Shown: one piece after another, positions 1 to 64,000 of the stretch | Layout of the letters: each line of letters begins with the position of its first letter | Position numbering within the stretch: position 1 is the stretch's first letter | Origin: Candidatus Merdivivens pullicola | GTDB taxonomy: Bacteria > Bacteroidota > Bacteroidia > Bacteroidales > UBA932 | Direction of reading: 5' to 3' | Assembly (NCBI GenBank): GCA_017694945.1 | Contig: JADIMA010000040.1 | Coordinates: forward strand, 1-64,000 | DNA: 64,000 nucleotides | Program-made: the position numbers and the translations under genes | The notes under the pieces: generated by a model | The model's database searches: none | Told to the model about the DNA's origin: nothing | The model's input: the letters and a program-made list of their open reading frames with translations, nothing else

Positions 1-758
1 TCAATGCCACAAATGGCAAGATTCATTTGTGCCAATTTCCATGTGTTGCTGTTGAGTTCCTGCCCGTAAACAGAAATTTGGTTGATATTACCTCGGTGAC
101 GTTCGATAAACTTACTACTCTGTACAAACATACCTCCCGAACCACAAGCCGGGTCAAAGATTTTTCCTTTGTAGGGTTGAATAACCTCAACAATGGTGCG
201 GACAACACATGATGGAGTGTAGAACTCACCGCCTTTTTTGCCTTCTTCACGAGCGAACTCTCCAAGGAAGTATTCATATACACGCCCGAGCACATCACGG
301 GCCTCTGTTCCTGTGAAATGCAGGTTGTTTTCAAAAATATCAATTACATTGCCCAAGCGGCGTTTGTCGAGTTCTGGACGGGCATAGTTTTTCGGGAGAA
401 TGCTTTTAAGCTGCCTGTTCTCCTGCTCCAACGCTTCCATTGCTGTATCAATGACAACTCCTATTTCAGCAGTAAGCGAAGCCTTGACGATTTTGTCCCA
501 ACGGGAATCTGTAGGAACAAAAAAGATGTTGTCACCGATATACTCATCAGGGTCTTCCTCAAAACCAGCACCCTCTGCTACAAGTTCATCGTGCTTAACT
601 TTGAAGCAATCGTTGATGTATTTTAAGAACACAAGTCCAAGCACTACACTTTTGTATTCGGCAGCATCGAGGTTGCCGCGTAATTCGTTTGCAGAATCCC
701 ACAGAGTTTGCTCGATAGTTTTCTTTGTTCCTTCCTTTGCTTTTACTTTTTTGGCCAT
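1..758 (-). CDS. hsdM: Type I restriction-modification system DNA methyltransferase subunit M, N-terminal part (cut by window edge)
   Basis: This ORF is absent from the supplied track because it has no stop inside the window. Reading the minus strand from the ATG at 758 gives 252 open codons starting MAKKVKAKEGTKKTIEQ. The first part is the HsdM N-terminal helical domain (LDAAEYKSVVLGLVFLKYI, then RWDKI). It is followed by the start of the N6-adenine methylase domain: GGEFYTPSCVV and the SAM-binding motif I DPACGSGGMF. The catalytic NPPF/Y motif would lie beyond base 1. By family knowledge, HsdM pairs with HsdS for target recognition and with HsdR for cleavage, and methylates adenine in host DNA. 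hsdS and hsdR are not in view. The gene is AT-richer than the core genes to the right and sits among other defence genes. Identity is firm; whether the system is complete cannot be judged here. Confidence 0.93.
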   Translation of the reverse strand, partial: MAKKVKAKEGTKKTIEQTLWDSANELRGNLDAAEYKSVVLGLVFLKYINDCFKVKHDELVAEGAGFEEDPDEYIGDNIFFVPTDSRWDKIVKASLTAEIGVVIDTAMEALEQENRQLKSILPKNYARPELDKRRLGNVIDIFENNLHFTGTEARDVLGRVYEYFLGEFAREEGKKGGEFYTPSCVVRTIVEVIQPYKGKIFDPACGSGGMFVQSSKFIERHRGNINQISVYGQELNSNTWKLAQMNLAICGI

Positions 759-1080
759 TATTATATATAAAAATGAAAACTCCGCCACTATCCCTGCGAG
801 GCTGACCAAAGCCCATAAGACAGCGAAGGAGTTTCGTATGTTATTTTATTCTTATTCTTCAGGTCATTAGCGCAGTTGCTTTTCAATCACAAAGGTAATG
901 CCTTTTCTTGAATTTTCTTGCATAATCCAGAAATAACTATTATTTGAGACTCACGTTTCATCAACTTAACTCAATGATGTATTCGACAATAGAGATTAAT
1001 TACCGACTAATATTACCATAATAAGATTGCCATACATTACAATGAAATAACAGAAATCAGCCTTAGCCCATGTGTGAGAA
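759..1080. other. Intergenic stretch between hsdM and the membrane-protein gene
   Basis: This stretch holds the hsdM leader hairpins and a possible -7 promoter box at 890-897 for minus-strand transcription. The ORFs listed here in the track are antisense to hsdM or unsupported. Bases 900-1080 are AT-rich and I see no gene in them. Confidence 0.5.
777..834 (-). promoter_or_regulatory. Structured 5' leader of hsdM (nested inverted repeats)
   Basis: Between the hsdM start and a possible -7 box (TACCTTTG on the minus strand, bases 890-897) lies an inverted repeat AAACTCC / GGAGTTT (777-783 and 828-834). It encloses a second hairpin GGCT-6 nt-AGCC (800-803 and 810-813). The arrangement would put a folded leader of roughly 60 nt just upstream of the start codon. 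I do not recognise it as a named RNA family. A regulatory leader or a small RNA are both possible. Confidence 0.4.
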
Positions 1081-1683
1081 TCATTCTTTTTTATCAGTCC
1101 GCTTCAAATATTCATTAAGAACTTCTCTTGCATAATAATAGCCTCTTTCCTTGAATCTGTTCCATGATATAATCAATAGTACCATCGCAATTGGCCAAAA
1201 CTGCCATTCGTTATAAAAACGAAAAGCACACAGAATGTCTGCAATCAATACAGTTGTAAGCATTGTTCGTGACCAAGCATATTGGGCATTAAAAGCTGGA
1301 ACTCTACAATCTTCACATCCATTGACCTTTCTCATGGCACATCCAAACATTTTCCGTTCAGAGGCATGTTGGTCATTCAATTCTTTTTTCAACGTTACTA
1401 TTGCTTTTTCAGCTTCATAGAATTTAACACGCTTACACCCTGTCCAATTTTGTCCATTCACCAATGTAAGCAGTTTATCTGATGGCATACCATTTATTGT
1501 TTTGTAATAAAAGCCTTCAAGAAGGCTTCCTATAGCATTAATAAAATATCCAGCTAAATAACCTAATGCAAGATATACAACACCATCTATTTCTGTATTT
1601 CCAAGAAAAAGATAATTGATGGCAGCCACAATAGTTACACCGATTATAGTAGTTGATAATAAATCGTAGTATTTTATATCCAT
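1081..1683 (-). CDS. Multi-pass membrane protein of unknown function, partner of the MBL-fold gene
   Basis: A 200-residue protein. Hydrophobic segments lie at about residues 10-27 and 35-53, with a second pair at about 140-155 and 160-175. A charged soluble loop of about 85 residues lies between them and contains several cysteines (GCAMRKVNGCEDC). The C-terminus is basic (RFKERGYYYAREVL). I do not recognise the family. It starts 13 bp after the MBL-fold gene with AAAGGTGA as ribosome-binding site, so the two are very likely one operon. Given the neighbouring hsdM and cas9 remnant, the pair may be a two-gene defence module with a hydrolase sensor/effector and a membrane effector. That role is inference only; no catalytic motif is visible in this protein. 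Confidence 0.75.
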   Translation of the reverse strand: MDIKYYDLLSTTIIGVTIVAAINYLFLGNTEIDGVVYLALGYLAGYFINAIGSLLEGFYYKTINGMPSDKLLTLVNGQNWTGCKRVKFYEAEKAIVTLKKELNDQHASERKMFGCAMRKVNGCEDCRVPAFNAQYAWSRTMLTTVLIADILCAFRFYNEWQFWPIAMVLLIISWNRFKERGYYYAREVLNEYLKRTDKKE

Positions 1684-1696
1684 AAGTATTTCACCT

Positions 1697-2641
1697 TTAA
1701 ATTGTTAACGTCCCTGCATAATACCAATCTACAATGGGAAATCCATAAACGGTTCGCGTAATATTTCCTTTCCCTTGTTTAGCCTTTAGGCATGTAGGCT
1801 TATTGTTTATTTTATTTTTAGTGTAAATATGCACTTCTTTACCATCATTTTCAAAACATATGTCTCCAGCTGCATTTTGAGTGATAGTCTGCATTGAATC
1901 ACCATAGTCAATATGCTCGGATGGCGCATTACCTATGATGATTAATTTAGGGTTTAATGCCTCTAATAAATCATTAGGAACAGCTCCTGATTTGCGACCA
2001 TGATGTGGCTGAAATAATATGTCTATTAGTGGAATATTATTTTTGTATTCGTCGTAGTATGCTTGTTGCATTTCTGTTTCCAAATCCCCCATCCACATAT
2101 AAGTAGCACCATTTTCTATGCTATATGTAAAAATTGGGCAAATATTATTTATCTCTTTGCCTTCGGAAACAAGTTTAAGTGCCTGCTTAAATTTTTCGTT
2201 TTTTAAATCGGGCCACATAAAATTTATTCCAGAACTCCCATTCTCGTCATTTGTTTCATTGAGCCAAGCACGTCTAATATCACGCTTTATGGCAAAATTT
2301 TTATTAGCAAGTAGCCAATGGTAGCGAGTCAAACTATCATCGCTACTGTCTGTCGGACGATTATTATCTACTGCATAAAAATTTGTAATTTCCCAACTAT
2401 CATCCAAATATTCTATGCCTGCTATATGATCGTTGTCTGGATGTGTTGATATAAAACGACAAACTCTGCCAGCAGACTCATTTTTGATCTCATTTATAAT
2501 TTCATCTTTGCGGGCATTATTCCCATTACCATCTTTCAGATAGCAATCAATAACAGTAAAATTTCGGGAACCATGTTTGATATAGAACATATCCCCTCGA
2601 ATATCTCCCTCTGGGAATGAATAAGACTTTACTATGGGCAT
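1697..2641 (-). CDS. Metallo-beta-lactamase-fold hydrolase (ComEC C-terminal-like)
   Basis: A 314-residue protein with no signal peptide. The MBL metal site is readable: STHPDNDHIAG (the HxDxDH motif, about residues 85-95), MGDLETE (the later Asp ligand), and FQPHHGRKSG (His ligand). The PHHG form together with the downstream IIIGNA resembles the MBL domain found at the C-terminus of ComEC and in stand-alone cytoplasmic relatives, rather than lactamases or lactonases. By family knowledge such enzymes are phosphodiesterases or nucleases; the substrate here is unknown. It is first gene of a two-gene operon with the membrane protein (13 bp gap). The region is AT-rich and bordered by hsdM and a cas9 remnant, suggesting a defence role, but this is inference. 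Confidence 0.85.
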   Translation of the reverse strand: MPIVKSYSFPEGDIRGDMFYIKHGSRNFTVIDCYLKDGNGNNARKDEIINEIKNESAGRVCRFISTHPDNDHIAGIEYLDDSWEITNFYAVDNNRPTDSSDDSLTRYHWLLANKNFAIKRDIRRAWLNETNDENGSSGINFMWPDLKNEKFKQALKLVSEGKEINNICPIFTYSIENGATYMWMGDLETEMQQAYYDEYKNNIPLIDILFQPHHGRKSGAVPNDLLEALNPKLIIIGNAPSEHIDYGDSMQTITQNAAGDICFENDGKEVHIYTKNKINNKPTCLKAKQGKGNITRTVYGFPIVDWYYAGTLTI

Positions 2642-3295
2642 ACTATTTTAAATCGAAATGTTTATACTTAAAATGGCAAACTATATGCCGAATTTCTTTA
2701 TATAGTCAAAAACTGACAAAAAGTCAGCACTTAGCACATTTTTTCTTATTTGGCATAATGGTGAATGTTGTTCATCATTATGTTCTCTGAAACAATATCA
2801 CAACTTTTAAAGAAATATAGTACCATTTGTTATGACTTAAATGGACGAAAGAGAAGTGGAATTCGGGAGCGAACTGCATTGATAGAGGGTGTCAGTATTA
2901 ACACCCTAATAAGTTAAGAATTGGCAAAAATGTCAAATCTCTATCTTTTGGAATGTACCATTGAAAGTTACGACCATATATCAGACTTATTACTTCAAAA
3001 TTATTGAGTAATAACCGATTGTAAATACTAATGATGCTAAGATATAGTTTTTACCTCAAAGCACAAAATGTTTCGTCAAAATTCTCTGTGACTTTTCCGA
3101 AATTCTTTTTCTAAGAGAGATCTTTCCTTATCCCATAGCATTAAAAATATTCACATCAAGACAGACGGTTTTGAGAGCATATAAGCGTAAGTTCTCTGTA
3201 AATAAAGGTTAAATACATTAAATTTTACTTCTTCGGAATGCATGTAGAACCCATAAATTCACTTTTCTACCTTTTTAATAGCAAATTATTGATAA
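2642..3295. other. AT-rich stretch with no recognisable gene, left of the cas9 remnant
   Basis: About 650 bp without a supported ORF on either strand. Translating the minus strand beyond the cas9 stop gives no further Cas9-like sequence. It holds the possible operon promoter at 2677-2710, a small hairpin GGGTGT-8 nt-ACACCC (2887-2906), and a sequence starting GTTGTGAT (minus strand, 2804 downwards) that faintly resembles a type II-C CRISPR repeat. It is best read as decayed accessory DNA. Confidence 0.5.
2677..2710 (-). promoter_or_regulatory. Possible promoter of the MBL/membrane operon
   Basis: On the minus strand TTTG is followed after 21 nt by TATAGTTTG, one base longer than the Bacteroidota consensus TAnnTTTG. 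Just upstream is a short inverted repeat CTGAC-AAAAA-GTCAG (2713-2727) that could be an operator. The match is imperfect. Confidence 0.35.
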
Positions 3296-3715
3296 TCAAT
3301 GAGTAATAGATTCTGTCATTGAAGTCATGAAAATGAATTCGGATTTGCCGTCTATGCCTTTTCTCCATGGGATTTGAGGTTCCTTGCCTTTCAATAGTTT
3401 GCCATATCTGTCAAGGCATTCAGAATAATGATCTGGCAACCAGTCCATTGCTGCGAGAACTCGGTTAAGCCGTTCTCTCCTTAAATGACTTCTTTCAATA
3501 AGTCTTCTCGTACTTCTGAACTTTGTCCTTTCGGTTGTCTGGGATTTTGTATTGCCTTTGTCGAAATCTCCTAATGTGGCTGCATCCATAGGAATAATTC
3601 TGCTTCCGGTGCATTCTATACCTGTCAATGTGTCTTTATCATTGACATTTTCCTGATTAATTACGGCCCAACCAATGGAATTCGTTCCTAAATCCAGTCC
3701 GAGAATCTTTTTCAT
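3296..3715 (-). pseudogene. cas9: Truncated Cas9 (type II, Bacteroidota II-C-like): RuvC-I and bridge helix only
   Basis: 139 residues. The N-terminus ILGLDLGTNSIGWAVI is the RuvC-I motif, with the catalytic Asp in GLDLGT. The segment RIIPMDAATLGDFDKGN followed by the arginine-rich RSTRRLIERSHLRRERL is the typical II-C Cas9 lead into the bridge helix. The reading frame follows the family to about IPWRKGIDGKSEFIF, then ends after a few residues. A full Cas9 of this group has well over 1,000 residues. REC lobe, HNH, RuvC-II, RuvC-III and PAM-interacting parts are all missing, and no continuation was found to the left. It cannot cut DNA. A tracrRNA-like gene lies directly upstream, transcribed divergently. 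Most likely this is the stump of a CRISPR locus lost when the flanking accessory DNA was exchanged. Confidence 0.92.
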
Positions 3716-3766
3716 GGTAAATGAGATTTGTTAATGTCTCAAAATTATTAAAAAAACTTGAAAAAT

Positions 3767-3797
3767 TTTGTTGTTTTGATGAAACATCTTATTTTTG
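3767..3797 (+). promoter_or_regulatory. Bacteroidota promoter of the tracrRNA-like gene
   Basis: TTTG at 3767-3770 is followed after 19 nt by TATTTTTG at 3790-3797, a full match to the phylum consensus TTTG / TAnnTTTG. The expected transcription start near 3803 coincides with the first base of the predicted anti-repeat. Confidence 0.7.
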
Positions 3798-3800
3798 AAC

Positions 3801-3892
3801 GAAATTTGAAGCGATTCACAATAAGGATTATTCCGTTGTGAAAACATTTAAAGGGGTGCCTATAGACTTTCTATAGAGCATCCCTTTCTTTT
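3801..3892 (+). ncRNA. tracrRNA-like RNA of the degraded type II-C CRISPR locus
   Basis: The parts, in order, are those of a tracrRNA. An anti-repeat-like GAAATTTGAAGCGATTCACAA (3801-3821) would pair with Bacteroidota II-C repeats, which begin GTTGTGA and then CTTTCAAA or similar. Next is a nexus-like AAGGATTATTCCGTT, closely comparable to AAGGCTAGTCCGTT in the Streptococcus pyogenes tracrRNA. A strong terminator hairpin follows: GGGGTGC CTATAGA CTT TCTATAG A GCATCCC, then TTTCTTTT (3853-3892). It has its own promoter and lies immediately upstream of, and divergent from, the cas9 stump. TTCACAA and TTGTGAA could also pair with each other. On the minus strand the same hairpin could end sulfatase transcription, which is the main alternative reading for the 3' part. 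Confidence 0.75.
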
Positions 3893-3934
3893 GGAACGCT
3901 TGTTTATCTTGCGTGCCCCGTACTCCCTGCACAG

Positions 3935-5395
3935 TTATTCGCCTTGCAGCAGCGGCCAGGCAGGGTCAGGCACATGTTCCCTCTCCATTATCGAACGCAG
4001 TTCTTCGGCGATCCGGAGGTATTCGTCAGTGACATGTTCTTCGTCGAGCAGGTTGACGGTCTCGGACGGGTCGTTTTCCAAATTGTACAGTTCCCATACC
4101 GATGCTTCTCCGGAAGATGCAAAGAGCCTTATGAGTTTCATGTCTCCAGATATGACGGCCTGTTTGCCGCCTTCTTCCTGGAACTCGAAATAAAGCCAGT
4201 CGTGTTCAGGCTGGCTGCCTTTGCCTGTGAGTGCCGGAAGTATGGACATGCCGTCACCGCCTGAAAAGCGTCCCGTATCAGTGTCCGGCCGGGGCTGCAA
4301 TATCTGTCTGAAAGTCGGAAAAATATCCCAGAAAGTCATCGTGTGCCCGTTCTGGCTGCCGGGTTCAATTACGCCTTCCCATGCGGCTATGAATGGCACC
4401 CTTATTCCGCCTTCGTAAAGGTCTCTCTTGTAGCCCCTGAAGATTCCGTTGCTGTTGAAGAAATCGGGATCGGCGCCGCCTTCCATGTGCGGCCCGTTGT
4501 CACTGGCAAAGATGATCAGAGTGTTGCCGAGTATGCCGTTTTCTTTCAACTTGTCGATTACCTGGCCGACATACATGTCGAGTCTGTAAACCATTGCTGC
4601 AAAAGTCGCGCGTGGTTCCGGTTGCGAACAATATCCGCCTTTACGGAACGCCGGGCCTGAATCACAGCCTTTGTAAGGCGTTTCCGGGTACATCCCGCTG
4701 AATTTGGCCAGAATGGAGTCTTTCGGTACGAGCAGTTCCGCGTGAGGCAGTACATACGGAAGGAAAAGGAAAAATGGTTTGTCTGCATTGTCGTCTATGA
4801 ATTCCAGCGCCTTTTCATTTATCAGATCCTGGGAGTATGTCCCGAATCCTCCGTCGGCATTGTCTTCAAGAATGATTTTCCTATCGTTTTCCCAAAGATG
4901 GTCGGGATAGTAATTGTGTGCGAGTAGCTGACAGTTGTATCCGAAAAATTCGTCAATTCCCTGGTTTGAAGGGTCGCCTGTAGTCCCCGGTGCTCCCAGT
5001 CCCCATTTGCCGAACGCTCCTGTAGCGTATCCGTTTTCTTTGAAAAAGAGGAAAATGTTGTCCATTTCCGGCAGAGGATACTGTCCTTCGGGAGGGGTCT
5101 CGATGTTTCCTCTTACGGGAGCATGCCCTGAATGCAGGCCGGTGAGCAGGCAGGCCCGCGATGGCGCGCTGACAGTTGTTCCGGAATAGCATCTTGTGAA
5201 GCGCATCCCGTGTGCGGCGAGGCTGTCGATGTTGGGAGTGTCGAATTTTTCCTGACCATAGCAGCCGACATCTCCGTACCCGAGGTCGTCGGCAAGGATG
5301 AATACTATGTTTGGAGTGCCCGCCTGTTCCGTCTGGCATCCAGCGACCGCTGTGCAGCCGAGTGCCATGCCCGATATCATCAATCCCTTTTTCAT
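3935..5395 (-). CDS. Sulfatase of the S1 family, Ser-type, lipoprotein
   Basis: A 486-residue protein. The N-terminus is a lipoprotein signal (MKKGLMISGMALGCTAVAGC). The S1 sulfatase metal ligands appear as ILADDLGYGD (Asp36, Asp37) and FASDNGPH. The signature S-A-P-S-R (Ser76 to Arg80, followed by ACLLTG) contains the residue converted to formylglycine. Because it is Ser and not Cys, conversion needs an anaerobic radical-SAM maturase, and exactly such a gene is encoded divergently 118 bp away. By family knowledge it removes sulfate esters from host or algal glycans (mucin, glycosaminoglycans). The exact substrate cannot be read from the sequence. Probable location is the periplasm or outer membrane. 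Confidence 0.93.
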   Translation of the reverse strand: MKKGLMISGMALGCTAVAGCQTEQAGTPNIVFILADDLGYGDVGCYGQEKFDTPNIDSLAAHGMRFTRCYSGTTVSAPSRACLLTGLHSGHAPVRGNIETPPEGQYPLPEMDNIFLFFKENGYATGAFGKWGLGAPGTTGDPSNQGIDEFFGYNCQLLAHNYYPDHLWENDRKIILEDNADGGFGTYSQDLINEKALEFIDDNADKPFFLFLPYVLPHAELLVPKDSILAKFSGMYPETPYKGCDSGPAFRKGGYCSQPEPRATFAAMVYRLDMYVGQVIDKLKENGILGNTLIIFASDNGPHMEGGADPDFFNSNGIFRGYKRDLYEGGIRVPFIAAWEGVIEPGSQNGHTMTFWDIFPTFRQILQPRPDTDTGRFSGGDGMSILPALTGKGSQPEHDWLYFEFQEEGGKQAVISGDMKLIRLFASSGEASVWELYNLENDPSETVNLLDEEHVTDEYLRIAEELRSIMEREHVPDPAWPLLQGE

Positions 5396-5435
5396 TGTAA
5401 GTCTGTTTGTTTACGCTACAAAATAAATGAATAAA

Positions 5436-5466
5436 TTGTAGAAAATTCAAAACATTTCTATTTTTG
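5436..5466 (+). promoter_or_regulatory. Promoter of the sulfatase-maturase gene
   Basis: TTG at 5436-5438 and TATTTTTG at 5459-5466 are separated by 20 nt, matching the Bacteroidota consensus. The maturase start codon follows 48 nt downstream. Confidence 0.6.
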
Positions 5467-5513
5467 TTGAAAAAATCTCAACCATTTCTTTGCGGATTAA
5501 CAATTGAACCGTC

Positions 5514-6668
5514 ATGGGAAAAACATTCAATCTTGAGTATATTCTGGAAGACGGGCGTTTTGTACAGTCGCGTCCGTACTCGTTGATGCTTAAACCTGTC
5601 GGCGGCGCCTGCAACCTGAATTGCGCTTATTGTTATTACAAGGGCGGCCATGATGCCGGCAGGATGGATATCCGCCAATTGGAAACAGTATTCCGGGATT
5701 ATGCGGATTCCCAGCCCTCCGGCGCGCCTCTGACTTTTATCTGGCATGGAGGCGAACCACTGTTGGCAGGTGAGAAGTATTTGAGGGAAGCGGTCGGTTT
5801 GCAGAAACGCATGTTTTCTTTACAGGGAGGCGCTTCAAAGGAACCGAGGCAGGTGGCCAATATCCTGCAGACCAATGCGACGGCGGTGACGGAGAGCCTT
5901 GCTTCCTTCCTTGCTGAAAACCATTTTCTTTGCGGTGTGTCGATTGACGGGCCTGAGACTTTGCACGACATTCCGAGGCGCACGGTGGCCGGAGAAGGCT
6001 CGTGGAGGCAGGCCATGCGTGGCGTAGGGTTGCTCCAACGGGCTGGAGTTCAGATTAATGCGATGGTTGCCGTAGGGAAGCACAATGTATCCCGGCCTGA
6101 GTCGGTTTATGGTTTTCTGAAAGATGCAGGCTTTGAATATATACAGTTGCTTCCTGTTGCCGAGGGCCCGTCGGGTTGGCTGGAAGGGGAGGACTGGGGG
6201 GATTTTCTGTGCGGAGTCTTTGATCTGTGGCGGATTTCCGATATAGGAAGGGTGTTTGTCAATTATTTTGACAACACTCTTGCCCTGCATGCCGGAATGG
6301 GGCCGGATTTGTGTGTCCTCGGCAAGAGTTGCCCTCCCTGCCCTTCAGTAGAGGCCGACGGGCGGATATATGCCTGCGATCATGTCTCCCGACCTCTCGG
6401 AGGCAACGTCATTGAAGGTTCGCATCTTGCCGAAATCATGTCGTCTTCCCTGGAATACGGGCACGAGACTGAGAAATTCCAGTCCCTTTCGGGAAAATGC
6501 CTTTCGTGCCGTTATCTGAAACTCTGCAACGGGGACTGTCCGGTTCACAGAACGGTATTGACGGAAACCGGAGAACGCATATCGTCTTTATGTCCTGGAT
6601 ACATGAAGTATTTTGCCCATACGTATGATTTTTTTGCGGAATGGGCGGCGTCGATTATCGTCCGCTGA
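5514..6668 (+). CDS. Anaerobic sulfatase-maturating enzyme (radical SAM, SPASM)
   Basis: A 384-residue protein. The radical-SAM cluster motif is CNLNCAYC (Cys33, Cys37, Cys40), followed by YYKGG. The C-terminal half carries the SPASM cysteines that bind two more 4Fe-4S clusters: CVLGKSCPPC, IYACDH and CLSCRYLKLCNGDC. This is the anSME architecture and length. The enzyme converts the active-site Ser or Cys of sulfatases into C-alpha-formylglycine, in the cytoplasm and without oxygen. The divergent neighbour is a Ser-type sulfatase and is its obvious client. The 3' end overlaps the convergent 5-formyl-THF cyclo-ligase gene by 14 bp. Confidence 0.93.
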   Translation: MGKTFNLEYILEDGRFVQSRPYSLMLKPVGGACNLNCAYCYYKGGHDAGRMDIRQLETVFRDYADSQPSGAPLTFIWHGGEPLLAGEKYLREAVGLQKRMFSLQGGASKEPRQVANILQTNATAVTESLASFLAENHFLCGVSIDGPETLHDIPRRTVAGEGSWRQAMRGVGLLQRAGVQINAMVAVGKHNVSRPESVYGFLKDAGFEYIQLLPVAEGPSGWLEGEDWGDFLCGVFDLWRISDIGRVFVNYFDNTLALHAGMGPDLCVLGKSCPPCPSVEADGRIYACDHVSRPLGGNVIEGSHLAEIMSSSLEYGHETEKFQSLSGKCLSCRYLKLCNGDCPVHRTVLTETGERISSLCPGYMKYFAHTYDFFAEWAASIIVR

Positions 6669-7206
6669 AAGTCTCCGAGATTACTTTGTCCATTAGGATG
6701 TCGTGGGGTTCTTTTGGAACCGATTCGACGAGTTGGAAATCAAAACAGATTCCGGTCTTGAATACGCTGCTTCCTGAAAGCAGCCTGTCGTAGAAGCCTT
6801 TCCCTCTGCCCATGCGGCCTCCTTCGCGGTCAAATGCAACTCCCGGTACTATTACAAGGTCTATTTCATCTATGGATGCTTCGCGTGAGCCTGTCTTTGG
6901 TTCCGGAATAGAGTAGGATTCGCCGTCGTGCATTTCGTCCAGCCCGGTAAACTGTCTGATAATCAAGTCGTCTCCGTTGACCACGGGGAGGAAAACGGTT
7001 TTTCCGGAAGCCGCCGCCCTTGTTACAAGGTCGTGCGTATTGACTTCATCTGGCAGTGACCAGTAACAAAGCACGTTGCGGGCTTCAATGTATTCCGGGC
7101 TGCTTTCAAGGTTGGCTATGACGGTTTTTGACCTGTTGAGCCGTTCTTCCTGAGGACACTGTTTTTTCAGAGAAGATATTGTTTTTCTCAATTCTTTCTT
7201 TTCCAC
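6655..7206 (-). CDS. 5-formyltetrahydrofolate cyclo-ligase
   Basis: A 183-residue protein, the usual length. The family signature is clear near the C-terminus: VPGVAFDREGGRMGRGKGFYD, which forms the ATP/folate site. The N-terminus begins with the typical KKELRKTISSLKK helix, followed by a conserved YWSLPDEVNT strand. It converts 5-formyl-THF to 5,10-methenyl-THF with ATP, returning inhibitory folate to the one-carbon pool. It is the last of a small minus-strand group after the DUF2752 gene, with only 2 bp between that gene's stop and this start, which suggests co-transcription. Confidence 0.94.
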   Translation of the reverse strand: MEKKELRKTISSLKKQCPQEERLNRSKTVIANLESSPEYIEARNVLCYWSLPDEVNTHDLVTRAAASGKTVFLPVVNGDDLIIRQFTGLDEMHDGESYSIPEPKTGSREASIDEIDLVIVPGVAFDREGGRMGRGKGFYDRLLSGSSVFKTGICFDFQLVESVPKEPHDILMDKVISETFSGR

Positions 7207-7208
7207 GG

Positions 7209-7592
7209 TTATATGCTTATTATATTACGGACGATCCACCATGCGATTACCACGACGAGGACTGTTATTGCTGTTTTCGGGCTGTTTATTGCGGCATGGA
7301 ATTTCGGATGGCTTTTTCTTGTGATTTCGGCTGCACCCAGCACTGCAAGGAACGGGATGGAGGCAACCAGCAGCGCATTATGTCTTAACGCCTCGCCCGG
7401 ATGTCCATGCAGTAAGTCATGTATGGCTCTTTGAGAACCGCAGCCCGGGCATTGCAGGCCGGTAAGGGCGAAAAACGGGCATTTTGGAAACAATGCGTCT
7501 GTTTCCGGGTCAATTGTCGCATAGAGGCAGACTAAAACCACGGCGACAGCAACCACTGCCGCCACAATTGCTTTCCGACCACGTTCTGTCAT
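7209..7592 (-). CDS. DUF2752 small membrane protein
   Basis: A 127-residue protein with a hydrophobic N-terminal segment (about residues 9-25), the DUF2752 motif FPKCPFFALTGLQCPGCGSQRA, and two further hydrophobic stretches near residues 70-90 and 105-122. The conserved Cys pair plus CPGCG is the family hallmark; its function is unknown. The start overlaps the ribosome-binding region of the preceding CD225-type gene (stop TAG, then GATG), so the two are translated together. This pairing of DUF2752 with a CD225/TM2-like gene is, as far as I recall, common in Bacteroidales. Confidence 0.85.
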   Translation of the reverse strand: MTERGRKAIVAAVVAVAVVLVCLYATIDPETDALFPKCPFFALTGLQCPGCGSQRAIHDLLHGHPGEALRHNALLVASIPFLAVLGAAEITRKSHPKFHAAINSPKTAITVLVVVIAWWIVRNIISI

Positions 7593-7593
7593 C

Positions 7594-7893
7594 CTACATT
7601 CCCATGGAAGCCAGAGAGAATATGCTGATTCCGGCTATGAAGTAGAGCAGAATCCAGAATAGATAATATGCGATTCCGCAGAAAAATGAAATCTTTGTCC
7701 ATTTTCCGGCATTTCCGCTGGCTCTTTGGGCTTCTTCAAAACGCCCTGCATGATAGTTGGAACTTACCTGTGCGGCATAGACGATGCCGACGATACCGAA
7801 CGGCAGGCAGCAGAAAATAGTTGCGAGGATTGATTCGGCCAGCCAGGTCTTAGGGCAAGGCGAATTGTAAGGCGTATTGTTATACACTTCCAT
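7594..7893 (-). CDS. CD225/dispanin-like small membrane protein
   Basis: A 99-residue protein. A Pro/Asn-rich N-terminus is followed by the CD225 pattern WLAESILATIFCCLPFGIVG, then GIVYAAQVSSNYHAGRFEEA, and a second membrane segment. This two-helix layout is that of the interferon-induced transmembrane/dispanin superfamily, which is widespread and poorly characterised in bacteria. It is the first gene of a three-gene minus-strand run (this gene, DUF2752, 5-formyl-THF cyclo-ligase). Confidence 0.85.
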   Translation of the reverse strand: MEVYNNTPYNSPCPKTWLAESILATIFCCLPFGIVGIVYAAQVSSNYHAGRFEEAQRASGNAGKWTKISFFCGIAYYLFWILLYFIAGISIFSLASMGM

Positions 7894-7944
7894 AATAAGA
7901 TAGATTATAGGGTTTAATTTTCCGACTGCTAATTTAAAAATTTG

Positions 7945-8838
7945 TCATGAAATTCCAAAAACGTCTTCAGGGTGGGTGCCTAACGGTTCTACGTGTACCA
8001 CTATGTCATATACTTCCGGTATCGACTCTCGGATATTCTGTTCCACCTGGCTTGCCAGAGCGTGTGCGCGGGCCAGGGTGATATTGCCGTCGGCTTCGAC
8101 ATCGAGGGTAATCATGTATTTCCCGCCTATGCTTCTCGATCTTATGCGGTGTGGATGGCTTACTCCCTGCACTTTGGATGTGGCGTCGGCGATTTTCTGA
8201 TAAACCGATACATCTTTCACTCCGTCCATGAGTTCGATATTGGAATCCATGAAGATTTTAATTGCAGACCATACGATGAAGCAACTTACGATGATGGCTG
8301 TTACGGAGTCGAGTACGGGCATTTTGAGTATAAAGGAGAAAAACAGTCCTGCAAGCACGCTCAGCGATATTATCATGTCGTTCCGCATGTTGATGCCGTT
8401 GGCGATGAGCATGGACGAGCCGGTCTTTTTCCCTATCCTTGTCTGGTACAGCGACAGCAGCAGTTTGCATACGATGGAACCAGCGGTCACATATATCGCA
8501 ATCATTCCGGGCATGACCCTCTGCTCTTCGGAGAAAAGGTGCCTGATGCTGGAGACGAACATTTCGGCTCCGGCGAAAAATATGACCATTGAAAGTATTT
8601 TTGTCGCTATCGATTCGGCCTTGGCATAACCATACACGTATTTGAGGTTCGGCTTTTTCCCCATGATTTTTGCCGTGGCTATCATTACTATGGATATTGC
8701 CACGTCCGACGCCGAATCTATTCCGTCGCCTATCACGGCTACGCTGCCGCTGATGAACCCGGTGATGATTTTCGCGGCTGCCAGTATTCCGTTGCCAGCG
8801 GTGCTGATGTATGAGGCCTTGAGAATCTGTTTTTCCAT
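7945..8838 (-). CDS. Cation diffusion facilitator family metal efflux transporter
   Basis: A 297-residue protein from the chosen start MEKQILKASYI. The ORF track starts 13 codons earlier, inside a sequence that resembles the end of the intergenic repeat, and those extra residues (MYPHVGEFEYFCD) do not look like CDF sequence. Six membrane helices are expected. The metal-site motif appears as GDGIDSASD in helix 2, followed by YGYAKAES in the cytoplasmic loop and DSVTAIIVS in helix 5. The C-terminal ferredoxin-like domain (residues about 205-285) includes HPHRIRSRSIGGK. It exports Zn, Mn, Fe or similar ions against protons; the metal is not predictable here. Confidence 0.9.
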   Translation of the reverse strand: MEKQILKASYISTAGNGILAAAKIITGFISGSVAVIGDGIDSASDVAISIVMIATAKIMGKKPNLKYVYGYAKAESIATKILSMVIFFAGAEMFVSSIRHLFSEEQRVMPGMIAIYVTAGSIVCKLLLSLYQTRIGKKTGSSMLIANGINMRNDMIISLSVLAGLFFSFILKMPVLDSVTAIIVSCFIVWSAIKIFMDSNIELMDGVKDVSVYQKIADATSKVQGVSHPHRIRSRSIGGKYMITLDVEADGNITLARAHALASQVEQNIRESIPEVYDIVVHVEPLGTHPEDVFGIS

Positions 8839-8882
8839 GTCGCAAAAATACTCAAACTCGCCCACATGCGGATACATGCGCG

Positions 8883-8905
8883 GTAATATTTTTTATGATT
8901 GTCCG
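8883..8905 (-). repeat. Solo end of the intergenic inverted-repeat element
   Basis: On the minus strand CTTTGCGGACAATCATAAAAAA matches the terminal repeat TTTTTGCGGATAATCATAAAA of the elements at 15971-16357 and 25619-25970 with few differences. No matching second end or core was found nearby. It lies just upstream of the cation diffusion facilitator gene. Confidence 0.5.
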
Positions 8906-8923
8906 CAAAGTTTTCCCGGACTG

Positions 8924-10576
8924 TCATTCATTTTGAATTTCTTCCGCGCCGCATATTTCCGTCGATATTTCACCTATCCACCCGGCTTTGGCATTCACTC
9001 CTGTGCATATCTTGATGAAATCTATGTAGGCGAGCGATGCCGGCAGGCCGTCGAATGTGACGGCATCGCTTATCCTGAACCTGTTGGTACTCGTCCCTGT
9101 CCTGTCGGATGGGCTGAAGTTATCGGCGTATCCCCAGGCGTATTCATGGTTGACCCAATAGTTCTGGCCCTGCTGTTCGGTGTTGGGGGCAAGCCTGGTG
9201 CCGATGAGTGTGAACGAGTCGTCTTCAATCCACGAAGGATAATAGTAGTCCTGCGTGTGTACCCCGGACATATAGTCGATGGTTCCGCTGTTGCCGAGGT
9301 TGTCAGTCCATTGTACGGCCATCTGGGGCGCTGACGGCCTGTAATATGTCACTTCGTAATCTTCCAGTGTCTCCGCCTTGCCGTATTCGCTGCCTTTAAG
9401 TTCGTACCAGGTGTCGTTAGGCAGTCCGTCTCCGTTTTCATCCTGCATTACCCACACTATACCCGGTTCTGACGAGCCATGATAGGAATTGCCCGTGATG
9501 GCGAAGTCATAATCCCCGGAATTTTCTATGCTGTGGTCGAATCCCAGTACGATGTAGCCGCCGAATCCTCCGAGCGATACATATTGTCCGGCTTTCAGGT
9601 TTTCTTCTGCATGGCGGACTGCTTCTTCCATCGTATCGGCTGAATAGCCTTCGTTAATGAACTGGCCCGGCGCCGGAGTATATTCATATACTTTGTCCCA
9701 CGAGGCATTGCCGGTCTGCGGCCTTCTGAAAGTGCCTTCTGGAGGGCAGACATTGATTGTGAGTGACTTGCTTACAGTGGCATGGCCGTTTTCCATGGTG
9801 ACGGTCGCTTCGTGCGTCCCTTGTTCCGTGGCTGAAAAGACATATTGCGGGTCTTCGGAAGACTGTACTTGTACCCCGTCTATCTTCCAGGTATAGACGG
9901 CTCCTTCTCCGTTCCTGATGCCGTATGGACATATTTTTATGCGCCTGCCTGCAGATACATTGTAAGTGTCGCTGCCGAAAGTCCATTCAAACGGGATTTC
10001 GGAAGGATCGAGTACATTGATTGCGAAGGTTTCCGAGTCGGTGCCGTCTTCGTTGCTTACGGTCAGGGACATGGAATAGTTTCCGAGTTTTTCTCCTTTA
10101 AAGACATAACTTGTTCCGGTAGAAACTTCTTTTCCGTCCAGTATCCATGAATATGAGGCATTGTCCCCGTTTTTCACGACTGGGACTATTTCGACGGAGC
10201 CTCCTTCCGGTATGTTGTATCCTCCATCCGGGACATTCAGCGAAATCACCGGAACAAGCAGGTCTGCGACATCTATGCGGATTTCTTCAGAGTCTGCGCC
10301 GGCCGCATTTGATACGGTAAGGGTAATGTATGTGCTGCCTGCTTCATTGAAAACGTGCCTGAAAACGGGGGCCGTAGAGATTACTCTGTCTTCGGTCTTC
10401 CATTCGTATCCGGCGTTTTCTCCGTTTTCTACCTTCGGATCGATTGATATTTCTTTCCCCGCTTTTGCGACATATATGCTTTCATCGAAGTTTATGACAG
10501 GCGGAAGTCCCCTGTCTTTTGTGCACGAAAGCGTTAGAAAGGATATACTAATGTAAAAAATTGCTTTTTTTGTCAT
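8924..10576 (-). CDS. PKD-domain surface lipoprotein of the cobalamin operon
   Basis: A 550-residue protein with a lipoprotein signal (ISISFLTLSC). Three PKD-like beta-sandwich repeats are visible at about residues 35-105, 115-190 and 200-275; each has a Tyr-x-Trp core such as AGYEWKTED, ASYSWILDG and AVYTWKIDG. The C-terminal half (about 280-545) is a separate domain with FGGYIVLGFDHSIEN and DENGDGLPNDTWYELKG. It is the third gene of the riboswitch-controlled btuB operon and overlaps the btuG-like gene by 4 bp (ATGA). Position suggests a cell-surface accessory protein for corrinoid capture; biochemical function is unknown to me. Confidence 0.85.
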   Translation of the reverse strand: MTKKAIFYISISFLTLSCTKDRGLPPVINFDESIYVAKAGKEISIDPKVENGENAGYEWKTEDRVISTAPVFRHVFNEAGSTYITLTVSNAAGADSEEIRIDVADLLVPVISLNVPDGGYNIPEGGSVEIVPVVKNGDNASYSWILDGKEVSTGTSYVFKGEKLGNYSMSLTVSNEDGTDSETFAINVLDPSEIPFEWTFGSDTYNVSAGRRIKICPYGIRNGEGAVYTWKIDGVQVQSSEDPQYVFSATEQGTHEATVTMENGHATVSKSLTINVCPPEGTFRRPQTGNASWDKVYEYTPAPGQFINEGYSADTMEEAVRHAEENLKAGQYVSLGGFGGYIVLGFDHSIENSGDYDFAITGNSYHGSSEPGIVWVMQDENGDGLPNDTWYELKGSEYGKAETLEDYEVTYYRPSAPQMAVQWTDNLGNSGTIDYMSGVHTQDYYYPSWIEDDSFTLIGTRLAPNTEQQGQNYWVNHEYAWGYADNFSPSDRTGTSTNRFRISDAVTFDGLPASLAYIDFIKICTGVNAKAGWIGEISTEICGAEEIQNE

Positions 10577-11739
10577 TTTTTAAATGGTTTTGTGGTGAAA
10601 ACTATATGTGCCGGTATGTCTCCGGTTGTAATTGACCATTTGAGGCGTCCGTCCGGACTGAAACAGTGAAGGATTCCCGGACTGATGTAGTCTTTGGCGT
10701 CCGTTACGAAAAATTCGCCGGAGCAGCGGTTCACTGCGATTCCGTATGGAATCTGTATTTTCTTTTCAGTGCCGTCCTTTATGAAATTGCGCGTCACTAT
10801 GCTTTTTGTAGCGGTGTTCCATATCGCGTATGAAATCTCATGCCTTCCGGTAATGTAATTGTATTCGGAACTGAGGACATACAGGGAGTCTCCTGCGAGG
10901 GTCATGGTGCTGTTCGGCAGTAAGTCAAGGGTGTCGGTCACTTTGTCTGTCCTGGTGTCTATTATAAATGTTCGGGACGGAACGGTGTAGTGGTCTCCGC
11001 GCGATGAAACATAAAGATTGCCGTAGTTGTCCGGTTCGATCTTGTCGAGATTGATGCCTACGTCTATCTTGTACATCTCTTCGAACGAGCCGAGGTCTAT
11101 TACGGAAACCGTACTGTCATAGTCCGGAGCACGGTAGCCTCCGGAATTGGCGACATACAGTTTGTTCCCGATGACTGCCATCTCTTCCGGCTGGTATCCT
11201 ACAATGCAGGAATCTACAATCCGGAGCGAGGCCGTGTCTATCTTCGCGATGAAGCCTATTCTTGCATCGCTGTCGATTTCAACGGGGCCGGCGTATGCGC
11301 TCACGTATGCGTAGCCGTCTTTGAATGCAAGGTAGCGGCAATTGGGAACGGCTATCTTGCCGATATGCTCCGCAGTAGATACATCCATGATTTCAACGTA
11401 ATTTGAGCAGTTGATAACCGCCCACAGTTTTCCTCCGTATATTTTAAGGTCATTCCCTACATCGCCGAGATCCTTCACCTCATTGGGATTGCGTTCCCCG
11501 TATATGTTCCTGTAATAAGTCCCGTCTGAATAGTCATAGTAATCAAGGGATGCCTTGTTGCTTCCCATGTTTCCTTCGTTGAGCAGATAAAATCCTGTTA
11601 TGTCGCCGCTTATACTGTCCCACGGGTTGATTACGGTCTCTTCTCCGTCAAGGATATAGTCCTCTTTACGGCATGAAAATGTCGCTACTGACAATGCCAG
11701 TGCCATTGCAATCAATATGAAATCTGTTCTCTTCCGCAT
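10573..11739 (-). CDS. BtuG-like surface lipoprotein (YncE/DUF5074-type beta-propeller)
   Basis: A 388-residue protein from the start MRKRTDFILIAMALALSVATFSC, a clean lipoprotein signal 12 bp after the btuB stop; the ORF track start is 22 codons too early and lies inside btuB. After the Cys comes the acidic RKEDYILDGEE, resembling a Bacteroidota surface-export signal. Repeated blades such as KLWAVINCSNYVEIMDV, GNKLYVANSGG and NLYVSSRGDHYTV indicate a beta-propeller. In Bacteroides thetaiotaomicron, BtuG proteins of this type sit on BtuB and bind vitamin B12 with extreme affinity. Placement directly after a TonB receptor under a cobalamin riboswitch supports the same role here. Confidence 0.85.
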   Translation of the reverse strand: MRKRTDFILIAMALALSVATFSCRKEDYILDGEETVINPWDSISGDITGFYLLNEGNMGSNKASLDYYDYSDGTYYRNIYGERNPNEVKDLGDVGNDLKIYGGKLWAVINCSNYVEIMDVSTAEHIGKIAVPNCRYLAFKDGYAYVSAYAGPVEIDSDARIGFIAKIDTASLRIVDSCIVGYQPEEMAVIGNKLYVANSGGYRAPDYDSTVSVIDLGSFEEMYKIDVGINLDKIEPDNYGNLYVSSRGDHYTVPSRTFIIDTRTDKVTDTLDLLPNSTMTLAGDSLYVLSSEYNYITGRHEISYAIWNTATKSIVTRNFIKDGTEKKIQIPYGIAVNRCSGEFFVTDAKDYISPGILHCFSPDGRLKWSITTGDIPAHIVFTTKPFKK

Positions 11740-11750
11740 TGTTGATGATA

Positions 11751-13850
11751 TTAAAATGTCAGGCTTGCCGTCAGGCGGAAATTGGTTCCGGGCATCGGGT
11801 ACCATTTGACTACTTCGTACTGTTGGTTGAATATGTTGTTTACATCAAGTGTCATTCCGAGTTCCATATCCCGTGGAAGCGCGAATGTCTTTGCCAGGGA
11901 GATGTCGCTGGTGTACCACGGCTGGATGTAGTTTACAGGTATGTTCCCGCCGAGCATCCATCTTTCACCGGTATAGATGAAACTGTAATTCAGACTCCAA
12001 CTGCGATATGTGCAGTTAATCACTGCCGAACCGCTGTGGATGGGAACATAAGGTATCTGGTCTCCGTAGTAGTCTTCCACGGCCGGGCCGAAATCCCCGC
12101 CTTTTTTCTCTTCAGTAAAGTCCTGGGCTTTTTGGAATGTATATGACAGCCTTGTTGTCACCCCGACTTCCCCGAATCTGAATGACGGCGCAAGCATGAT
12201 GTCTATGCCTCTGATTTCGACATAGCCGAGGTTGACCATCGTCCATACCAGTTGGTTGGAAGTGGGAGTGGCGATAATCTTGTCTTTTACAGTGTTGTAA
12301 TATGCGTCGATGCTTGCATCGATGCCGGCGAACCAGTTTTTCTCGAAAGTCTTTTTATATGCCGCTCCGACATTGTACTGGTCGGTATATTCCGGTTTCA
12401 GGTCGCGGCTGCCGGTCTGGACATAGTACAGGTCGTTGAATGTCGGCATGCGGAAGATTTTCTTGTAAAACGCACGGAATGTCAGATTTGTTTTTTCCCA
12501 CGGTCTGTAGGAAAGGATTGCGGCGGGAGCGAAGATGTTCTTGTCCTTGGCCGGTTCAATGTCTTTGCGTTTTCCCATGTCGTGTACATACGTGTATAGC
12601 ATGCTGGCCTGTATGTCCAGTCCGCAGTCAAGGTTGAATGAAGTGGCGAGTGCGGCGAGTGCGGTAATCCTTCTCGGCTGGATGAAGTTGGCATTGAACA
12701 TGTCCGTCCCGGTGGCGTCGAGGCTGTTCCACTGAAAGTCGCCGGCAATGTTTATGTGCCAGAAACTTAGCGGTGAGAACATGTGAGAGGTGGTAAAATA
12801 CAGTTCCTGCTGCCAATAACTGTTGTCCATCGGCTGGACGGTGCTTTCAGGAGGCATTACATAATTCATGTAATCATTGGAATATTTTATCCTGAACCGA
12901 TAACTGTATGCCCTGCCGACGGTCTGTGTGAGCGAGGACTGTATGAAAATGTTCCTGTCTTTCTGCCTGTCTTCGTTCAGGAGAGAAATACCGTAGTCTT
13001 CTTTTACGGCGGCGCCGGGATAACCTCTGTCGGAGTTGTAAAAATATATTTTCGCATCCCAGTCCCCTCCGTTTATTTTTCCGAAAACTGCAGCCTCCGC
13101 CCTTATTGAAAAAACATCTCCGTTGCGGCGCGTTTCAGTCGTATCATAGCCTCCTCCGTCAAGGCCTTTTTTGCTGTAGCGGAATTTGTATTTTCCTGAA
13201 GTGTTCATGACTTCTGCATTCACGGACGTACTGATGTTGTCATTTAATCTGTAATCCCAGGTGAACGTGCCGTCTATCAGATCGAATGAACCGGTCCTTA
13301 CCTTGAAATTAAAGTTGTTCCGTCTGTCATCCGTGAAAACGGGTCTCCTGCTTGTCATGTAGAATGCCGCTGCGGATGCGAAGTCCTTTGCCGACTGGAA
13401 GATGTCGCTTTTCTGCCCGTTATAGACTGAAATCATTTCCATGTTGTCCATGGAAAACCTTCCGAGATCGACGGTTCCGTTCTGTGCGTTTCCAATCTGT
13501 ATCCCGTCGTAGAAAACCCCGACATGCTGGCTTCCGAGGCTTCTTACATTAACTGTCTTAAGGCCCCCAATGCCCCCGTAGTCCTTTATCTGCACGCCGG
13601 AAAAATATCTCAAGGCGTCGGTGACGGAATTTCCGCCGAGTCTTTTCAGTTCTTCGCCGCGCAATGTCTGCGAAGGGATGATTTCAGTCTTTCTGGCGGC
13701 TGAGACAACGGCTATGTCGAGCGTGTCTATGGCCGTATCCAGACTGTCGGCAGCCGTTCCGGGGCGGGATGCAAAAACATGTGCGGCGGTAAGAACCGCC
13801 GCAAAGCATGAAATTATGACCTTTTTCAGTGCTTGTTTCATCTTTGCCAT
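11751..13850 (-). CDS. btuB: TonB-dependent cobalamin receptor, BtuB-like
   Basis: A 699-residue protein. Signal peptide (KKVIISCFAAVLTAAHVFA); the TonB box/plug region begins near IDTLDIAVVSAARK. The plug continues with LRYFSGVQIKDYGGIGGLKTVNVRSLGSQHVGVFYDGI, and the rest is a 22-strand-type barrel ending in an aromatic residue (LTASLTF). It has no N-terminal carboxypeptidase-like domain, so it is the classic small BtuB type, not SusC type. A cobalamin riboswitch precedes it directly, which identifies the substrate class as corrinoids. First gene of a three-gene operon with the btuG-like and PKD lipoproteins. ATG at 13850 is kept, but the ATG three codons later (13841) has better spacing from AAAGGAT. 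Confidence 0.93.
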   Translation of the reverse strand: MAKMKQALKKVIISCFAAVLTAAHVFASRPGTAADSLDTAIDTLDIAVVSAARKTEIIPSQTLRGEELKRLGGNSVTDALRYFSGVQIKDYGGIGGLKTVNVRSLGSQHVGVFYDGIQIGNAQNGTVDLGRFSMDNMEMISVYNGQKSDIFQSAKDFASAAAFYMTSRRPVFTDDRRNNFNFKVRTGSFDLIDGTFTWDYRLNDNISTSVNAEVMNTSGKYKFRYSKKGLDGGGYDTTETRRNGDVFSIRAEAAVFGKINGGDWDAKIYFYNSDRGYPGAAVKEDYGISLLNEDRQKDRNIFIQSSLTQTVGRAYSYRFRIKYSNDYMNYVMPPESTVQPMDNSYWQQELYFTTSHMFSPLSFWHINIAGDFQWNSLDATGTDMFNANFIQPRRITALAALATSFNLDCGLDIQASMLYTYVHDMGKRKDIEPAKDKNIFAPAAILSYRPWEKTNLTFRAFYKKIFRMPTFNDLYYVQTGSRDLKPEYTDQYNVGAAYKKTFEKNWFAGIDASIDAYYNTVKDKIIATPTSNQLVWTMVNLGYVEIRGIDIMLAPSFRFGEVGVTTRLSYTFQKAQDFTEEKKGGDFGPAVEDYYGDQIPYVPIHSGSAVINCTYRSWSLNYSFIYTGERWMLGGNIPVNYIQPWYTSDISLAKTFALPRDMELGMTLDVNNIFNQQYEVVKWYPMPGTNFRLTASLTF

Positions 13851-13907
13851 TATCCTTTTCCCATTCTCCGCAGGAATTCCGAAACCTCATGGTTTGCGGA
13901 TAAAAAC

Positions 13908-14104
13908 ATAACGGCAGGTCTCCTGGCTCGTTCCGGCCGCAACGCCTTCCCATTATCCTGTCATTGCTGACATGTTAACAGTGGCAGTCGAATGTGCGGT
14001 CTTGCCCGTTTAATGGCGGAACTTACAGTAGCGGGAACTGCATCCGGTTTTCACGGATTTCCCTTTTATTTTCCTGTCCCGGACGGAACAGGAAAAACCG
14101 TTAC
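13908..14104 (-). promoter_or_regulatory. Cobalamin (adenosylcobalamin-type) riboswitch upstream of btuB
   Basis: On the minus strand the conserved elements appear in order: AAAAGGGAAATCCGTGAAAA, GCAGTTCCCGCTACTGTAA, GACTGCCACTG, TGGGAAGGC, and the B12 box GCCAGGAGACCTGCC (13913-13928). A -7 box TATCTTTG (14111-14118) places the RNA start close to 14104. About 60 nt separate the B12 box from the btuB start, without a clear intrinsic terminator, so control of translation initiation is more likely than attenuation. High corrinoid should turn the btuB operon off. Confidence 0.95.
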
Positions 14105-14110
14105 AGTCGG

Positions 14111-14118
14111 CAAAGATA
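14111..14118 (-). promoter_or_regulatory. -7 promoter box for the btuB operon
   Basis: TATCTTTG on the minus strand matches TAnnTTTG and lies just upstream of the first riboswitch helix. No convincing -33 TTTG was seen at the usual distance. Confidence 0.5.
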
Positions 14119-14211
14119 AGCAAAAAACGGATTTAAAAGCATTGCGATGGAAAAAACATCCGATTTATGTGTATGATTGTTCCTACCATCCTCATTAATG
14201 CGTCCCTGATT

Positions 14212-14970
14212 TCATCCCACCACATCGACAATTGTCAGAAATTCAAATTTTTTCACGGGATAATTGCCGTGTTCGTCAATGCCAATGAAAATGACCGCTA
14301 AATACATTGATCCGTCGGCCCAAGGCTGAATAGTCACCGGTACAGTGAATTCACCGTAGTTTTCGATTTGATACATGTAATCCTCGAGATGGATAATATT
14401 GTTGTTGTCCCCGGCAAGTAATTCACATATATGGCCTGGGGAACTTGACCAGACTGTAGAAATATTTGCAAACCCCAGTCCGAAATCCGCAGTGTCTTCT
14501 CCTAATTCTATTTCAAGAGGAATGTCTGCTTCCCCGTATTCCATTGCTTCTTTCCATATTTCCCGCATTGATTTTGTGCAAGTAACGTATATCGTCGGAT
14601 ATGCGTTCTGTGATACCACGAAGTCAAAAGAACCTCCGTCGTCGAAGTTCACATGCAGTGTAGCCGTACGGTGTTCCGCGGTTTCGTTTTGCTCTATTTC
14701 CAGCCTGAGTCTCCCGTCTCCCCGGGCTATCGTCGAAATCCAGTCCGCATCGGATTCCACGGATGATATCTCTCTGTCGCCGATGATGTCGAGCGTGTCG
14801 ATGCATTCAAGGAATGCCGCATCGATGCGTGATGTTTCAAAAGGATATGAAGTATCTGTCGTGTCTCCTGTGACGGGTCCTGGAGGTGTCGGGGATGGCT
14901 TGTCGCAGGCTTGTAACGCGGAAATAATAAATAATGTTATAGACAAATATAAAACTAATGAATTTTTCAT
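14212..14970 (-). CDS. BACON-like lipoprotein, copy 1 of a tandem pair
   Basis: A 252-residue protein with a lipoprotein signal ending in SALQAC and a Pro-rich linker. Residues about 45-135 resemble the BACON domain (IGDREISSVESDADWIST, then LHVNFDDGGSFDFVVSQNAYP), an all-beta fold common in Bacteroidota surface proteins. The remaining 110 residues (ending EFLTIVDVVG) are unassigned. It is about 776 bp downstream of its close paralogue and shares nearly identical sequence in the first two thirds and in the 45 bp before the start, so this is a recent tandem duplication. Location on the cell envelope is likely; ligand unknown. Confidence 0.8.
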   Translation of the reverse strand: MKNSLVLYLSITLFIISALQACDKPSPTPPGPVTGDTTDTSYPFETSRIDAAFLECIDTLDIIGDREISSVESDADWISTIARGDGRLRLEIEQNETAEHRTATLHVNFDDGGSFDFVVSQNAYPTIYVTCTKSMREIWKEAMEYGEADIPLEIELGEDTADFGLGFANISTVWSSSPGHICELLAGDNNNIIHLEDYMYQIENYGEFTVPVTIQPWADGSMYLAVIFIGIDEHGNYPVKKFEFLTIVDVVG

Positions 14971-15790
14971 GGCATTGCAGTAGTAAAGTGTTTATAATAA
15001 TTGGTTTTAAGATTCATCAACATTTACGGAACTTATTAAACATATTGAACAATCATGCAAAATTCATATTCCATAGGATAATTGCCGTTTCCGTCAATAG
15101 CAAGGTAAATGACACCCAAATAAATTTGGTTATCGTAACTGTCGTAGGCTACAGGTATTGTGAATTCCCCCGAGTTTTCAATCTGGTACATGTAATCATC
15201 AAGATGTATAACACTGTCATTGTCTCCGGCGAGGATTTCACATAACGTAGATTTATCATTCAACAGGGTATTGGCGGTTGCAAACGCCAGTCCGAAATCC
15301 GCAGTGTCTTCTCCTAATTCTATTTCAAGAGGAATGTCGGCTTTCCCGTATTCGAAAATCTCTGTTGCTATTTCAGCAGGGTCTTTTGTGTAAGTAACAT
15401 ATATCATCGGATATGCGTTCTGTGATACCACTAAGTCAAAAGAGCCTCCGTCGTCGAAGTTCACATGCAGTGTATCCGTACGGTGTTCCGCGGTTTCGTT
15501 CTGCTTTATTTCCAGCCTTAGGCTCCCGTTTTCCTGAGCCATCGTCGAAATCCAGTCCGCATCGGATTCCACGGATGATATTTCTCTGTCGCCGATGATG
15601 TCGAGTGTGTCGATGCATTCAAGGAATGCCGCATCGATGCGTGAAGTTTCAAAAGGATATGAAGTATCTGTCGAATTTGGCTGAACAGGTTTCGTGCATG
15701 CCGAGAGCAGGCACAGTGAAAATATTATTAATATCGCTTTTTTCATGACGTTGCAGTAGTAAAGTGTTTATAATATTTGGTTTTAAGATT
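14970..15790. repeat. Tandem duplication unit of about 776 bp carrying the two BACON lipoproteins
   Basis: The upstream segments TTGCAGTAGTAAAGTGTTTA are identical before both starts (14975 and 15751 regions), continuing into TTGGTTTTAAGATT. Together with the matching coding sequence this shows that the duplication covered gene plus leader. The 3' parts of the genes have diverged. Confidence 0.75.
15036..15746 (-). CDS. BACON-like lipoprotein, copy 2 of a tandem pair
   Basis: A 236-residue protein with signal and lipobox LCLLSAC. The central block DTSYPFETSRIDAAFLECID and the BACON-like ISSVESDADWIST are identical to copy 1, and LHVNFDDGGSFDLVVSQNAYP differs by one residue. The two diverge most after about residue 115 (IYVTYTKDPAEIATEI here). 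The stop at 15036 and the start of copy 1 at 14970 are separated by 65 bp, so they may be co-transcribed from the promoter at about 15931. Confidence 0.8.
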   Translation of the reverse strand: MKKAILIIFSLCLLSACTKPVQPNSTDTSYPFETSRIDAAFLECIDTLDIIGDREISSVESDADWISTMAQENGSLRLEIKQNETAEHRTDTLHVNFDDGGSFDLVVSQNAYPMIYVTYTKDPAEIATEIFEYGKADIPLEIELGEDTADFGLAFATANTLLNDKSTLCEILAGDNDSVIHLDDYMYQIENSGEFTIPVAYDSYDNQIYLGVIYLAIDGNGNYPMEYEFCMIVQYV

Positions 15791-15818
15791 TGGGAGCAGG
15801 CGGATGTGAACACATCGT

Positions 15819-15938
15819 GCGGATGGCAGAGGTCATCCGCTTTAAAAAATGAAATCGTTTTTCCCGATATATGCGAGCCATCGGGAGGCGCGTTTGACAG
15901 ACATCGTCTTACTCTCAAATTTACGACATCCAAATATA
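15819..15938 (-). promoter_or_regulatory. Promoter box and hairpin-rich leader upstream of the BACON pair
   Basis: TATATTTG on the minus strand (15931-15938) is a full -7 match. The transcript would begin near 15925 and carry a leader of about 180 nt with two perfect hairpins: CCCGAT/ATCGGG (15863-15868 and 15880-15885) and GCGGATG/CATCCGC (15819-15825 and 15834-15840). This is an unusually structured leader for a lipoprotein gene. It could also be a separate small RNA. Confidence 0.45.
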
Positions 15939-15970
15939 CGAAATATTTTAATGTTTTCTGCTTTTTAACC

Positions 15971-16357
15971 TATTATTCGCAAAAATACCCCTTGAAGAAT
16001 AACCGGGTACGCCTTCTTTGGGCCGCGCCACGACTTAATTTAAAAATATTGCAATATATTGATATATAGTGAATTGCTATTGTAACAATATTTTATAAGT
16101 GTGGATTCTGAGGGGTTCGGAAGCCCTTGAAATCCACACTAATTTTTCGTGATGTATGTTGTTTTCCTCTGATTTACAATGTGTTGTGTAAACAAAAGTT
16201 AGGTCGGGGCGTGGCCTTGAGTGCACGACACCGCATTGCTCGGCGCAACCGTTCCGCAATGTGATAAGAGTTTCGGGAAAGTGCCCGTGATTCCGGCAAA
16301 TCCTTGGCACTTTTCCCTCATCCGCACACATAAGGGGTATTTTTGCGGATAATCATA
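15971..16357. mobile_element. MITE-like intergenic element, copy A (nested inverted repeats, central hairpin)
   Basis: The ends are inverted copies: ATTATTCGCAAAAATACCCC at the left and GGGGTATTTTTGCGGATAAT at the right (one mismatch). Inside lies a second inverted pair, GGCCGCGCCACGACTTAATT (16021-16040) and its imperfect partner TTAGGTCGGGGCGTGGCC. The core of about 196 bp has a central hairpin AGTGTGGATT / AATCCACACT (about 16098-16140) and a TTTACA/TGTAAA stem. Copy B is the same element in the opposite orientation: about 89% identical by eye in the core, with the hairpin region unchanged. No ORF is carried. This is the pattern of a non-autonomous transposable element or intergenic repeat; no transposase is in the window. 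Confidence 0.8.
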
Positions 16358-16453
16358 AAAAAATATCCCTTCTTGCATCGTCGCCTGCGCCATTTGCCCT
16401 GCGGGCCGGAAATGGCAGGTCACATCCCGGCAATACAATATTGAATAAATCCG
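16358..16453. other. Spacer between element A and the argF promoter with a compact hairpin
   Basis: GCCATTT GCCC TGC GGGC CGG AAATGGC (16389-16416) is a strong stem-loop. It lacks a T-run on either side, so it is not a clear terminator. Nothing else is recognisable. Confidence 0.4.
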
Positions 16454-16484
16454 TTTGCAATGCTCCATGCTTTTCGTATATTTG
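16454..16484 (+). promoter_or_regulatory. Promoter of the ornithine carbamoyltransferase gene
   Basis: TTTG (16454-16457), 19 nt, TATATTTG (16477-16484): a full consensus Bacteroidota promoter. Transcription should begin near 16490. Confidence 0.7.
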
Positions 16485-16513
16485 CATTCCAAGATTTATT
16501 TCAAGTTTGACGA

Positions 16514-17518
16514 ATGGTTGACAATATGGGAAACAGACATTTTCTGAAATTGCTGGATGTTACTCCGGAACAGATCATGCATCTTGTGGATCTGGCCGCA
16601 AAGTTCAAGAAGGACAAGGCGGACGGTATTATGCCGAGGCATCTTGAGGGCAGGAATTTCGCCCTTGTTTTTGAAAAGGATTCCACGAGGACGCGCTGCT
16701 CGTTTGAAGTTGCTGCTGCCGACCTGGGCGCTCATACCACTTATCTCGGTCCGTCGGGTTCGCAGATCGGCAAGAAGGAAAGCATCCCTGATACTGCAAG
16801 GGTGCTTGGCAGCATATACGATGGCATAGCATACCGCGGTTTCGGGCAGGAAAGGGTCGAGGCCCTCGCCAGGTATGCCGGTGTGCCTGTATGGAATGCA
16901 CTTACCAATGAATCGCATCCAACCCAGATACTTGCCGACCTGCTTACCATGAGGGAGTGTTCGGACAAGCCGTTCGGCGCGATGAAGTTCTGCTATCTCG
17001 GTGATGCCCGTTACAATATGGCCAATTCGCTCATGGTGGGAATGGCCAAGATGGGGGTGGATTTCCGTATTGCGGCCCCGAAAGACTTTTTCCCGGAGGC
17101 GGGACTGACCGGCATGTGCCGCGAGATAGCGGCATCCACGGGTGCGAAGATAATGATTGCCGACAAAGTGGACGAGGCCGTCGAGGGCTGTGATTTCATA
17201 TATACCGATGTCTGGGTTTCAATGGGAGAGCCGTGGGAGGCCTGGGAGGAGCGTATATCCAAGATGCTACCTTATCAGGTGAACGCTTCGGTCATGGAAA
17301 AATGCAAAAATCCCGATGTGAAGTTCATGCATTGCCTTCCTGCTTTTCATAACCTTGAAACTGAAACGGGATGCAAGGTTTTTGAAAAATTCGGAATTGC
17401 CGAACTCGAAGTTACGGATGAAGTGTTTGAAAGCCATGCGTCCGTTGTATTTCAGGAAGCCGGAAACCGGATGCATACCATAAAGGCTGTAATGGCAGCC
17501 TCGATAGCCGGGTTGTAA
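16514..17518 (+). CDS. argF: Ornithine carbamoyltransferase
   Basis: A 334-residue protein. The carbamoyl-phosphate motif is STRTRCSFE (near residue 57), with [19 protein letters not shown] and the ornithine-loop Cys motif MHCLPAFH. The SMG and HCLPAFH motifs are those of true ornithine carbamoyltransferases (Escherichia coli ArgI type) rather than the N-succinylornithine enzyme known from Bacteroides fragilis. It makes citrulline from ornithine and carbamoyl phosphate. It stands alone with its own promoter and terminator. An alternative start four codons later ([10 protein letters not shown]) is possible. The reaction could run in either arginine synthesis or arginine breakdown; no deiminase genes are nearby. 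Confidence 0.92.
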
Positions 17519-17549
17519 GTAAGAAACAGTTGAGAAATTGCCGTTTTTT

Positions 17550-17583
17550 ATGGATGCCCGCTGATTCGGGCATCCATTTTGTT
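17550..17583 (+). terminator. Intrinsic terminator after argF
   Basis: A perfect 11-bp stem ATGGATGCCCG / CGGGCATCCAT with a 6-nt loop, followed by TTTTGTTTG. Confidence 0.85.
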
Positions 17584-17608
17584 TGTTGTACAGACCTGTT
17601 TTTGAAAT

Positions 17609-19624
17609 ATGGATTTTAAGATTAATTCTGCATATAAGCCGGCAGGAGACCAGCCGGAGGCTATTGGCCGGATTTCACAACTGCTTGAAAGCGGGGTGGA
17701 TGCCGTGACTTTGCTCGGAGTGACAGGCTCCGGCAAGACTTTCACAATGGCGAATGTGATAGAGAAGATGCAGCGTCCCGCGCTTGTTCTCAGCCACAAC
17801 AAGACACTGGCGGCGCAGTTGTACGGCGAGTTCAAGTCTTTTTTCCCGGACAACGCAGTGGAATATTTCGTCTCCTATTATGATTATTACCAGCCTGAAG
17901 CATATATTCCGACAACGGATACATATATTGAGAAAGATTTGAGTATCAACGAAGAGATTGAAAAACTCCGCCTTTCGGCCACCTCGGCCCTGCTTTCCGG
18001 AAGGAGGGACGTGATTGTGATTTCCAGCGTGTCTTGCCTGTACGGAATAGGAAATCCTGAAGATTTCCATGCCCAGATGGTTTCTGTCCGCAGAGGCGAT
18101 ACTGTTTCCCGGAACAAACTGCTGTATTCATTGGTCGATGCCCTTTACAACCGTACCGAAGGAGAGTTTACCCGTGGAAGTTTCAGGGTAAAGGGAGATG
18201 TGGTGGATATTTTCCCTGCATACGGCGATTATGCATACAGGATAGAGTTTTTCGGTGACGAGGTGGAGGAGATAAGCATGATAGAGCCGGTAACGGCGAT
18301 GAAACTGGATACCCTTGAACAGGCGATAATCTTTCCGGCAAACAATTTCGTTACGACAAGAGAGCGTTCGGTAAAGGCTGTTTCACAGATTCAGGACGAC
18401 CTTCACAAGCGTTACGAGTATTTCATGGAAATTGGCAGGACTCAGGAGGCCAACAGGCTCAAGCAGAGAGTTGAATACGATCTGGAGATGATAAAGGAGA
18501 TGGGGTACTGCCCCGGCATTGAGAACTATTCCCGTTATTTCGACGGGCGGGCGGAAGGAATGCGCCCTTTCTGTCTTATCGATTATTTCCCTGACGATTT
18601 TCTTACGTTCATTGATGAATCCCACGTGACTCTGCCGCAGATAAGGGCCATGTTCGGAGGGGATCATTCGCGGAAAAACATATTGATAGACTACGGGTTC
18701 AGATTACCTGCCGCTGCCGACAACAGGCCTTTGAAGTTTGATGAATTCGAGGAGATAACGGGGCAGACCGTATATGTGAGCGCAACTCCCGGCGATTATG
18801 AACTGGAAAAGACCGGAGGGGAGATTGTGGAACAGGTCGTAAGGCCGACCGGGCTTCTTGATCCTCCGATAGAGGTAAGGCCTGTAAAGAACCAGATAGA
18901 CGATCTCATGGAGGAAGTCCAGTTGCGCATTGAAAGGAACGAAAGAGTGCTTGTCACTACCCTGACAAAGAGGATGGCTGAAGAACTGGACAAATATCTG
19001 AACCGTGCAGGGGTGCGCTCCAGATATATACATTCTGATGTGGACACACTTGAAAGGGTTGAAATCATAGAGGATTTCAAGGCCGGAAGTTTTGATGTGC
19101 TGGTTGGAGTGAACCTTCTCAGGGAGGGGCTCGATATCCCGTCGGTGTCTCTTGTCGCGATACTTGATGCCGACAAGGAGGGCTTTCTACGCAGCGGCCG
19201 CTCTCTTACCCAGACGGCCGGAAGGGCGGCAAGGAACGTTAACGGATTGGTAATCATGTATGCAGATACTGTTACCAAATCCATGCAGGAGACTATTGAC
19301 GAGACCAACCGCCGTCGCGAGAAGCAGATGGCATACAACAGGGAACACGGCATAGTTCCCAAGCAGGTTGAGACGAAGATGAATACCCTGGTGCCTGCTT
19401 CCGGCAAGTCGCAGCGTCCTTACAGTCAACATGATGCACCACCGGCTGCATTGAATGATCCCGTACTGTCGAAGATGAACCGCAGTGAACTGGAAGACGC
19501 CATGCAGGATGCCCGGCAGAGGATGGAGGAAGCGGCCCGCAATCTGGATTTCGTGAATGCGGCCAGGTACAGGGATGAAATGTGGGAGATAAAAGATGTC
19601 ATTCTTGACAGATTCAAAAACTGA
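17609..19624 (+). CDS. uvrB: Excinuclease ABC subunit B
   Basis: A 671-residue protein, full family length. Walker A is GVTGSGKTF (about residues 37-45). The beta-hairpin that clamps DNA is YYDYYQPEAYIP, helicase motif II is FIDESHVTLP, and motif VI is QTAGRAARN. The C-terminal UVR motif that binds UvrC is in LEDAMQDARQRMEEAARNLDF. UvrB verifies damage after loading by UvrA and recruits UvrC. It is first of a run uvrB - RSH - uvrA on the same strand with gaps of 12 bp and a 4-bp overlap, so two repair genes and an alarmone synthetase are probably co-transcribed. Confidence 0.98.
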   Translation: MDFKINSAYKPAGDQPEAIGRISQLLESGVDAVTLLGVTGSGKTFTMANVIEKMQRPALVLSHNKTLAAQLYGEFKSFFPDNAVEYFVSYYDYYQPEAYIPTTDTYIEKDLSINEEIEKLRLSATSALLSGRRDVIVISSVSCLYGIGNPEDFHAQMVSVRRGDTVSRNKLLYSLVDALYNRTEGEFTRGSFRVKGDVVDIFPAYGDYAYRIEFFGDEVEEISMIEPVTAMKLDTLEQAIIFPANNFVTTRERSVKAVSQIQDDLHKRYEYFMEIGRTQEANRLKQRVEYDLEMIKEMGYCPGIENYSRYFDGRAEGMRPFCLIDYFPDDFLTFIDESHVTLPQIRAMFGGDHSRKNILIDYGFRLPAAADNRPLKFDEFEEITGQTVYVSATPGDYELEKTGGEIVEQVVRPTGLLDPPIEVRPVKNQIDDLMEEVQLRIERNERVLVTTLTKRMAEELDKYLNRAGVRSRYIHSDVDTLERVEIIEDFKAGSFDVLVGVNLLREGLDIPSVSLVAILDADKEGFLRSGRSLTQTAGRAARNVNGLVIMYADTVTKSMQETIDETNRRREKQMAYNREHGIVPKQVETKMNTLVPASGKSQRPYSQHDAPPAALNDPVLSKMNRSELEDAMQDARQRMEEAARNLDFVNAARYRDEMWEIKDVILDRFKN

Positions 19625-19636
19625 AAAATTTAGTTT

Positions 19637-21739
19637 ATGGAAGATATTTTTGTCGAAAAAGCATATAAGATAGCGGAAAAGGCTCTTGAAGGCATGAAGA
19701 GAGGCAACAATGCCCCTTTTATAACCCATCCGGTGGGAGTGGCGAAAATCGTATGCGATGAAATCGGGATGGGAAAGGACTGCGCTGCAGCCGTGTTCCT
19801 TCACGAGGCAACGCGTTTCCGTCCCGAAATACTTGAAAGCGAGGATTTCCTTTCTTTTCCACAGGATATAAGGAACATTGCAGTAAGCCTCAATAGGATT
19901 TCTACTATCCGGCCTAAAGACACGAGACTTGAGGCCGATACATACAGGAGGCTGATTATCAGTTATTCACGCGACCCTCGTGTAACTCTGATAAAACTGG
20001 CGGATCGTTTGGAGGTAATGCGTAACATCCGGTTGCTTCCGAAGTCTTCGCGCGAGATGAAGGTTGTCGAGAGCCAGATGCTGTATGTCCCTATTGCGCA
20101 TCAGATAGGCCTGTATTCATTAAAGGGGGAGCTTGAAGACATATATCTGAAATATACGGAACCTGCCATATACAATTCCATTACCAACAAACTCCGTCTT
20201 ACGGCCAAGGACAGGGAAGAGCAGATGTCCAGATTTATCGAGCCTCTGAAACAGAGACTTTCGGATGCCGGAATAAGTTACCAGTTGAAAGCCAGGACAA
20301 AGACCGCCTATTCGATATGGCGTAAGATGGTCAAGCAGGATGTCCCGTTTGAAAAGGTATATGATGTATATGCCATACGGTTTATCATAGATTGCCCTCC
20401 GGACAGAAAGACGGAACACGAAATGTGCTGGAATGTGTTTTCTTACGTGACAAGCGAGTACAAATACGATACTTCCCGTCTGAGAGACTGGCTGTCAAAG
20501 CCTAAACCGAACGGATACGAGTCTTTGCACGTTACGATCGAGTTTGAGGACAAGGTTCCTCTCGAGGTACAGATCAGGACAAGGAGGATGGATATTGTCG
20601 CCGAGTCGGGAGGTGCTTCCCACTGGTCGTACAAAGGGGTCAGAATGGAGCAATACATGCAGGAATGGCTGGCTTCGGTGCGTAATGTGATGTCGCAGCA
20701 GGAGCGGTTTTCATATGACAACATGCCCGACAATATATGTAACGATGTGTTTGTATATACGCCTTCCGGCGAGTTGAAGCAACTTCGTTACGGGGCGACC
20801 CTGCTTGACTTTGCGTTTGCGATACATACTAACATTGGCCTGAAATGCAGCGGAGGCATGGTCAACGGCAAACGCGTGTCCATAAGGGAGAAACTTGCTA
20901 CGGGCGATGTCGTGGAGGCGGTGACTAACAAGAACCAGCGTCCGAATCTCGGGTGGCTCGATATCGCGGTGACATCCAAGGCGAGGACGAAGATACGCCA
21001 GAAACTTGCCGAAGATGAGTTCAAAAAGGCTTCAGAAGGCAAGGAACTCATGTCAAGGAGGCTGAAAAACTGGAAACTTGAACTGACGGACGAGGATTTG
21101 GGGTTCCTGATCAAAAAATATTCGCTCAAAAGCATAAATGAGTTTTATTGCGCTGTAGCGGAGAACAAAATTGATATTTTTGAAATAAAATCTTATCTTT
21201 CGGGCAAAGATATGCCGCAGGAGTTGCGCCATCCGTCATCCAGGGCAGTTGAAGATACTCCCAAAGAGCCTTCCGGGAATATAAAAAGCGACGTGCTTGT
21301 CATCGGAGGGAATATCAACAATATAGGCTACAGGATGGCCAAATGCTGCAATCCGGTATATGGAGACGATGTGTTCGGGTTCATCTCCGTAAAAGACGGG
21401 ATTACCATACACAGGGTATCATGTCCGAATGCTGCAAGGCTTATAGAAAGGTACCCGTACCGGATTCAGCGTGTGCGTTGGAGCGGCAGTTCTGCTTCCA
21501 CTTCCTTTCAGGTGACGCTGAAGGTGCTTTGCCGTGGTGAAAAGAACCTGGGCGCCCCTGTGATGGAGGCTGTCTCGCAGTACAAGGCATCTGTAAGGTC
21601 GATGGTAGTGAACGAACGCAATTCCAGGGATGTGACCCATGAAATCGAACTGAAACTGTCCGTCCCGAACAATCTGGAACTGGACAAAGTCATATCGGCG
21701 GTAAAGAAGGTCAAGGATGTTACAAATGTTCTCAGATGA
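19637..21739 (+). CDS. RelA/SpoT homologue, synthetase-competent with degenerate hydrolase site
   Basis: A 700-residue long RSH. The HD domain is present (residues about 25-175), but its metal/catalytic residues are altered: His31 and Asp123 are kept, HD is HE (His56-Glu57), the following ED is Arg60-Phe61, and the HN after ADR is Glu126-Val127. The synthetase domain looks intact: [11 protein letters not shown], Asp243 in [21 protein letters not shown], and Glu310 in EVQIRT. TGS (about 370-430), a CC-containing segment ([12 protein letters not shown]) and a C-terminal ACT domain follow. This predicts a RelA-type ppGpp synthetase without hydrolase activity. A second, hydrolase-proficient RSH would be expected elsewhere. 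It lies between uvrB and uvrA and overlaps uvrA by 4 bp. Confidence 0.93.
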
Positions 21740-24576
21740 GTATGGAGAAAAATATAGTCATAAAAGGAGCAAGGGTAAATAACCTTAAAAATATCGATGT
21801 GGAGATTCCACGGGGGGAACTCACTGTCATAACGGGCATTTCGGGTTCCGGAAAATCTTCGCTTGCTTTCGACACCCTGTTCGCCGAAGGCCAGCGGCGT
21901 TTTGCTGAAAGCCTTTCTTCGTATGCCAGGCAGTTTCTGGGGCGAATGTCCAAGCCGGATGTGGATTCGGTTGACGGGATTCCGCCCGCGATAGCCATCG
22001 AACAGAAAGTCAACAGCCGCAATCCCCGCTCTACGGTAGGGACATCGACAGAGATATATGACTTGCTCCGTACAGTGTTTGCAAAGATAGGGAGGACATT
22101 TTCTCCGGTGTCGGGCCGGGAGGTGAAAAAGGAAGGCATGGCGGATGTCGCTTCTTTTGTCTGTTCCATGCCGGGAACATATTATGTTCTTGCCGATTTC
22201 GGCTGGAAAGACAAGGGACACAGAATCGAAATGCTGCTTGCCCTGAAGGAGGAGGGGTTTTCCCGTCTTTTCAAAGACGGCGCTCCGGTAAGGATAGACG
22301 AGTTGCTGTCGGATGAATCCGGACTTGACGGGGACGAGGTGTATCTGCTGGTTGACAGGCTCAGGGTGGAAGACCGGCGGATGGATTCCGACGACGAACT
22401 CAGGGACAGGATATATGACTCTTCAAAGACTGCATTTGAAAAAGGGGGAGGATATATGAAAGTGGCCCGGGACAGTGGAGACGGGCTGGTTTTCAGAGAG
22501 TTTTCCAGCCGTTTTGAGGCGGATGGCATCAAGTTCGAAGAGCCGTCCGAACTCCTGTTCAGTTTCAACAATCCTCTCGGGGCATGTCCGAGATGCGGGG
22601 GATTCGGCAAAGTGGAAGGCATAGATGAAGACCTTGTCGTTCCTGACAAGAGCCTTTCCGTCTATGAAGGGGCTGTCGTATGCTGGCGAGGGGAGGTTAT
22701 GAAATATTTTTATGACAACTGCATCCTGAATGCTGAAAAATACGGTCTCCCCATCCATGTCCCTTATTCGGAACTGACACGCCGTCAGCGCAATGTCCTG
22801 TGGAAAGGTGAGGGCGACCTGATAGGGATAGACGGTTTTTTCAAATGGGTGGAGAGCAACCGTTATAAAATACAGTACAGATATATGCTGAGCCGTTTCA
22901 CAGGCCGGACGGTCTGCCCTGAATGCGAAGGAAGCAGGCTCAGGAAAGAGGCCCTGTATGTGAAAGTCGCCGGTAAGAACATAAATGAAATGCTGTCTAT
23001 GAGCATAGGTGGGCTGTATGATTTCCTTGACGGTATCAGCCTTGATGCCTATGAACTCAAAGTCGCCGGAAAAGTCATCGATGAAATCAGGCAGAGACTT
23101 TCGTATATAGTCAAGGTCGGCCTTTCGTATCTGACTCTCGACAGGCTGAGCAATTCTCTTTCCGGCGGTGAAAGCCAGCGTATCAATCTTGTGAGCGCTC
23201 TCGGTAGTTCTCTTGTCGGTTCCCTCTATGTGCTCGACGAACCGAGCATAGGCCTGCATCCTCGCGATACCCGCCGGCTCATATCCGTACTTAAAGATTT
23301 GAGGGATCTTGGAAATACCGTAGTCGTTGTAGAGCATGACAGGGAGATAATCGAGGCTGCCGACTGCCTGATCGACATGGGCCCCTATGCCGGTATTTAC
23401 GGAGGACAGGTCATGTACTCCGGCCCGATTCCGGAAAAATTTCCCGAAGGCTCGGAGTCGCTGACCATGCAGTTCCTGTTCGGGCGCAGGAGCGTGGCTT
23501 CCGAAAGGAATAAGCGCGGCTGGTCGGAATCCCTGAGGATTTCCGGCGTTTCGCACCACAATCTCAAGAACATATCTGTTGAAATTCCTCTCGGGGTAAT
23601 GACGGCTGTTACCGGAGTCAGCGGCAGCGGCAAGTCCTCTCTCGTCGGGGATGTGCTTTATCCGGCCCTTATGAGGCATTTCAACAGGGTGGCCGAGAAG
23701 CCGGGCACATACCGCGAACTCGGGGGCGACCTGTCGTCCATAACTTCCGTGGAGTATATCGATCAGAACCCGATAGGGAAGAGTTCCCGTTCCAATGCAG
23801 TGACATATCTGAAAATATACGACGATATCAGAAAATTGTATGCTTCGCAGAAGTATGCGCAGATGAACGGCTTCACTCCTTCGTTTTTCTCATTCAACGG
23901 AGGTGACGGGCGTTGTCCCGAATGTCTCGGCGAAGGTGTTGTGCGCATAGGCATGCAGTTCATGGCCGATGTTACCATGGTTTGCGAAAGTTGCGGAGGA
24001 AAACGTTTCAAACCCGAAATACTGGAGGTCAAGTACAAGGACAAATCCATAAATGAGATTCTGGACATGAGTGTTGCCGAGGCGATAGAGTTTTTCTCCG
24101 ACAGCAGCGATCCGCTTTCCGTAAGGATAGCGAAACGGCTTCAGCCTCTTGTGGATGTCGGCCTTTCGTATATCCGTCTCGGGCAAAGCAGCAGTACGCT
24201 TTCCGGCGGGGAGAGCCAGAGGGTGAAACTTGCGGCCTTTCTTGCCTGCGGCGGATATTCTTCGGATGAGCAGGTTACGCGCGCCGGTACGAAGGATGAA
24301 AGGATACTGTTCATTTTCGACGAACCTACGACGGGGCTGCATTTCTATGATGTTGAAAAACTCCTGAAGTCTTTCGACGCCCTGCTTTCACTCGGACATT
24401 CGATTCTTGTAGTCGAACACAATCTTGATGTCATTTCGGCAGCCGACTGGGTGATAGACCTTGGCCCTGACGGAGGAGAGGCCGGGGGAGAGATAGTGTT
24501 TGCAGGGAAGCCGGAGGTTCTGCGCCGGAGGACGGATCTTTTTACGGGGGCGGCCCTGGCAGGACTTATCTTGTAA
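21736..24576 (+). CDS. uvrA: Excinuclease ABC subunit A
   Basis: A 946-residue protein, standard UvrA length, with two ABC modules. The first Walker A is GISGSGKSS and the second GVSGSGKSS; signatures LSGGESQRI and LSGGESQRV; Walker [13 protein letters not shown] and [11 protein letters not shown]. Zinc-binding CxxC pairs appear as [23 protein letters not shown] and CESCGGKRF. After [13 protein letters not shown] the first zinc module found in E. coli UvrA is reduced, as in other Bacteroidota as far as I recall. UvrA dimers find bulky lesions and load UvrB. The start overlaps the RSH stop (ATGA). Confidence 0.98.
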
Positions 24577-25558
24577 GTCTTTCAATGAACAGATAGATAT
24601 ATTTTGCTCTCATTTCCAGTGCTTTCCTGTCAATGTTGGCGATTGTGTCGCTGGTCTTGTAAGTGTGTTTGTTTATTCCGGAAGTAAACATAAGGGAGAC
24701 AATTCCGTTGTCTATGAAGTTCACCTGGTCTGAAAGCCGCAGGAACAGGTCGGAAAATTTTTTGCTTCCGTAGTAGTCGAAACCTATGCCGAGATCAGGA
24801 ATGAAATATCTTCCCGTTACTTCAAGGACGGTTCTGTCGTATTCTTCAAGTGCTTCGCTTCCGAGAACCATCAGGTATTCCCGGTGGTATGGATCAATGG
24901 GTTCGAGAATCGAGCCTAACTGGTCGATGTTCGCCATGAATGCTATCTTGTCTCTGCTGATTTTCTCTCCAGATACAGGGTCGGCTATCCCTTCCTGTGA
25001 CAGCAGGGAGTCCACGAAAGCCCTTGAGCCGGCCATGCTGTATTCTTTGGCGTCAAAGGCTACGAGGATGACGGAGCGGCTTGCAGTGTCTTTCAGGAAA
25101 CGGTTCATTGCGAACTGGCGGGCCAGATACCCCAGTGCGGCCACTCCCGAGGCGTTGTCATCCGCTCCCGGATAAATCTTTCCGTCGAGTTTCCCGAGAT
25201 GGTCGTAGTGCGCTCCGATTATTATATATGGTTTTTCGTATTTTTCATGATTGTTGCCCCTGATGATTCCTGCAAGATTCCTGCATACTGCCGTGCCGCC
25301 AGCGGTCTTTGTCGTGAAAGGCTGTGCGTACCCGTCTTTGAAAAGCGGGGTGAGGCGTGCGTTTTCAAAAATGCTTTCAATATATACTGCCGCTTCAAAG
25401 GAGCCTGTTGTTCCGCTGGAACGCCCTCCGCATGTCTGTGAGGAAAGGAATTCCACGGCATACATCATGTCGGCGTTGTAGGGCGGCTGGGAATGTGATG
25501 TGCCGAGGCTGAGTACGAAACAGAGGACGATGGATATTGTCAGGCGGGTATATGTCAT
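24566..25558 (-). CDS. M28-family zinc peptidase, exported
   Basis: A 330-residue protein from the chosen start MTYTRLTISIVLCFVLSLGTS, a signal peptide preceded by a -7 box 24 nt upstream; the longer ORF in the track runs into the promoter and repeat DNA. The M28 zinc ligands are visible: AHYDHLG (His117), GADDNASG (Asp133/134), Glu172, NIDQLGS, and INKHTYKTSDT near the C-terminus. The motif usually written EE (base plus ligand) is KE here (FDAKEYSMAGS, Lys171-Glu172), so the general base may be absent. Family members are aminopeptidases or glutaminyl cyclases in the periplasm. The 3' end overlaps uvrA by 11 bp, converging. Confidence 0.88.
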   Translation of the reverse strand: MTYTRLTISIVLCFVLSLGTSHSQPPYNADMMYAVEFLSSQTCGGRSSGTTGSFEAAVYIESIFENARLTPLFKDGYAQPFTTKTAGGTAVCRNLAGIIRGNNHEKYEKPYIIIGAHYDHLGKLDGKIYPGADDNASGVAALGYLARQFAMNRFLKDTASRSVILVAFDAKEYSMAGSRAFVDSLLSQEGIADPVSGEKISRDKIAFMANIDQLGSILEPIDPYHREYLMVLGSEALEEYDRTVLEVTGRYFIPDLGIGFDYYGSKKFSDLFLRLSDQVNFIDNGIVSLMFTSGINKHTYKTSDTIANIDRKALEMRAKYIYLFIERLTR

Positions 25559-25581
25559 TTTACAGTTAAATTTAGCGGCTG

Positions 25582-25589
25582 CAAAGTTA
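25582..25589 (-). promoter_or_regulatory. -7 promoter box of the M28 peptidase gene
   Basis: TAACTTTG on the minus strand matches TAnnTTTG and lies 24 nt from the chosen start codon. It supports the shorter reading frame. Confidence 0.5.
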
Positions 25590-25618
25590 GGAACTGTTTC
25601 GATTTTTTCTAAAAAAAT

Positions 25619-25970
25619 ACGATTATCCGCAAAAATATCCCCTTGTATGGGAGAAAGTGCCTTCCGGCAGTATGCTCCGGGCATGGTGGCCTGAATCGTG
25701 CAACGGCATGAAGCGCACCAATGCCACGCCCCGACTTAATTTTTGTTTATACAACCCATTGTAAATCAGTAATAAACAACACGCACCACGAAAAATAAGT
25801 GTGGATTTCAAGGGCTTCCGAACCCCTCAGAATCCACACTTATAAAATATTGTTACAATAGTAATTCGCTATATATCAATATATTGTAATATCTTTGAAT
25901 TAAGTCGGGGCGTGGCCCAAAGAAGGCGTATCCGCTTATTCTTCAAGAGGTATTTTTGCGGATAATCATA
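25619..25970. mobile_element. MITE-like intergenic element, copy B (reverse orientation to copy A)
   Basis: Outer ends are GATTATCCGCAAAAATATCC (left) and GGTATTTTTGCGGATAATC (right). The inner inverted repeat is perfect over 19 bp: GCCACGCCCCGACTTAATT (25723-25741) against AATTAAGTCGGGGCGTGGC (25899-25917). The central stem AAGTGTGGATT / AATCCACACTT is an uninterrupted 11 bp. The reverse complement aligns with copy A from the left end to the inner right repeat; beyond that, the stretch between inner and outer right repeat differs in sequence and length. It lies between divergent genes and its right end may supply the -33 box for the TPR gene. Confidence 0.82.
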
Positions 25971-25987
25971 AAAAAAAATTATTTTTG
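25955..25987 (+). promoter_or_regulatory. Promoter of the TPR gene, partly formed by the end of element B
   Basis: TTTG within the terminal repeat (25955-25958), 21 nt, TATTTTTG (25980-25987). The -33 box is element sequence and the -7 box is just outside it. Confidence 0.5.
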
Positions 25988-26018
25988 CAATCCGGCTTGT
26001 GTGTTGCCGGTTAAAAAT

Positions 26019-28052
26019 ATGGATTCGGTTTGGAAATATATCATAGTCGCTTTCGCCGTGCTTTTTGCCGTGTGTCCGGAAGTGTCGGGGCAATATGATA
26101 CCGACAGGTTTTATCTGCGGGGTCGGCAGGCACTCATAGAAGGCAAGTATTCGACGGCGATAGAAAACTTCAATATTCTCGTCCGCCTTGATCCGGACAG
26201 TTACGAGACGTTTTTTTTCCGTGGCATAGCGAAATACAATCTTGGGGATTTCCGCGGGGCGCTGGATGACTTCGACATGGCTGTCGAAATCAATCCCGTC
26301 TATACGGATGCATATCATTATAAGGGCATTACCCTTAGCCGTATAGGCAAGTATGACGAGGCTCTTGAAAACATAAACGAGGCCGTTTCGCTCCGCCCTG
26401 GCTTTATTCCGCTGTATTTCAGCCGCGGTGTGACTTATTTCCTATCCCAGAGGTTTGAAGATGCGGTGCGGGATTTCAACCGTTTTATTGCGCAGGAACC
26501 GGACGAGGCGACGGCGTATCTCAACAGAGGGGCTTCCTATCTGTATCTCGGGGACACACTCAAGGCTTTGGATGATTATGACATGGCCATCAGGCTGGAC
26601 AGGTTCGATCCTGAAGGATATATCCGCAGAGGCAGGCTGTATGCAATGTCCGGACGGCAGCAGGACGCGCTGTCCGATATGGACAGGGCGATTTCACTCG
26701 ATACTTCCAATACTTTCGCGTATTTCAACAGGGCTATTCTCCGTTATGACAACAGGGACATACGCGGGGCAATGTCGGATTTGAACAGGGTTCTGGAGGA
26801 TGAACCGGGCAATGCACTGACGCTTTACAACCGCGGGCTTATCCGCGCCCAGGTGATGGATTACGAGGGGGCGTTGGACGATCTTGACAGGGTCATCGCC
26901 ATCAATCCCCGGAATGTGCTGGCTTATTTCAACAGGGCTTCGGTTTTCATTGAAATGGGCAGGTACTGGGATGCGATACACGATTATGACAAGGCGATAG
27001 AACTTTATCCGGATTTTGCCAAGGCGTACATGAACAGGTCTTACCTTAAGAACCTTATGGGGTTTGCCGCTGAATCAAGGAAAGATTACGAGACGGCCCA
27101 GAGCAAGATTGAAGAGTACCAGAAGAAGGTGAGTACCGCCGAAGGCGCTTCGGCTTTCGCAGATACGGCAAGGCAGTACAGTTCTTTGCTGAGTCTCGAT
27201 GCCGAGTTCGCGCAGCACGATTTCAATGACGAACTTTTGCAGTACAGGGACATCGATGTAAGGCTGAGGCCGATGTACAAGATAACCCCGGGGCAGAAAG
27301 CCCCATGGTCACGGTTGGACAAAGGCTATGAGAACCCGTCTGCTGATTCGTTGCTTGCCAGCCTGCCTTTCTCGGCAATAGTGTCCAATGGGGAGGACGG
27401 CGTCGGTGAGGCCGGTGAGAGATATTCCGATTTTCTTGAAGTCATCTCCAAAGATCTTTCTGAAAACAGGGGCGACCAGGCAATGGAACTTTTTGCGAAG
27501 GGGATACTGGAGTCGGAAGAACAGCAATTCAATTCCGCAATGGAAGACTATACCTCGGCAATAGAGTCGTCTTCGGATGCCTCAAACATCCTGCAGGCGA
27601 TGATTTACATGAACCGTGGCGCGCTCCAGGCGGATATGATAGAGTTCATTTCTTCCATGCAGCACAATGTGCAGGTGCTTACATTGGACAACAGCCGCAG
27701 CACGACTACGGCCCGGGTTCAGGATCAGACGATGAACAGGTATGATTACAGTGAGGCCATCGGGGACATGATCAAGGCGTCGATGCTTTATGGAGAATAT
27801 CCTTACATATTTTTCAATCTCGGCAATCTTTTCGTACTGTCGTCCGAACATACTGAGGCCATTGACAATTACACGCGGGCCATCGAACTCTTCCCTTATT
27901 TCGGAGATGCGTTCTTCAACCGCGGCCTTGTTCTGATATATCTGAAGGACAAGGAAAAAGGCTGCATCGACCTGTCAAAGGCAGGCGAACTCGGGATTGA
28001 CGATGCTTACAGCGTAATCAATAAATATTGCGAAGAGGAGCAACTGTTATAG
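26019..28052 (+). CDS. Exported tetratricopeptide-repeat protein
   Basis: A 677-residue protein from MDSVWKYIIVAFAVLFAVCPEVSGQ, a signal peptide. The track start is a TTG inside the repeat element and upstream of the likely transcription start, so it was rejected. At least nine TPR units of 34 residues run from about residue 25 to 345 (for example YHYKGITLSRIGKYDEALENINEAV, shown here as a pattern of A/G, Y and P-ending helices). A low-complexity linker follows, and a second group of TPRs lies at about 495-660. It is a protein-interaction scaffold in the periplasm or outer membrane; specific partner unknown. Its end overlaps the convergent nadE gene by 6 bp. Confidence 0.85.
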   Translation: MDSVWKYIIVAFAVLFAVCPEVSGQYDTDRFYLRGRQALIEGKYSTAIENFNILVRLDPDSYETFFFRGIAKYNLGDFRGALDDFDMAVEINPVYTDAYHYKGITLSRIGKYDEALENINEAVSLRPGFIPLYFSRGVTYFLSQRFEDAVRDFNRFIAQEPDEATAYLNRGASYLYLGDTLKALDDYDMAIRLDRFDPEGYIRRGRLYAMSGRQQDALSDMDRAISLDTSNTFAYFNRAILRYDNRDIRGAMSDLNRVLEDEPGNALTLYNRGLIRAQVMDYEGALDDLDRVIAINPRNVLAYFNRASVFIEMGRYWDAIHDYDKAIELYPDFAKAYMNRSYLKNLMGFAAESRKDYETAQSKIEEYQKKVSTAEGASAFADTARQYSSLLSLDAEFAQHDFNDELLQYRDIDVRLRPMYKITPGQKAPWSRLDKGYENPSADSLLASLPFSAIVSNGEDGVGEAGERYSDFLEVISKDLSENRGDQAMELFAKGILESEEQQFNSAMEDYTSAIESSSDASNILQAMIYMNRGALQADMIEFISSMQHNVQVLTLDNSRSTTTARVQDQTMNRYDYSEAIGDMIKASMLYGEYPYIFFNLGNLFVLSSEHTEAIDNYTRAIELFPYFGDAFFNRGLVLIYLKDKEKGCIDLSKAGELGIDDAYSVINKYCEEEQLL

Positions 28053-29993
28053 CCATTCGTCCGGGGAGGCATCGCTCGGCATCCTCCAGTCTCCACGTGG
28101 AGAGAGGGCTACCGAACCCACTTTAGGTGAATCGGGCATGCAGTTGCGTTTGAACTGCTGGGTGAAGAACCTTCTGATGAAGGTGCGCAGCCATTTTTCA
28201 ATGGTTTCGCTGTCGTATTTTCCGGAAAATGCGTGAACAGCGGTGTAGAGGATTTTTTCAGGGGTCTCTCCGAGACGCATGAAGTGGTAAAGGAAGAAAT
28301 CGTGCAGTTCGTAAGGCCCTATGATATCTTCGGTCTTCTGGCTTATTTCGCCTTTATCGCTTGCCGGAAGCAGTTCGGGGCTTATGGGAGTGTCGATGAT
28401 GTCGTAAATGATTTTACGGGCTTCCTGTTGTTTTCCGGGGATGGCTATGGATGCCATTCTGTTGTCGGCAATCCATTTTACCAGATGTATGACCAGGGTC
28501 TTCGGTATGCTTCCGTTGATGTTGTACATGGACATGTGGTCGCCGTTATATGTACACCATCCCAAGGCCGATTCGGACAAGTCTCCTGTTCCGATGACAA
28601 TGCCTCCGGTAAGATTGGCGATGTCCATGATGATCTGGGTCCTTTCCCGTGCCTGGGAGTTCTCGTATGCCGTGCCGCGATAGTCCTTTTCAAGTCCGAT
28701 GTCGGAAAAATGCTGTTCTACGGCGGAGGCTATGGGTATTTCCCTGGAGGAGATTCCCAGTGCCGCCATGAGGTCTGTAGCGTTGTTCTTCGTCCTTCCT
28801 GTCGTTCCGGGGCCCGGCATCGTCACTCCGATGATGTCTTTTCTGTCTTTTCCGAGAAAATCGTATGTGAGTGCCGTAATGAGCAGCGCGAGCGTACTGT
28901 CGAGTCCGCCGGATATGCCTATTACGGAAGTACGCGATTTGATTTTGTCTATTCTTGTCGCAAGACCGCAGACCTGGATTCCGATTATTTCCTCCATGCG
29001 TCTGTCCATTTCTTTGCCCGAAGGTATGAAAGGATGCTGGTCGATATGCCTTGAGAGACTTTGAGGATAGGCCGGGATTCCGAGTTCGATTGTTTCGTAC
29101 CCCTCCGTGAGCCTTGCGGTTACGCTGTCTTCCATATTGAATGACCCGGTTTTGCTCCGCATTGAAGATAGGAGTTCCAGGTCGGTGTCGGCGTAGGTTA
29201 TGGTTCCATTTTTATTGAAACGTTCGCCCGTGGCGATGATTTTTCCGTTTTCGGCTATCACGGTGTCGCCTGCAAATACCAGGTCGGAGGTGGACTCCCC
29301 GAAACCTGCCGATGCATAAATGTAGGATGATATGCAGCGTCCCGACTGCTGGGCAATCAGTTGCATCCTGTAATCGTGCTTGCCGGCAAGTTCGTTGCTT
29401 GCGGACGGGTTGGCGATGATGTCGGCGCCTGCCATGCATAAAATGGTCGAAGGCGGCAGGGGAGCCCACAGGTCTTCGCATATTTCCACGCCTATCGTGG
29501 CCTTGTCCAGACGGAAAAGGAATCCGGTGCCGAAGGGAATGCCTTCATTGCCGGCGTAAAATATCCTCTTGTTGGCGCTTAATCCTGCCGAGAACCATCT
29601 TTTTTCGTAGAATTCGCCATAATTCGGGATGTTGGACTTCGGTACTATTCCGGCAATCTTTCCGTTGAATATTACGATTGCGCAATTGAACAGCCGGTCG
29701 CAATATTTTACAGGCGCCCCGACTATTACGGCCGTTTTCATGCCGGATGTCGAGGCTGCTATTTCTGCTACTGACTTTTCCGCCGCGTCAAGCAGCCTTT
29801 TCTGATGGAACAGGTCTCCGCACGTGTAGCCTGTGACGGACAATTCGGGGAAAACCACAATGGCCGCATCGTTGGATGCTGCTTCATTGACGACGGCGAT
29901 TATCCTTTCGGCATTTTTTCCGCAATTGCCGAGTTCAACCGCCGGGGCGGCAGCCGCCACCCTGATATAACCGTGTCCGCCTATGTTTTCCAT
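28047..29993 (-). CDS. nadE: Glutamine-dependent NAD+ synthetase
   Basis: A 648-residue two-domain enzyme. The N-terminal nitrilase-type amidase (residues about 8-280) shows the Glu-Lys-Cys triad in FPELSVTGY, VPKSNIPNY and VEICEDLWAP. The C-terminal ATP-pyrophosphatase domain (about 320-600) has the P-loop GISGGLDSTLAL, then GTGDLSESALGW. It uses ammonia from glutamine, channelled between domains, to convert nicotinic-acid adenine dinucleotide to NAD+. It stands alone between convergent and tandem neighbours. Confidence 0.97.
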   Translation of the reverse strand: MENIGGHGYIRVAAAAPAVELGNCGKNAERIIAVVNEAASNDAAIVVFPELSVTGYTCGDLFHQKRLLDAAEKSVAEIAASTSGMKTAVIVGAPVKYCDRLFNCAIVIFNGKIAGIVPKSNIPNYGEFYEKRWFSAGLSANKRIFYAGNEGIPFGTGFLFRLDKATIGVEICEDLWAPLPPSTILCMAGADIIANPSASNELAGKHDYRMQLIAQQSGRCISSYIYASAGFGESTSDLVFAGDTVIAENGKIIATGERFNKNGTITYADTDLELLSSMRSKTGSFNMEDSVTARLTEGYETIELGIPAYPQSLSRHIDQHPFIPSGKEMDRRMEEIIGIQVCGLATRIDKIKSRTSVIGISGGLDSTLALLITALTYDFLGKDRKDIIGVTMPGPGTTGRTKNNATDLMAALGISSREIPIASAVEQHFSDIGLEKDYRGTAYENSQARERTQIIMDIANLTGGIVIGTGDLSESALGWCTYNGDHMSMYNINGSIPKTLVIHLVKWIADNRMASIAIPGKQQEARKIIYDIIDTPISPELLPASDKGEISQKTEDIIGPYELHDFFLYHFMRLGETPEKILYTAVHAFSGKYDSETIEKWLRTFIRRFFTQQFKRNCMPDSPKVGSVALSPRGDWRMPSDASPDEWL

Positions 29994-30005
29994 TACGCAG
30001 AAGTG

Positions 30006-30347
30006 CTACAGTTCGTCGAAATCGACATTTGAAAAATCATTCCCCTGTTCTTCCTTGGTTTCCGGGGCGAGATTCCTGATATATTCTATCACTTCTTCCA
30101 GTCCCTGGGCGAATTTTTCAAAATCTTCCTTGTACAGGAAAATCTTGTGTTTGTCGTAAGTGGCCCTTCCTCCGAAGTCCATTTTCCGTTTGCTTTCGGT
30201 GATGGTGATGTAATAATCATTTCCTTTCGTGGCCTTGACATCAAAGAAATATGTGCGTTTTCCGGCCCTTATAGGTTTTGAAAAAACATCGTCGCTTCCA
30301 CGTTCTGTCGCCGCAGTATTATCGGTCTCGTCAAAATACATTTTCAA
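30006..30347 (-). CDS. PUR-alpha-like nucleic-acid-binding protein (DUF3276)
   Basis: A 113-residue protein. The core RAGKRTYFFDVKATKGNDYYITITESK, split here by eye into two beta strands, plus KIFLYKEDFEKFAQGLEEVIEYI is the single PUR repeat (beta-beta-beta-beta-alpha) seen in bacterial PUR-alpha proteins. These bind single-stranded DNA or RNA. An acidic tail follows (EEQGNDFSNVDFDEL). The start could be Met1 or Met3. The gene lies 12 bp before nadE on the same strand, so they may share a transcript. Confidence 0.88.
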   Translation of the reverse strand: MKMYFDETDNTAATERGSDDVFSKPIRAGKRTYFFDVKATKGNDYYITITESKRKMDFGGRATYDKHKIFLYKEDFEKFAQGLEEVIEYIRNLAPETKEEQGNDFSNVDFDEL

Positions 30348-30398
30348 AAAAATTTATTAAATCTTCGCGAAGATAAATTATTTTCTTGATAAGAGTGC

Positions 30399-30406
30399 TA
30401 TATTTG
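30399..30406 (+). promoter_or_regulatory. -7 promoter box for nusB
   Basis: TATATTTG, a full -7 match, 20 nt before the nusB start. The -33 region is weak. Confidence 0.45.
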
Positions 30407-30426
30407 CAAAAATTTATTGACAAGAA

Positions 30427-31386
30427 ATGCTAAACAGACGTATTTTGCGCGTTAAAGCCTTCAAAGTGTTGTATGGCAATGTATATTCGGGCTCGAAATC
30501 TATCGTCGCCGCAGAAAAGGAATTGCTCATGTCGTGTGAGAAATGCAGGGATCTTTATCTGTTTATGCTTAATCTTTCAAGGGCATTGAGGGCGGCCGAA
30601 GGCGAGTCTCTTACATCGAGGAAGAACAAACTGGTGCCTACCGAAGAAGACCTGAATCCGAATACGAAATTTTTCGACAACCGTTTTACCGAAATACTTG
30701 GAAACAACGTGGATTTCGTCAAGATCTGCGAAAAGAAAGGGCTTGTCTGGACGGAGTACGACTCTTTTGTGCGCCGTCTGCTGAAAACCGTGTCGGGGCG
30801 TGATTATTTCCGGGAATACATGGATTCCGAGGTCTGCTCGCTTGCCGAGGACTGCGACCTTTTCGTGAAGATTTATGAAAACGAGTTGGAGGACAATGAA
30901 GACTTGCAGCAGATTCTTGAAGACATGTCGGTGTATTGGATAGATGATCTGGGCTATGTCCTCGGGATGATTATCCGGACTCTGAAGTCTCTGAAGAAAG
31001 GTGAAACCTTTTCCGTTCCTCCCGTTTTCCAGGGCGTCGGCGGTGTCGATGAGGATGTCGAGGACGACAGGGCCTATGCCTTGAAACTGATTGATTATGC
31101 AATGGCCAATTACGACACTCTTTTCAGGCAGATTTCGGAAAGCACGAAAAACTGGGATTCAGACAGGCTGGTGTCCACCGACATAGTTCTGATCGTCACA
31201 GGTCTTTCAGAGGCCATCGCCTTTCCGAGCATCCCCGTAAAGGTGACGATTAACGAATATGTGGAGATATCCAAATATTACAGTACCTCCAACAGCCGCG
31301 TGTTTGTGAACGGCCTTCTGGACAGGCTTATCCAGAAAGGGCTCGAGGATGGCACCATAGTGAAAAGCGGCAAGGGGCTTTTGTAA
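30427..31386 (+). CDS. nusB: Transcription antitermination protein NusB, long Bacteroidota form
   Basis: A 319-residue protein, about twice the length of E. coli NusB. The NusB fold is recognisable at the start (MLNRRILRVKAFKVLYGNVYS) and in the C-terminal half, where DIVLIVTGLSEAIAFPSIPVKVTINEYVEISKYYSTSNSRVFVNGLLDRL contains the family motif INEYVEISKYYST. The extra central segment is typical of the phylum. NusB with S10 binds boxA RNA in rRNA operons. It is first of a run nusB - yajC - ybbR - coaE. Confidence 0.93.
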   Translation: MLNRRILRVKAFKVLYGNVYSGSKSIVAAEKELLMSCEKCRDLYLFMLNLSRALRAAEGESLTSRKNKLVPTEEDLNPNTKFFDNRFTEILGNNVDFVKICEKKGLVWTEYDSFVRRLLKTVSGRDYFREYMDSEVCSLAEDCDLFVKIYENELEDNEDLQQILEDMSVYWIDDLGYVLGMIIRTLKSLKKGETFSVPPVFQGVGGVDEDVEDDRAYALKLIDYAMANYDTLFRQISESTKNWDSDRLVSTDIVLIVTGLSEAIAFPSIPVKVTINEYVEISKYYSTSNSRVFVNGLLDRLIQKGLEDGTIVKSGKGLL

Positions 31387-31426
31387 ACGAAGAGCAATTG
31401 ATTATTAACTTAATATTATTTTTAAA

Positions 31427-31738
31427 ATGAATTTTTTGACATTACTTCAGGCGTCATCCGGACAAAGCGGCAGCGGTTGGATGTCCATAGCCATGATCGT
31501 ACTCATTTTCGTAGTGATGTATTTCTTCATGATTCGTCCGCAGCAGAAAAAACAGAAGGAGCTCAACCAGTTCCGTGCTTCCTTGAAAAAAGGTGACAAG
31601 ATTGTGACCGTGGGCGGCATCTATGGCGTGGTTTCAGAAGTCAGGGATGACAAACTGGTCGTGGAAATTGACTCTAACGTGAAAATCCTTGTGGACAAGT
31701 CGGCGGTCGTAAAGGATATGGCCGACACTCAGAGATAA
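31427..31738 (+). CDS. yajC: Preprotein translocase accessory subunit YajC
   Basis: A 103-residue protein with one N-terminal membrane helix (about residues 18-37), then FMIRPQQKKQKELNQFRASL and KKGDKIVTVGGIYGVV, the YajC signature. It associates with SecDF-YidC at the inner membrane; secDF is not in view. Confidence 0.95.
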   Translation: MNFLTLLQASSGQSGSGWMSIAMIVLIFVVMYFFMIRPQQKKQKELNQFRASLKKGDKIVTVGGIYGVVSEVRDDKLVVEIDSNVKILVDKSAVVKDMADTQR

Positions 31739-31748
31739 TTGCAGGGAA

Positions 31749-32717
31749 ATGTTCAGGAATCTCATAAGAAGATTCAAAAATAGAGAGAGGAGGGATTGGC
31801 ATGTATTGTTGTTGTCCCTCCTTTTGGCCTTTTTCGTGTGGCTGATTTATACTTTGTCCGGGGAATATTCGGCTTTTCTCGAATACGAACTTGTTGCACG
31901 TTCGGAAATCCCGGGCCATTCTGACAAGTCTTCTACTTCGGCCACCATGATTATAAGAGGGAAGGCGAACGGTTTCTATATAATTCGCCGCAGGATTTAC
32001 AAGTCGGTGCCGATGGAGATTCAGGTGTCCCCTGAATTGTGGAAGAAATCGGAAACAGACGATGAACTGTATTATCTTACGGAAGACGCCTTGAGGGAAC
32101 TCATGCCGTCGATAGGCCTGCAGAATATAGAACTCGAATATTTCGTGACGAGCCGTCTTGAATTCCGCTTCATGGAGGAGGAGTACAAAAAAGTCCCGGT
32201 TATACCCAATGTAATGGCTACTTTCCGTCCTCAGTACATGCAGACAGGGGATGTAAGGGTGGAGCCGGATTCCGTCCTGGTATATGGCGCGGCGGCTGAT
32301 TTGTCAAGGGTGAACTATGTGAATACGGAGGCGGTTTATGCCGACAACCTCAATGCCGATGAGGACGGGGTCACTTCTCTGATATCTCCGAACGGCCTCA
32401 GACTGTCGGAAAAACTCGTGCATTATTCCATTTCTGTTTCCAGATATGTCGAGATGAAGACCCAGGTGCAACTGTCGGTAGCCAATCTTCCGGCAGGGGA
32501 GAGGGCGCTTCTGCTCCCTTCGCGTGTTACAGTCATTTATCGCGTACCGTTCCCTTATCAGAATCCGGATGATCTCGGTTTTTCTGCAGGCATAGACTAT
32601 AACGATGTTTCGAGAATGAGCGGGATGGAGATGCCCGTAAGGCTTTTCAGTGCGCCGGAAGGTGTGCTTTCCTACAGATTCGAGCCGGCCACAGTTGATT
32701 TTATCGAACATGAATAG
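31749..32717 (+). CDS. YbbR-domain membrane-anchored protein
   Basis: A 322-residue protein. One membrane helix near the N-terminus (about residues 19-38, HVLLLSLLLAFFVWLIYTLS) is followed by exported beta-rich sequence. YbbR-like repeats are suggested by MEIQVSPELWK, KVPVIPNVMATFRPQYMQTGDVRVEPDSVLVYGA and the QVQLSVANLPAG strand. In Firmicutes, YbbR proteins (CdaR) regulate the diadenylate cyclase CdaA; a c-di-AMP phosphodiesterase is encoded elsewhere in this window, so that signal is relevant to this organism. Regulatory function here is inference. It overlaps coaE by 8 bp. Confidence 0.82.
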   Translation: MFRNLIRRFKNRERRDWHVLLLSLLLAFFVWLIYTLSGEYSAFLEYELVARSEIPGHSDKSSTSATMIIRGKANGFYIIRRRIYKSVPMEIQVSPELWKKSETDDELYYLTEDALRELMPSIGLQNIELEYFVTSRLEFRFMEEEYKKVPVIPNVMATFRPQYMQTGDVRVEPDSVLVYGAAADLSRVNYVNTEAVYADNLNADEDGVTSLISPNGLRLSEKLVHYSISVSRYVEMKTQVQLSVANLPAGERALLLPSRVTVIYRVPFPYQNPDDLGFSAGIDYNDVSRMSGMEMPVRLFSAPEGVLSYRFEPATVDFIEHE

Positions 32718-33309
32718 CGGGTGCAGCGTGCTTGCCGTGACTGGCGGGATAGGAGCCGGGAAAAGTCACGTGTGCCGGATTTTTTCTTCAAGGCACGGTA
32801 TTCCGGTATATGATTCGGATTCGCATGCCAAATCTTTGTACGATACTGATCCAGTCCTGTTGGACAAGGTCAGGATGATTGCCGGCAATGACATAATTTC
32901 CGGCGACGGGAAACTTCTGCGTTCCGTGCTTGCAGCAAAGATATTCAATGACGCTTCCATGCTTTCGCGTGTGGAGGCGGAGGTGTTTCCCGCCGTGATG
33001 CGGGATTTTTACAACTGGAAGGCCCGTGTGGAAGGCTCAGTGCGTTTTGTCATAATAGAGTCGGCCATCTTCCTTGCAAAGCCTATTCTTTATCCCATGG
33101 CGGATAAAGTGCTTTACGTTGACGCCCCTTTGGAATTGAGGATAGCGCGTGTAATGCGTCGCGACGGCGTCGCGCGTGATGCGGTATTCGAGCGGATTTC
33201 AAACCAGCCTCCGGTCGATCTGTCGAATGCTTCCTGGATTATTGATACTTCTCTCGGACAGGAAAGCATAGAAAAATCAGTCGAGGACATAGTGGCTTCC
33301 TTTTCATGA
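32710..33309 (+). CDS. coaE: Dephospho-CoA kinase
   Basis: A 199-residue protein from MNSGCSVLAVTGGIGAGKS; the longer track start lies inside ybbR and adds residues without family character. Walker A GGIGAGKSHV, the substrate Asp in YDSDSHAKSLY, the VESAIF-like IESAIFLAKP, and the lid VMRRDGVARDAVFERISNQ are all present. It phosphorylates dephospho-CoA to CoA, the last biosynthetic step. The last codons (TTCATGA) run into a degenerate copy of the intergenic element. Confidence 0.95.
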   Translation: MNSGCSVLAVTGGIGAGKSHVCRIFSSRHGIPVYDSDSHAKSLYDTDPVLLDKVRMIAGNDIISGDGKLLRSVLAAKIFNDASMLSRVEAEVFPAVMRDFYNWKARVEGSVRFVIIESAIFLAKPILYPMADKVLYVDAPLELRIARVMRRDGVARDAVFERISNQPPVDLSNASWIIDTSLGQESIEKSVEDIVASFS

Positions 33310-33388
33310 AGAATAGCCGGATATGCCTTATTCGGGACACGGCACGGCTATGGAAATATCGGGGTGATTTTGCGGATAATCAATAAAA
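33306..33388. repeat. Degenerate, internally deleted third copy of the MITE-like element
   Basis: GAAGAATAGCCGGATATGCC (33306-33325) matches the left flank of copies A and B (GAAGAATAAGCGGATACGCC in B reversed) with three differences. It continues CTTATTCGGGACACGGCACG, a decayed inner repeat. After a short unrelated stretch comes the right terminal repeat, GGGGTGATTTTGCGGATAAT. The core with the hairpin is missing. It overlaps the coaE stop codon. Confidence 0.65.
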
Positions 33389-33428
33389 AAACACTGTTCC
33401 ATGCGGAGCCGCCCGGAACAGTGTTTTT
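33389..33428. terminator. Bidirectional terminator between coaE and nuoN
   Basis: AAACACTGTTCC / GGAACAGTGTTT with a 14-nt loop (ATGCGGAGCCGCCC), T-run on the + side and A-run on the other. It would end coaE and the nuo operon from opposite sides. Confidence 0.85.
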
Positions 33429-33443
33429 TATGCGATGTCGTGG

Positions 33444-34883
33444 TTACATCCCGAATGAGAACATGTTGATGCAGTCATATACCGAACTTACTATACCAAG
33501 CGCAAGTACGCCGCAAAGGCAGATTGCCAGGCCGATTCGGGTGCTGCAATCGCTTTTGAACGCTGCTATCGGGCTGTCGTTCTTGTTAATGAACATTGCT
33601 TTCACAACAAGCAGGTAGTAGTAGAGTGAAATCACCGTGTTGATAAGGGCGATGAAGACAAGTACGTGGAAGCCCTGTTCGAATGCGGCTGCAAATATGA
33701 AGAATTTTGAGAAGAACCCGGCGAATGGAGGTATTCCGGCCAATGAGAACAATGCAAGCATCATGATGACTGCAAGTTTCGGGTTGGTCTTGTAGAGTCC
33801 GTTGTAGTCGTCCATTCCCACCTTTCCGCCGCTGTTCTGCTCTACCGTGCCGATTACTCCGAACGCGGCAAGATTTGCAGCAAGATATACAAGTACGTAG
33901 AATATGAGAGATGTCATGCCGATCGCACTGCCGCTTATTACGGCGAGCATGATGTATCCTGCCTGGGAAATGGATGAAAACGCAAGGAAGCGTTTAAGGT
34001 TTTTCTGCCGTATGGCGAAGAGGTTGGCTACAGTGATACTGAGGACAATCACTATCCAAAGCATCAGTTGCCAGTCCTTGACCATCGGTGCGAATACCTT
34101 CATCAGCACCACCATCAGTGCGAAGGATGCTGCTCCTTTGGATATTACCGACAGGTATGATGTCACCGATGTAGGGGCTCCCTGGTATGTGTCGGCTGTC
34201 CAGAGATGGAAAGGCACAAGCGAAATCTTGAAGCCCAGGCCGGAGAAGAAGAACACCATTGCCATTATCTGGAGCGCGCTGCCGTCTATCTTTGAAACCA
34301 TGTCGTCGAAATACAGGGTTCCGCATGTGCCGTAGAAAAACGATATGCCGAAGAGCATCAGTCCGCTTGCGAACAGTGCGCTTAGGATGTATTTGGCACC
34401 TGCTTCGGCCGAGTTGTTCTTGTACTTGTCAAAGGCTACAAGGCAGGCCATAGGTACCGACGCCAGTTCCATCCCTATGAAAAACATCAGGAAATGTCCT
34501 GCGCTTATCATGAAATACATGCCGAGGAGGGTGGACAGCGTAAGCACATAGAACTCCCCTCTCTTGAACTCGGTGTCTTCGCGCCTGAGCCAACTGTCAG
34601 CCTGTAGAAAGACAATCAGGGTTCCTGCGGCGAGTATGCCTTTTACTATGTTGAATATCGGCGTATATACGAACATGCCGCCGAAGATTTCACCTTCGCC
34701 GCTGTTGTACGGAACTATTGTGGCGGCAACGAAAACAGCCATCAGCACGCACATCAGAGGATGGAAAAAGCGGCGTCCGCGTTTTCCGGCAATCAAATCA
34801 TAAAGGAAAGCCAGTATTATGACCGCTATTAGGGCGATTTCCGCATACATGTATGTGAATATCTGTGAAAGGTCTATATTCAT
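33444..34883 (-). CDS. nuoN: NADH-quinone oxidoreductase subunit N
   Basis: A 479-residue, about 14-helix antiporter-like membrane subunit. Typical stretches are [30 protein letters not shown], here read as the conserved Lys and HLWTPDVY-like motif, and [17 protein letters not shown]. Last gene of the nuo operon, 2 bp after nuoM. It forms part of the distal proton-pumping arm in the inner membrane. Confidence 0.96.
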
Positions 34884-34884
34884 T

Positions 34885-36369
34885 TTAATTCAGGATATGA
34901 GAGATTATACTTGTTACGCTGCTGCTTATCATGTCGTTCATCCAGATAGGGTAGAGGCCGAGGCCTGCAATGGCTATCACCAGAACCGTGACGGCTATCC
35001 TTTCGTCCCATGTGGCATCCTTGAGTTTGAGATGCTCTGGGTTGCTGCATGTGCCGTAAAGGATTTTGCCTACAAGACGGAGGATATAAACGGCTGTAAT
35101 CACAATCAAGGTGCAGGCGATTATCGTCACCACCCTGTGGAAAGTGTCATGGTTCATGAATGCTCCGTTGAAGATGGTCATTTCAGCAACGAAACCGCTG
35201 AAGCCAGGAAGTCCGAGGTTCGCAAGTCCGGCGATGACATAGCCGACTGAAAGGAACGGCATTATCTTCATTAGGCCGCTCAGTTCCCTTATGTCCCTTG
35301 TGTGTGTTCTGCCGTATATCATTCCGATGAGGGCGAAAAACAGCGCCGTCATCAGGCCGTGGCTGAGCATCTGAAGTACGGCTCCGGTTGCTGCCGTAGT
35401 GTTCATCATGAGTATCGCGAACAGTACAAGTCCGCAGTGGGATACCGACGAATAGGCGTTGATGTACTTGAGGTCGGTCTGCACGCATGCCGAAAACGCC
35501 CCATATACCACTGAAATCGTCGTAAGTATGATGAATATCCAACTGAGTTGCTGTGAGGCTTCGGGAAGCAGATACATCGCTACGCGGAAGCATCCGTAGC
35601 CTCCGAGTTTCATCAACACTCCGGCGTGGAGCATCGAGACTGCCGTAGGCGCCGATGCGTGGCCGTCCGGACTCCATGTGTGGAACGGGAACAGGGCGCC
35701 GAGTACTCCGAAACCGATAAAGACGATCGGGAACCATATTCTCTGGAGAGAAAGCGGTATATTGTGCAACTGGGCTATTTCGTTAATGTTCATCGTGCTC
35801 GCACCCGAACCGAAATATATTCCGAGTATGCTTATCAATATCAGTGCAGAACCTCCCATGAGCATCAGAGTCAGTTTCATTGCCGAATATTCTTTCTTGC
35901 CGCTTCCCCATACTCCGATGAGCAGGTACATCGGTATCAATGCGACTTCGTAGAACATGAACATCGTGAAGAGGTCGAGCGATATGAAAAATCCGAAAAC
36001 GCCTACGCTGAGCAGGCAGAACCACATGAAAAACTCTTTTACCTGGGATTCCATGCGCCATGAGGCGAATGTGCCGGTGAACACTATGATGGTTGAAAGC
36101 AGTATCATTGCCACCGATATGCCGTCCACGCCGACCGAATAGTGTATGTTGAGCGGTTCGTACCACATCATGCTGTCCGTGAACAGCATTTCCGCCGTCT
36201 GCCCGTCGGCCCTCATCCCGAGATAGGCGAAAACCAGATATACGGCAAGAGCCAGCAATATGGACGAACCGGCTACCATGACCGTGCGTATCTGCTTGAG
36301 ATTTTTAGATATCCACAATCCGAGCATCATCAACAGGGGGATTGCCGGAAAAAGTGACAAAATATTCAT
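34885..36369 (-). CDS. nuoM: NADH-quinone oxidoreductase subunit M
   Basis: A 494-residue antiporter-like subunit. Conserved features include the TM5 Glu in [39 protein letters not shown], and [14 protein letters not shown]. It pumps protons through a Lys/Glu relay. Spacing is 2 bp to nuoN and 22 bp from nuoL. Confidence 0.97.
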
Positions 36370-36391
36370 AGTCCAATGTCAGTTTTATCAG

Positions 36392-38281
36392 TTAAAATAA
36401 TAACAGGATGACCGTAAGTCCGAGTGCTCCGCCCAGGAACCAGATCGTATATTTCTGGATGTTTCCGCTCTGCATCTGGCGTATGGCCCGGGATGCGGAC
36501 TCTGTTCCTTTGCCCAGCAGGTTCATGAAGCCGTCAACGACATGCCTGTCGAACCAGGCGATAGGGGTTGAGATGCAGGCGAAGATAATCCTGTGGGTTA
36601 TGAACTGGTATATCTCGTCTATGTAGAACCTGTTGTATGCGGCCTTGTGGAGTCCGCTGAAATGCGAGGCAAGGCCGTCCGCGACCTTCCTGTCTTCTCT
36701 CAGGTACATCCATGTGGCAAGTGCTATTCCGATGACGGCGACGCAGAGGCTGATGCCGGCCACTGTCCAGTCGATGTGGATATGATAGGCCTGGCCGCTG
36801 CTGCTGATGAATTCCCCGAAAGGTATCCAGCCGGCCACCAAGGTGACTGCTGCAAGGAATATCAGCGGTATGGTCATGGAGAACGGCGCTTCGTGAGGCC
36901 TGTGCTCTGCATGCAGTTCCTTGTTCTCCTTTCCCCAGAATATGCTGTAATAAAGCCTGAACATGTAAAATGCGGTAAGACCTGCAATGAATGTCATCAG
37001 CGCACCCATCCACGGGCTGAATTGGAAGCAGGCGGCAAGTATCTCGTCTTTGGAGAAGAAGCCGCTCAGCGGCCATATCCCGGCGATTGCAAGGCATGCT
37101 ATCAGGAAGGTGACATGAGTTACGGGCATGTATTTCCTCAGGCCTCCCATGGCCGACATTTCGTTGGAATGCACGGCGTGGATGATGCAGCCTGCACCGA
37201 GGAAGAGCAGGGCCTTGAACATTGCATGTGTGAAAAGATGGAACATGGAAGCCATGTATCCGAGCCCGCCTTCATGAGGGTCTGCCGATGTGCAGACTCC
37301 CAGTGCGACTATCATGAAACCTATCTGGGAAATGGTACTGAAGGCCAGCACCCTTTTTATGTCGCTTTGGACACAGGCTACGATGGCTGCATACAAGGCT
37401 GTGAATGCGCCTACATACGCTGTAATGTGCAGGACATCGGGTGCGTATCCTATGAACAGAGGGAACATCCTTGCAACCAGATAGACTCCTGCAACAACCA
37501 TTGTTGCTGCGTGGATGAGTGCCGAAACCGGCGTAGGGCCTTCCATTGCGTCAGGCAGCCAGATATGCAGCGGGAACATGGCGCTCTTTCCGGCGCCTCC
37601 GATGAACATCAGGCCGAGAGCGAGGGGAAGCATGGTTTTGGCAATGCCGTATGCTTCCGTGTCGGCTGTGAATGAGAATGTGCCTGTATAATATCCGAAA
37701 ATCAGTATTCCTATCAGGAAGCCGAGGTCTGCGAACCTTGTTACGATGAAGGCTTTCTTCGAAGCGGCTATCGCTTCTTTCTTTGTATAGTAGAAGCCTA
37801 TCAGCAGGTAGGAACTGACACCGACGAGTTCCCAGAATATGTACATCTGGAATATGTTGGTTGCGACAACGAGGCCCAGCATGCTCATAGTGAACAGGGA
37901 AAGGAATGCGTAGTATCTTTGGAATCCGCGCTCTCCTTTCATGTAGCCGAACGAATATATGTGAACCATCAATGAGACTGTGGAAATGACAATCAGCATC
38001 ATCACAGATATAGGGTCGAGCATGAAGCCTATGTCTATGTGGAGGCTTTCAGTAAAAGGCAGCCAGACGGTGTTCCATGCAATCTCTGTCGGGAATACCC
38101 CCGATGCGTCACGCCCTGCGCCGAAATACGATACGGCAGTCCAGTAACTGAGTGCCGCAACCGCTGCCGTTACAATCGTACCGATCCACCCGGCGACGGA
38201 AGGTTTGAGTTTGGTCCCGAGCAGGCCGATGAGGATGAAGCTCAGAAACGGAAGTAAAAGTATCAGAATCGTATATTCCAT
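36392..38281 (-). CDS. nuoL: NADH-quinone oxidoreductase subunit L
   Basis: A 629-residue subunit, the largest membrane component. Features: IFWELVGVSSYLLIGFYYTK (TM5 Glu region), GKSAMFPLHIWLPDAMEGPTPVS, and VLAFSTISQIGFM. The long C-terminal part (after about residue 480) would form the lateral amphipathic helix that braces the membrane arm. The antisense ORF of 360 codons in the track (36593-37675) is a shadow of this gene. Confidence 0.97.
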   Translation of the reverse strand: MEYTILILLLPFLSFILIGLLGTKLKPSVAGWIGTIVTAAVAALSYWTAVSYFGAGRDASGVFPTEIAWNTVWLPFTESLHIDIGFMLDPISVMMLIVISTVSLMVHIYSFGYMKGERGFQRYYAFLSLFTMSMLGLVVATNIFQMYIFWELVGVSSYLLIGFYYTKKEAIAASKKAFIVTRFADLGFLIGILIFGYYTGTFSFTADTEAYGIAKTMLPLALGLMFIGGAGKSAMFPLHIWLPDAMEGPTPVSALIHAATMVVAGVYLVARMFPLFIGYAPDVLHITAYVGAFTALYAAIVACVQSDIKRVLAFSTISQIGFMIVALGVCTSADPHEGGLGYMASMFHLFTHAMFKALLFLGAGCIIHAVHSNEMSAMGGLRKYMPVTHVTFLIACLAIAGIWPLSGFFSKDEILAACFQFSPWMGALMTFIAGLTAFYMFRLYYSIFWGKENKELHAEHRPHEAPFSMTIPLIFLAAVTLVAGWIPFGEFISSSGQAYHIHIDWTVAGISLCVAVIGIALATWMYLREDRKVADGLASHFSGLHKAAYNRFYIDEIYQFITHRIIFACISTPIAWFDRHVVDGFMNLLGKGTESASRAIRQMQSGNIQKYTIWFLGGALGLTVILLLF

Positions 38282-38305
38282 AATATCGTTTTTCCTTTGT
38301 TGACG

Positions 38306-38614
38306 TTACCACTTCATGTTTTTCAGGTTCTTTACCTGAATGTTGCGCACGTTGCGGTAAATATTGATGATGATGGCTATCGCTACAGCCGTTTCTGCCG
38401 CGCTTATTCCGATGGCGAACATGGTGAAGAAAAATCCTTCAAGTTGTCCGGGGAAGAGGAATTTGTTGAAAACCGCGAAATTGATATCGACGGAGTTCAG
38501 CATGAGTTCCACCGAAATCAGCATGGCCAGCAGGTTGCGCCTGGTGAAAAAACCGTATATTCCGACAAACATCATTATCGTCGAGACTATCAGGTAATAT
38601 TCCATTGGTATCAT
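38306..38614 (-). CDS. nuoK: NADH-quinone oxidoreductase subunit K
   Basis: A 102-residue, three-helix subunit. The conserved glutamates lie in LLAMLISVELMLNSVDINF and in the third helix (AAETAVAIAIIINIYRN). Full family length; 24 bp after nuoJ. Confidence 0.96.
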   Translation of the reverse strand: MIPMEYYLIVSTIMMFVGIYGFFTRRNLLAMLISVELMLNSVDINFAVFNKFLFPGQLEGFFFTMFAIGISAAETAVAIAIIINIYRNVRNIQVKNLKNMKW

Positions 38615-38638
38615 AATGAATCCTATTTTTATCTGTTT

Positions 38639-39148
38639 TTAACGTTTCCTTGCTATCATTATACCTCCTATGATGCAGGCGAGGAGCAGGATGCTTATCA
38701 CTTCGAACGGAAGCACGTAGCCGTTCTTGCCGCTTTCCATCAGGGCAAGCCCTACAGTCCTGACCGGAAGTTCGCCGTGTTCGAACTGCGAAGGCAGGAA
38801 CTGGTGCTTGAGCATTACGAACAGGCAAATGGCCAGGCCCGCCGCGCTTGCCGCGAAGCCTGCCGCAAAACGGCTTTTTTTCAGTTTTTCCGCCTTGTCC
38901 CCTTCGCTGGAAGTAAGCAGGATGGAGAACACATATAGTACGGTGATGCCTCCTGCATATATGAGCAGTTGGACTGCGCCGAGGAAGGAATAGTTGAGTT
39001 GGAAATAAATCCCTGCCGTTCCGAAAAGCACGAAAAGCAGGTAGGTGGCCGCCCTCAGTATCCGTTTTGTCGTTACGGCCAGTATCGCGCTCACCGTGAT
39101 GAACAGTGCCAGTATGGCAAATACTATCAAATCGAGTGTTATGTTCAT
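38639..39148 (-). CDS. nuoJ: NADH-quinone oxidoreductase subunit J
   Basis: A 169-residue, five-helix subunit. The third-helix pi-bulge region reads YSFLGAVQLLIYAGGITVLY, the most conserved stretch of the family. Two bp separate it from nuoI. Confidence 0.95.
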   Translation of the reverse strand: MNITLDLIVFAILALFITVSAILAVTTKRILRAATYLLFVLFGTAGIYFQLNYSFLGAVQLLIYAGGITVLYVFSILLTSSEGDKAEKLKKSRFAAGFAASAAGLAICLFVMLKHQFLPSQFEHGELPVRTVGLALMESGKNGYVLPFEVISILLLACIIGGIMIARKR

Positions 39149-39150
39149 GG

Positions 39151-39591
39151 CTATTGCTTATTCAGGATTTTGACGAGTTTTTCCCGTGTAAAGACCGAAT
39201 TTTCAAATTCGGTGGAAAATTTTATGGCATCGTGCGGGCACACGTTGACGCAGAGATGGCAGAACATGCACGAACCGAGGTCGTATTCGTATTTCACCAG
39301 TTTTTTTCTGGATTTTCCCGTCTCTGGGTCTGTGACGGTCTCGGTCGTAATCCGGATAGTCCCGTTCGGACAGTTCATTTGGCAAAGCCCGCATGCAATG
39401 CACCTGTTGTTCCCGTTTTCATCGTGGGGCATTGTCAGTTCCCCGCAATACCGGTCGTACATTTTGAGCGTTGCCCTGTTTTCGGGATACTGTTCTGTTA
39501 TCTTTTTAGTGAAAAATTCTTTCCACGTGACTTTCATTCCCGTGAGAAGGGTGCCCAAACCGTGGAAAAGTCCTTTTATATAATTACTCAT
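39151..39591 (-). CDS. nuoI: NADH-quinone oxidoreductase subunit I (two 4Fe-4S clusters)
   Basis: A 146-residue protein with two ferredoxin motifs, CIACGLCQMNCP and CMFCHLCVNVCP, holding clusters N6a and N6b that pass electrons toward NuoB. In an enzyme without NuoEFG this subunit, with NuoB and NuoCD, would be the point where an external donor such as ferredoxin delivers electrons. Confidence 0.97.
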   Translation of the reverse strand: MSNYIKGLFHGLGTLLTGMKVTWKEFFTKKITEQYPENRATLKMYDRYCGELTMPHDENGNNRCIACGLCQMNCPNGTIRITTETVTDPETGKSRKKLVKYEYDLGSCMFCHLCVNVCPHDAIKFSTEFENSVFTREKLVKILNKQ

Positions 39592-39594
39592 GGT

Positions 39595-40671
39595 CTAAAA
39601 ATGCAAATTGAATACAACTATTATCACCATTAGCAGCAGGTTCACCAGTCCTATAGGCACGAGATACTTCCATTCGAGTGTAAGTATCTGGTCGATTCTG
39701 AGCCTCGGGAACGTCCACTTGATCCACATCAGCAGCCATACTACGAAAAACGCCTTTGCGAAGAACCATACGAACCCCGGAATGTAGTCCATGACCTGGT
39801 TGAATCCGTCCAGCCCGGGAATGTGTAGCGGCATCCAGCCTCCGAGGAAAATGGTGGCTGCTATGCTGGAGACGATGAAAAGGTTGACGAATTCGGCCAC
39901 GTAGAACAGACCGAAGTGCATTCCCGAATATTCGGTATGGTATCCGGCTGTCAGTTCGGATTCGGCTTCCGGCAGGTCGAACGGCCCCCTGTTCACTTCC
40001 GCGTTTCCCGCTATGAGGTAAATCACGAAGGCTATGATTGCCGGTATGTGTCCCTTGAATATGAACCAGCCGTCAGCCTGGCGGGCTACTATCTCGGAGA
40101 ACTGCATTGTATCGGTAAGTACGACTACGGTCAGTATCGAAAGTCCGATTGAAAGTTCGTAACTTATCATCTGTGCTCCGCTTCGCATCGCGCCGATAAG
40201 CGAGAACTTGCTGTTGGAACTCCAACCGGCCAGCAATATGCCGACGACTCCGATTGAAGAGGCGGCGATGAAAAACAGGACTCCCACGTTGAAGTCCAGA
40301 ATCTCCATGCCCTTATTGATAGGTATGCATGAAAATGCCATTACGGAGGCGAGTATGACGATGTACGGAGCAAGGTTGTACAGGAACTTGTCCGAGTGCC
40401 TTATCGTAATGATTTCCTTTGTCAGCATCTTGAAGACATCGCAGAATACCTGGAGCGAGCCCCATTTGCCGACCCTGTTGGGGCCGAGGCGGCATTGGAA
40501 GGAAGCGCAGACCTTGCGTTCCATGTATATCATGATGATGGCTATGATTACATACAGCAGCAGAAGGCCTATGCCGATTGCCAGGCATTCAATGAATATG
40601 GCGAGCGCTTCCGGCATTACCGAAGTCAACTGCCCGTGTATCCAACTTGTTACAACACCGAAATCAAACAT
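39595..40671 (-). CDS. nuoH: NADH-quinone oxidoreductase subunit H
   Basis: A 358-residue, eight-helix subunit at the quinone entrance. Typical loops are ERKVCASFQCRLGPNRVGKWG, GWSSNSKFSLIGAMRSGAQM and the acidic PFDLPEAESELTAGYHTEYSG. Three bp before nuoI. Confidence 0.97.
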   Translation of the reverse strand: MFDFGVVTSWIHGQLTSVMPEALAIFIECLAIGIGLLLLYVIIAIIMIYMERKVCASFQCRLGPNRVGKWGSLQVFCDVFKMLTKEIITIRHSDKFLYNLAPYIVILASVMAFSCIPINKGMEILDFNVGVLFFIAASSIGVVGILLAGWSSNSKFSLIGAMRSGAQMISYELSIGLSILTVVVLTDTMQFSEIVARQADGWFIFKGHIPAIIAFVIYLIAGNAEVNRGPFDLPEAESELTAGYHTEYSGMHFGLFYVAEFVNLFIVSSIAATIFLGGWMPLHIPGLDGFNQVMDYIPGFVWFFAKAFFVVWLLMWIKWTFPRLRIDQILTLEWKYLVPIGLVNLLLMVIIVVFNLHF

Positions 40672-40705
40672 ATTTCCAGTTTTATTGTGTTTTCCATTTT
40701 GTTTT

Positions 40706-42325
40706 CTACCTGTCTATGTCCGGCACCACATAGTCGAGCGTGCCGCCTATCGCTATCAGGTCGGCAATCTTGGCGTTTCTTGAAATCGTGTCCACGCACG
40801 AGACCAGAGGAAGGCCGGTCGAACGGAACTTGAGCCTGTATGGGAAACGGTCTCCTTTGCTTTCAAGGAAGACCCCGAATTCGCCCCTGCTGCCTTCCAC
40901 CGCCGAATACCAGCTTCCGACAGGCAGTTTTATTACAGGCTTTACTTTCATCTGCCACTCTCCCTGAGGAATGTTGTCGATGAGTTGGCCTATGATCTTG
41001 AGGCTCTCTTCTATTTCCTTGAGCCTTACCATGTAGCGTGCGAAACAGTCGCCTTCTGTAAATGTGATTTCCTTGAAATCCGTTTTGCCGTACATGGCGT
41101 ACGGATGCCTTTTCCTTACATCGCACGCCCATCCTGACGCCCTGCCCGTACCTCCTGTGGCTCCGAAGGAAATGGCGTCTTCACGGCTGAGCACCCCCGT
41201 GCCTACGAGTCTGTTGCGTGCTATGACATTGCCTGTGAATATCTCGTGGTATTCTTTCAGCATGGGAGGGAGGTATTTCAGAAGTTTCTTGACATTTTCC
41301 ACGAAATCGGGATGGATGTCGGCCTGTACGCCTCCGATTGTATTATAAGTCTGTATCAGGCGTCCTCCGGTAGTCTGTTCAAGTATGTCCAGTACCTTTT
41401 CCCTGTCCCTGAAACCGTAAATGAATGCTGTGAGGGCTCCCATGTCCATGCACAGGCACGAGAAGAAAAGCAGGTGGGAGTCTATCCTCTGCAATTCGTC
41501 CATGATTGTACGGATGTATTGTATCCTTTCCGAAACCTCGAGTCCCAGGGCCTTTTCTATGCACATGCACAGGGCGTGCCTGTTCTGGGATGCCCCGAGA
41601 TAGTCCAGCCTGTCGGTGAGGGCAAGAGTCTGCTGATATGTGAGCGATTCGCACATTTTTTCGATTCCCCTGTGGATGTATCCGCAGTGGACATCTATTT
41701 TCTTTATGATTTCGCCCTCAAGCGAAACACAGAACCTGAGCACCCCGTGTGTCGCCGGATGCTGTGGCCCGATGTTTATCACGTATTCTTCATCCTCAAA
41801 AAGCGGTTTGCGCTTGAGTATGAAACTGCCGTCTTTGGTAAGTTCGTATTCCGGAGCGTCCTGTACGTCGTCTTCGTTTTCCATGTTGAGCGGGTTGGAA
41901 GACATGTCGTAGTCTTTGCGGAGGGGATATCCTTTCCAGTCATCCCTGAGATACAGGCGCCTCAAATCCGGGTTGCCGGTGAATTTGATGCCATAGAAGT
42001 CGTATGCTTCACGTTCGTTGAACTGTGCGCCTTTCCACAGGTCGCTGACTGTAGGAATGCTGGCGTTGTCCCTGTCCGGATCGGCGGTTTTTATTACAAC
42101 GTTTTCCCCGGTGGAGGTGTTTTCCAGATGATAAACGCAACCGAGGCCTTCTTCGCCCCAGTCCATGCCGGTGAGGCTGCGGAGAAAATCGAAACCGTGC
42201 CCGTTCCTGAGTTTTTCGGCGACATTCCTGAATGAACGGATCGGAATGCAGAACATTCCGTCTCCGGCATCAGACAGCACGGCCGACGGTTCAATGGCGG
42301 TTATAATGTCTTTTATATTGTCCAT
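40706..42325 (-). CDS. nuoCD: NADH-quinone oxidoreductase subunit C/D fusion
   Basis: A 539-residue fusion. NuoC is N-terminal (about 1-150; GAQFNEREAYDFYGIKFTGNPDLRRLYL) and NuoD is C-terminal (about 170-539; GPQHPATHGVLRF, CGYIHRGIEKMCE, GGTGRASGWACDVR). NuoD His and Asp residues line the quinone pocket. The fusion is common in Bacteroidota and Gammaproteobacteria. Eight bp after nuoB. Confidence 0.97.
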   Translation of the reverse strand: MDNIKDIITAIEPSAVLSDAGDGMFCIPIRSFRNVAEKLRNGHGFDFLRSLTGMDWGEEGLGCVYHLENTSTGENVVIKTADPDRDNASIPTVSDLWKGAQFNEREAYDFYGIKFTGNPDLRRLYLRDDWKGYPLRKDYDMSSNPLNMENEDDVQDAPEYELTKDGSFILKRKPLFEDEEYVINIGPQHPATHGVLRFCVSLEGEIIKKIDVHCGYIHRGIEKMCESLTYQQTLALTDRLDYLGASQNRHALCMCIEKALGLEVSERIQYIRTIMDELQRIDSHLLFFSCLCMDMGALTAFIYGFRDREKVLDILEQTTGGRLIQTYNTIGGVQADIHPDFVENVKKLLKYLPPMLKEYHEIFTGNVIARNRLVGTGVLSREDAISFGATGGTGRASGWACDVRKRHPYAMYGKTDFKEITFTEGDCFARYMVRLKEIEESLKIIGQLIDNIPQGEWQMKVKPVIKLPVGSWYSAVEGSRGEFGVFLESKGDRFPYRLKFRSTGLPLVSCVDTISRNAKIADLIAIGGTLDYVVPDIDR

Positions 42326-42332
42326 CGTTTTA

Positions 42333-42983
42333 CTATGCTAATCCTGATTCGTCGTAGTCTTTCGGCTGTTCGGGGCGGTTGGTCTCTTCCCTCATCAGCT
42401 TTTCGTATTGTTTTTCGCTTATGCCTTTGTTGATTCCTCCGAGGAACCGCTGGGCCTTGACCTTTCTTTGGAGCTGCATCAGTCCGTACAGCATTGCTTC
42501 CGGACGCGGAGGGCAGCCCGGGATATATACGTCCACCGGCAGTATCTTATCGACTCCCTGGACTACGTGGTAGGACTTTTTGAAAGGCCCTCCGCTTATG
42601 GCGCACCCCCCGGTGGCCACTACATATTTAGGGTCGGCCATCTGGTCGTAAAGGCGTTTCAGTACCGGGGCCATCTTGTAGGTGATGGTGCCGGCCACCA
42701 TGATGAAGTCAGCCTGCCTCGGAGAGGCCCTTGTCACTTCAAACCCGAAACGGGCGAAATCGTATCTTGCGGCGCCGACGGCCATGAATTCTATACCGCA
42801 GCAGCTTGTGGCGAATGTAAGAGGCCACAGACTATTGCTGCGGCCCCATTCTATCACATCGTCAAGACAACCTATGATAACGTTGGTTCCGTTATCGCGG
42901 AGTTCCTTGAGCATGCTTTCGATATATTCGTTGTCTTTGAAATCCTCGTATTTCATTGACTTTATCTTGACACTTCTTTTCAT
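42333..42983 (-). CDS. nuoB: NADH-quinone oxidoreductase subunit B
   Basis: A 216-residue protein. It holds cluster N2: [13 protein letters not shown] (the CC pair), [13 protein letters not shown], and [15 protein letters not shown]2 reduces the quinone. The N-terminal 30 residues and the C-terminal tail ([13 protein letters not shown]) are longer than minimal family members. Confidence 0.97.
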
Positions 42984-43012
42984 ATCAGATTATCCTTTAA
43001 AATTTTGAAATG

Positions 43013-43363
43013 TCATTTCCATTCGAGTGCGCCTTTCTTCCATGCGTAGGCCAGCCCGAGTACGAGTACGGCCAGGAAAAACAGTACGCTTGCAAGTCCG
43101 TATGTTCCCAGATCCTGTACGACTACCGCCCATGCGAAAAGGAATACGGTCTCTACATCGAACATCAGGAAAAGGATGGCGAAAAGGTAATATCCGACCT
43201 TGAACTGCATCCATGATTTGCCTCTTGTCGGGATTCCGCATTCGTATGCCTCTCCTTTCTGAGGGTTGTACGATCTGGGGGCAATTGCTTTCGCAATTCC
43301 AATCGCCAGGGCCACGAGACCTATGGCAATCAGTATTACAACTACCAATAGTGTGAAATTCAT
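43013..43363 (-). CDS. nuoA: NADH-quinone oxidoreductase subunit A
   Basis: A 116-residue, three-helix subunit with the signature YECGIPTRGKSWMQFKVGYY and the acidic FLMFDVETVFLFAW. First gene of the nuo operon (A-B-CD-H-I-J-K-L-M-N). The operon contains no nuoE, nuoF or nuoG, so the NADH-oxidising module is missing from this locus. Confidence 0.96.
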   Translation of the reverse strand: MNFTLLVVVILIAIGLVALAIGIAKAIAPRSYNPQKGEAYECGIPTRGKSWMQFKVGYYLFAILFLMFDVETVFLFAWAVVVQDLGTYGLASVLFFLAVLVLGLAYAWKKGALEWK

Positions 43364-43392
43364 ACCAATGCTTTTTTATTTCCAAAACCCTG

Positions 43393-43437
43393 CAAAATTA
43401 CATAAATTTTTCTCATCAAAAAATTTTTTTATTTTTG
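43393..43437. promoter_or_regulatory. Divergent promoter boxes for the nuo operon and the DUF5606 gene
   Basis: On the minus strand TAATTTTG (43393-43400) lies 30 nt before nuoA. On the plus strand TATTTTTG (43430-43437) lies 42 nt before the DUF5606 gene. Both match TAnnTTTG; the -33 boxes are not clear. Confidence 0.45.
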
Positions 43438-43478
43438 CGCTGATTATTGAAAAAACGAAGAATTTTAATTGAAAAAAC

Positions 43479-43886
43479 ATGAAAACAGATTTGTCGAAAA
43501 TCCTTTCAATTTCAGGCATGAGCGGCCTTTATACTTATTTGTCGCAGGCAAAATCCGGTGCCGTAGTGGAGAACGTAGAGACTAAGAAAAGGACTTGCGT
43601 GGCAATGAACAACAAGATCAGTTCGCTTGAAGACATATCAATCTATACGGATGGGGGTGAAGTGAAACTTTCGGAGGTGCTTCTTAAAATGAAAGAGCAT
43701 CTCGGAGATTCCCCGGCGCCTTCGCACAAATCCGAGCCGGCAGTCCTCAAGGCCCTGTTCGAGGAAGTGCTTCCCGATTATGACAGGGATCGTTTTTATG
43801 TTTCCCACATGAAGAAAGTGGTGGATTGGTATAATATCATAGCGCAGAACGCCTCTTTTGATTTCGGAAAAGAGGATGAGCAGTAG
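43479..43886 (+). CDS. DUF5606 family protein
   Basis: A 135-residue protein starting MKTDLSKILSISGMSGLYTYLSQAKSGAVVE, typical of DUF5606, a family confined to Bacteroidota. The N-terminal half looks like a small beta-rich domain binding-site (GKPGLY-like GMSGLY), the C-terminal half is helical (HMKKVVDWYNII). Function unknown. It overlaps rimO by 11 bp and is probably co-expressed with it. Confidence 0.85.
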   Translation: MKTDLSKILSISGMSGLYTYLSQAKSGAVVENVETKKRTCVAMNNKISSLEDISIYTDGGEVKLSEVLLKMKEHLGDSPAPSHKSEPAVLKALFEEVLPDYDRDRFYVSHMKKVVDWYNIIAQNASFDFGKEDEQ

Positions 43887-45195
43887 TGTAAAGGTGATAA
43901 CGCTCGGCTGTTCCAAGAACCGTGTGGATTCCGAGCACCTTATGAGGCAGTTGGAGGCGGCTTCGTTTGAAATCGTTCCCGAAGACAGCGATGAGCCGTG
44001 CGATGCGGTCGTGCTGAATACCTGTTCCTTTATCAACGATGCGAAGGAGGAGTCGATTGCGGCTATCTTCGATGCGGTTGACAGGAAGAACAGGGGAGAG
44101 GTTTCCCGTATTTTCGTTTTCGGCTGCCTGTCGCAGCGTTATGCGAAGGAATTGCCGGAGATGATTCCTGAAGTGGACGGTTTTTTCGGAGCATCTTCCG
44201 GCGACCTGGTTTCACTTGCGGCGGCTTTGGGTGCGGAGTTCCGCCCGGAACTGTCGTTGCAGCGTTATCTTACTACGCCCCGTCATTATGCTTATCTGAA
44301 AATTTCCGAGGGTTGCGACCGCAAATGCGCATATTGTGCGATTCCCGGTATCCGAGGCCGTCACGTGTCGGTTCCCATTGACGACCTTGTGGAAGAGGCG
44401 GAAATGCTTGCCGCAAAAGGCGTGCGTGAATTGATAGTCATAGCCCAGGATACCACTTATTACGGACTGGATCTCTATGGAAAGAGGATGATTGCGCCTT
44501 TGTTGCGCAGGCTTTCCGAAATCGACGGCATAAAGTGGATACGGTTACATTATTCTTATCCTAACGGTTTTCCCGACGATCTTCTGGAAGAGATGGCCGG
44601 CAATCCCAAGATATGCAAGTACCTGGACATCCCTTTGCAGCACTGTTCCACCAAAGTGCTCGACAAGATGCGCAGGAATATTACCGGTGAGGAGACGGTC
44701 GCTTTTGTGAAAAGGCTCCGTTCCATGATTCCGGGCATAGCGTTGCGCACCACCCTGATTGTAGGCCATCCCGGTGAGGGTTTGAAAGAGTTCGGGGAGT
44801 TGCTGGACTTCGTCCGTGAAATGCGTTTCGAGAGGCTCGGAGCCTTTGCCTATTCGGAAGAGGAGGGGACTTACGGCGCGGAGAATTACCGTGACTCGGT
44901 TTCCAGGAAGGAAAAACGCCGCCGTCTGGAGGAACTGATGTCCGTTCAGCGGGGAATATCTGCTTCCTGCAATGCCTCCCGCGTGGGTTCGGCCGTCGAA
45001 GTCGTGGCGGATTCGGTCATGGACGGATATTATGTCTGCCGTTCTATGTATGAAAGTCCAGAAGTCGATGGGGAAATATTGGTCAGGATACCTGAAAATG
45101 AAGATGAAGCCGCCGTCAATGAAAGGATAGGCAAGTTTTTTGAAGTGAAAATCAGCCGTGCGGGCGACTATGACCTGTACGGGGAAATCATTTAA
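43876..45195 (+). CDS. rimO: Ribosomal protein S12 methylthiotransferase RimO
   Basis: A 439-residue protein from MSSSVKVITLGCSKN; the track start six codons upstream was set aside. The N-terminal UPF0004 domain binds a second cluster (GCSKNRVDSE, LNTCSFI, FGCLSQRY). The radical-SAM motif is CDRKCAYCAIPGIRG, the RimO variant rather than MiaB. A TRAM domain closes the protein (about 375-439). It adds a methylthio group to Asp of ribosomal protein S12. Confidence 0.96.
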   Translation: MSSSVKVITLGCSKNRVDSEHLMRQLEAASFEIVPEDSDEPCDAVVLNTCSFINDAKEESIAAIFDAVDRKNRGEVSRIFVFGCLSQRYAKELPEMIPEVDGFFGASSGDLVSLAAALGAEFRPELSLQRYLTTPRHYAYLKISEGCDRKCAYCAIPGIRGRHVSVPIDDLVEEAEMLAAKGVRELIVIAQDTTYYGLDLYGKRMIAPLLRRLSEIDGIKWIRLHYSYPNGFPDDLLEEMAGNPKICKYLDIPLQHCSTKVLDKMRRNITGEETVAFVKRLRSMIPGIALRTTLIVGHPGEGLKEFGELLDFVREMRFERLGAFAYSEEEGTYGAENYRDSVSRKEKRRRLEELMSVQRGISASCNASRVGSAVEVVADSVMDGYYVCRSMYESPEVDGEILVRIPENEDEAAVNERIGKFFEVKISRAGDYDLYGEII

Positions 45196-45205
45196 TCAGA
45201 TAAAT

Positions 45206-46114
45206 ATGAAAAATATGATATTCCGGTCTTTTATCCCGGTTTTTGCACTGCTCGTCTTGACCGCTTCGTGCTCTCCTGTCTCTTACCGCTTCGCCTTGGA
45301 ACGGAGCAAGCCTTCTTCTTCGGGTCTCGATTTGTCGGGGAAAAGCATTGCGGCTGTCTATGCCTATCCTTCCTCGCCGGAGGATTCCCTGATGGCAGCC
45401 GAAATCGCCCAGGGCTTTGTCTCGGTTATGGAGGAGGATTATTTCCTGGGTGCGGACGCGATGCCTCTTTACAATATCGCTTATGATTCTTCGGCGGATT
45501 ATGCCGACAAGGATACGCTTGTGGGAATGATCGTTGACAGCGGGGCGGATGTCGTTTTCCTCTTCCATTCGTTTGCCTCGGGCAGTCTTGCTGTCTCTTC
45601 GGCCAATATCGTCGAACTCCCTTTTACAGCGAAACTTTCATTGTATGACTCGATGTCTTCCGAAGATACCGTCAAGGTTTATGATTACAGCGATTCGTTT
45701 TTGTGGAGCGTGCCTGGCGGGATGGAAAAAAAGGATGTTTCCGCGGCGGTTTCGGAAGATCTTCCGAATGCCGCTTTCAAGTACGGGGGAGAGGTAGCCT
45801 CGGTATTCGCTCCCGAATGGTCGGAAGAAAGTTATACGATAATCCTTTATGAAAACGATTCCGAATGGATGAACGCGGCCGAACTTGCAGTGTTTGACAT
45901 GGACTGGGCGGCTGCAATCAGGATATGGATGGAAAAGGCGGATACCGGGGATGTCAGAAAAAGTTCTTCGGCGGCGTACAACTGCGCCCTCGGATGTTAT
46001 GTCCTCGGTGAATACGGGCTCGCCGAAAAATGGCTTGACTACAGCGATTCGCTGTACAGGTTCAGCAGTTCTTCGACTTTAAGAAACAGGATTTCCGCAT
46101 CGAAAGTAAGGTAA
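45206..46114 (+). CDS. DUF6340-like lipoprotein
   Basis: A 302-residue protein from MKNMIFRSFIPVFALLVLTASC, a lipoprotein signal; the track start 16 codons earlier lies inside rimO. After the Cys comes SPVSYRFALERSKPSS, then alternating strands and a C-terminal TPR-like helical segment (AAYNCALGCYVLGEYGLAEKWLDY). This resembles the Bacteroidota DUF6340 family; function unknown. Starts 10 bp after rimO. Confidence 0.7.
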   Translation: MKNMIFRSFIPVFALLVLTASCSPVSYRFALERSKPSSSGLDLSGKSIAAVYAYPSSPEDSLMAAEIAQGFVSVMEEDYFLGADAMPLYNIAYDSSADYADKDTLVGMIVDSGADVVFLFHSFASGSLAVSSANIVELPFTAKLSLYDSMSSEDTVKVYDYSDSFLWSVPGGMEKKDVSAAVSEDLPNAAFKYGGEVASVFAPEWSEESYTIILYENDSEWMNAAELAVFDMDWAAAIRIWMEKADTGDVRKSSSAAYNCALGCYVLGEYGLAEKWLDYSDSLYRFSSSSTLRNRISASKVR

Positions 46115-47002
46115 TCAGAGCGTGTTCAGCGTCTGTTCCTTGATCTTTTCGAGTTCGTCCTTCATGCGTACTACGATTTTCTGTATTTCCGCATGGTTGG
46201 CTTTTGAGCCCATCGTGTTTATTTCACGTCCCATTTCCTGGGCGATGAATGCGAGTTTCTTTCCGGGATTTTCCTCGGCGAAAGTCTCAAGGAAATATTT
46301 GCAGTGCTGGCGCAGGCGTACTTTTTCTTCGTTTATGTCCAGTTTCTCTATATAATATATGAGTTCCTGCTCGAGCCTGTTGCGGTCATAATCCACAGGA
46401 AGGTCTGCAAGTTTTGAGACTATGCGTTCGCGTATCATGGAGATGCGCTCCTGCTCGTGGCTTTCCACTTCATCAATGTAGTTCAGGATGTTTCCGGTTC
46501 TCGTCCTGAAATCCTTTTCAATGGAAATGCCTTCTTCGCAGCGGTATTCGTCAAGGCGGTCGGTGGCCTGCATGATGCATTCAACCAGGACTTTTTTGCC
46601 TTCGTCGTCAAGGTCGGATTTTCTGGATTCCACGACATCCGGCATCTTCAGCAGTGTCTGCAGGAGTATTCCTCCTCCGATGTTTTCCGAAAAGACGGAT
46701 TTCAGGTCGTCTCTTTCGGCGAGTTTCTGCAATTGCGCGAGGTATGCGGCCATTATGTCCCCGTTTATTTCCTTGGCTTCTGTTTCGGCGGACTGTTCGG
46801 CGGTCACGAACAAATCGATGTTGCCCCGGTACAGTTTTCCGGATATGAGGGAGCGTATTTCCGTTTCCTTGTCTTTCGGGATTATCTGGGATTTAAGGCT
46901 GATGTCCGCGCTTTTCCCGTTCACGCTTCTAATCTCCGCCGTGAATTTCTGTCCGTTGATTGTACATTCGGATTTTCCGTATCCGGTCATCGATTTTATC
47001 AT
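46115..47002 (-). CDS. YicC-family endoribonuclease
   Basis: A 295-residue protein. The N-terminus MIKSMTGYGKSE and the C-terminus EMGREINTMGSKANHAEIQ, with VVRMKDELEKIKEQTLN, are the two conserved blocks of YicC. Members have been linked to stationary-phase growth and to RNA turnover. It converges exactly (no gap) with the DUF6340 gene and is divergent from glnS. Confidence 0.94.
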   Translation of the reverse strand: MIKSMTGYGKSECTINGQKFTAEIRSVNGKSADISLKSQIIPKDKETEIRSLISGKLYRGNIDLFVTAEQSAETEAKEINGDIMAAYLAQLQKLAERDDLKSVFSENIGGGILLQTLLKMPDVVESRKSDLDDEGKKVLVECIMQATDRLDEYRCEEGISIEKDFRTRTGNILNYIDEVESHEQERISMIRERIVSKLADLPVDYDRNRLEQELIYYIEKLDINEEKVRLRQHCKYFLETFAEENPGKKLAFIAQEMGREINTMGSKANHAEIQKIVVRMKDELEKIKEQTLNTL

Positions 47003-47024
47003 AGTCCAAGTTTTTAAAAACGCA

Positions 47025-47052
47025 CAAAATTAAGAAACAATCGCTATATTTG
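47025..47052. promoter_or_regulatory. Divergent promoter boxes for yicC and glnS
   Basis: TAATTTTG on the minus strand (47025-47032) for yicC and TATATTTG on the plus strand (47045-47052) for glnS. The glnS box places transcription start near 47058, which excludes the upstream ATG at 47054 offered by the ORF track. Confidence 0.5.
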
Positions 47053-47077
47053 CATGTTTTTTATAAAATATTCGATT

Positions 47078-48763
47078 ATGACTGCTGAAACTGCCGACAG
47101 GAGTGCGAACGATCCCCGCAACCTGAATTTCATTGAAGAAATCATTGAAAACGACCTTGCTTCCGGAAAATACAAGGAAATAGTTACGAGGTTCCCTCCG
47201 GAGCCGAACGGCTATCTGCATATCGGGCATGCCAAGAGCATCTGCCTGAATTTCGGTCTTGCAAAGAAGTACGGCGGTCATACCAATCTGCGCTTCGACG
47301 ATACCAATCCCGTCAAGGAGGATACGGAATATGTCGATTCTATCAAGGAAGACATAAAGTGGCTGGGTTTCGACTGGGCCGGAGAGTACTATGCTTCGGA
47401 TTATTTCGAACAGTTGTACCAGTGGGCGGAGGAACTTATAAAGAAAGGACTCGCCTATGTCGATGACCAGTCCCAGGAAGAAATCCGTATCGGCAGGGGC
47501 ACTGTCAGCACTCCCGGTATCGAAAGTCCGTACAGGAACCGTTCCGTGGAAGAGAACCTGCGCCTTTTCAGGGAGATGCGTGAAGGAAAATATGCCGACG
47601 GAGAAAAGGTGTTGCGTGCAAAAATAGATATGGCGCACCCTAATATGTTGTTCCGCGATCCGCTGATGTACAGGATTATCCATGCTTCGCACCACCGTAC
47701 CGGCGACAAATGGTGCATATATCCCATGTATGATTACGCCCACGGACAGTGCGATTCGATAGAGAACATAACCCATTCGATATGTACGTTGGAGTTTGAT
47801 GTCCACAGGCCGTTGTACGACTGGTTCATCGAGAAACTGGGCATCTTTCCGTCGCATCAGTACGAATTTGCACGTCTGAACCTTACATATACTGTCATGA
47901 GCAAGCGCAAGTTGCTTGAACTCGTCAGGAACGGCTACGTGAGCGGATGGGACGATCCGCGCATGCCGACCATCTGCGGTATCCGCCGTCGCGGTTATAC
48001 CCCTGAAAGCATCAGGATGTTCGCGGACAAGGTCGGTGTGGCCAAAAGGGAGAATATCATAGATCTTCAATTAATGGAGTGGTGCGTAAGGCAGGATCTT
48101 AACGAACGTTCCAACCGTTACATGGCGGTGCTCGATCCTGTCAGGCTGGTTCTTACGGACTGGGAAGAAGGACGGGTCGAGTGGTTTGACGCCCCTTTGA
48201 ATCCGGCCGCTCCGGAAGGCCCGTCGCGCCGGGTTCCGTTTACGGGACAACTCTATATCGACAGGGATGATTTCATGGAGGAGCCTCCGAAGAAATATTT
48301 CCGTCTCCGCCCTGGCGGGGAGGTGCGGCTGAAATATGCCTACATCGTCAAATGCGAGGAAGTCGTAAAGGACGACCGGGGCAATATAGTCGAACTCAGA
48401 TGTACGCATGATCCGGCATCCAGGCCGGGTGGAGGCGAATGGCGTAAAGTGAAAGGAACCATTCACTGGGTGTCAATACCTCATGCAGTTACTGTGGAGG
48501 CCCGTATTTATGACAGACTCTTCACTGAAGAACAGATGGGGCAGATTCCTGAAGGAAAGGATTACAAGGATTACCTCAACCCGGATTCGCTCAAGGTACA
48601 GGATGCTTATGCCGAGCCGGCGTTGCTTGAGGACAATTCCGGCATAGCCGTACAGTTCGAACGACTCGGGTATTTTTTCAAGGATCCCGATTCCACTCCT
48701 GAAAGGGCGGTGTTCAACAAGACTACTTCCCTGAAAGATTCGTTCAAGGTGTTCAACGATTAA
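47078..48763 (+). CDS. glnS: Glutaminyl-tRNA synthetase
   Basis: A 561-residue class I synthetase. HIGH motif PPEPNGYLHIGHAKS and KMSKS-like VMSKRKLLELV are present, with GlnRS-specific RFDDTNPVKED and YDYAHGQCDSIENITHS. The C-terminal beta-barrels bind the anticodon (about 340-555). Presence of GlnRS means this organism charges tRNA-Gln directly rather than only through the Glu amidation route. Start chosen by the promoter position. Confidence 0.97.
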   Translation: MTAETADRSANDPRNLNFIEEIIENDLASGKYKEIVTRFPPEPNGYLHIGHAKSICLNFGLAKKYGGHTNLRFDDTNPVKEDTEYVDSIKEDIKWLGFDWAGEYYASDYFEQLYQWAEELIKKGLAYVDDQSQEEIRIGRGTVSTPGIESPYRNRSVEENLRLFREMREGKYADGEKVLRAKIDMAHPNMLFRDPLMYRIIHASHHRTGDKWCIYPMYDYAHGQCDSIENITHSICTLEFDVHRPLYDWFIEKLGIFPSHQYEFARLNLTYTVMSKRKLLELVRNGYVSGWDDPRMPTICGIRRRGYTPESIRMFADKVGVAKRENIIDLQLMEWCVRQDLNERSNRYMAVLDPVRLVLTDWEEGRVEWFDAPLNPAAPEGPSRRVPFTGQLYIDRDDFMEEPPKKYFRLRPGGEVRLKYAYIVKCEEVVKDDRGNIVELRCTHDPASRPGGGEWRKVKGTIHWVSIPHAVTVEARIYDRLFTEEQMGQIPEGKDYKDYLNPDSLKVQDAYAEPALLEDNSGIAVQFERLGYFFKDPDSTPERAVFNKTTSLKDSFKVFND

Positions 48764-49397
48764 GAAATTCCCTGCAATAGTCTGCTATCCCGCATTCGGA
48801 ACATTTCGGTTTGCGGGCGGTGCAGACATAGCGTCCGTGCAGGATGAGCCAGTGATGGGCATCGGCGCGGATGGCTTCAGGAAAGCCGGCGGTCAGGTCG
48901 TTTTCTACCTCTTCCACGTTTTTGCCGTCGGAAAGTCCTATCCGGCGCGCTACCCGGAATACATGGGTGTCAACGGCTATTACAGGTTTATGGTAAATGA
49001 TGGAGGCCACTACGTTGGCGGTCTTGCGTCCTACTCCTGGAAGTTGCTGCATCGTCTCTACATCATCAGGAATGACTCCCCCGAAACGCCCGGTGAGCAT
49101 TTCTGCCATGCCTATGAGGTGGCGTGCCTTGTTGTTGGGAAAGGATATTGAACTTATCAGTTGCAGTACTTCATCGAAATCCGCCGAGGCAAGTGAGGCG
49201 GCATCCGGAAATCTTTTGAAAAACGCGGGTGTCACCATGTTTACGCGTTTGTCCGTGCATTGGGCGGAAAGAATTACCGCTACAAGGAGTTCGTATCCGC
49301 TTTTATAGTCAAGTTCGGACTTGGCATCCGGCATGTTTTCGCGAAACCATCGCGTGATTCCTTCATATCTTTCTTTGCGCTCCGTTTCTGCTGTCAT
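48753..49397 (-). CDS. nth: Endonuclease III
   Basis: A 214-residue DNA glycosylase/AP lyase. The helix-hairpin-helix LPGVGRKTANVVAS is followed by the catalytic Asp in AVDTHVFRVARR; the catalytic Lys is in LSAQCTDKRVN. The 4Fe-4S loop is C-x6-C-x2-C-x5-C (CTARKPKCSECGIADYC). It removes oxidised pyrimidines. Convergent overlap of 11 bp with glnS and a 4-bp overlap with the upstream ABC ATPase. Confidence 0.96.
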   Translation of the reverse strand: MTAETERKERYEGITRWFRENMPDAKSELDYKSGYELLVAVILSAQCTDKRVNMVTPAFFKRFPDAASLASADFDEVLQLISSISFPNNKARHLIGMAEMLTGRFGGVIPDDVETMQQLPGVGRKTANVVASIIYHKPVIAVDTHVFRVARRIGLSDGKNVEEVENDLTAGFPEAIRADAHHWLILHGRYVCTARKPKCSECGIADYCREFLNR

Positions 49398-50107
49398 AGT
49401 ATTTCAAAATCTATTTCGCGACTGGATTCGAGTTCGTGGCAACTTTCGTTTTCGCATATCATCATCTTTGCCGGAAAGTCGTCGCACAGATATCTGTTGT
49501 GTGTTACGAGAAGTACTGCCGTGTCGAGGTCTTCATTGAGTTTTCTCAGCAGCAGCATGATGCCGTTGGCGGTTTCACTGTCCAGGTTGGCTGTGGGCTC
49601 GTCGGCGAGTATTATTTCAGGATTGTTGAGGATGGCGCGTGCGATGCAGACCCTTTGCTGTTCCCCTCCGGAGAGTTGGTGAGGCATCTTGTGCATCTTG
49701 CTGGACATGCCTACCGCGTCGAGGACTTCGGCAATCCGCCTTTCCTTTTTTCTCCTGTCCTTCCAGCCCGTGGCTTCCAGGACGAAAAGCAGGTTTTCCT
49801 CGACGTTGCGATCCATGAGAAGTTGGAAATCCTGGAAAACCACTCCCATTTTCCTTCTGAGCATCGGAATTTCTTTCTGGCTGATTTTGCGCAGGTCGAA
49901 TCCGAGTACTGTGGCCCTGCCTTTATTGACGGGGTTGTCGGCTATGATGGTTTTGATGATGGAAGTTTTCCCGCTTCCGACTTTCCCGAGGAGATAAAGA
50001 AATTCACCCGGGCGGATGTCGAGGTTGAGGTCGTGTATTACTGTCATGCCTCCGTTGGATATGTCCGCGTGGGCGAAACTTATTATAGGTTCTCTGATTT
50101 CTGCCAT
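49394..50107 (-). CDS. ftsE: FtsE-type ABC transporter ATPase
   Basis: A 237-residue ATPase. Walker A LGKVGSGKTSI, Q-loop FQDFQLL, signature LSGGEQQRVCIA, Walker B ILADEPTANLD, and H-loop VTHNRYL. Length and the pattern RRKMGVVFQDFQLLMDRNVEENL fit FtsE, which with FtsX couples ATP hydrolysis to cell-wall hydrolase activation at the septum. No ftsX is adjacent, so assignment rests on sequence type; LolD-like ATPases are the alternative. Confidence 0.8.
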   Translation of the reverse strand: MAEIREPIISFAHADISNGGMTVIHDLNLDIRPGEFLYLLGKVGSGKTSIIKTIIADNPVNKGRATVLGFDLRKISQKEIPMLRRKMGVVFQDFQLLMDRNVEENLLFVLEATGWKDRRKKERRIAEVLDAVGMSSKMHKMPHQLSGGEQQRVCIARAILNNPEIILADEPTANLDSETANGIMLLLRKLNEDLDTAVLLVTHNRYLCDDFPAKMMICENESCHELESSREIDFEIL

Positions 50108-50156
50108 AAAAATCCTGAAAGTGTTTTTGCTGCTGACAAATGTAGTAATATTTTTC

Positions 50157-50164
50157 TATTTTTG
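50157..50164 (+). promoter_or_regulatory. -7 promoter box of the large TPR gene
   Basis: TATTTTTG, 23 nt before the chosen start at 50187. It lies inside the longer ORF given by the track and argues against that upstream start. Confidence 0.45.
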
Positions 50165-50186
50165 TCATTTGGAATATAATGGTTTT

Positions 50187-53100
50187 ATGGACAATCGTGT
50201 TGTAAGATGGATTTTCACTGCCGTCCTGTCGCTGGCGGCCATGTCTTCAGTCCAGTATGCGTATGCCGGAACTCCGGACGGAAGGCAGTACCGCAGGGCG
50301 GTCAAATTATATGAAAAAGGCGCGTATGCCGCTGCAAGGGCCGAATTCGGGGATTTGTTGAAGGAATGTCCCGGAAACGAAGATCTTGCGGCTTACCATG
50401 CACTCAGTTCGGTGAGGGCCGGGGGAGATGCCGCCATCCAGGATGCCGAGGCCTTTTTTGAGGCGTTTCCGGCTTCAAAGTCCGTGCATCTGGTCAATTA
50501 CCATATTGCCTGCAATTATTTTGACGAAAGGGATTATGTTTCGTGCATGAAGGTTCTTGAAAGACTTGATTGCGGCAAATTGCCGGAGAAGGACAGGCCC
50601 GGATGCGGCTTCAGGCTTGCATATTCATATATGATGGAGGAATATTATGCCGAATCTTCGTCCCTGTTTCTTGAACTGGCCGCGCTTGGCAGGAAGAAAC
50701 TCGGAAGCCTGTACGCTCCTGTATATTATTCAGCCGGCTATCTGTTGTACAGGGACGGGAAATTCTCGGAGGCGATGCCTTATTTTGAAGCCGGCATGTC
50801 TGATTTGCGTTTCCGTGAACTTTCCATGTTTTATCTCATGGAATGCAACTACATGCTGAAGGATTACGGGAAAGTCGTGGAGATAGGGAGAGGGAATTTT
50901 TCATCTTTGCAAGGCAGTTATAAGAAAAACGCTGCAAGAATGCTGTCTGAGGCATACATGCTGTTGGGAAAAAAACGCGAGGCCGGTGAATTTTATGAAA
51001 AATTTTCCGAAGCGGAGGAAGGATTCGCAAGGGAGGATTATTATTTTGCCGGAATGGTGGCGTACAGTCTCGGAAAATATTCCGACGCCGTGTCGGATTT
51101 TTCAAAAGTGGTGGACGTAAAGGATTCCATAACCCAGTCGGCATATTATTACCAAGGATATTCCCATATCCAGACCGGAAACAAACTTGCGGCTCTCGCT
51201 TCCTTGAAAGAGGCAGCGGCCATGGACTATGACGCCGGAATGAAAGAAGATGCCATGTTCAATTATGCGAAACTTGTTTTTGATGTGAACGAGGACTTGT
51301 CGGGTTTTTCGGACTATCTTGCGCAGTATGGTTCTTCGACAAGGTCTGACGAAGTGTATTCGTACATAGCATCCGCATATTCCGCCGAGGGGGACTATGC
51401 TTCGGCCATTGACGCCTATATGAAAATAGGCAAGTTGTCTTATTCGGCCAGGGAGGATTTCCGCCGCGCCCTTTTCATGCGTTCGATGCAGTTGATTTCA
51501 TCGGGTTCATATAGCCGTACCATCCCGCTTCTCAAGCGCATTACGGCATTGCACGGAGGAGACAGGATGGCCTTTCTCGCGGATTACTGGCTGGCCGAGG
51601 CATATTACAGGAACGACGAGTTTGAAAAGGCCATTGAAATCAATTCGGCCTTGAAGGCCGATGCGGCAAATGCTTCTGTTCCTGAATACGGAATGCTCGA
51701 TTACAATCTCGGATACGATTATTTCAAACTCGGCGATTACGGATCGTCAGAAAAATATTTCCGGCGTTTCCTTTCTTCGTCTCCGTCTTCCGGCAGGAGA
51801 GAGGCGATGATGAGGCTTGCCGACTGCCTGTTTATGCAGGGGAAATATCCTGAGGCGGCCGGGCTGTATGAAGACTGTTCGGATTCGTTTTATGACAGGT
51901 CGGACATCTATCCTCTGTATCAGGCTGCCCTGGCTTACGGGCTTGTCCCGATGGAAGCCAAGAAGATAGCCATGCTTGAAAGGGCCAGGGAGTTCTCTCC
52001 CGATGTGAAATACTATGATTATGCGATGTTCGAACTCGGGCGTTCGTATATTAAGATCGACGACGATGTCCGCGCGGAAGAAGTTTTCCTGAATCTCAAG
52101 GACAATTCAAAAGACAGTGCGGTCATAGCGGTTTCATGTATTGAGCTGGGTTCTTTATACAGGAACAGGCTTGAATACGACAGGGCCTTGAAATATTACA
52201 AGGAAGTCGTTTCGCAAATGCCTTCTTCCATATATTGCCAGGACGCCCTTGCCGCAATAGAGGCCATATATACGGCATCCGGTAATCCGCAGGCCTATCT
52301 TGCCTACATAGACAGTATAGGGAAATCCTATCTTAAGTCCGAGGATGAAAAGGAGGACATGATTTTCAATGCTGCCGAGCAGCAGTTCCTTAAAAACGAT
52401 TATCAGGCGGCCATTCTGGCTCTTGAAGCATATCTGGAAAAATATCCGTCCGCGTCAAAACGTTCACAGGCCTATTTTTATATTGCCGAATCGCAGAAGG
52501 CGCTTGGACGGTATGAAAAGGCTGTGAATGCTTATTATAAAGTTATGGAGATAGGAGAGGGCGCCTTTGCCGAATCGGCGATTCTGAATTATGCGGAACT
52601 GTCATACAAACTCGAACGTTACATGCAGGCCTACGAAGGCTATACGACCCTTGCCGGCATGGCTTTGCTTGACAACAACAGGTATGTCGGACTGCTGGGC
52701 ATCATGAGATCCGAATACAAGATGAAGGAGTACGCCGCTGCCATCGAAGCGGCGGACAGTCTCGAAGCCTCGCCGTTCTGTGATGAAAATGCCTTGAGGG
52801 AACTCAGGTATGTGAAGGCGAAGAGTTATATAGCCTTGTCGGACAGGGAACAGGCTGCCTCCCTTCTTGCGGTTCTGGCGGAAGAGCCGGCGACGCCAGA
52901 AGGAGCAGAAGCCAATTACCTGATTATACAGGAGACGTACGATTCCGGACGATTCGAGGATGTGGAAAACCTGGTGTATGATTTTTCAGCTTCTGCTTCT
53001 CCGCAGACATATTTTCTGGCAAAGGCTTTTATCGTCCTGGGGGATTCATTCGCCGAACGTGACGAATGGGAACAGGCCAAGGCCACTTTTGAAAGCATCC

Positions 53101-53189
53101 TGCAGAATTACGCTTCCCCTGAGGAAGGCGACGATATAGTGCCGCAGGTGAAGATGAGGCTTGAAAAAATGGCTGAAATGGGATTGTGA
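50187..53189 (+). CDS. Large exported tetratricopeptide-repeat protein (1,000 residues)
   Basis: Chosen start MDNRVVRWIFTAVLSLAAMSSVQYAYA gives a signal peptide. The track start at 50016 lies inside the divergent ftsE gene. TPR-like helices run almost without break from residue 28 to the end, for example YRRAVKLYEKGAYAAARAEF, YFAGMVAYSLGKYSDAVSDF, and AYFYIAESQKALGRYEKAVN. It resembles the long periplasmic or outer-membrane TPR proteins of Bacteroidota. The stop overlaps the ORF of the outer-membrane barrel protein and the real start of that gene follows after 17 bp, so the two form an operon and probably a complex. Confidence 0.85.
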   Translation: MDNRVVRWIFTAVLSLAAMSSVQYAYAGTPDGRQYRRAVKLYEKGAYAAARAEFGDLLKECPGNEDLAAYHALSSVRAGGDAAIQDAEAFFEAFPASKSVHLVNYHIACNYFDERDYVSCMKVLERLDCGKLPEKDRPGCGFRLAYSYMMEEYYAESSSLFLELAALGRKKLGSLYAPVYYSAGYLLYRDGKFSEAMPYFEAGMSDLRFRELSMFYLMECNYMLKDYGKVVEIGRGNFSSLQGSYKKNAARMLSEAYMLLGKKREAGEFYEKFSEAEEGFAREDYYFAGMVAYSLGKYSDAVSDFSKVVDVKDSITQSAYYYQGYSHIQTGNKLAALASLKEAAAMDYDAGMKEDAMFNYAKLVFDVNEDLSGFSDYLAQYGSSTRSDEVYSYIASAYSAEGDYASAIDAYMKIGKLSYSAREDFRRALFMRSMQLISSGSYSRTIPLLKRITALHGGDRMAFLADYWLAEAYYRNDEFEKAIEINSALKADAANASVPEYGMLDYNLGYDYFKLGDYGSSEKYFRRFLSSSPSSGRREAMMRLADCLFMQGKYPEAAGLYEDCSDSFYDRSDIYPLYQAALAYGLVPMEAKKIAMLERAREFSPDVKYYDYAMFELGRSYIKIDDDVRAEEVFLNLKDNSKDSAVIAVSCIELGSLYRNRLEYDRALKYYKEVVSQMPSSIYCQDALAAIEAIYTASGNPQAYLAYIDSIGKSYLKSEDEKEDMIFNAAEQQFLKNDYQAAILALEAYLEKYPSASKRSQAYFYIAESQKALGRYEKAVNAYYKVMEIGEGAFAESAILNYAELSYKLERYMQAYEGYTTLAGMALLDNNRYVGLLGIMRSEYKMKEYAAAIEAADSLEASPFCDENALRELRYVKAKSYIALSDREQAASLLAVLAEEPATPEGAEANYLIIQETYDSGRFEDVENLVYDFSASASPQTYFLAKAFIVLGDSFAERDEWEQAKATFESILQNYASPEEGDDIVPQVKMRLEKMAEMGL

Positions 53190-53206
53190 TTATTAAATGG
53201 TTGATT

Positions 53207-56912
<3,706 letters not shown>

Positions 56913-56946
56913 TCGATAGATTATTAATCCTTAATATTGTTGTATT

Positions 56947-58209
56947 ATGACAGATATTTTCGATAGGATCGAGAAGGACTCGGGAGGGCCTCTCGGACAA
57001 TATAGGAAAAAAGCCTTCGGCTATTTCATGTATCCGAAACTTGAGGGGGAAATCGGCCCCCACATGCGTTTCAACGGCAAAGAAGTCCTTTGCTGGAGTC
57101 TTAACAACTATCTCGGTCTTGCCAATCACCCGGCTATCCGCAAGATAGACGGCGAGGCGGCTGTCAGATGGGGGCTTGCATACCCGATGGGAAGCCGCAT
57201 GATGAGCGGACAAACCTCCCTTCATGAACGGATGGAACGCGAACTTGCTGACTTTGAAAAGAAAGAAGATGCTTTCCTTTTCAATTTCGGTTACCAGGGA
57301 ATCATTTCCACAATCGACGCGCTCTGTACGAGGCACGATGTAATCGTATATGATTCGGAAGCGCATGCATGTCTTATAGACGGCTGCCGTCTCCATCAGG
57401 GCAAAAGAATGGTTTATCCGCATAATGACATAGAAAAATGCGAAAAGACCATACAGCGCGCCCTCAAGGTATGTGAAGAGACCGGCGGAGGCGTTCTGCT
57501 GATTACCGAAGGTGTCTATGGAATGACCGGCGCCCTCGGGATTCTCGACCAGATTGTCGCCTTGAAGAAAAAATACAAGTTCCGCATTCTCATCGACGAC
57601 GCCCACGGCTTCGGCGTAATGGGTGAACACGGGCGCGGTACATCGGAACATTTCGGCTGCATGGACGGCATAGACCTCTATATAGGCGCCTTTGCAAAAT
57701 CAATGGCAATCATCGGCGGTTTCGTGGCCGGCCCTCATTCGATTATAGATTATTTAAGGTATAATCTCCGTTCACAGATTTATGCTAAATCTCTCCCTAT
57801 GCCTATAGTTGAAGGATGCCTCAAGCGTCTGGAAATCATAAGGGGGCCTGAAGGGGACGAACTCCGCAGCAAACTGTGGACTGTTACCAGGGCGCTTCAG
57901 GACGGTTTCAGGAACCTCGGGTTCGATATCGGTCTTGCACAGGCATGCGTGACTCCGGTATTCATACACGGAACCATCCCGCAGGCGACCAACATAGTGG
58001 TTGACCTCAGGGAAAATTACGGAATATTCTGTTCGGTGGTCACTTATCCGGTGATACCGAAGGGTCTTCTGATGTTCAGGATCATACCTACTGCCGTACA
58101 TACCCTGGAAGATGTTGACCGTACGCTCAAGGCTTTCTCAGAAGTAAGGGAGAAACTGGCCAAAGGGTTTTACGATGCCGACGATATCCAGGACAGAGCG
58201 ATACAATAA
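56947..58209 (+). CDS. Serine palmitoyltransferase (alpha-oxoamine synthase family)
   Basis: A 420-residue PLP enzyme. Conserved features: SLNNYLGLANHP, GSRMMSGQTSLHERMERELA, the PLP-contact DDAHGFGVMGEHGRGTSEHF, and the Schiff-base Lys in GAFAKSMAIIGGF. Among AOS-family enzymes, the SRMMSG and RGTSEHF forms are those of bacterial serine palmitoyltransferases (Bacteroides, Porphyromonas) rather than KBL or BioF. It condenses serine with an acyl-CoA to 3-ketosphinganine, the first step of Bacteroidota sphingolipids. The next gene is a short-chain reductase overlapping by one base (TAATG), which fits the following step. A KBL-type enzyme is the main alternative. Confidence 0.85.
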   Translation: MTDIFDRIEKDSGGPLGQYRKKAFGYFMYPKLEGEIGPHMRFNGKEVLCWSLNNYLGLANHPAIRKIDGEAAVRWGLAYPMGSRMMSGQTSLHERMERELADFEKKEDAFLFNFGYQGIISTIDALCTRHDVIVYDSEAHACLIDGCRLHQGKRMVYPHNDIEKCEKTIQRALKVCEETGGGVLLITEGVYGMTGALGILDQIVALKKKYKFRILIDDAHGFGVMGEHGRGTSEHFGCMDGIDLYIGAFAKSMAIIGGFVAGPHSIIDYLRYNLRSQIYAKSLPMPIVEGCLKRLEIIRGPEGDELRSKLWTVTRALQDGFRNLGFDIGLAQACVTPVFIHGTIPQATNIVVDLRENYGIFCSVVTYPVIPKGLLMFRIIPTAVHTLEDVDRTLKAFSEVREKLAKGFYDADDIQDRAIQ

Positions 58210-59027
58210 TGGATACTGAAGGTAAAGTTGTGATAATAACGGGAGCCAGCTCTGGTATAGGGTTGGCTTCTTCAAAATTATACGCTTCAAGGGGCTATAG
58301 GGTGGTAATGGCCGCGCGTTCGGTTGACAAACTGGCCGCCGAGGCCGCATCTTTCGGCTGCAATGCCGACAATGTACTCTGTGTCAAGACCGATGTCAGC
58401 ATAGAGGAAGATTGCCGCAATCTGATAGAGAAGGCTGTTGAAAAATTCGGAAGAATCGACATACTTATCAATAATGCCGGCATTTCGATGCGTGCCATGT
58501 TCCGGGATTTGGATTTGTCCGTGTTGAAGCGTCTGATGGACGTTAATTTCTGGGGGACGGTGTATTGTACCAAGTACGCCCTTCCTTATCTGCTTCAGTC
58601 GAAGGGTTCGGTAGTCGGGGTAATCAGCATTGCGGGATATTCCGCACTGCCGGCGCGTTCCGGCTATTCGGCGTCCAAATACGCGATAAGGGGTTTTCTT
58701 GACACTTTGAGGATAGAACACCTTTATGACGGTTTGCATGTTCTTGTCATGGCTCCGGGCTTCACTGCTTCGAACATACGGAATACCGCCCTTGCCGCCG
58801 ACGGTTCGCAGCAGGGAGAATCCCCGAGGGACGAAGGCAAGATGATGACTGCCGAGAAGGTGGCCGAAATCATGGCCAGAGGAATAGACAGGAGGAAATC
58901 GCGGATAACACTGACTCCGATAGGAAAACTCACCGTGCTTATGCACAGGCTGTTCCCGTCTTTGACGGACAGGCTTACGTTTTCTTATATGGCCAAGGAG
59001 CCGGATTCTCCTTTTAAGAAAAAATAG
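58209..59027 (+). CDS. Short-chain dehydrogenase/reductase, probable 3-ketosphinganine reductase
   Basis: A 272-residue SDR. Cofactor motif TGASSGIGLASS near residue 11; DILINNAGIS; catalytic Ser in GVISIAGYSALPARSGYSASKYAIRG with YxxxK (Tyr-SAS-Lys). A hydrophobic segment near the C-terminus (LTVLMHRLFPSLTDRL) could touch the membrane. The start codon shares a base with the stop of the serine palmitoyltransferase gene, so translation is coupled. Reduction of 3-ketosphinganine to sphinganine is inferred from this coupling and from the general resemblance to 3-ketodihydrosphingosine reductases, not from a diagnostic motif. Confidence 0.78.
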   Translation: MDTEGKVVIITGASSGIGLASSKLYASRGYRVVMAARSVDKLAAEAASFGCNADNVLCVKTDVSIEEDCRNLIEKAVEKFGRIDILINNAGISMRAMFRDLDLSVLKRLMDVNFWGTVYCTKYALPYLLQSKGSVVGVISIAGYSALPARSGYSASKYAIRGFLDTLRIEHLYDGLHVLVMAPGFTASNIRNTALAADGSQQGESPRDEGKMMTAEKVAEIMARGIDRRKSRITLTPIGKLTVLMHRLFPSLTDRLTFSYMAKEPDSPFKKK

Positions 59028-59032
59028 ATTTT

Positions 59033-61072
59033 ATGGATAAAGAGTTTTTCCCGAAAGGCTGGAAGGTTTACCTGCCTCTGATAATCGTTTATGTAGTGCT
59101 GCTGTTCTTTTTTCCGAATGTGGGAAAGTTCAAGTACCATTACCAGCTCGGGCGTCCGTGGATGTACGAGACCCTCATTTCGCCTATAGATTTTCCTATC
59201 CTGAAGACGGAAAGCGAACTTCTGGAAGAAAAGGAGGCGCGTTCATCGTCCGTGATTCCGTATTTCAGGCTTGATGAGAATATCAAGAACGAGGTTGACA
59301 GGAGCCTTTCATCGCTCGAAATCCCCGGAGATTCGTCTTTGATAAGCCAGGATTTCATAATGTCCCTGTTCGATACCGTATATGATTACGGGGTCGTTTC
59401 CCTTCTGTCCGAGCAGGAAATAGAGAACGGGATGGTCTTTGTCCAGAAAAACCGCAGGGCCGCAGAGGTGCCTGTGGAAAATATTTTCGATATCTCTCAT
59501 GCGGAGTCTTATATAAGGGACAGGCTTGCCGCCGAGACAGGGAAGAGCCAGGCCGATTCATTGTACGAAGCCCTGTCGCTGTCTCAGTATCTTAAGCCGA
59601 ATCTCATATTCGACCAGGCGACGACTGACATGATTCACAAGGAGGCTACGGATTATGTGTCCCCTACGAAGGGCATCATATATACGGGCCAGTTGATAGT
59701 GTCCAACGGAGAGATAATAACGGCGGAAATAGAGCAGTTGCTCGATTCCTACAAAGCGGAATATCTTTCAAGCATGGGTATTTCCGGCAGTACTGCCTTG
59801 ATTGCGATAGGAAACGCACTTTTGCTGCTTTTCACCCTGATGTCGTTTTATGCTGCCATACTTTTTGTGGACAAGGGCGTTTTCAAGGATGGCCGCAAAT
59901 ATCTTTTCCTGCTCACGCTTTATGCCATCTCCACTCTGATAATCGAACTTGTCGGAAACATGGAGGATGCTTCCTACATGTTCCTCGTCCCGTTCCCGCT
60001 GTTCGCCCTGTACATGCTGGCTTTTTTCAAGAGAAGGTTCGTTTTCCCGATTTATACCGTGATACTTTCGCCGCTTCTTGTGGTGGCTCAGGAAGGCACG
60101 GAACTTTTCTTTATGAATATGCTTGCCGGGATCGTCGCCATAATATCATATACGAGGTTCAACAGGGGGTGGCTCCAGTTCGTCAACGCCCTGTTCATAT
60201 TTTTGACTCTTACGCTTTCATATACGGCTTTCGTCATGTTGCAGAATGAGGATCTCAGCCGTTACGGGGATTACGGGGATGTGTTCTATCTGGGGCTGGC
60301 CAGTCTTTTCTGTGTGGCCGGCTATCCGCTCGTGTTCCTGTTCGAGAGGGTTTTCATGCTTGTCTCCAATTCCAGGCTTGTCGAACTTGCAGACACCAAC
60401 AACAGGTTGTTGCGCCTTATGGCTGAAAAGGCTCCGGGAACCTTCCAGCATGTATTGCAGGTAATGAACATATCCGATGCCTGCGCGCGCGCCATAGGGG
60501 CCGAAGTCCAGTTGGTGAGGACGGGCTCGCTGTACCATGACATAGGCAAGACGGCCAATCCGCAGTGTTTTGTTGAAAATGCAGTTCCGGGAGTAAACTA
60601 TCATGAAGGCCTTTCGCCTGAGGAAAGCGCGAGGGATATCATAAAGCATGTGGATGACGGAGTCGCGCTTGCGAAGAAATACAAGATTCCGCAGGTAGTT
60701 GTGGATTTCATACTTTCACATCACGGGACTACCAGGACGGAGTATTTTTACAATGTTTTCGTCAATAACGGAGGCGATCCGGAGAGGGTGTCCGAGTTCC
60801 AGTATCACGGGTTCAAACCCAAGACAAAAGAACAGGTGATAGTGATGTTTGCGGATACCGTCGAGGCGGCCTCGCGTTCTCTGAAAAATTATTCCGAGCA
60901 GAGCGTAAGGGAACTTGTTGACAATGTAGTGAAGATGAAGATAGACGACGGACAACTGCTTGACGCGGATATTTCGCTCAAGGAAATATCCGTGCTTAAA
61001 TCGGTGCTTGTGGAGTATTTGATGCAAATCAACCACGCGCGGATAGCATATCCTAAGCGGCAGCAAAAATAG
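59033..61072 (+). CDS. PgpH-type c-di-AMP phosphodiesterase (7TMR-HDED / HD)
   Basis: A 679-residue membrane protein. One helix at about residues 12-28, an extracytoplasmic 7TMR-HDED domain (about 35-265), seven membrane helices (about 272-465), then a cytoplasmic HD phosphodiesterase domain (about 480-660). The HD residues are GSLYHDIGKTANP, and later ILSHHGTTRTEYF and FADTVEAASRS. By family knowledge PgpH hydrolyses c-di-AMP to pApA. Five bp after the SDR gene, so likely in the same transcript. The YbbR protein near 32 kb may belong to the same signalling system. Confidence 0.93.
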   Translation: MDKEFFPKGWKVYLPLIIVYVVLLFFFPNVGKFKYHYQLGRPWMYETLISPIDFPILKTESELLEEKEARSSSVIPYFRLDENIKNEVDRSLSSLEIPGDSSLISQDFIMSLFDTVYDYGVVSLLSEQEIENGMVFVQKNRRAAEVPVENIFDISHAESYIRDRLAAETGKSQADSLYEALSLSQYLKPNLIFDQATTDMIHKEATDYVSPTKGIIYTGQLIVSNGEIITAEIEQLLDSYKAEYLSSMGISGSTALIAIGNALLLLFTLMSFYAAILFVDKGVFKDGRKYLFLLTLYAISTLIIELVGNMEDASYMFLVPFPLFALYMLAFFKRRFVFPIYTVILSPLLVVAQEGTELFFMNMLAGIVAIISYTRFNRGWLQFVNALFIFLTLTLSYTAFVMLQNEDLSRYGDYGDVFYLGLASLFCVAGYPLVFLFERVFMLVSNSRLVELADTNNRLLRLMAEKAPGTFQHVLQVMNISDACARAIGAEVQLVRTGSLYHDIGKTANPQCFVENAVPGVNYHEGLSPEESARDIIKHVDDGVALAKKYKIPQVVVDFILSHHGTTRTEYFYNVFVNNGGDPERVSEFQYHGFKPKTKEQVIVMFADTVEAASRSLKNYSEQSVRELVDNVVKMKIDDGQLLDADISLKEISVLKSVLVEYLMQINHARIAYPKRQQK

Positions 61073-61073
61073 G

Positions 61074-61104
61074 TTGTGTATTTGCCGCATTTTCACTATA
61101 TTTG
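61074..61104 (+). promoter_or_regulatory. Promoter of the trigger factor gene
   Basis: TTG (61074-61076), 20 nt, TATATTTG (61097-61104). Start codon 38 nt downstream. The preceding gene ends just upstream, so this is an independent promoter for tig and possibly clpP. Confidence 0.55.
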
Positions 61105-61142
61105 CGCCCTATTGCGAAATTTGAAAAAGTATTATACAGATT

Positions 61143-62462
61143 ATGGAAATTAAAAGCAACAAAATCGATGAACTCAACATCGCTTTGAGTATTGAAATCA
61201 AGGAAGACGACTATGCGGAGGATCTGAAAAAGAAACTCTCCGCCTACAGGCGCAAGGCTGATATAAAAGGTTTCAGGAAAGGCATGGCTCCGGCTGCCCT
61301 TATACAGAAACTTTACGGCGTGCAGGCCCGCAGCGAGGCCGTCAATGACATGCTCGCAAAATCGCTTCAGGATTATATTAGCGACAACAAACTCAATATC
61401 ATAGGCGAACCGCTTCCTTCCGAGGACAAGAAGTCCATTGACTGGGAGAACGACAAGGATTTCGAATTTGATTTCGATATAGCGCTTTCCCCTGAAATCG
61501 ACCTCGAAGTGTCGAAGGAAGACAGCGTGGCATATTACAACGTTTCAGTGGATGAGAAGGCCAAAGAATCCATGCGTGCAAGCCTGCTGGGACAGTACGG
61601 TTCCCTTGAAGATGCGGAGTCCATAGAAGACGACTATTTCTTCACGGCTGATTTTGTCCAGGGAGACTTCAAGGTGGAAGACACTTATGTCGCCGTAAGG
61701 AGCATGACCGAGGCCGGAAAGAAAGGGATAGCAGGAAAGAAAATAGGGGATGTCGTGGATGTGGATGTCAACGCCTGGTTTGAAAACGAGACGGATCGCG
61801 CTTCCATGCTGAAACTTTCAAAAGAGGAACTTGCAGGCATGCAACCGGTGTTCCAGATGACAGTCAAGACTATCAAGCACTTCGTGCCTGCCAAGGCAGA
61901 CCAGGATACCTTCGACAGGATATACGGGAAAGATGTCGTAAAGAGCGAAGAGGAGTTCGATGCCAAGATAGAAGAGCGTCTCCGTGAAGAATATGACCGC
62001 GAACGCGATTACCGCTTCATGCTTGATGTCAAGGAATACCTTCTTGCAAAGGCTGCAATCTCCCTTCCTGAAAACTTCATGAAGAGATGGATTTATTATG
62101 CGAACGACGGCAAGTTCACTATGGAAGACATAGAGAAGGAGTTCGACCTCTTCCTGAAAGATTATCGCTGGCAGATGCTGCGCGGATATTTCATGAAGAA
62201 ATTCGATGTAAAGGTTTCACGTGAGGATCTTCTTGCGACCGCCAGGGAATTCGCCGTTTATCAGTTCGCAATGTACGGAATCAACAATGCTCCGAAAGAG
62301 CAGTTGGATAAATTTGCTGAAAACATGCTGTCCCAGGAAAGGGAGGCTTCCCGCATATACGACAAGACTGAAGACGACAAGTGCATAGCAGCGATAAAGG
62401 AGCACATAACCCTTAAATCCGAAGATATCACCATAGAGAAACTTCGTGAATTGAACGGATAG
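61143..62462 (+). CDS. tig: Trigger factor
   Basis: A 439-residue ribosome-associated chaperone. The ribosome-binding tail is [20 protein letters not shown], the Bacteroidota variant of the GFRxGxxP motif. The PPIase-like middle domain (about 155-250) is reduced and the C-terminal helical arms run from about 270. Directly followed by clpP after 4 bp, the conserved tig-clpP-clpX order. Confidence 0.95.
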
Positions 62463-62466
62463 TATC

Positions 62467-63132
62467 ATGGAATCGGAGTTTGAAAAATACGCCAGGGGGC
62501 ATTGCGGAATCAGTTCGCTGAACCTGCACCGCTACCGTTCGATATGCGACGACTACATCAATCCGACGATTATAGAGGAGAGAAAACTCAATGTCGCCCA
62601 GATGGATGTCTTCAGCCGTCTGATGATGGATCGCATCATCTTCCTCGGTGTGCCTATTTATGACGATGTCGCCAATATCATACAGGCGCAACTGCTGTTT
62701 CTGGATTCAAGCGATTCCTCGGATATACAGTTGTATATCAACTCTCCGGGCGGTTCAGTAAGCAGCGGGCTCGGCATATACGACACAATGCAGCTGATAA
62801 GGTCGGACGTATCGACGATAAATACGGCCATGTGCGCAAGCATGGCTTCGGTGCTGTTGTGCGCGGGGGCGAAAGGCAAGCGTTTTGCCCTGCCTCATTC
62901 AAGGACGATGATACACCAGCCTTTGGGCGGCGCGCAGGGCCAGGCTTCGGATATAGAGATAGCGGCGAGGGAGATAGCCAAGACCAAGCACGAACTTTAT
63001 AAGATAATTTCCGAGCATACGGGGCAGACGATAAAGAAGATAACGTCCGATAGCGACCGGGATTACTGGATGACATCGCAGGAAGCCCTTGATTACGGAA
63101 TGATAGACGAGATTTTGGTAAAGAAAAAGTAA
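62467..63132 (+). CDS. clpP: ATP-dependent Clp protease proteolytic subunit
   Basis: A 221-residue serine protease. Catalytic Ser in [17 protein letters not shown], His in [11 protein letters not shown], and Asp in [24 protein letters not shown] forms the substrate-binding strand. The N-terminal 30 residues are longer than in E. coli ClpP and may be processed. Forms a tetradecamer with the ClpX unfoldase encoded next. Confidence 0.97.
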
Positions 63133-63137
63133 TTCAG

Positions 63138-63170
63138 GAGGCATGCCGGCTCTGCCGGTCTGCCTCTTTC
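63138..63170 (+). terminator. Hairpin between clpP and clpX
   Basis: GAGGCA TG CCGG CTCTG CCGG TC TGCCTC, then TTTC. The stem is strong but the T-run short, so it could be a partial terminator, an attenuator that lowers clpX relative to clpP, or an RNA processing site. Confidence 0.5.
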
Positions 63171-63180
63171 AGATTTTAAT

Positions 63181-64000
63181 ATGGCTAAAAGGACTACTTC
63201 AACAGGAAACGCTAATGAACCGCGTTGTTTTTTCTGCGGTCGCAGTCAGGACGACGGGGCAATGCTGTTGCAGGGGCAGAAAGGATATATATGTACGGAT
63301 TGCATATATACGGCTGCCGATTATCTCAAGCAGATGGGCGTTCCCAATCCAGGAGCATACGAGGACGAGGAACAGAAAGGCCCCGGAATAGACAAGGACA
63401 AAGGCCTTCAACTGCTTCGTCCGAAAGAGATTAATGATTTTCTTGACCAGTATGTAATAGGGCAGGAAAGGGCGAAGAAACTGCTTTCCGTCGCCGTTTA
63501 CAATCATTATAAAAGGATCAAGTACAATGAAAGCCACCAGGGAACCGGCAAAAAGGGAAGCAAGCGCCTTCGCGAGATTTCAGATGTCGAAGGTGTGGAG
63601 ATTGAAAAATCCAACATCCTGCTTGTCGGCCCTACGGGTACAGGAAAAACATTGCTCGCAAGGACGATAGCGCGGCTTCTCAATGTGCCTTTCGCCATTG
63701 TGGATGCAACGGTTCTGACCGAGGCCGGCTACGTGGGCGAAGATGTCGAAAACATACTGACCCGTCTGTTGCAGGATGCGGATTATGATGTGGCTATGGC
63801 TGAAAAGGGTATCGTCTTCGTTGACGAGATAGACAAGATAGCCCGCAAGGGTGACAATCCGTCCATCACACGCGACGTTTCAGGAGAAGGGGTGCAGCAG
63901 GCAATGCTGAAACTGCTCGAGGGTACTGTCGTCAATGTGCCTCCGAAAGGCGGCAGGAAGCATCCCGAGCAGGCCATGGTTCCGGTGAATACGAAAGACA
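63181..64000 (+). CDS. clpX: ATP-dependent Clp protease ATP-binding subunit ClpX, N-terminal part (cut by window edge)
   Basis: 273 codons are visible. The C4 zinc-binding domain is [11 protein letters not shown] ... GYICTDC (about residues 16-40). The AAA+ module starts with [17 protein letters not shown], Walker [12 protein letters not shown], pore loop GYVGEDVEN, Walker [12 protein letters not shown]. The ORF track lacks it because the stop is outside the window. ClpX unfolds tagged substrates for ClpP. Confidence 0.97.

Follow-up and report, generated by a model that had tools for sequence, protein, structure and literature searches.

What kind of element occupies the intergenic region at positions 15971-16357 of a contig of Candidatus Merdivivens pullicola, where two nested layers of inverted repeats surround a hairpin, and which enzyme could have spread it? 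The window, i.e., the whole stretch of 64,000 nucleotides that was analysed, belongs to a genome of 1.89 Mb in 87 contigs (G000), which is compared here with two other members of Merdivivens, a GTDB genus of chicken-gut bacteria, Candidatus Merdivivens pullistercoris (G001) and the chicken isolate Muribaculum sp. An289 (G002), whose assembly is 99% complete. The neighbourhood of the element includes a cobalamin riboswitch (RF00174, 94.9 bits, 13896-14117, minus strand) upstream of a TonB-dependent-receptor-like gene (11751-13850), and two lipoprotein-like genes on the minus strand (14212-14970 and 15036-15746), which are tandem duplicates, 94% identical over 290 nt, with an upstream sequence that is likewise duplicated.

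Anatomy of the two copies

The two inverted-repeat layers and the central hairpin described in the first-pass annotation were all located. From outer end to outer end, as defined by an outer-end pattern search and by the sequence, the composite of copy A covers 15971-16354 on the plus strand. Its left outer end, TATTATTCGCAAAAATACC (15971-15989, plus), is followed by a left arm of the CCTTGAAGAATAACCGGGTACGCCTTCTTTG type (15990-16020, plus), with the same junction as in most G000 copies, while the right outer end, GGTATTTTTGCGGATAATC (16336-16354), found by the same search, lies on the minus strand. Between them stands the inner 196-bp A element (16021-16216, plus), member of a family of at least 60 copies of 195-197 bp and candidate cognate element of the enzyme named below RAYT-A. 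Pattern searches place its 18-bp terminal inverted repeats at 16021-16038 (GGCCGCGCCACGACTTAA, plus; 91.6% paired cells in 52 copies) and 16199-16216 (TTAGGTCGGGGCGTGGCC, minus). Inside, the alignment reveals a conserved motif, TTGATATATAGTGAATT (16059-16075, plus; family consensus TTGATATACA.T..ATT, conservation 0.82), and a direct repeat of it, CTGATTTACAATGTGTT (16169-16185, plus). The central hairpin GTGTGGATT...AATCCACAC (16097-16141, plus; stem 16099-16139), recognised by covariation and folding, is followed by a T-run that is kept in the family (16143-16147, plus). The right arm (16217-16335) differs from copy to copy and contains in copy A the hairpin GGGAAAGTG...CACTTTTCC (16275-16317, plus), which resembles a hairpin by a different, short Y1 transposase gene of the genus.

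The composite of copy B, retrieved with the outer-end pattern, lies at 25621-25967 on the minus strand, and its inner A element, identified by inner-end search and sequence comparison, at 25722-25917, also minus. The opposite orientation of the copies had been seen in the first-pass annotation, and its estimates of about 89% agreement in the inner 196 bp and of an identical hairpin block of about 65 nt come very close to the values measured: 90% identity and an identical run of 64 nt that covers the hairpin. The genes flanking copy A differ from those flanking copy B, which excludes a segmental duplication as the origin of the pair. The claim that the hairpin is conserved beyond the ends holds for the A/B pair (98% vs 89%) but does not extend to the family, since over 52 copies conservation is 0.86 in the hairpin and 0.90 in the ends (0.91 in the hairpin stem and 0.70 in the rest). 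The A element folds far better than shuffled sequences, with z values of -6.5 and -7.2 (as RNA or DNA).

A genus-wide family of nearly constant length

Searches of the genome with the two types of ends, proposed at the outset as a check, recovered common ends: the outer-end consensus GATTATCCGCAAAAATACC, allowing up to 3 mismatches, gave 66 matches in G000 vs 1 for a reversed control pattern, and the inner-end pattern gave 77 vs 5 for its control. With copy A as query, BLAST located the element at about 40 places in G000 and at further ones in G001 and G002; 56 other genomes of the order gave none. A profile built from 52 copies gave 102, 73 and 51 matches in G000, G001 and G002, corresponding to roughly 50, 37 and 26 places, because most copies of this near-palindromic element match on both strands; in 246 other genomes of the family it returned nothing convincing for the A element. 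One further genome (G251) yielded a weak profile match (E 7e-4, 249 genomes searched), which we regard as chance, as we do single matches in Omnitrophota and Flavobacteriaceae, in which the spacing differs. A plasmid collection gave no match. Two contigs filed as Ca. Onthomorpha intestinigallinarum (L116, DXGG01000003.1; L121, DXGG01000054.1) carry the element and look like Merdivivens DNA; horizontal spread to that lineage was rejected because the flanks of both are 93-96% identical to Merdivivens loci, and the contigs are probably misbinned. The inner element is a genus-wide repeat family in three Merdivivens species.

The length of the element hardly varies. Where both inner ends are recognised in G000, 25 of 29 places have a spacing of exactly 196 bp and 2 more are within 1 bp of it. 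Pairwise identity among 62 copies from the three species has a median of 70% and a minimum of 51%; the 52 near-complete copies nevertheless fit into an alignment of 197 columns that needs about 6 single-base indel events, vs about 1,720 substitutions on the tree. Within the same set of copies, substitutions outnumber indels by 497 to 3 in the inner element and by 85 to 21 in the 50-bp left arm (p 3e-14), although three arms of another type inflate the arm count. Orthologous copies carry 208 substitutions and 1 indel in the element vs 227 and 10 in the flanks (p 0.012). Five copies with large deletions (L028, L029, L045, L188 and L209) were left out of the set of 52, so that the constraint is one on small indels in otherwise complete copies. 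Three of these (L028, L045 and L029) are shortened by about 36 bp on one side, and L028 and L045, from different species, are without the same stretch.

Pairing is retained as well. The ends and the hairpin together show 67 double-change cells vs 41 in shuffles (a value reached in 0 of 500), and 88% of cells are paired vs 27-46% when the pairing is slid; the clearest compensatory columns are 3/195 (CG to GC) and 80/120 (GC to CG). Conservation is highest in CGACTTAA at the two ends, in the GTGGATT/AATCCAC stem, in the T-run after the hairpin and in the direct motifs TTGATATACA and TTGATTTACA. GTGG and CCAC (columns 82-85 and 115-118), both within the stem, are nearly invariant, being kept in 50-52 of the 52 copies. 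In the covariance check proposed at the outset, the hairpin pairing thus proved to be preserved through compensatory changes. A functional RNA cargo, suggested in the first-pass annotation, does not need to be invoked. The consensus RNA fold of 62 copies supports the ends and the hairpin with no further conserved RNA structure, and in the window Rfam matches the cobalamin riboswitch alone and not the A element. Sites with the IHF consensus are enriched in four sister elements (7 vs 0.04 expected), modestly so in A (19 in 64) and absent from family B, an unevenness for which this enrichment was set aside as evidence.

The outer GATTATCCGC ends form a second layer of repeats that can be separated from the inner element, in agreement with the initial idea of one non-autonomous element nested in another. 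In An289 the A element is mostly without outer ends, and it also stands alone beside the RAYT gene described below; conversely, the outer ends of G001 also enclose a palindromic sister family, B, of 193-194 bp, with ends GGGAACG.CCCGACTTAA and a hairpin unlike that of A. Family B was observed at L180-L185 in G001, L163 and L171-L173 in G002 and L187 in G000, and has the same end core, CGACTTAA, as A. G000 and G001 together hold 26 copies with one type of arm-inner junction and one orientation, and a single arm-bearing copy out of 27 (L019) has its inner element inverted relative to the outer arm. In most of the G000 outer units that lack an inner element, a short scar of its terminus is left, which shows that the element was lost from them. 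The right arm adds further modules: copy A holds the hairpin GGGAAAGTG...CACTTTCC, a hairpin GTGCTTTC...AAAGCACG occupies 27 distinct places among the G000 loci examined (right arms of composites), and the hairpin types of right arms also adjoin other Y1/RAYT genes. The composite with its right-arm hairpins is a BIME-like mosaic.

The RAYT-A gene and the explanations of the element

A transposase gene bounded by the 20-bp outer ends, the partner first envisaged, was not seen; instead, the inner element flanks a RAYT-type gene on another contig. This gene, RAYT-A, came to light when element-free loci with the same flanks were sought. On contig C76 of G000, a gene of 283 aa stands between inner elements at 17854-18048 and 18986-19182; its product has the motifs NHVH and YVLRNP but no obvious WQ. 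The NCBIfam model of REP-associated tyrosine transposases (NF047646) matches this product with E 2e-7, below the curated cut-off, and its match to PF01797 is likewise below cut-off. A PDB sequence search gave nothing useful, but the AlphaFold model (pLDDT 87), in which an HUH fold is predicted, has as its best PDB match 4er8, a RAYT bound to its REP hairpin (E 1e-4), followed mostly by IS200/IS605 transposases. H53 and H55 (HUH) and the catalytic Y104 are invariant in 32 relatives, so that the HUH motif, the tyrosine and a predicted Y1 fold closest to TnpA-REP are found together.

RAYT-A is intact at one orthologous locus in all three species, with 80-92% identity and a dN/dS of 0.12-0.17. A elements flank it on both sides in G000 and G002, and on one side in G001, where the other side has an empty-site scar; the gene is therefore flanked by copies of a genome-wide repeat, as expected of a REPtron. 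The empty site reads TTTCAGGCCTGAACC where G000 has TTTTTTCAGGCC, the element and GGCCCGAACC, and displays no clear target duplication. At this flank the G000 and G002 copies are in opposite orientation and G002 has about 88 bp extra; an independent insertion or an inversion is possible. The G000 copy adjoining RAYT-A belongs to the most diverged ones. Both RAYT-A orthologs and A elements are confined to the three Merdivivens genomes, no ortholog above 51% identity being present among 116 other genomes. RAYT relatives occur in half of 119 sampled genomes of the family, up to 12 in each; the other RAYT loci examined have no A element, and many have their own matching palindromes on both sides, as predicted by REPtron biology, in which each RAYT is paired with its own element (PMC6006769, PMC3733652, PMC8049555). 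Across the family, RAYT-like genes are expanded (L252-L278), many of them flanked on both sides by their own palindromes or by tandem palindromes. Elements by the closest RAYT-A relatives in G002 are alike in layout (hairpin, T-run, TGATNATCAA..ATTA sites). RAYT genes with such nearby elements, in which IHF-consensus sites are enriched, are found at L280 (G002:C31), L279 (G002:C8) and L281 (G002:C32), and the ends of the L280 element read TTTTCCACCCCATAGCCAG.

The 196-bp inner unit is most likely a non-autonomous mobile element with RAYT-A, of the HUH/Y1 TnpA-REP type, as its cognate enzyme. That RAYT-A transposes it we infer from the anatomy and the co-distribution; cleavage by RAYT-A, a single-stranded intermediate and any effect on transcription are inferred too. 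When single-stranded, for example on the lagging-strand template, the element would fold through its inverted ends and its central GTGG...CCAC hairpin; the folded strand would be recognised by RAYT-A and cut with tyrosine 104, and a copy would be joined into another intergenic site without target duplication. That the length is fixed suggests a single unit in which ends, spacers and hairpin are read together. The gene is inherited vertically, whereas the element would spread in trans, outlast species divergence and now and then be lost by deletion between short basal repeats. Copy A has it inside the GATTATCCGC-ended second layer, beside hairpins of other types, in the BIME-like mosaic. Several observations count against this reading: RAYT-A matches PF01797 and NF047646 below the curated cut-offs, GTGG/CCAC lies inside the stem and the ends are not REPs, the arrangement of the RAYT-A locus differs between species, in orientation and in the extra sequence of G002, the G000 copy next to the gene is among those most diverged, and in G000 the composite seems to have spread as one unit, which RAYT-A alone does not explain.

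A rival reading takes the outer GATTATCCGC-ended unit as the mobile element, carried by some transposase, with the A element as a passenger. The constant junction and orientation of the 26 copies and the enclosure of family B by the outer ends in G001 speak for it, but the A element does mostly without outer ends in G002 and the scars in most A-less outer units of G000 indicate that A was lost from them, so that we regard a mere passenger role as improbable; mobility of the outer unit is nevertheless compatible with mobilisation of the inner element by RAYT-A, and both can hold together. Terminal inverted repeats, multiple copies, intergenic position and lack of coding capacity would also suit a classical MITE, derived by internal deletion from a DDE transposon with inverted ends of 18-23 bp, in which case the RAYT neighbour would be a coincidence or a hitchhiker. 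This origin is judged unlikely: among the inner-end matches (up to 3 mismatches) in the three genomes no longer element with the same ends was seen, nearly all of them pairing at about 196 bp or belonging to sister family B, and aligned flanks show no consistent target duplication; neither this nor an autonomous relative, the two marks of a MITE of a DDE transposon, was found. The search for an autonomous DDE transposon with the inner ends brought none to notice, most unpaired matches being the sister family. Moreover, a MITE leaves unexplained both the elements on the two sides of the same RAYT gene in two species and the flanking palindromes of the sister RAYTs.

A host-functional element in the first place (a terminator, an RNA-stability hairpin or a nucleoid-protein site), whose mobility would be only historical, agrees with the length kept by orthologous copies, with the conserved T-run and with the orientation of the left neighbour gene, directed into the element at 44 of 65 places (p 0.006, rough ORF calls). 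Gene context leans towards the 3' side of genes (20 convergent vs 9 divergent, also on rough ORF calls), yet it is mixed, a terminator scan places no site at the element, Rfam has no match, and copies at different loci up to 98.5% identical, with bursts limited to the genus, fit a mobile element; host function as the primary explanation is accordingly judged unlikely. As for an invertible promoter or another site-specific inversion through the inner inverted repeats, L019 and the differing orientation at the RAYT-A locus (G000 vs G002) are what such a system could produce, but with only one inverted copy among the 27 bearing an arm, dozens of dispersed copies and no neighbouring invertase seen, we give it almost no credence. 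Mobilisation by RAYT-A may still go together with a present use: that orthologous copies keep a fixed length would be compatible with resident ones also serving the host. A broader and rather doubtful extension is that a RAYT class of this Bacteroidales family moves long folded elements fixed at about 196 bp, in which a central hairpin and two recurring sites are combined with inverted ends, and that selection keeps resident copies at their exact length where they lie. They would then do a host job that depends on DNA geometry, e.g., in nucleoid or transcription-boundary architecture.

Comparison with known systems

A REPtron consists of one vertically inherited HUH/Y1 gene flanked by a palindromic, extragenic, multi-copy element, and a genome may have several independent RAYT-element pairs (PMC6006769, PMC8049555). 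RAYT-A is alike in being a single, vertically inherited HUH/Y1 gene with flanking palindromic repeat copies. In the RAYT/REP/REPIN systems, however, a REPIN is made of two inverted REPs of 20-40 bp and a short, highly variable spacer, while the A element has a fixed 196 bp, 18-bp ends that are not hairpins, and a separate hairpin; REPs carry a GT[AG]G tetranucleotide at the hairpin foot; the A element has no unpaired GTAG foot, and its GTGG/CCAC, inside the stem, resembles the 'double foot' REPs (PMC6006769). With GTGG/CCAC in the stem, no unpaired GTAG foot and ends that are not REPs, the element is no textbook REPIN; from the combined analysis it is concluded that it would be the cognate mobile element of RAYT-A and work like a REPIN, though outside the strict definition.

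The TnpA-Y1 subclass 2.6 of Bacteroidetes comprises genes flanked by 'atypical secondary structures' repeated in the genome (PMC6006769), and RAYT-A shares with it the host phylum, the NHVH motif and the repeated atypical flanking palindromes. It falls outside the subclass, defined by NH[LIV]H, WQ, YIH[QN]NP and a length of about 179 aa, since it has 283 aa, YVLRNP and no WQ seen. TIRtrons, in which a Y1 transposase (TIRYT) is flanked by repeats with long inverted ends that form their own family (PMC3733652), are also similar, but their motif GGGGWSAS is absent from the A ends, which read GTCGGGGCGTGGCC, and each A flank is a whole element with two inverted ends of its own. As in the BIMEs of enterobacteria, several palindromic modules share one intergenic region; unlike in BIMEs, several unrelated RAYT types and the outer-end family appear to have supplied the modules of this mosaic. 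ERIC/IRU, RUP, Correia and other bacterial MITEs are short, palindromic, intergenic and of nearly fixed length; to our knowledge none of them has a linked RAYT, as the A element does.

RAYTs are regarded, together with their repeats, as domesticated and long-lived. The 'atypical structures' around Bacteroidetes RAYTs were first noted in 2018 (PMC6006769). Here, a single genus offers intact RAYT-element pairs, a cultured isolate (An289) and sister RAYTs with their own palindromes, together with an element that barely varies in length even where sequence identity has fallen to about 50%, so that the substrate rules and a possible host role are directly testable. RAYT/REP systems as such are known; an element of fixed length, 196 bp, that combines inverted ends with a hairpin is, as far as we have found, an undescribed variant of them.

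Follow-up and report, generated by a model that had tools for sequence, protein, structure and literature searches.

Position and architecture of the element

The window analysed here, the whole stretch of 64,000 nucleotides, belongs to a draft assembly of 1.89 Mb, in 87 contigs and with 94% completeness, of a chicken-gut-type member of the Bacteroidales that is labelled G000 below and whose genus is taken to be Merdivivens; the two congeners that share the core are Candidatus Merdivivens pullistercoris (G001) and Muribaculum sp. An289 (G002). Between the genes for an M28-family peptidase and a TPR-repeat protein, inspection of the sequence delimited a 353-bp element with nested inverted repeats, referred to as copy B (Table 1). 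Its outer arms (25618-25637 and 25951-25970) are complementary at 19 of 20 positions. As had been noted, the inner 19-bp ends (GCCACGCCCCGACTTAATT) are exact, pairing at 19/19 positions, and the 11-bp central stem is present as well, within a pairing of 25795-25818 with 25820-25843 that is 83% complementary over 24 bp and exact in its outer 13 bp. Copy B has no ORF of its own, the reading frames found there being only extensions of neighbouring frames.

Table 1. Features of copy B and of the genes and sites that flank it
Feature	Position	Strand	Remarks
M28-family peptidase gene, neighbour	24566..25558	-	start chosen inside the mechanical ORF 24566-25684
TAACTTTG, putative -7 box of the divergent M28 peptidase gene	25582..25589	-	
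Left target duplication TAAAAAAA	25610..25617	.	7/8 match to right copy; homopolymer, weak alone
Copy B, entire non-autonomous element	25618..25970	+	ends TAC-GATTATCC ... GGATAATC-ATA
IS1595-type terminal inverted repeat, left	25618..25641	+	22/24 identical to G201 transposon end
Left variable module	25642..25724	+	
Inner 19-bp arm, left	25723..25741	+	includes core end CACGCCCCGACTTAA
190-bp palindromic core	25725..25914	+	top score of all copies with the family model
Central palindrome within core	25795..25843	.	24-nt arms, 1-nt centre
Inner 19-bp arm, right	25898..25916	-	
Right module	25915..25946	+	length differs among copies
IS1595-type terminal inverted repeat, right	25947..25970	-	23/24 identical to G201 transposon end
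TTTG in right terminal repeat, candidate -33 element	25955..25958	+	
Right target duplication AAAAAAAA	25971..25978	.	
TATTTTTG, putative -7 box of the TPR gene, ancestral and lying beyond the element	25980..25987	+	32 nt from TPR gene
TPR-repeat protein gene, neighbour	26019..28052	+	

Copy A, a second member of the family, lies in reverse orientation at 15968-16357. Its left module resembles the version found in Ca. Merdivivens pullistercoris (CACATTGCGGAACGGTTGCGCC...), a likeness that suggests module exchange between copies. At 33361-33381 there is a lone outer end with a short module, lacking both partner and core, the remnant of another copy. The window also contains a cobalamin riboswitch (13896-14117, minus strand; Rfam RF00174, 94.9 bits).

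The original prediction had read the exact inner repeats of copy B as a sign that it is younger than copy A, a claim that was not sustained. Because 15 of 28 copies have core arms that are exact, the two most diverged among them, such arms give no date; of the 190 core positions, 13 deviate from the consensus in copy B and 15 in copy A.

An IS1595-type family, probably moved in trans

The unit of about 350 bp represented by copy B occurs in about 40 copies in this genome, and the 14-bp end motif GATTATCCGCAAAA, with at most one mismatch, was found 62 times, as opposed to none for the reversed control, indicating that the unit is not a product of chance. The copies are dispersed and intergenic, and their orientation to genes, judged by crude ORF calls, is not constant. 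Copy B therefore has the properties by which a MITE is recognized, namely short length, absence of a transposase gene and many dispersed intergenic copies. No match was found in the plasmid records searched.

The outer 20-24 bp of the ends match those of IS1595-family transposons of sister genera at 22-23 of 24 bases. Ends of the form TAYGATTATCCGCAAAAATACCCC also bound two sister-genus transposons, L154 (3.25 kb) and L164 (7.59 kb), whose transposases contain the domains DDE_Tnp_IS1595 and Zn_ribbon_IS1595. Perfect 8-bp duplications, AAAAAATG and AAAAAGAT, border the two transposons in the register that the family shows. The three closest transposases (at least 61% identity) have this end near the gene, at about 90 bp in two cases and about 890 bp in L164, and no such end was found beside the gene for transposases at or below 58% identity among those scanned. 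L164 itself (positions 582-8162, genome G201) is a 7.6-kb IS1595-type transposon with a radical SAM/SPASM gene and other passengers.

The target duplication of copy B is a run of A that matches at 7 of 8 positions, and at least 7/8 was reached in just 5 of 19 copies; over the 8-bp flanks of these 19 two-ended elements of this genome, however, 87 of 152 positions match versus 57 after shuffling (none of 5000 shuffles as high), and the signal drops at 9 bp. An earlier candidate, a 2-bp TA target duplication, was superseded by 8 bp on the register test. IS1595 elements are reported to generate A/T-rich 8-bp repeats, AAAAAAAA included (PMC12561309, PMC8101967). The match of the terminal repeats, together with the A/T-rich 8-bp duplication of the family, leads us to classify copy B, from sequence comparison, as a MITE, a non-autonomous transposable element of the IS1595 type.

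An IS1595 transposase was not found in the window's own genome, Ca. Merdivivens pullistercoris or An289, two of these three assemblies being drafts in about 100 contigs, which points to movement in trans, either in the past or from an unassembled gene. The proposed mechanism is that an IS1595-family transposase, predicted to recognize TAYGATTATCCGCAAAAATA ends, would move copy B in trans and duplicate 8 A/T-rich bases, and that this transposase acted in an ancestor or is presumably encoded in the unassembled part. A fragment of an IS4/IS5-type transposase (G000:C77) was rejected as a source, being without the element ends.

Elements in Ca. Merdivivens pullistercoris (G001) and in G207 (L181-L193 and L158-L160) carry the same outer ends around quite different nested palindromes (CCGTTCACGAGGCCACGGGCGGCCACG...) that are common to both genera, and from these the outer ends may be viewed as carrying palindromic cargo in general. 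One core copy (G000:C18:6244-6700) is interrupted by a second repeat, bounded by AGAAGCTGTTTAAAATTTTTTC, which also occurs at contig ends in this genome and in G001.

A core of nearly constant length

Between the modules, from CACGCCCCGACTTAA to TTAAGTCGGGGCGTG, runs a core that is exactly 190 nt long in all 45 aligned copies from three species, an alignment that left out a few copies with large internal deletions (L028, L030, C48); the copies listed by the model search for the core measure 190 nt, or 189 in a few cases, apart from one that is cut down. In this genome 8 of 17 right modules have a length other than the modal one, versus 0 of 28 cores (P = 1e-4), and the left module, measured from the end motif to the core, spans 37-150 nt in copies other than copy B. 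A supposedly decaying repeat thus contains a 190-bp unit in which indels are almost absent at a mean divergence of 15-31%.

Four core copies lie at orthologous sites in two species. Their identities are 69%, 82%, 96% and 68%, and the four together show a single gap, whereas identity at the fourfold sites of neighbouring genes is 54-56%. The 96% pair might partly reflect transfer between species, as other nearby blocks are about 92% identical. Given the constant length beside variable modules and the higher identity of the orthologous copies relative to the fourfold sites, the core seems to be functionally constrained.

A covariance model search of 199 relatives detected the core only in the three Merdivivens-group genomes (G000, G001 and G002), plus one marginal match, and a pattern scan of 84,980 species genomes, from which that of the window is possibly absent, detected it only in Ca. 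Merdivivens pullistercoris and An289; the viral contigs searched contained no core. In An289 the core stands alone, with no outer-end remnant within 200 bp in the 11 copies examined. We propose that the core would be a separate, older family of the genus that is carried between the MITE ends and whose length is kept by selection.

Alternatively, the core could itself be a MITE that has 15-bp terminal repeats and lies within the IS1595-type one, its fixed length being due to recent bursts or transposition geometry. This explanation, which has a substantial chance of being correct but which we consider somewhat doubtful, would account for the terminal repeats CACGCCCCGACTTAA, for the isolated copies scattered between genes in An289 and for one copy, L016 (G000:C35:8126-8447), whose core is inverted relative to the outer modules (one case among about 28). 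Nevertheless, no target duplication was seen by eye at core-only sites, and no transposase with core ends was found; when an autonomous element with the core's own ends was sought in An289, the paired ends were 189-190 bp apart and the other ends were singles of related repeats. Moreover, the orthologous copies keep their length despite the low identity of the fourfold sites. The inverted copy on C35 had also raised the possibility of an invertible promoter (inverton), which was rejected, since the TATCTTTG located close to the core end in copy B is not maintained across the family. Three loci of An289 (L348, L352 and L353) contain a repeat, AACGCCCCGACTTAA..., that is related but has another centre (CCACGYGGAT).

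As to the nature of the core, its ends and centre are the most conserved parts; what the A/T-rich arms have in common is limited to short motifs (TGTAAATCA, TATATCA). Two stems show modest covariation. A structured non-coding RNA or leader is suggested by some two-sided stem changes and by the folding of the copy B core 9.6 sd below shuffled sequences, yet perfect inverted repeats necessarily fold well. In addition, the shared RNA fold consists of a terminal stem and central hairpin only, the arm folds differing between species groups, the orientation to genes is not constant, and no family reached threshold for the element when the window and the element were searched with Rfam, so an RNA is improbable. 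A dyad site in the DNA, with a protein-binding or structural role, is the most likely identity of the core, ahead of an RNA, and this assignment is the least secure step of our interpretation.

A further, tentative proposal, which we regard as unlikely but worth stating, is that the core is a DNA element maintained by the host throughout the genus (e.g., for protein wrapping or chromosome organisation), which has kept a fixed length at orthologous loci over very long periods, and that an IS1595-type MITE captured and multiplied it in some species. If so, a selfish element would now be spreading a functional chromosomal site. The near-constant length and the orthologous retention point to a function for a repeat family that the present searches located in this genus alone.

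Possible effect of the insertion on neighbouring promoters

The original prediction held that the insertion had created or rewired the promoter of the TPR gene. The geometry on which it relied is confirmed, with TTTG in the right terminal repeat located 21 nt before TATTTTTG, so that both boxes of a candidate sigma-ABfr promoter (TTTG / TAnnTTTG) occur at a fitting spacing. This spacing of an element-borne TTTG and an outside -7 box is what creation de novo would have to recommend it. However, neither congener has the element at this locus, and in both of them the -7 box TATTTTTGCA occupies the corresponding position before the TPR gene (TATTTTTGCAGTCCGG in An289; TATTTTTGCG, with its own TTTG at spacing 20, in Ca. 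Merdivivens pullistercoris). Of the non-self orthologs in the family, 19 of 29 are preceded by a TAnnTTTG box. Because it is present before the same gene in congeners without the element and in most family orthologs, the putative -7 box is ancestral and older than the insertion. The comparison with element-free relatives thus refutes creation for the -7 box, and a promoter made de novo is highly improbable.

Rewiring fares better. Joining the flanks of copy B to reconstruct the pre-insertion site yields only TTCG at spacing 17 or TTTC at spacing 18, and a perfect TTTG at spacing 21 may have replaced these weaker sequences; the -7 half was not donated. The insertion would accordingly have replaced the upstream (-33) half only, and the prediction of a promoter-donating element appears half right. 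In the sequence of events that we envisage, the element entered A/T-rich DNA immediately before a -7 box that was already there, after which its end may have offered the replacement -33 TTTG.

On the other side, the -7 box of the peptidase gene lies about 30 bp from the left end of copy B, as noted originally. The peptidase promoter is apparently untouched, its -33-like TTTA being within the target duplication and outside the element.

Whether such an arrangement is general was considered across the family. In this genome, an outward -7 box at a spacing of 16-24 was found at 7 of 71 element ends, compared with 0.4 expected from composition; the density of outward -7 boxes falls with distance from the ends, and the opposite orientation is nearly empty. 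In Ca. Merdivivens pullistercoris the boxes peak 40-60 nt out from the ends and the close-spacing peak was not reproduced, and a systematic promoter-restoring spacing of 19-22 nt, hinted at by this genome, was consequently dropped. The chance that the element is neutral for expression, having landed through a preference for A/T-rich targets with an incidental -33 match, is only a little short of even: positions 3-11 outside the ends are more than 80% A/T, and the 40-60 nt distance of most ends in Ca. Merdivivens pullistercoris would leave promoters whole, although the excess of closely spaced boxes in this genome speaks against neutrality. The general rule is probably insertion into A/T-rich DNA at promoters, with donation of a -33 element as a recurrent by-product in this genome and not a universal design. 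The promoter side of the story is modest, that of a transposable element swapping one half of an old promoter.

Taken as a whole, there is a good probability that copy B is an IS1595-type MITE, moved in trans, that inserted upstream of an existing -7 box, offers the -33 TTTG and carries a separate, older core whose length is under selection.

Comparison with known systems

The IS1595 family, which has ISXO2-like transposases and Merlin as its eukaryotic counterpart, shares with copy B the terminal repeats, held in common with the sister-genus transposons, and the 8-bp A/T-rich target duplication; copy B differs in having no transposase gene and an interior unrelated to the autonomous elements seen. 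The Correia elements of Neisseria have ends and a target duplication other than those of copy B. They are nevertheless similar as MITEs near promoters, with outward promoter parts and reported inversion (PMC10969869), although copy B supplies only the -33 half.

BrickBuilt and other MITEs of Porphyromonas gingivalis are likewise intergenic elements of the Bacteroidales in which IS-like terminal repeats surround an unrelated repeated interior and that possibly influence neighbouring promoters; however, the repeat trapped by BrickBuilt is a 23-nt tandem one, between ends that match ISPg1/ISPg9, whereas copy B encloses a fixed-length 190-bp palindrome between IS1595 ends (PMC4596501). Finally, the mobile promoters of IS1186 type that precede cfiA in Bacteroides fragilis (cited in PMC9330008) resemble copy B in that an inserted element supplies promoter parts in a Bacteroidales host; there the insertion switches on a silent gene, while at the copy B site an existing promoter would have lost and regained only its -33 part.
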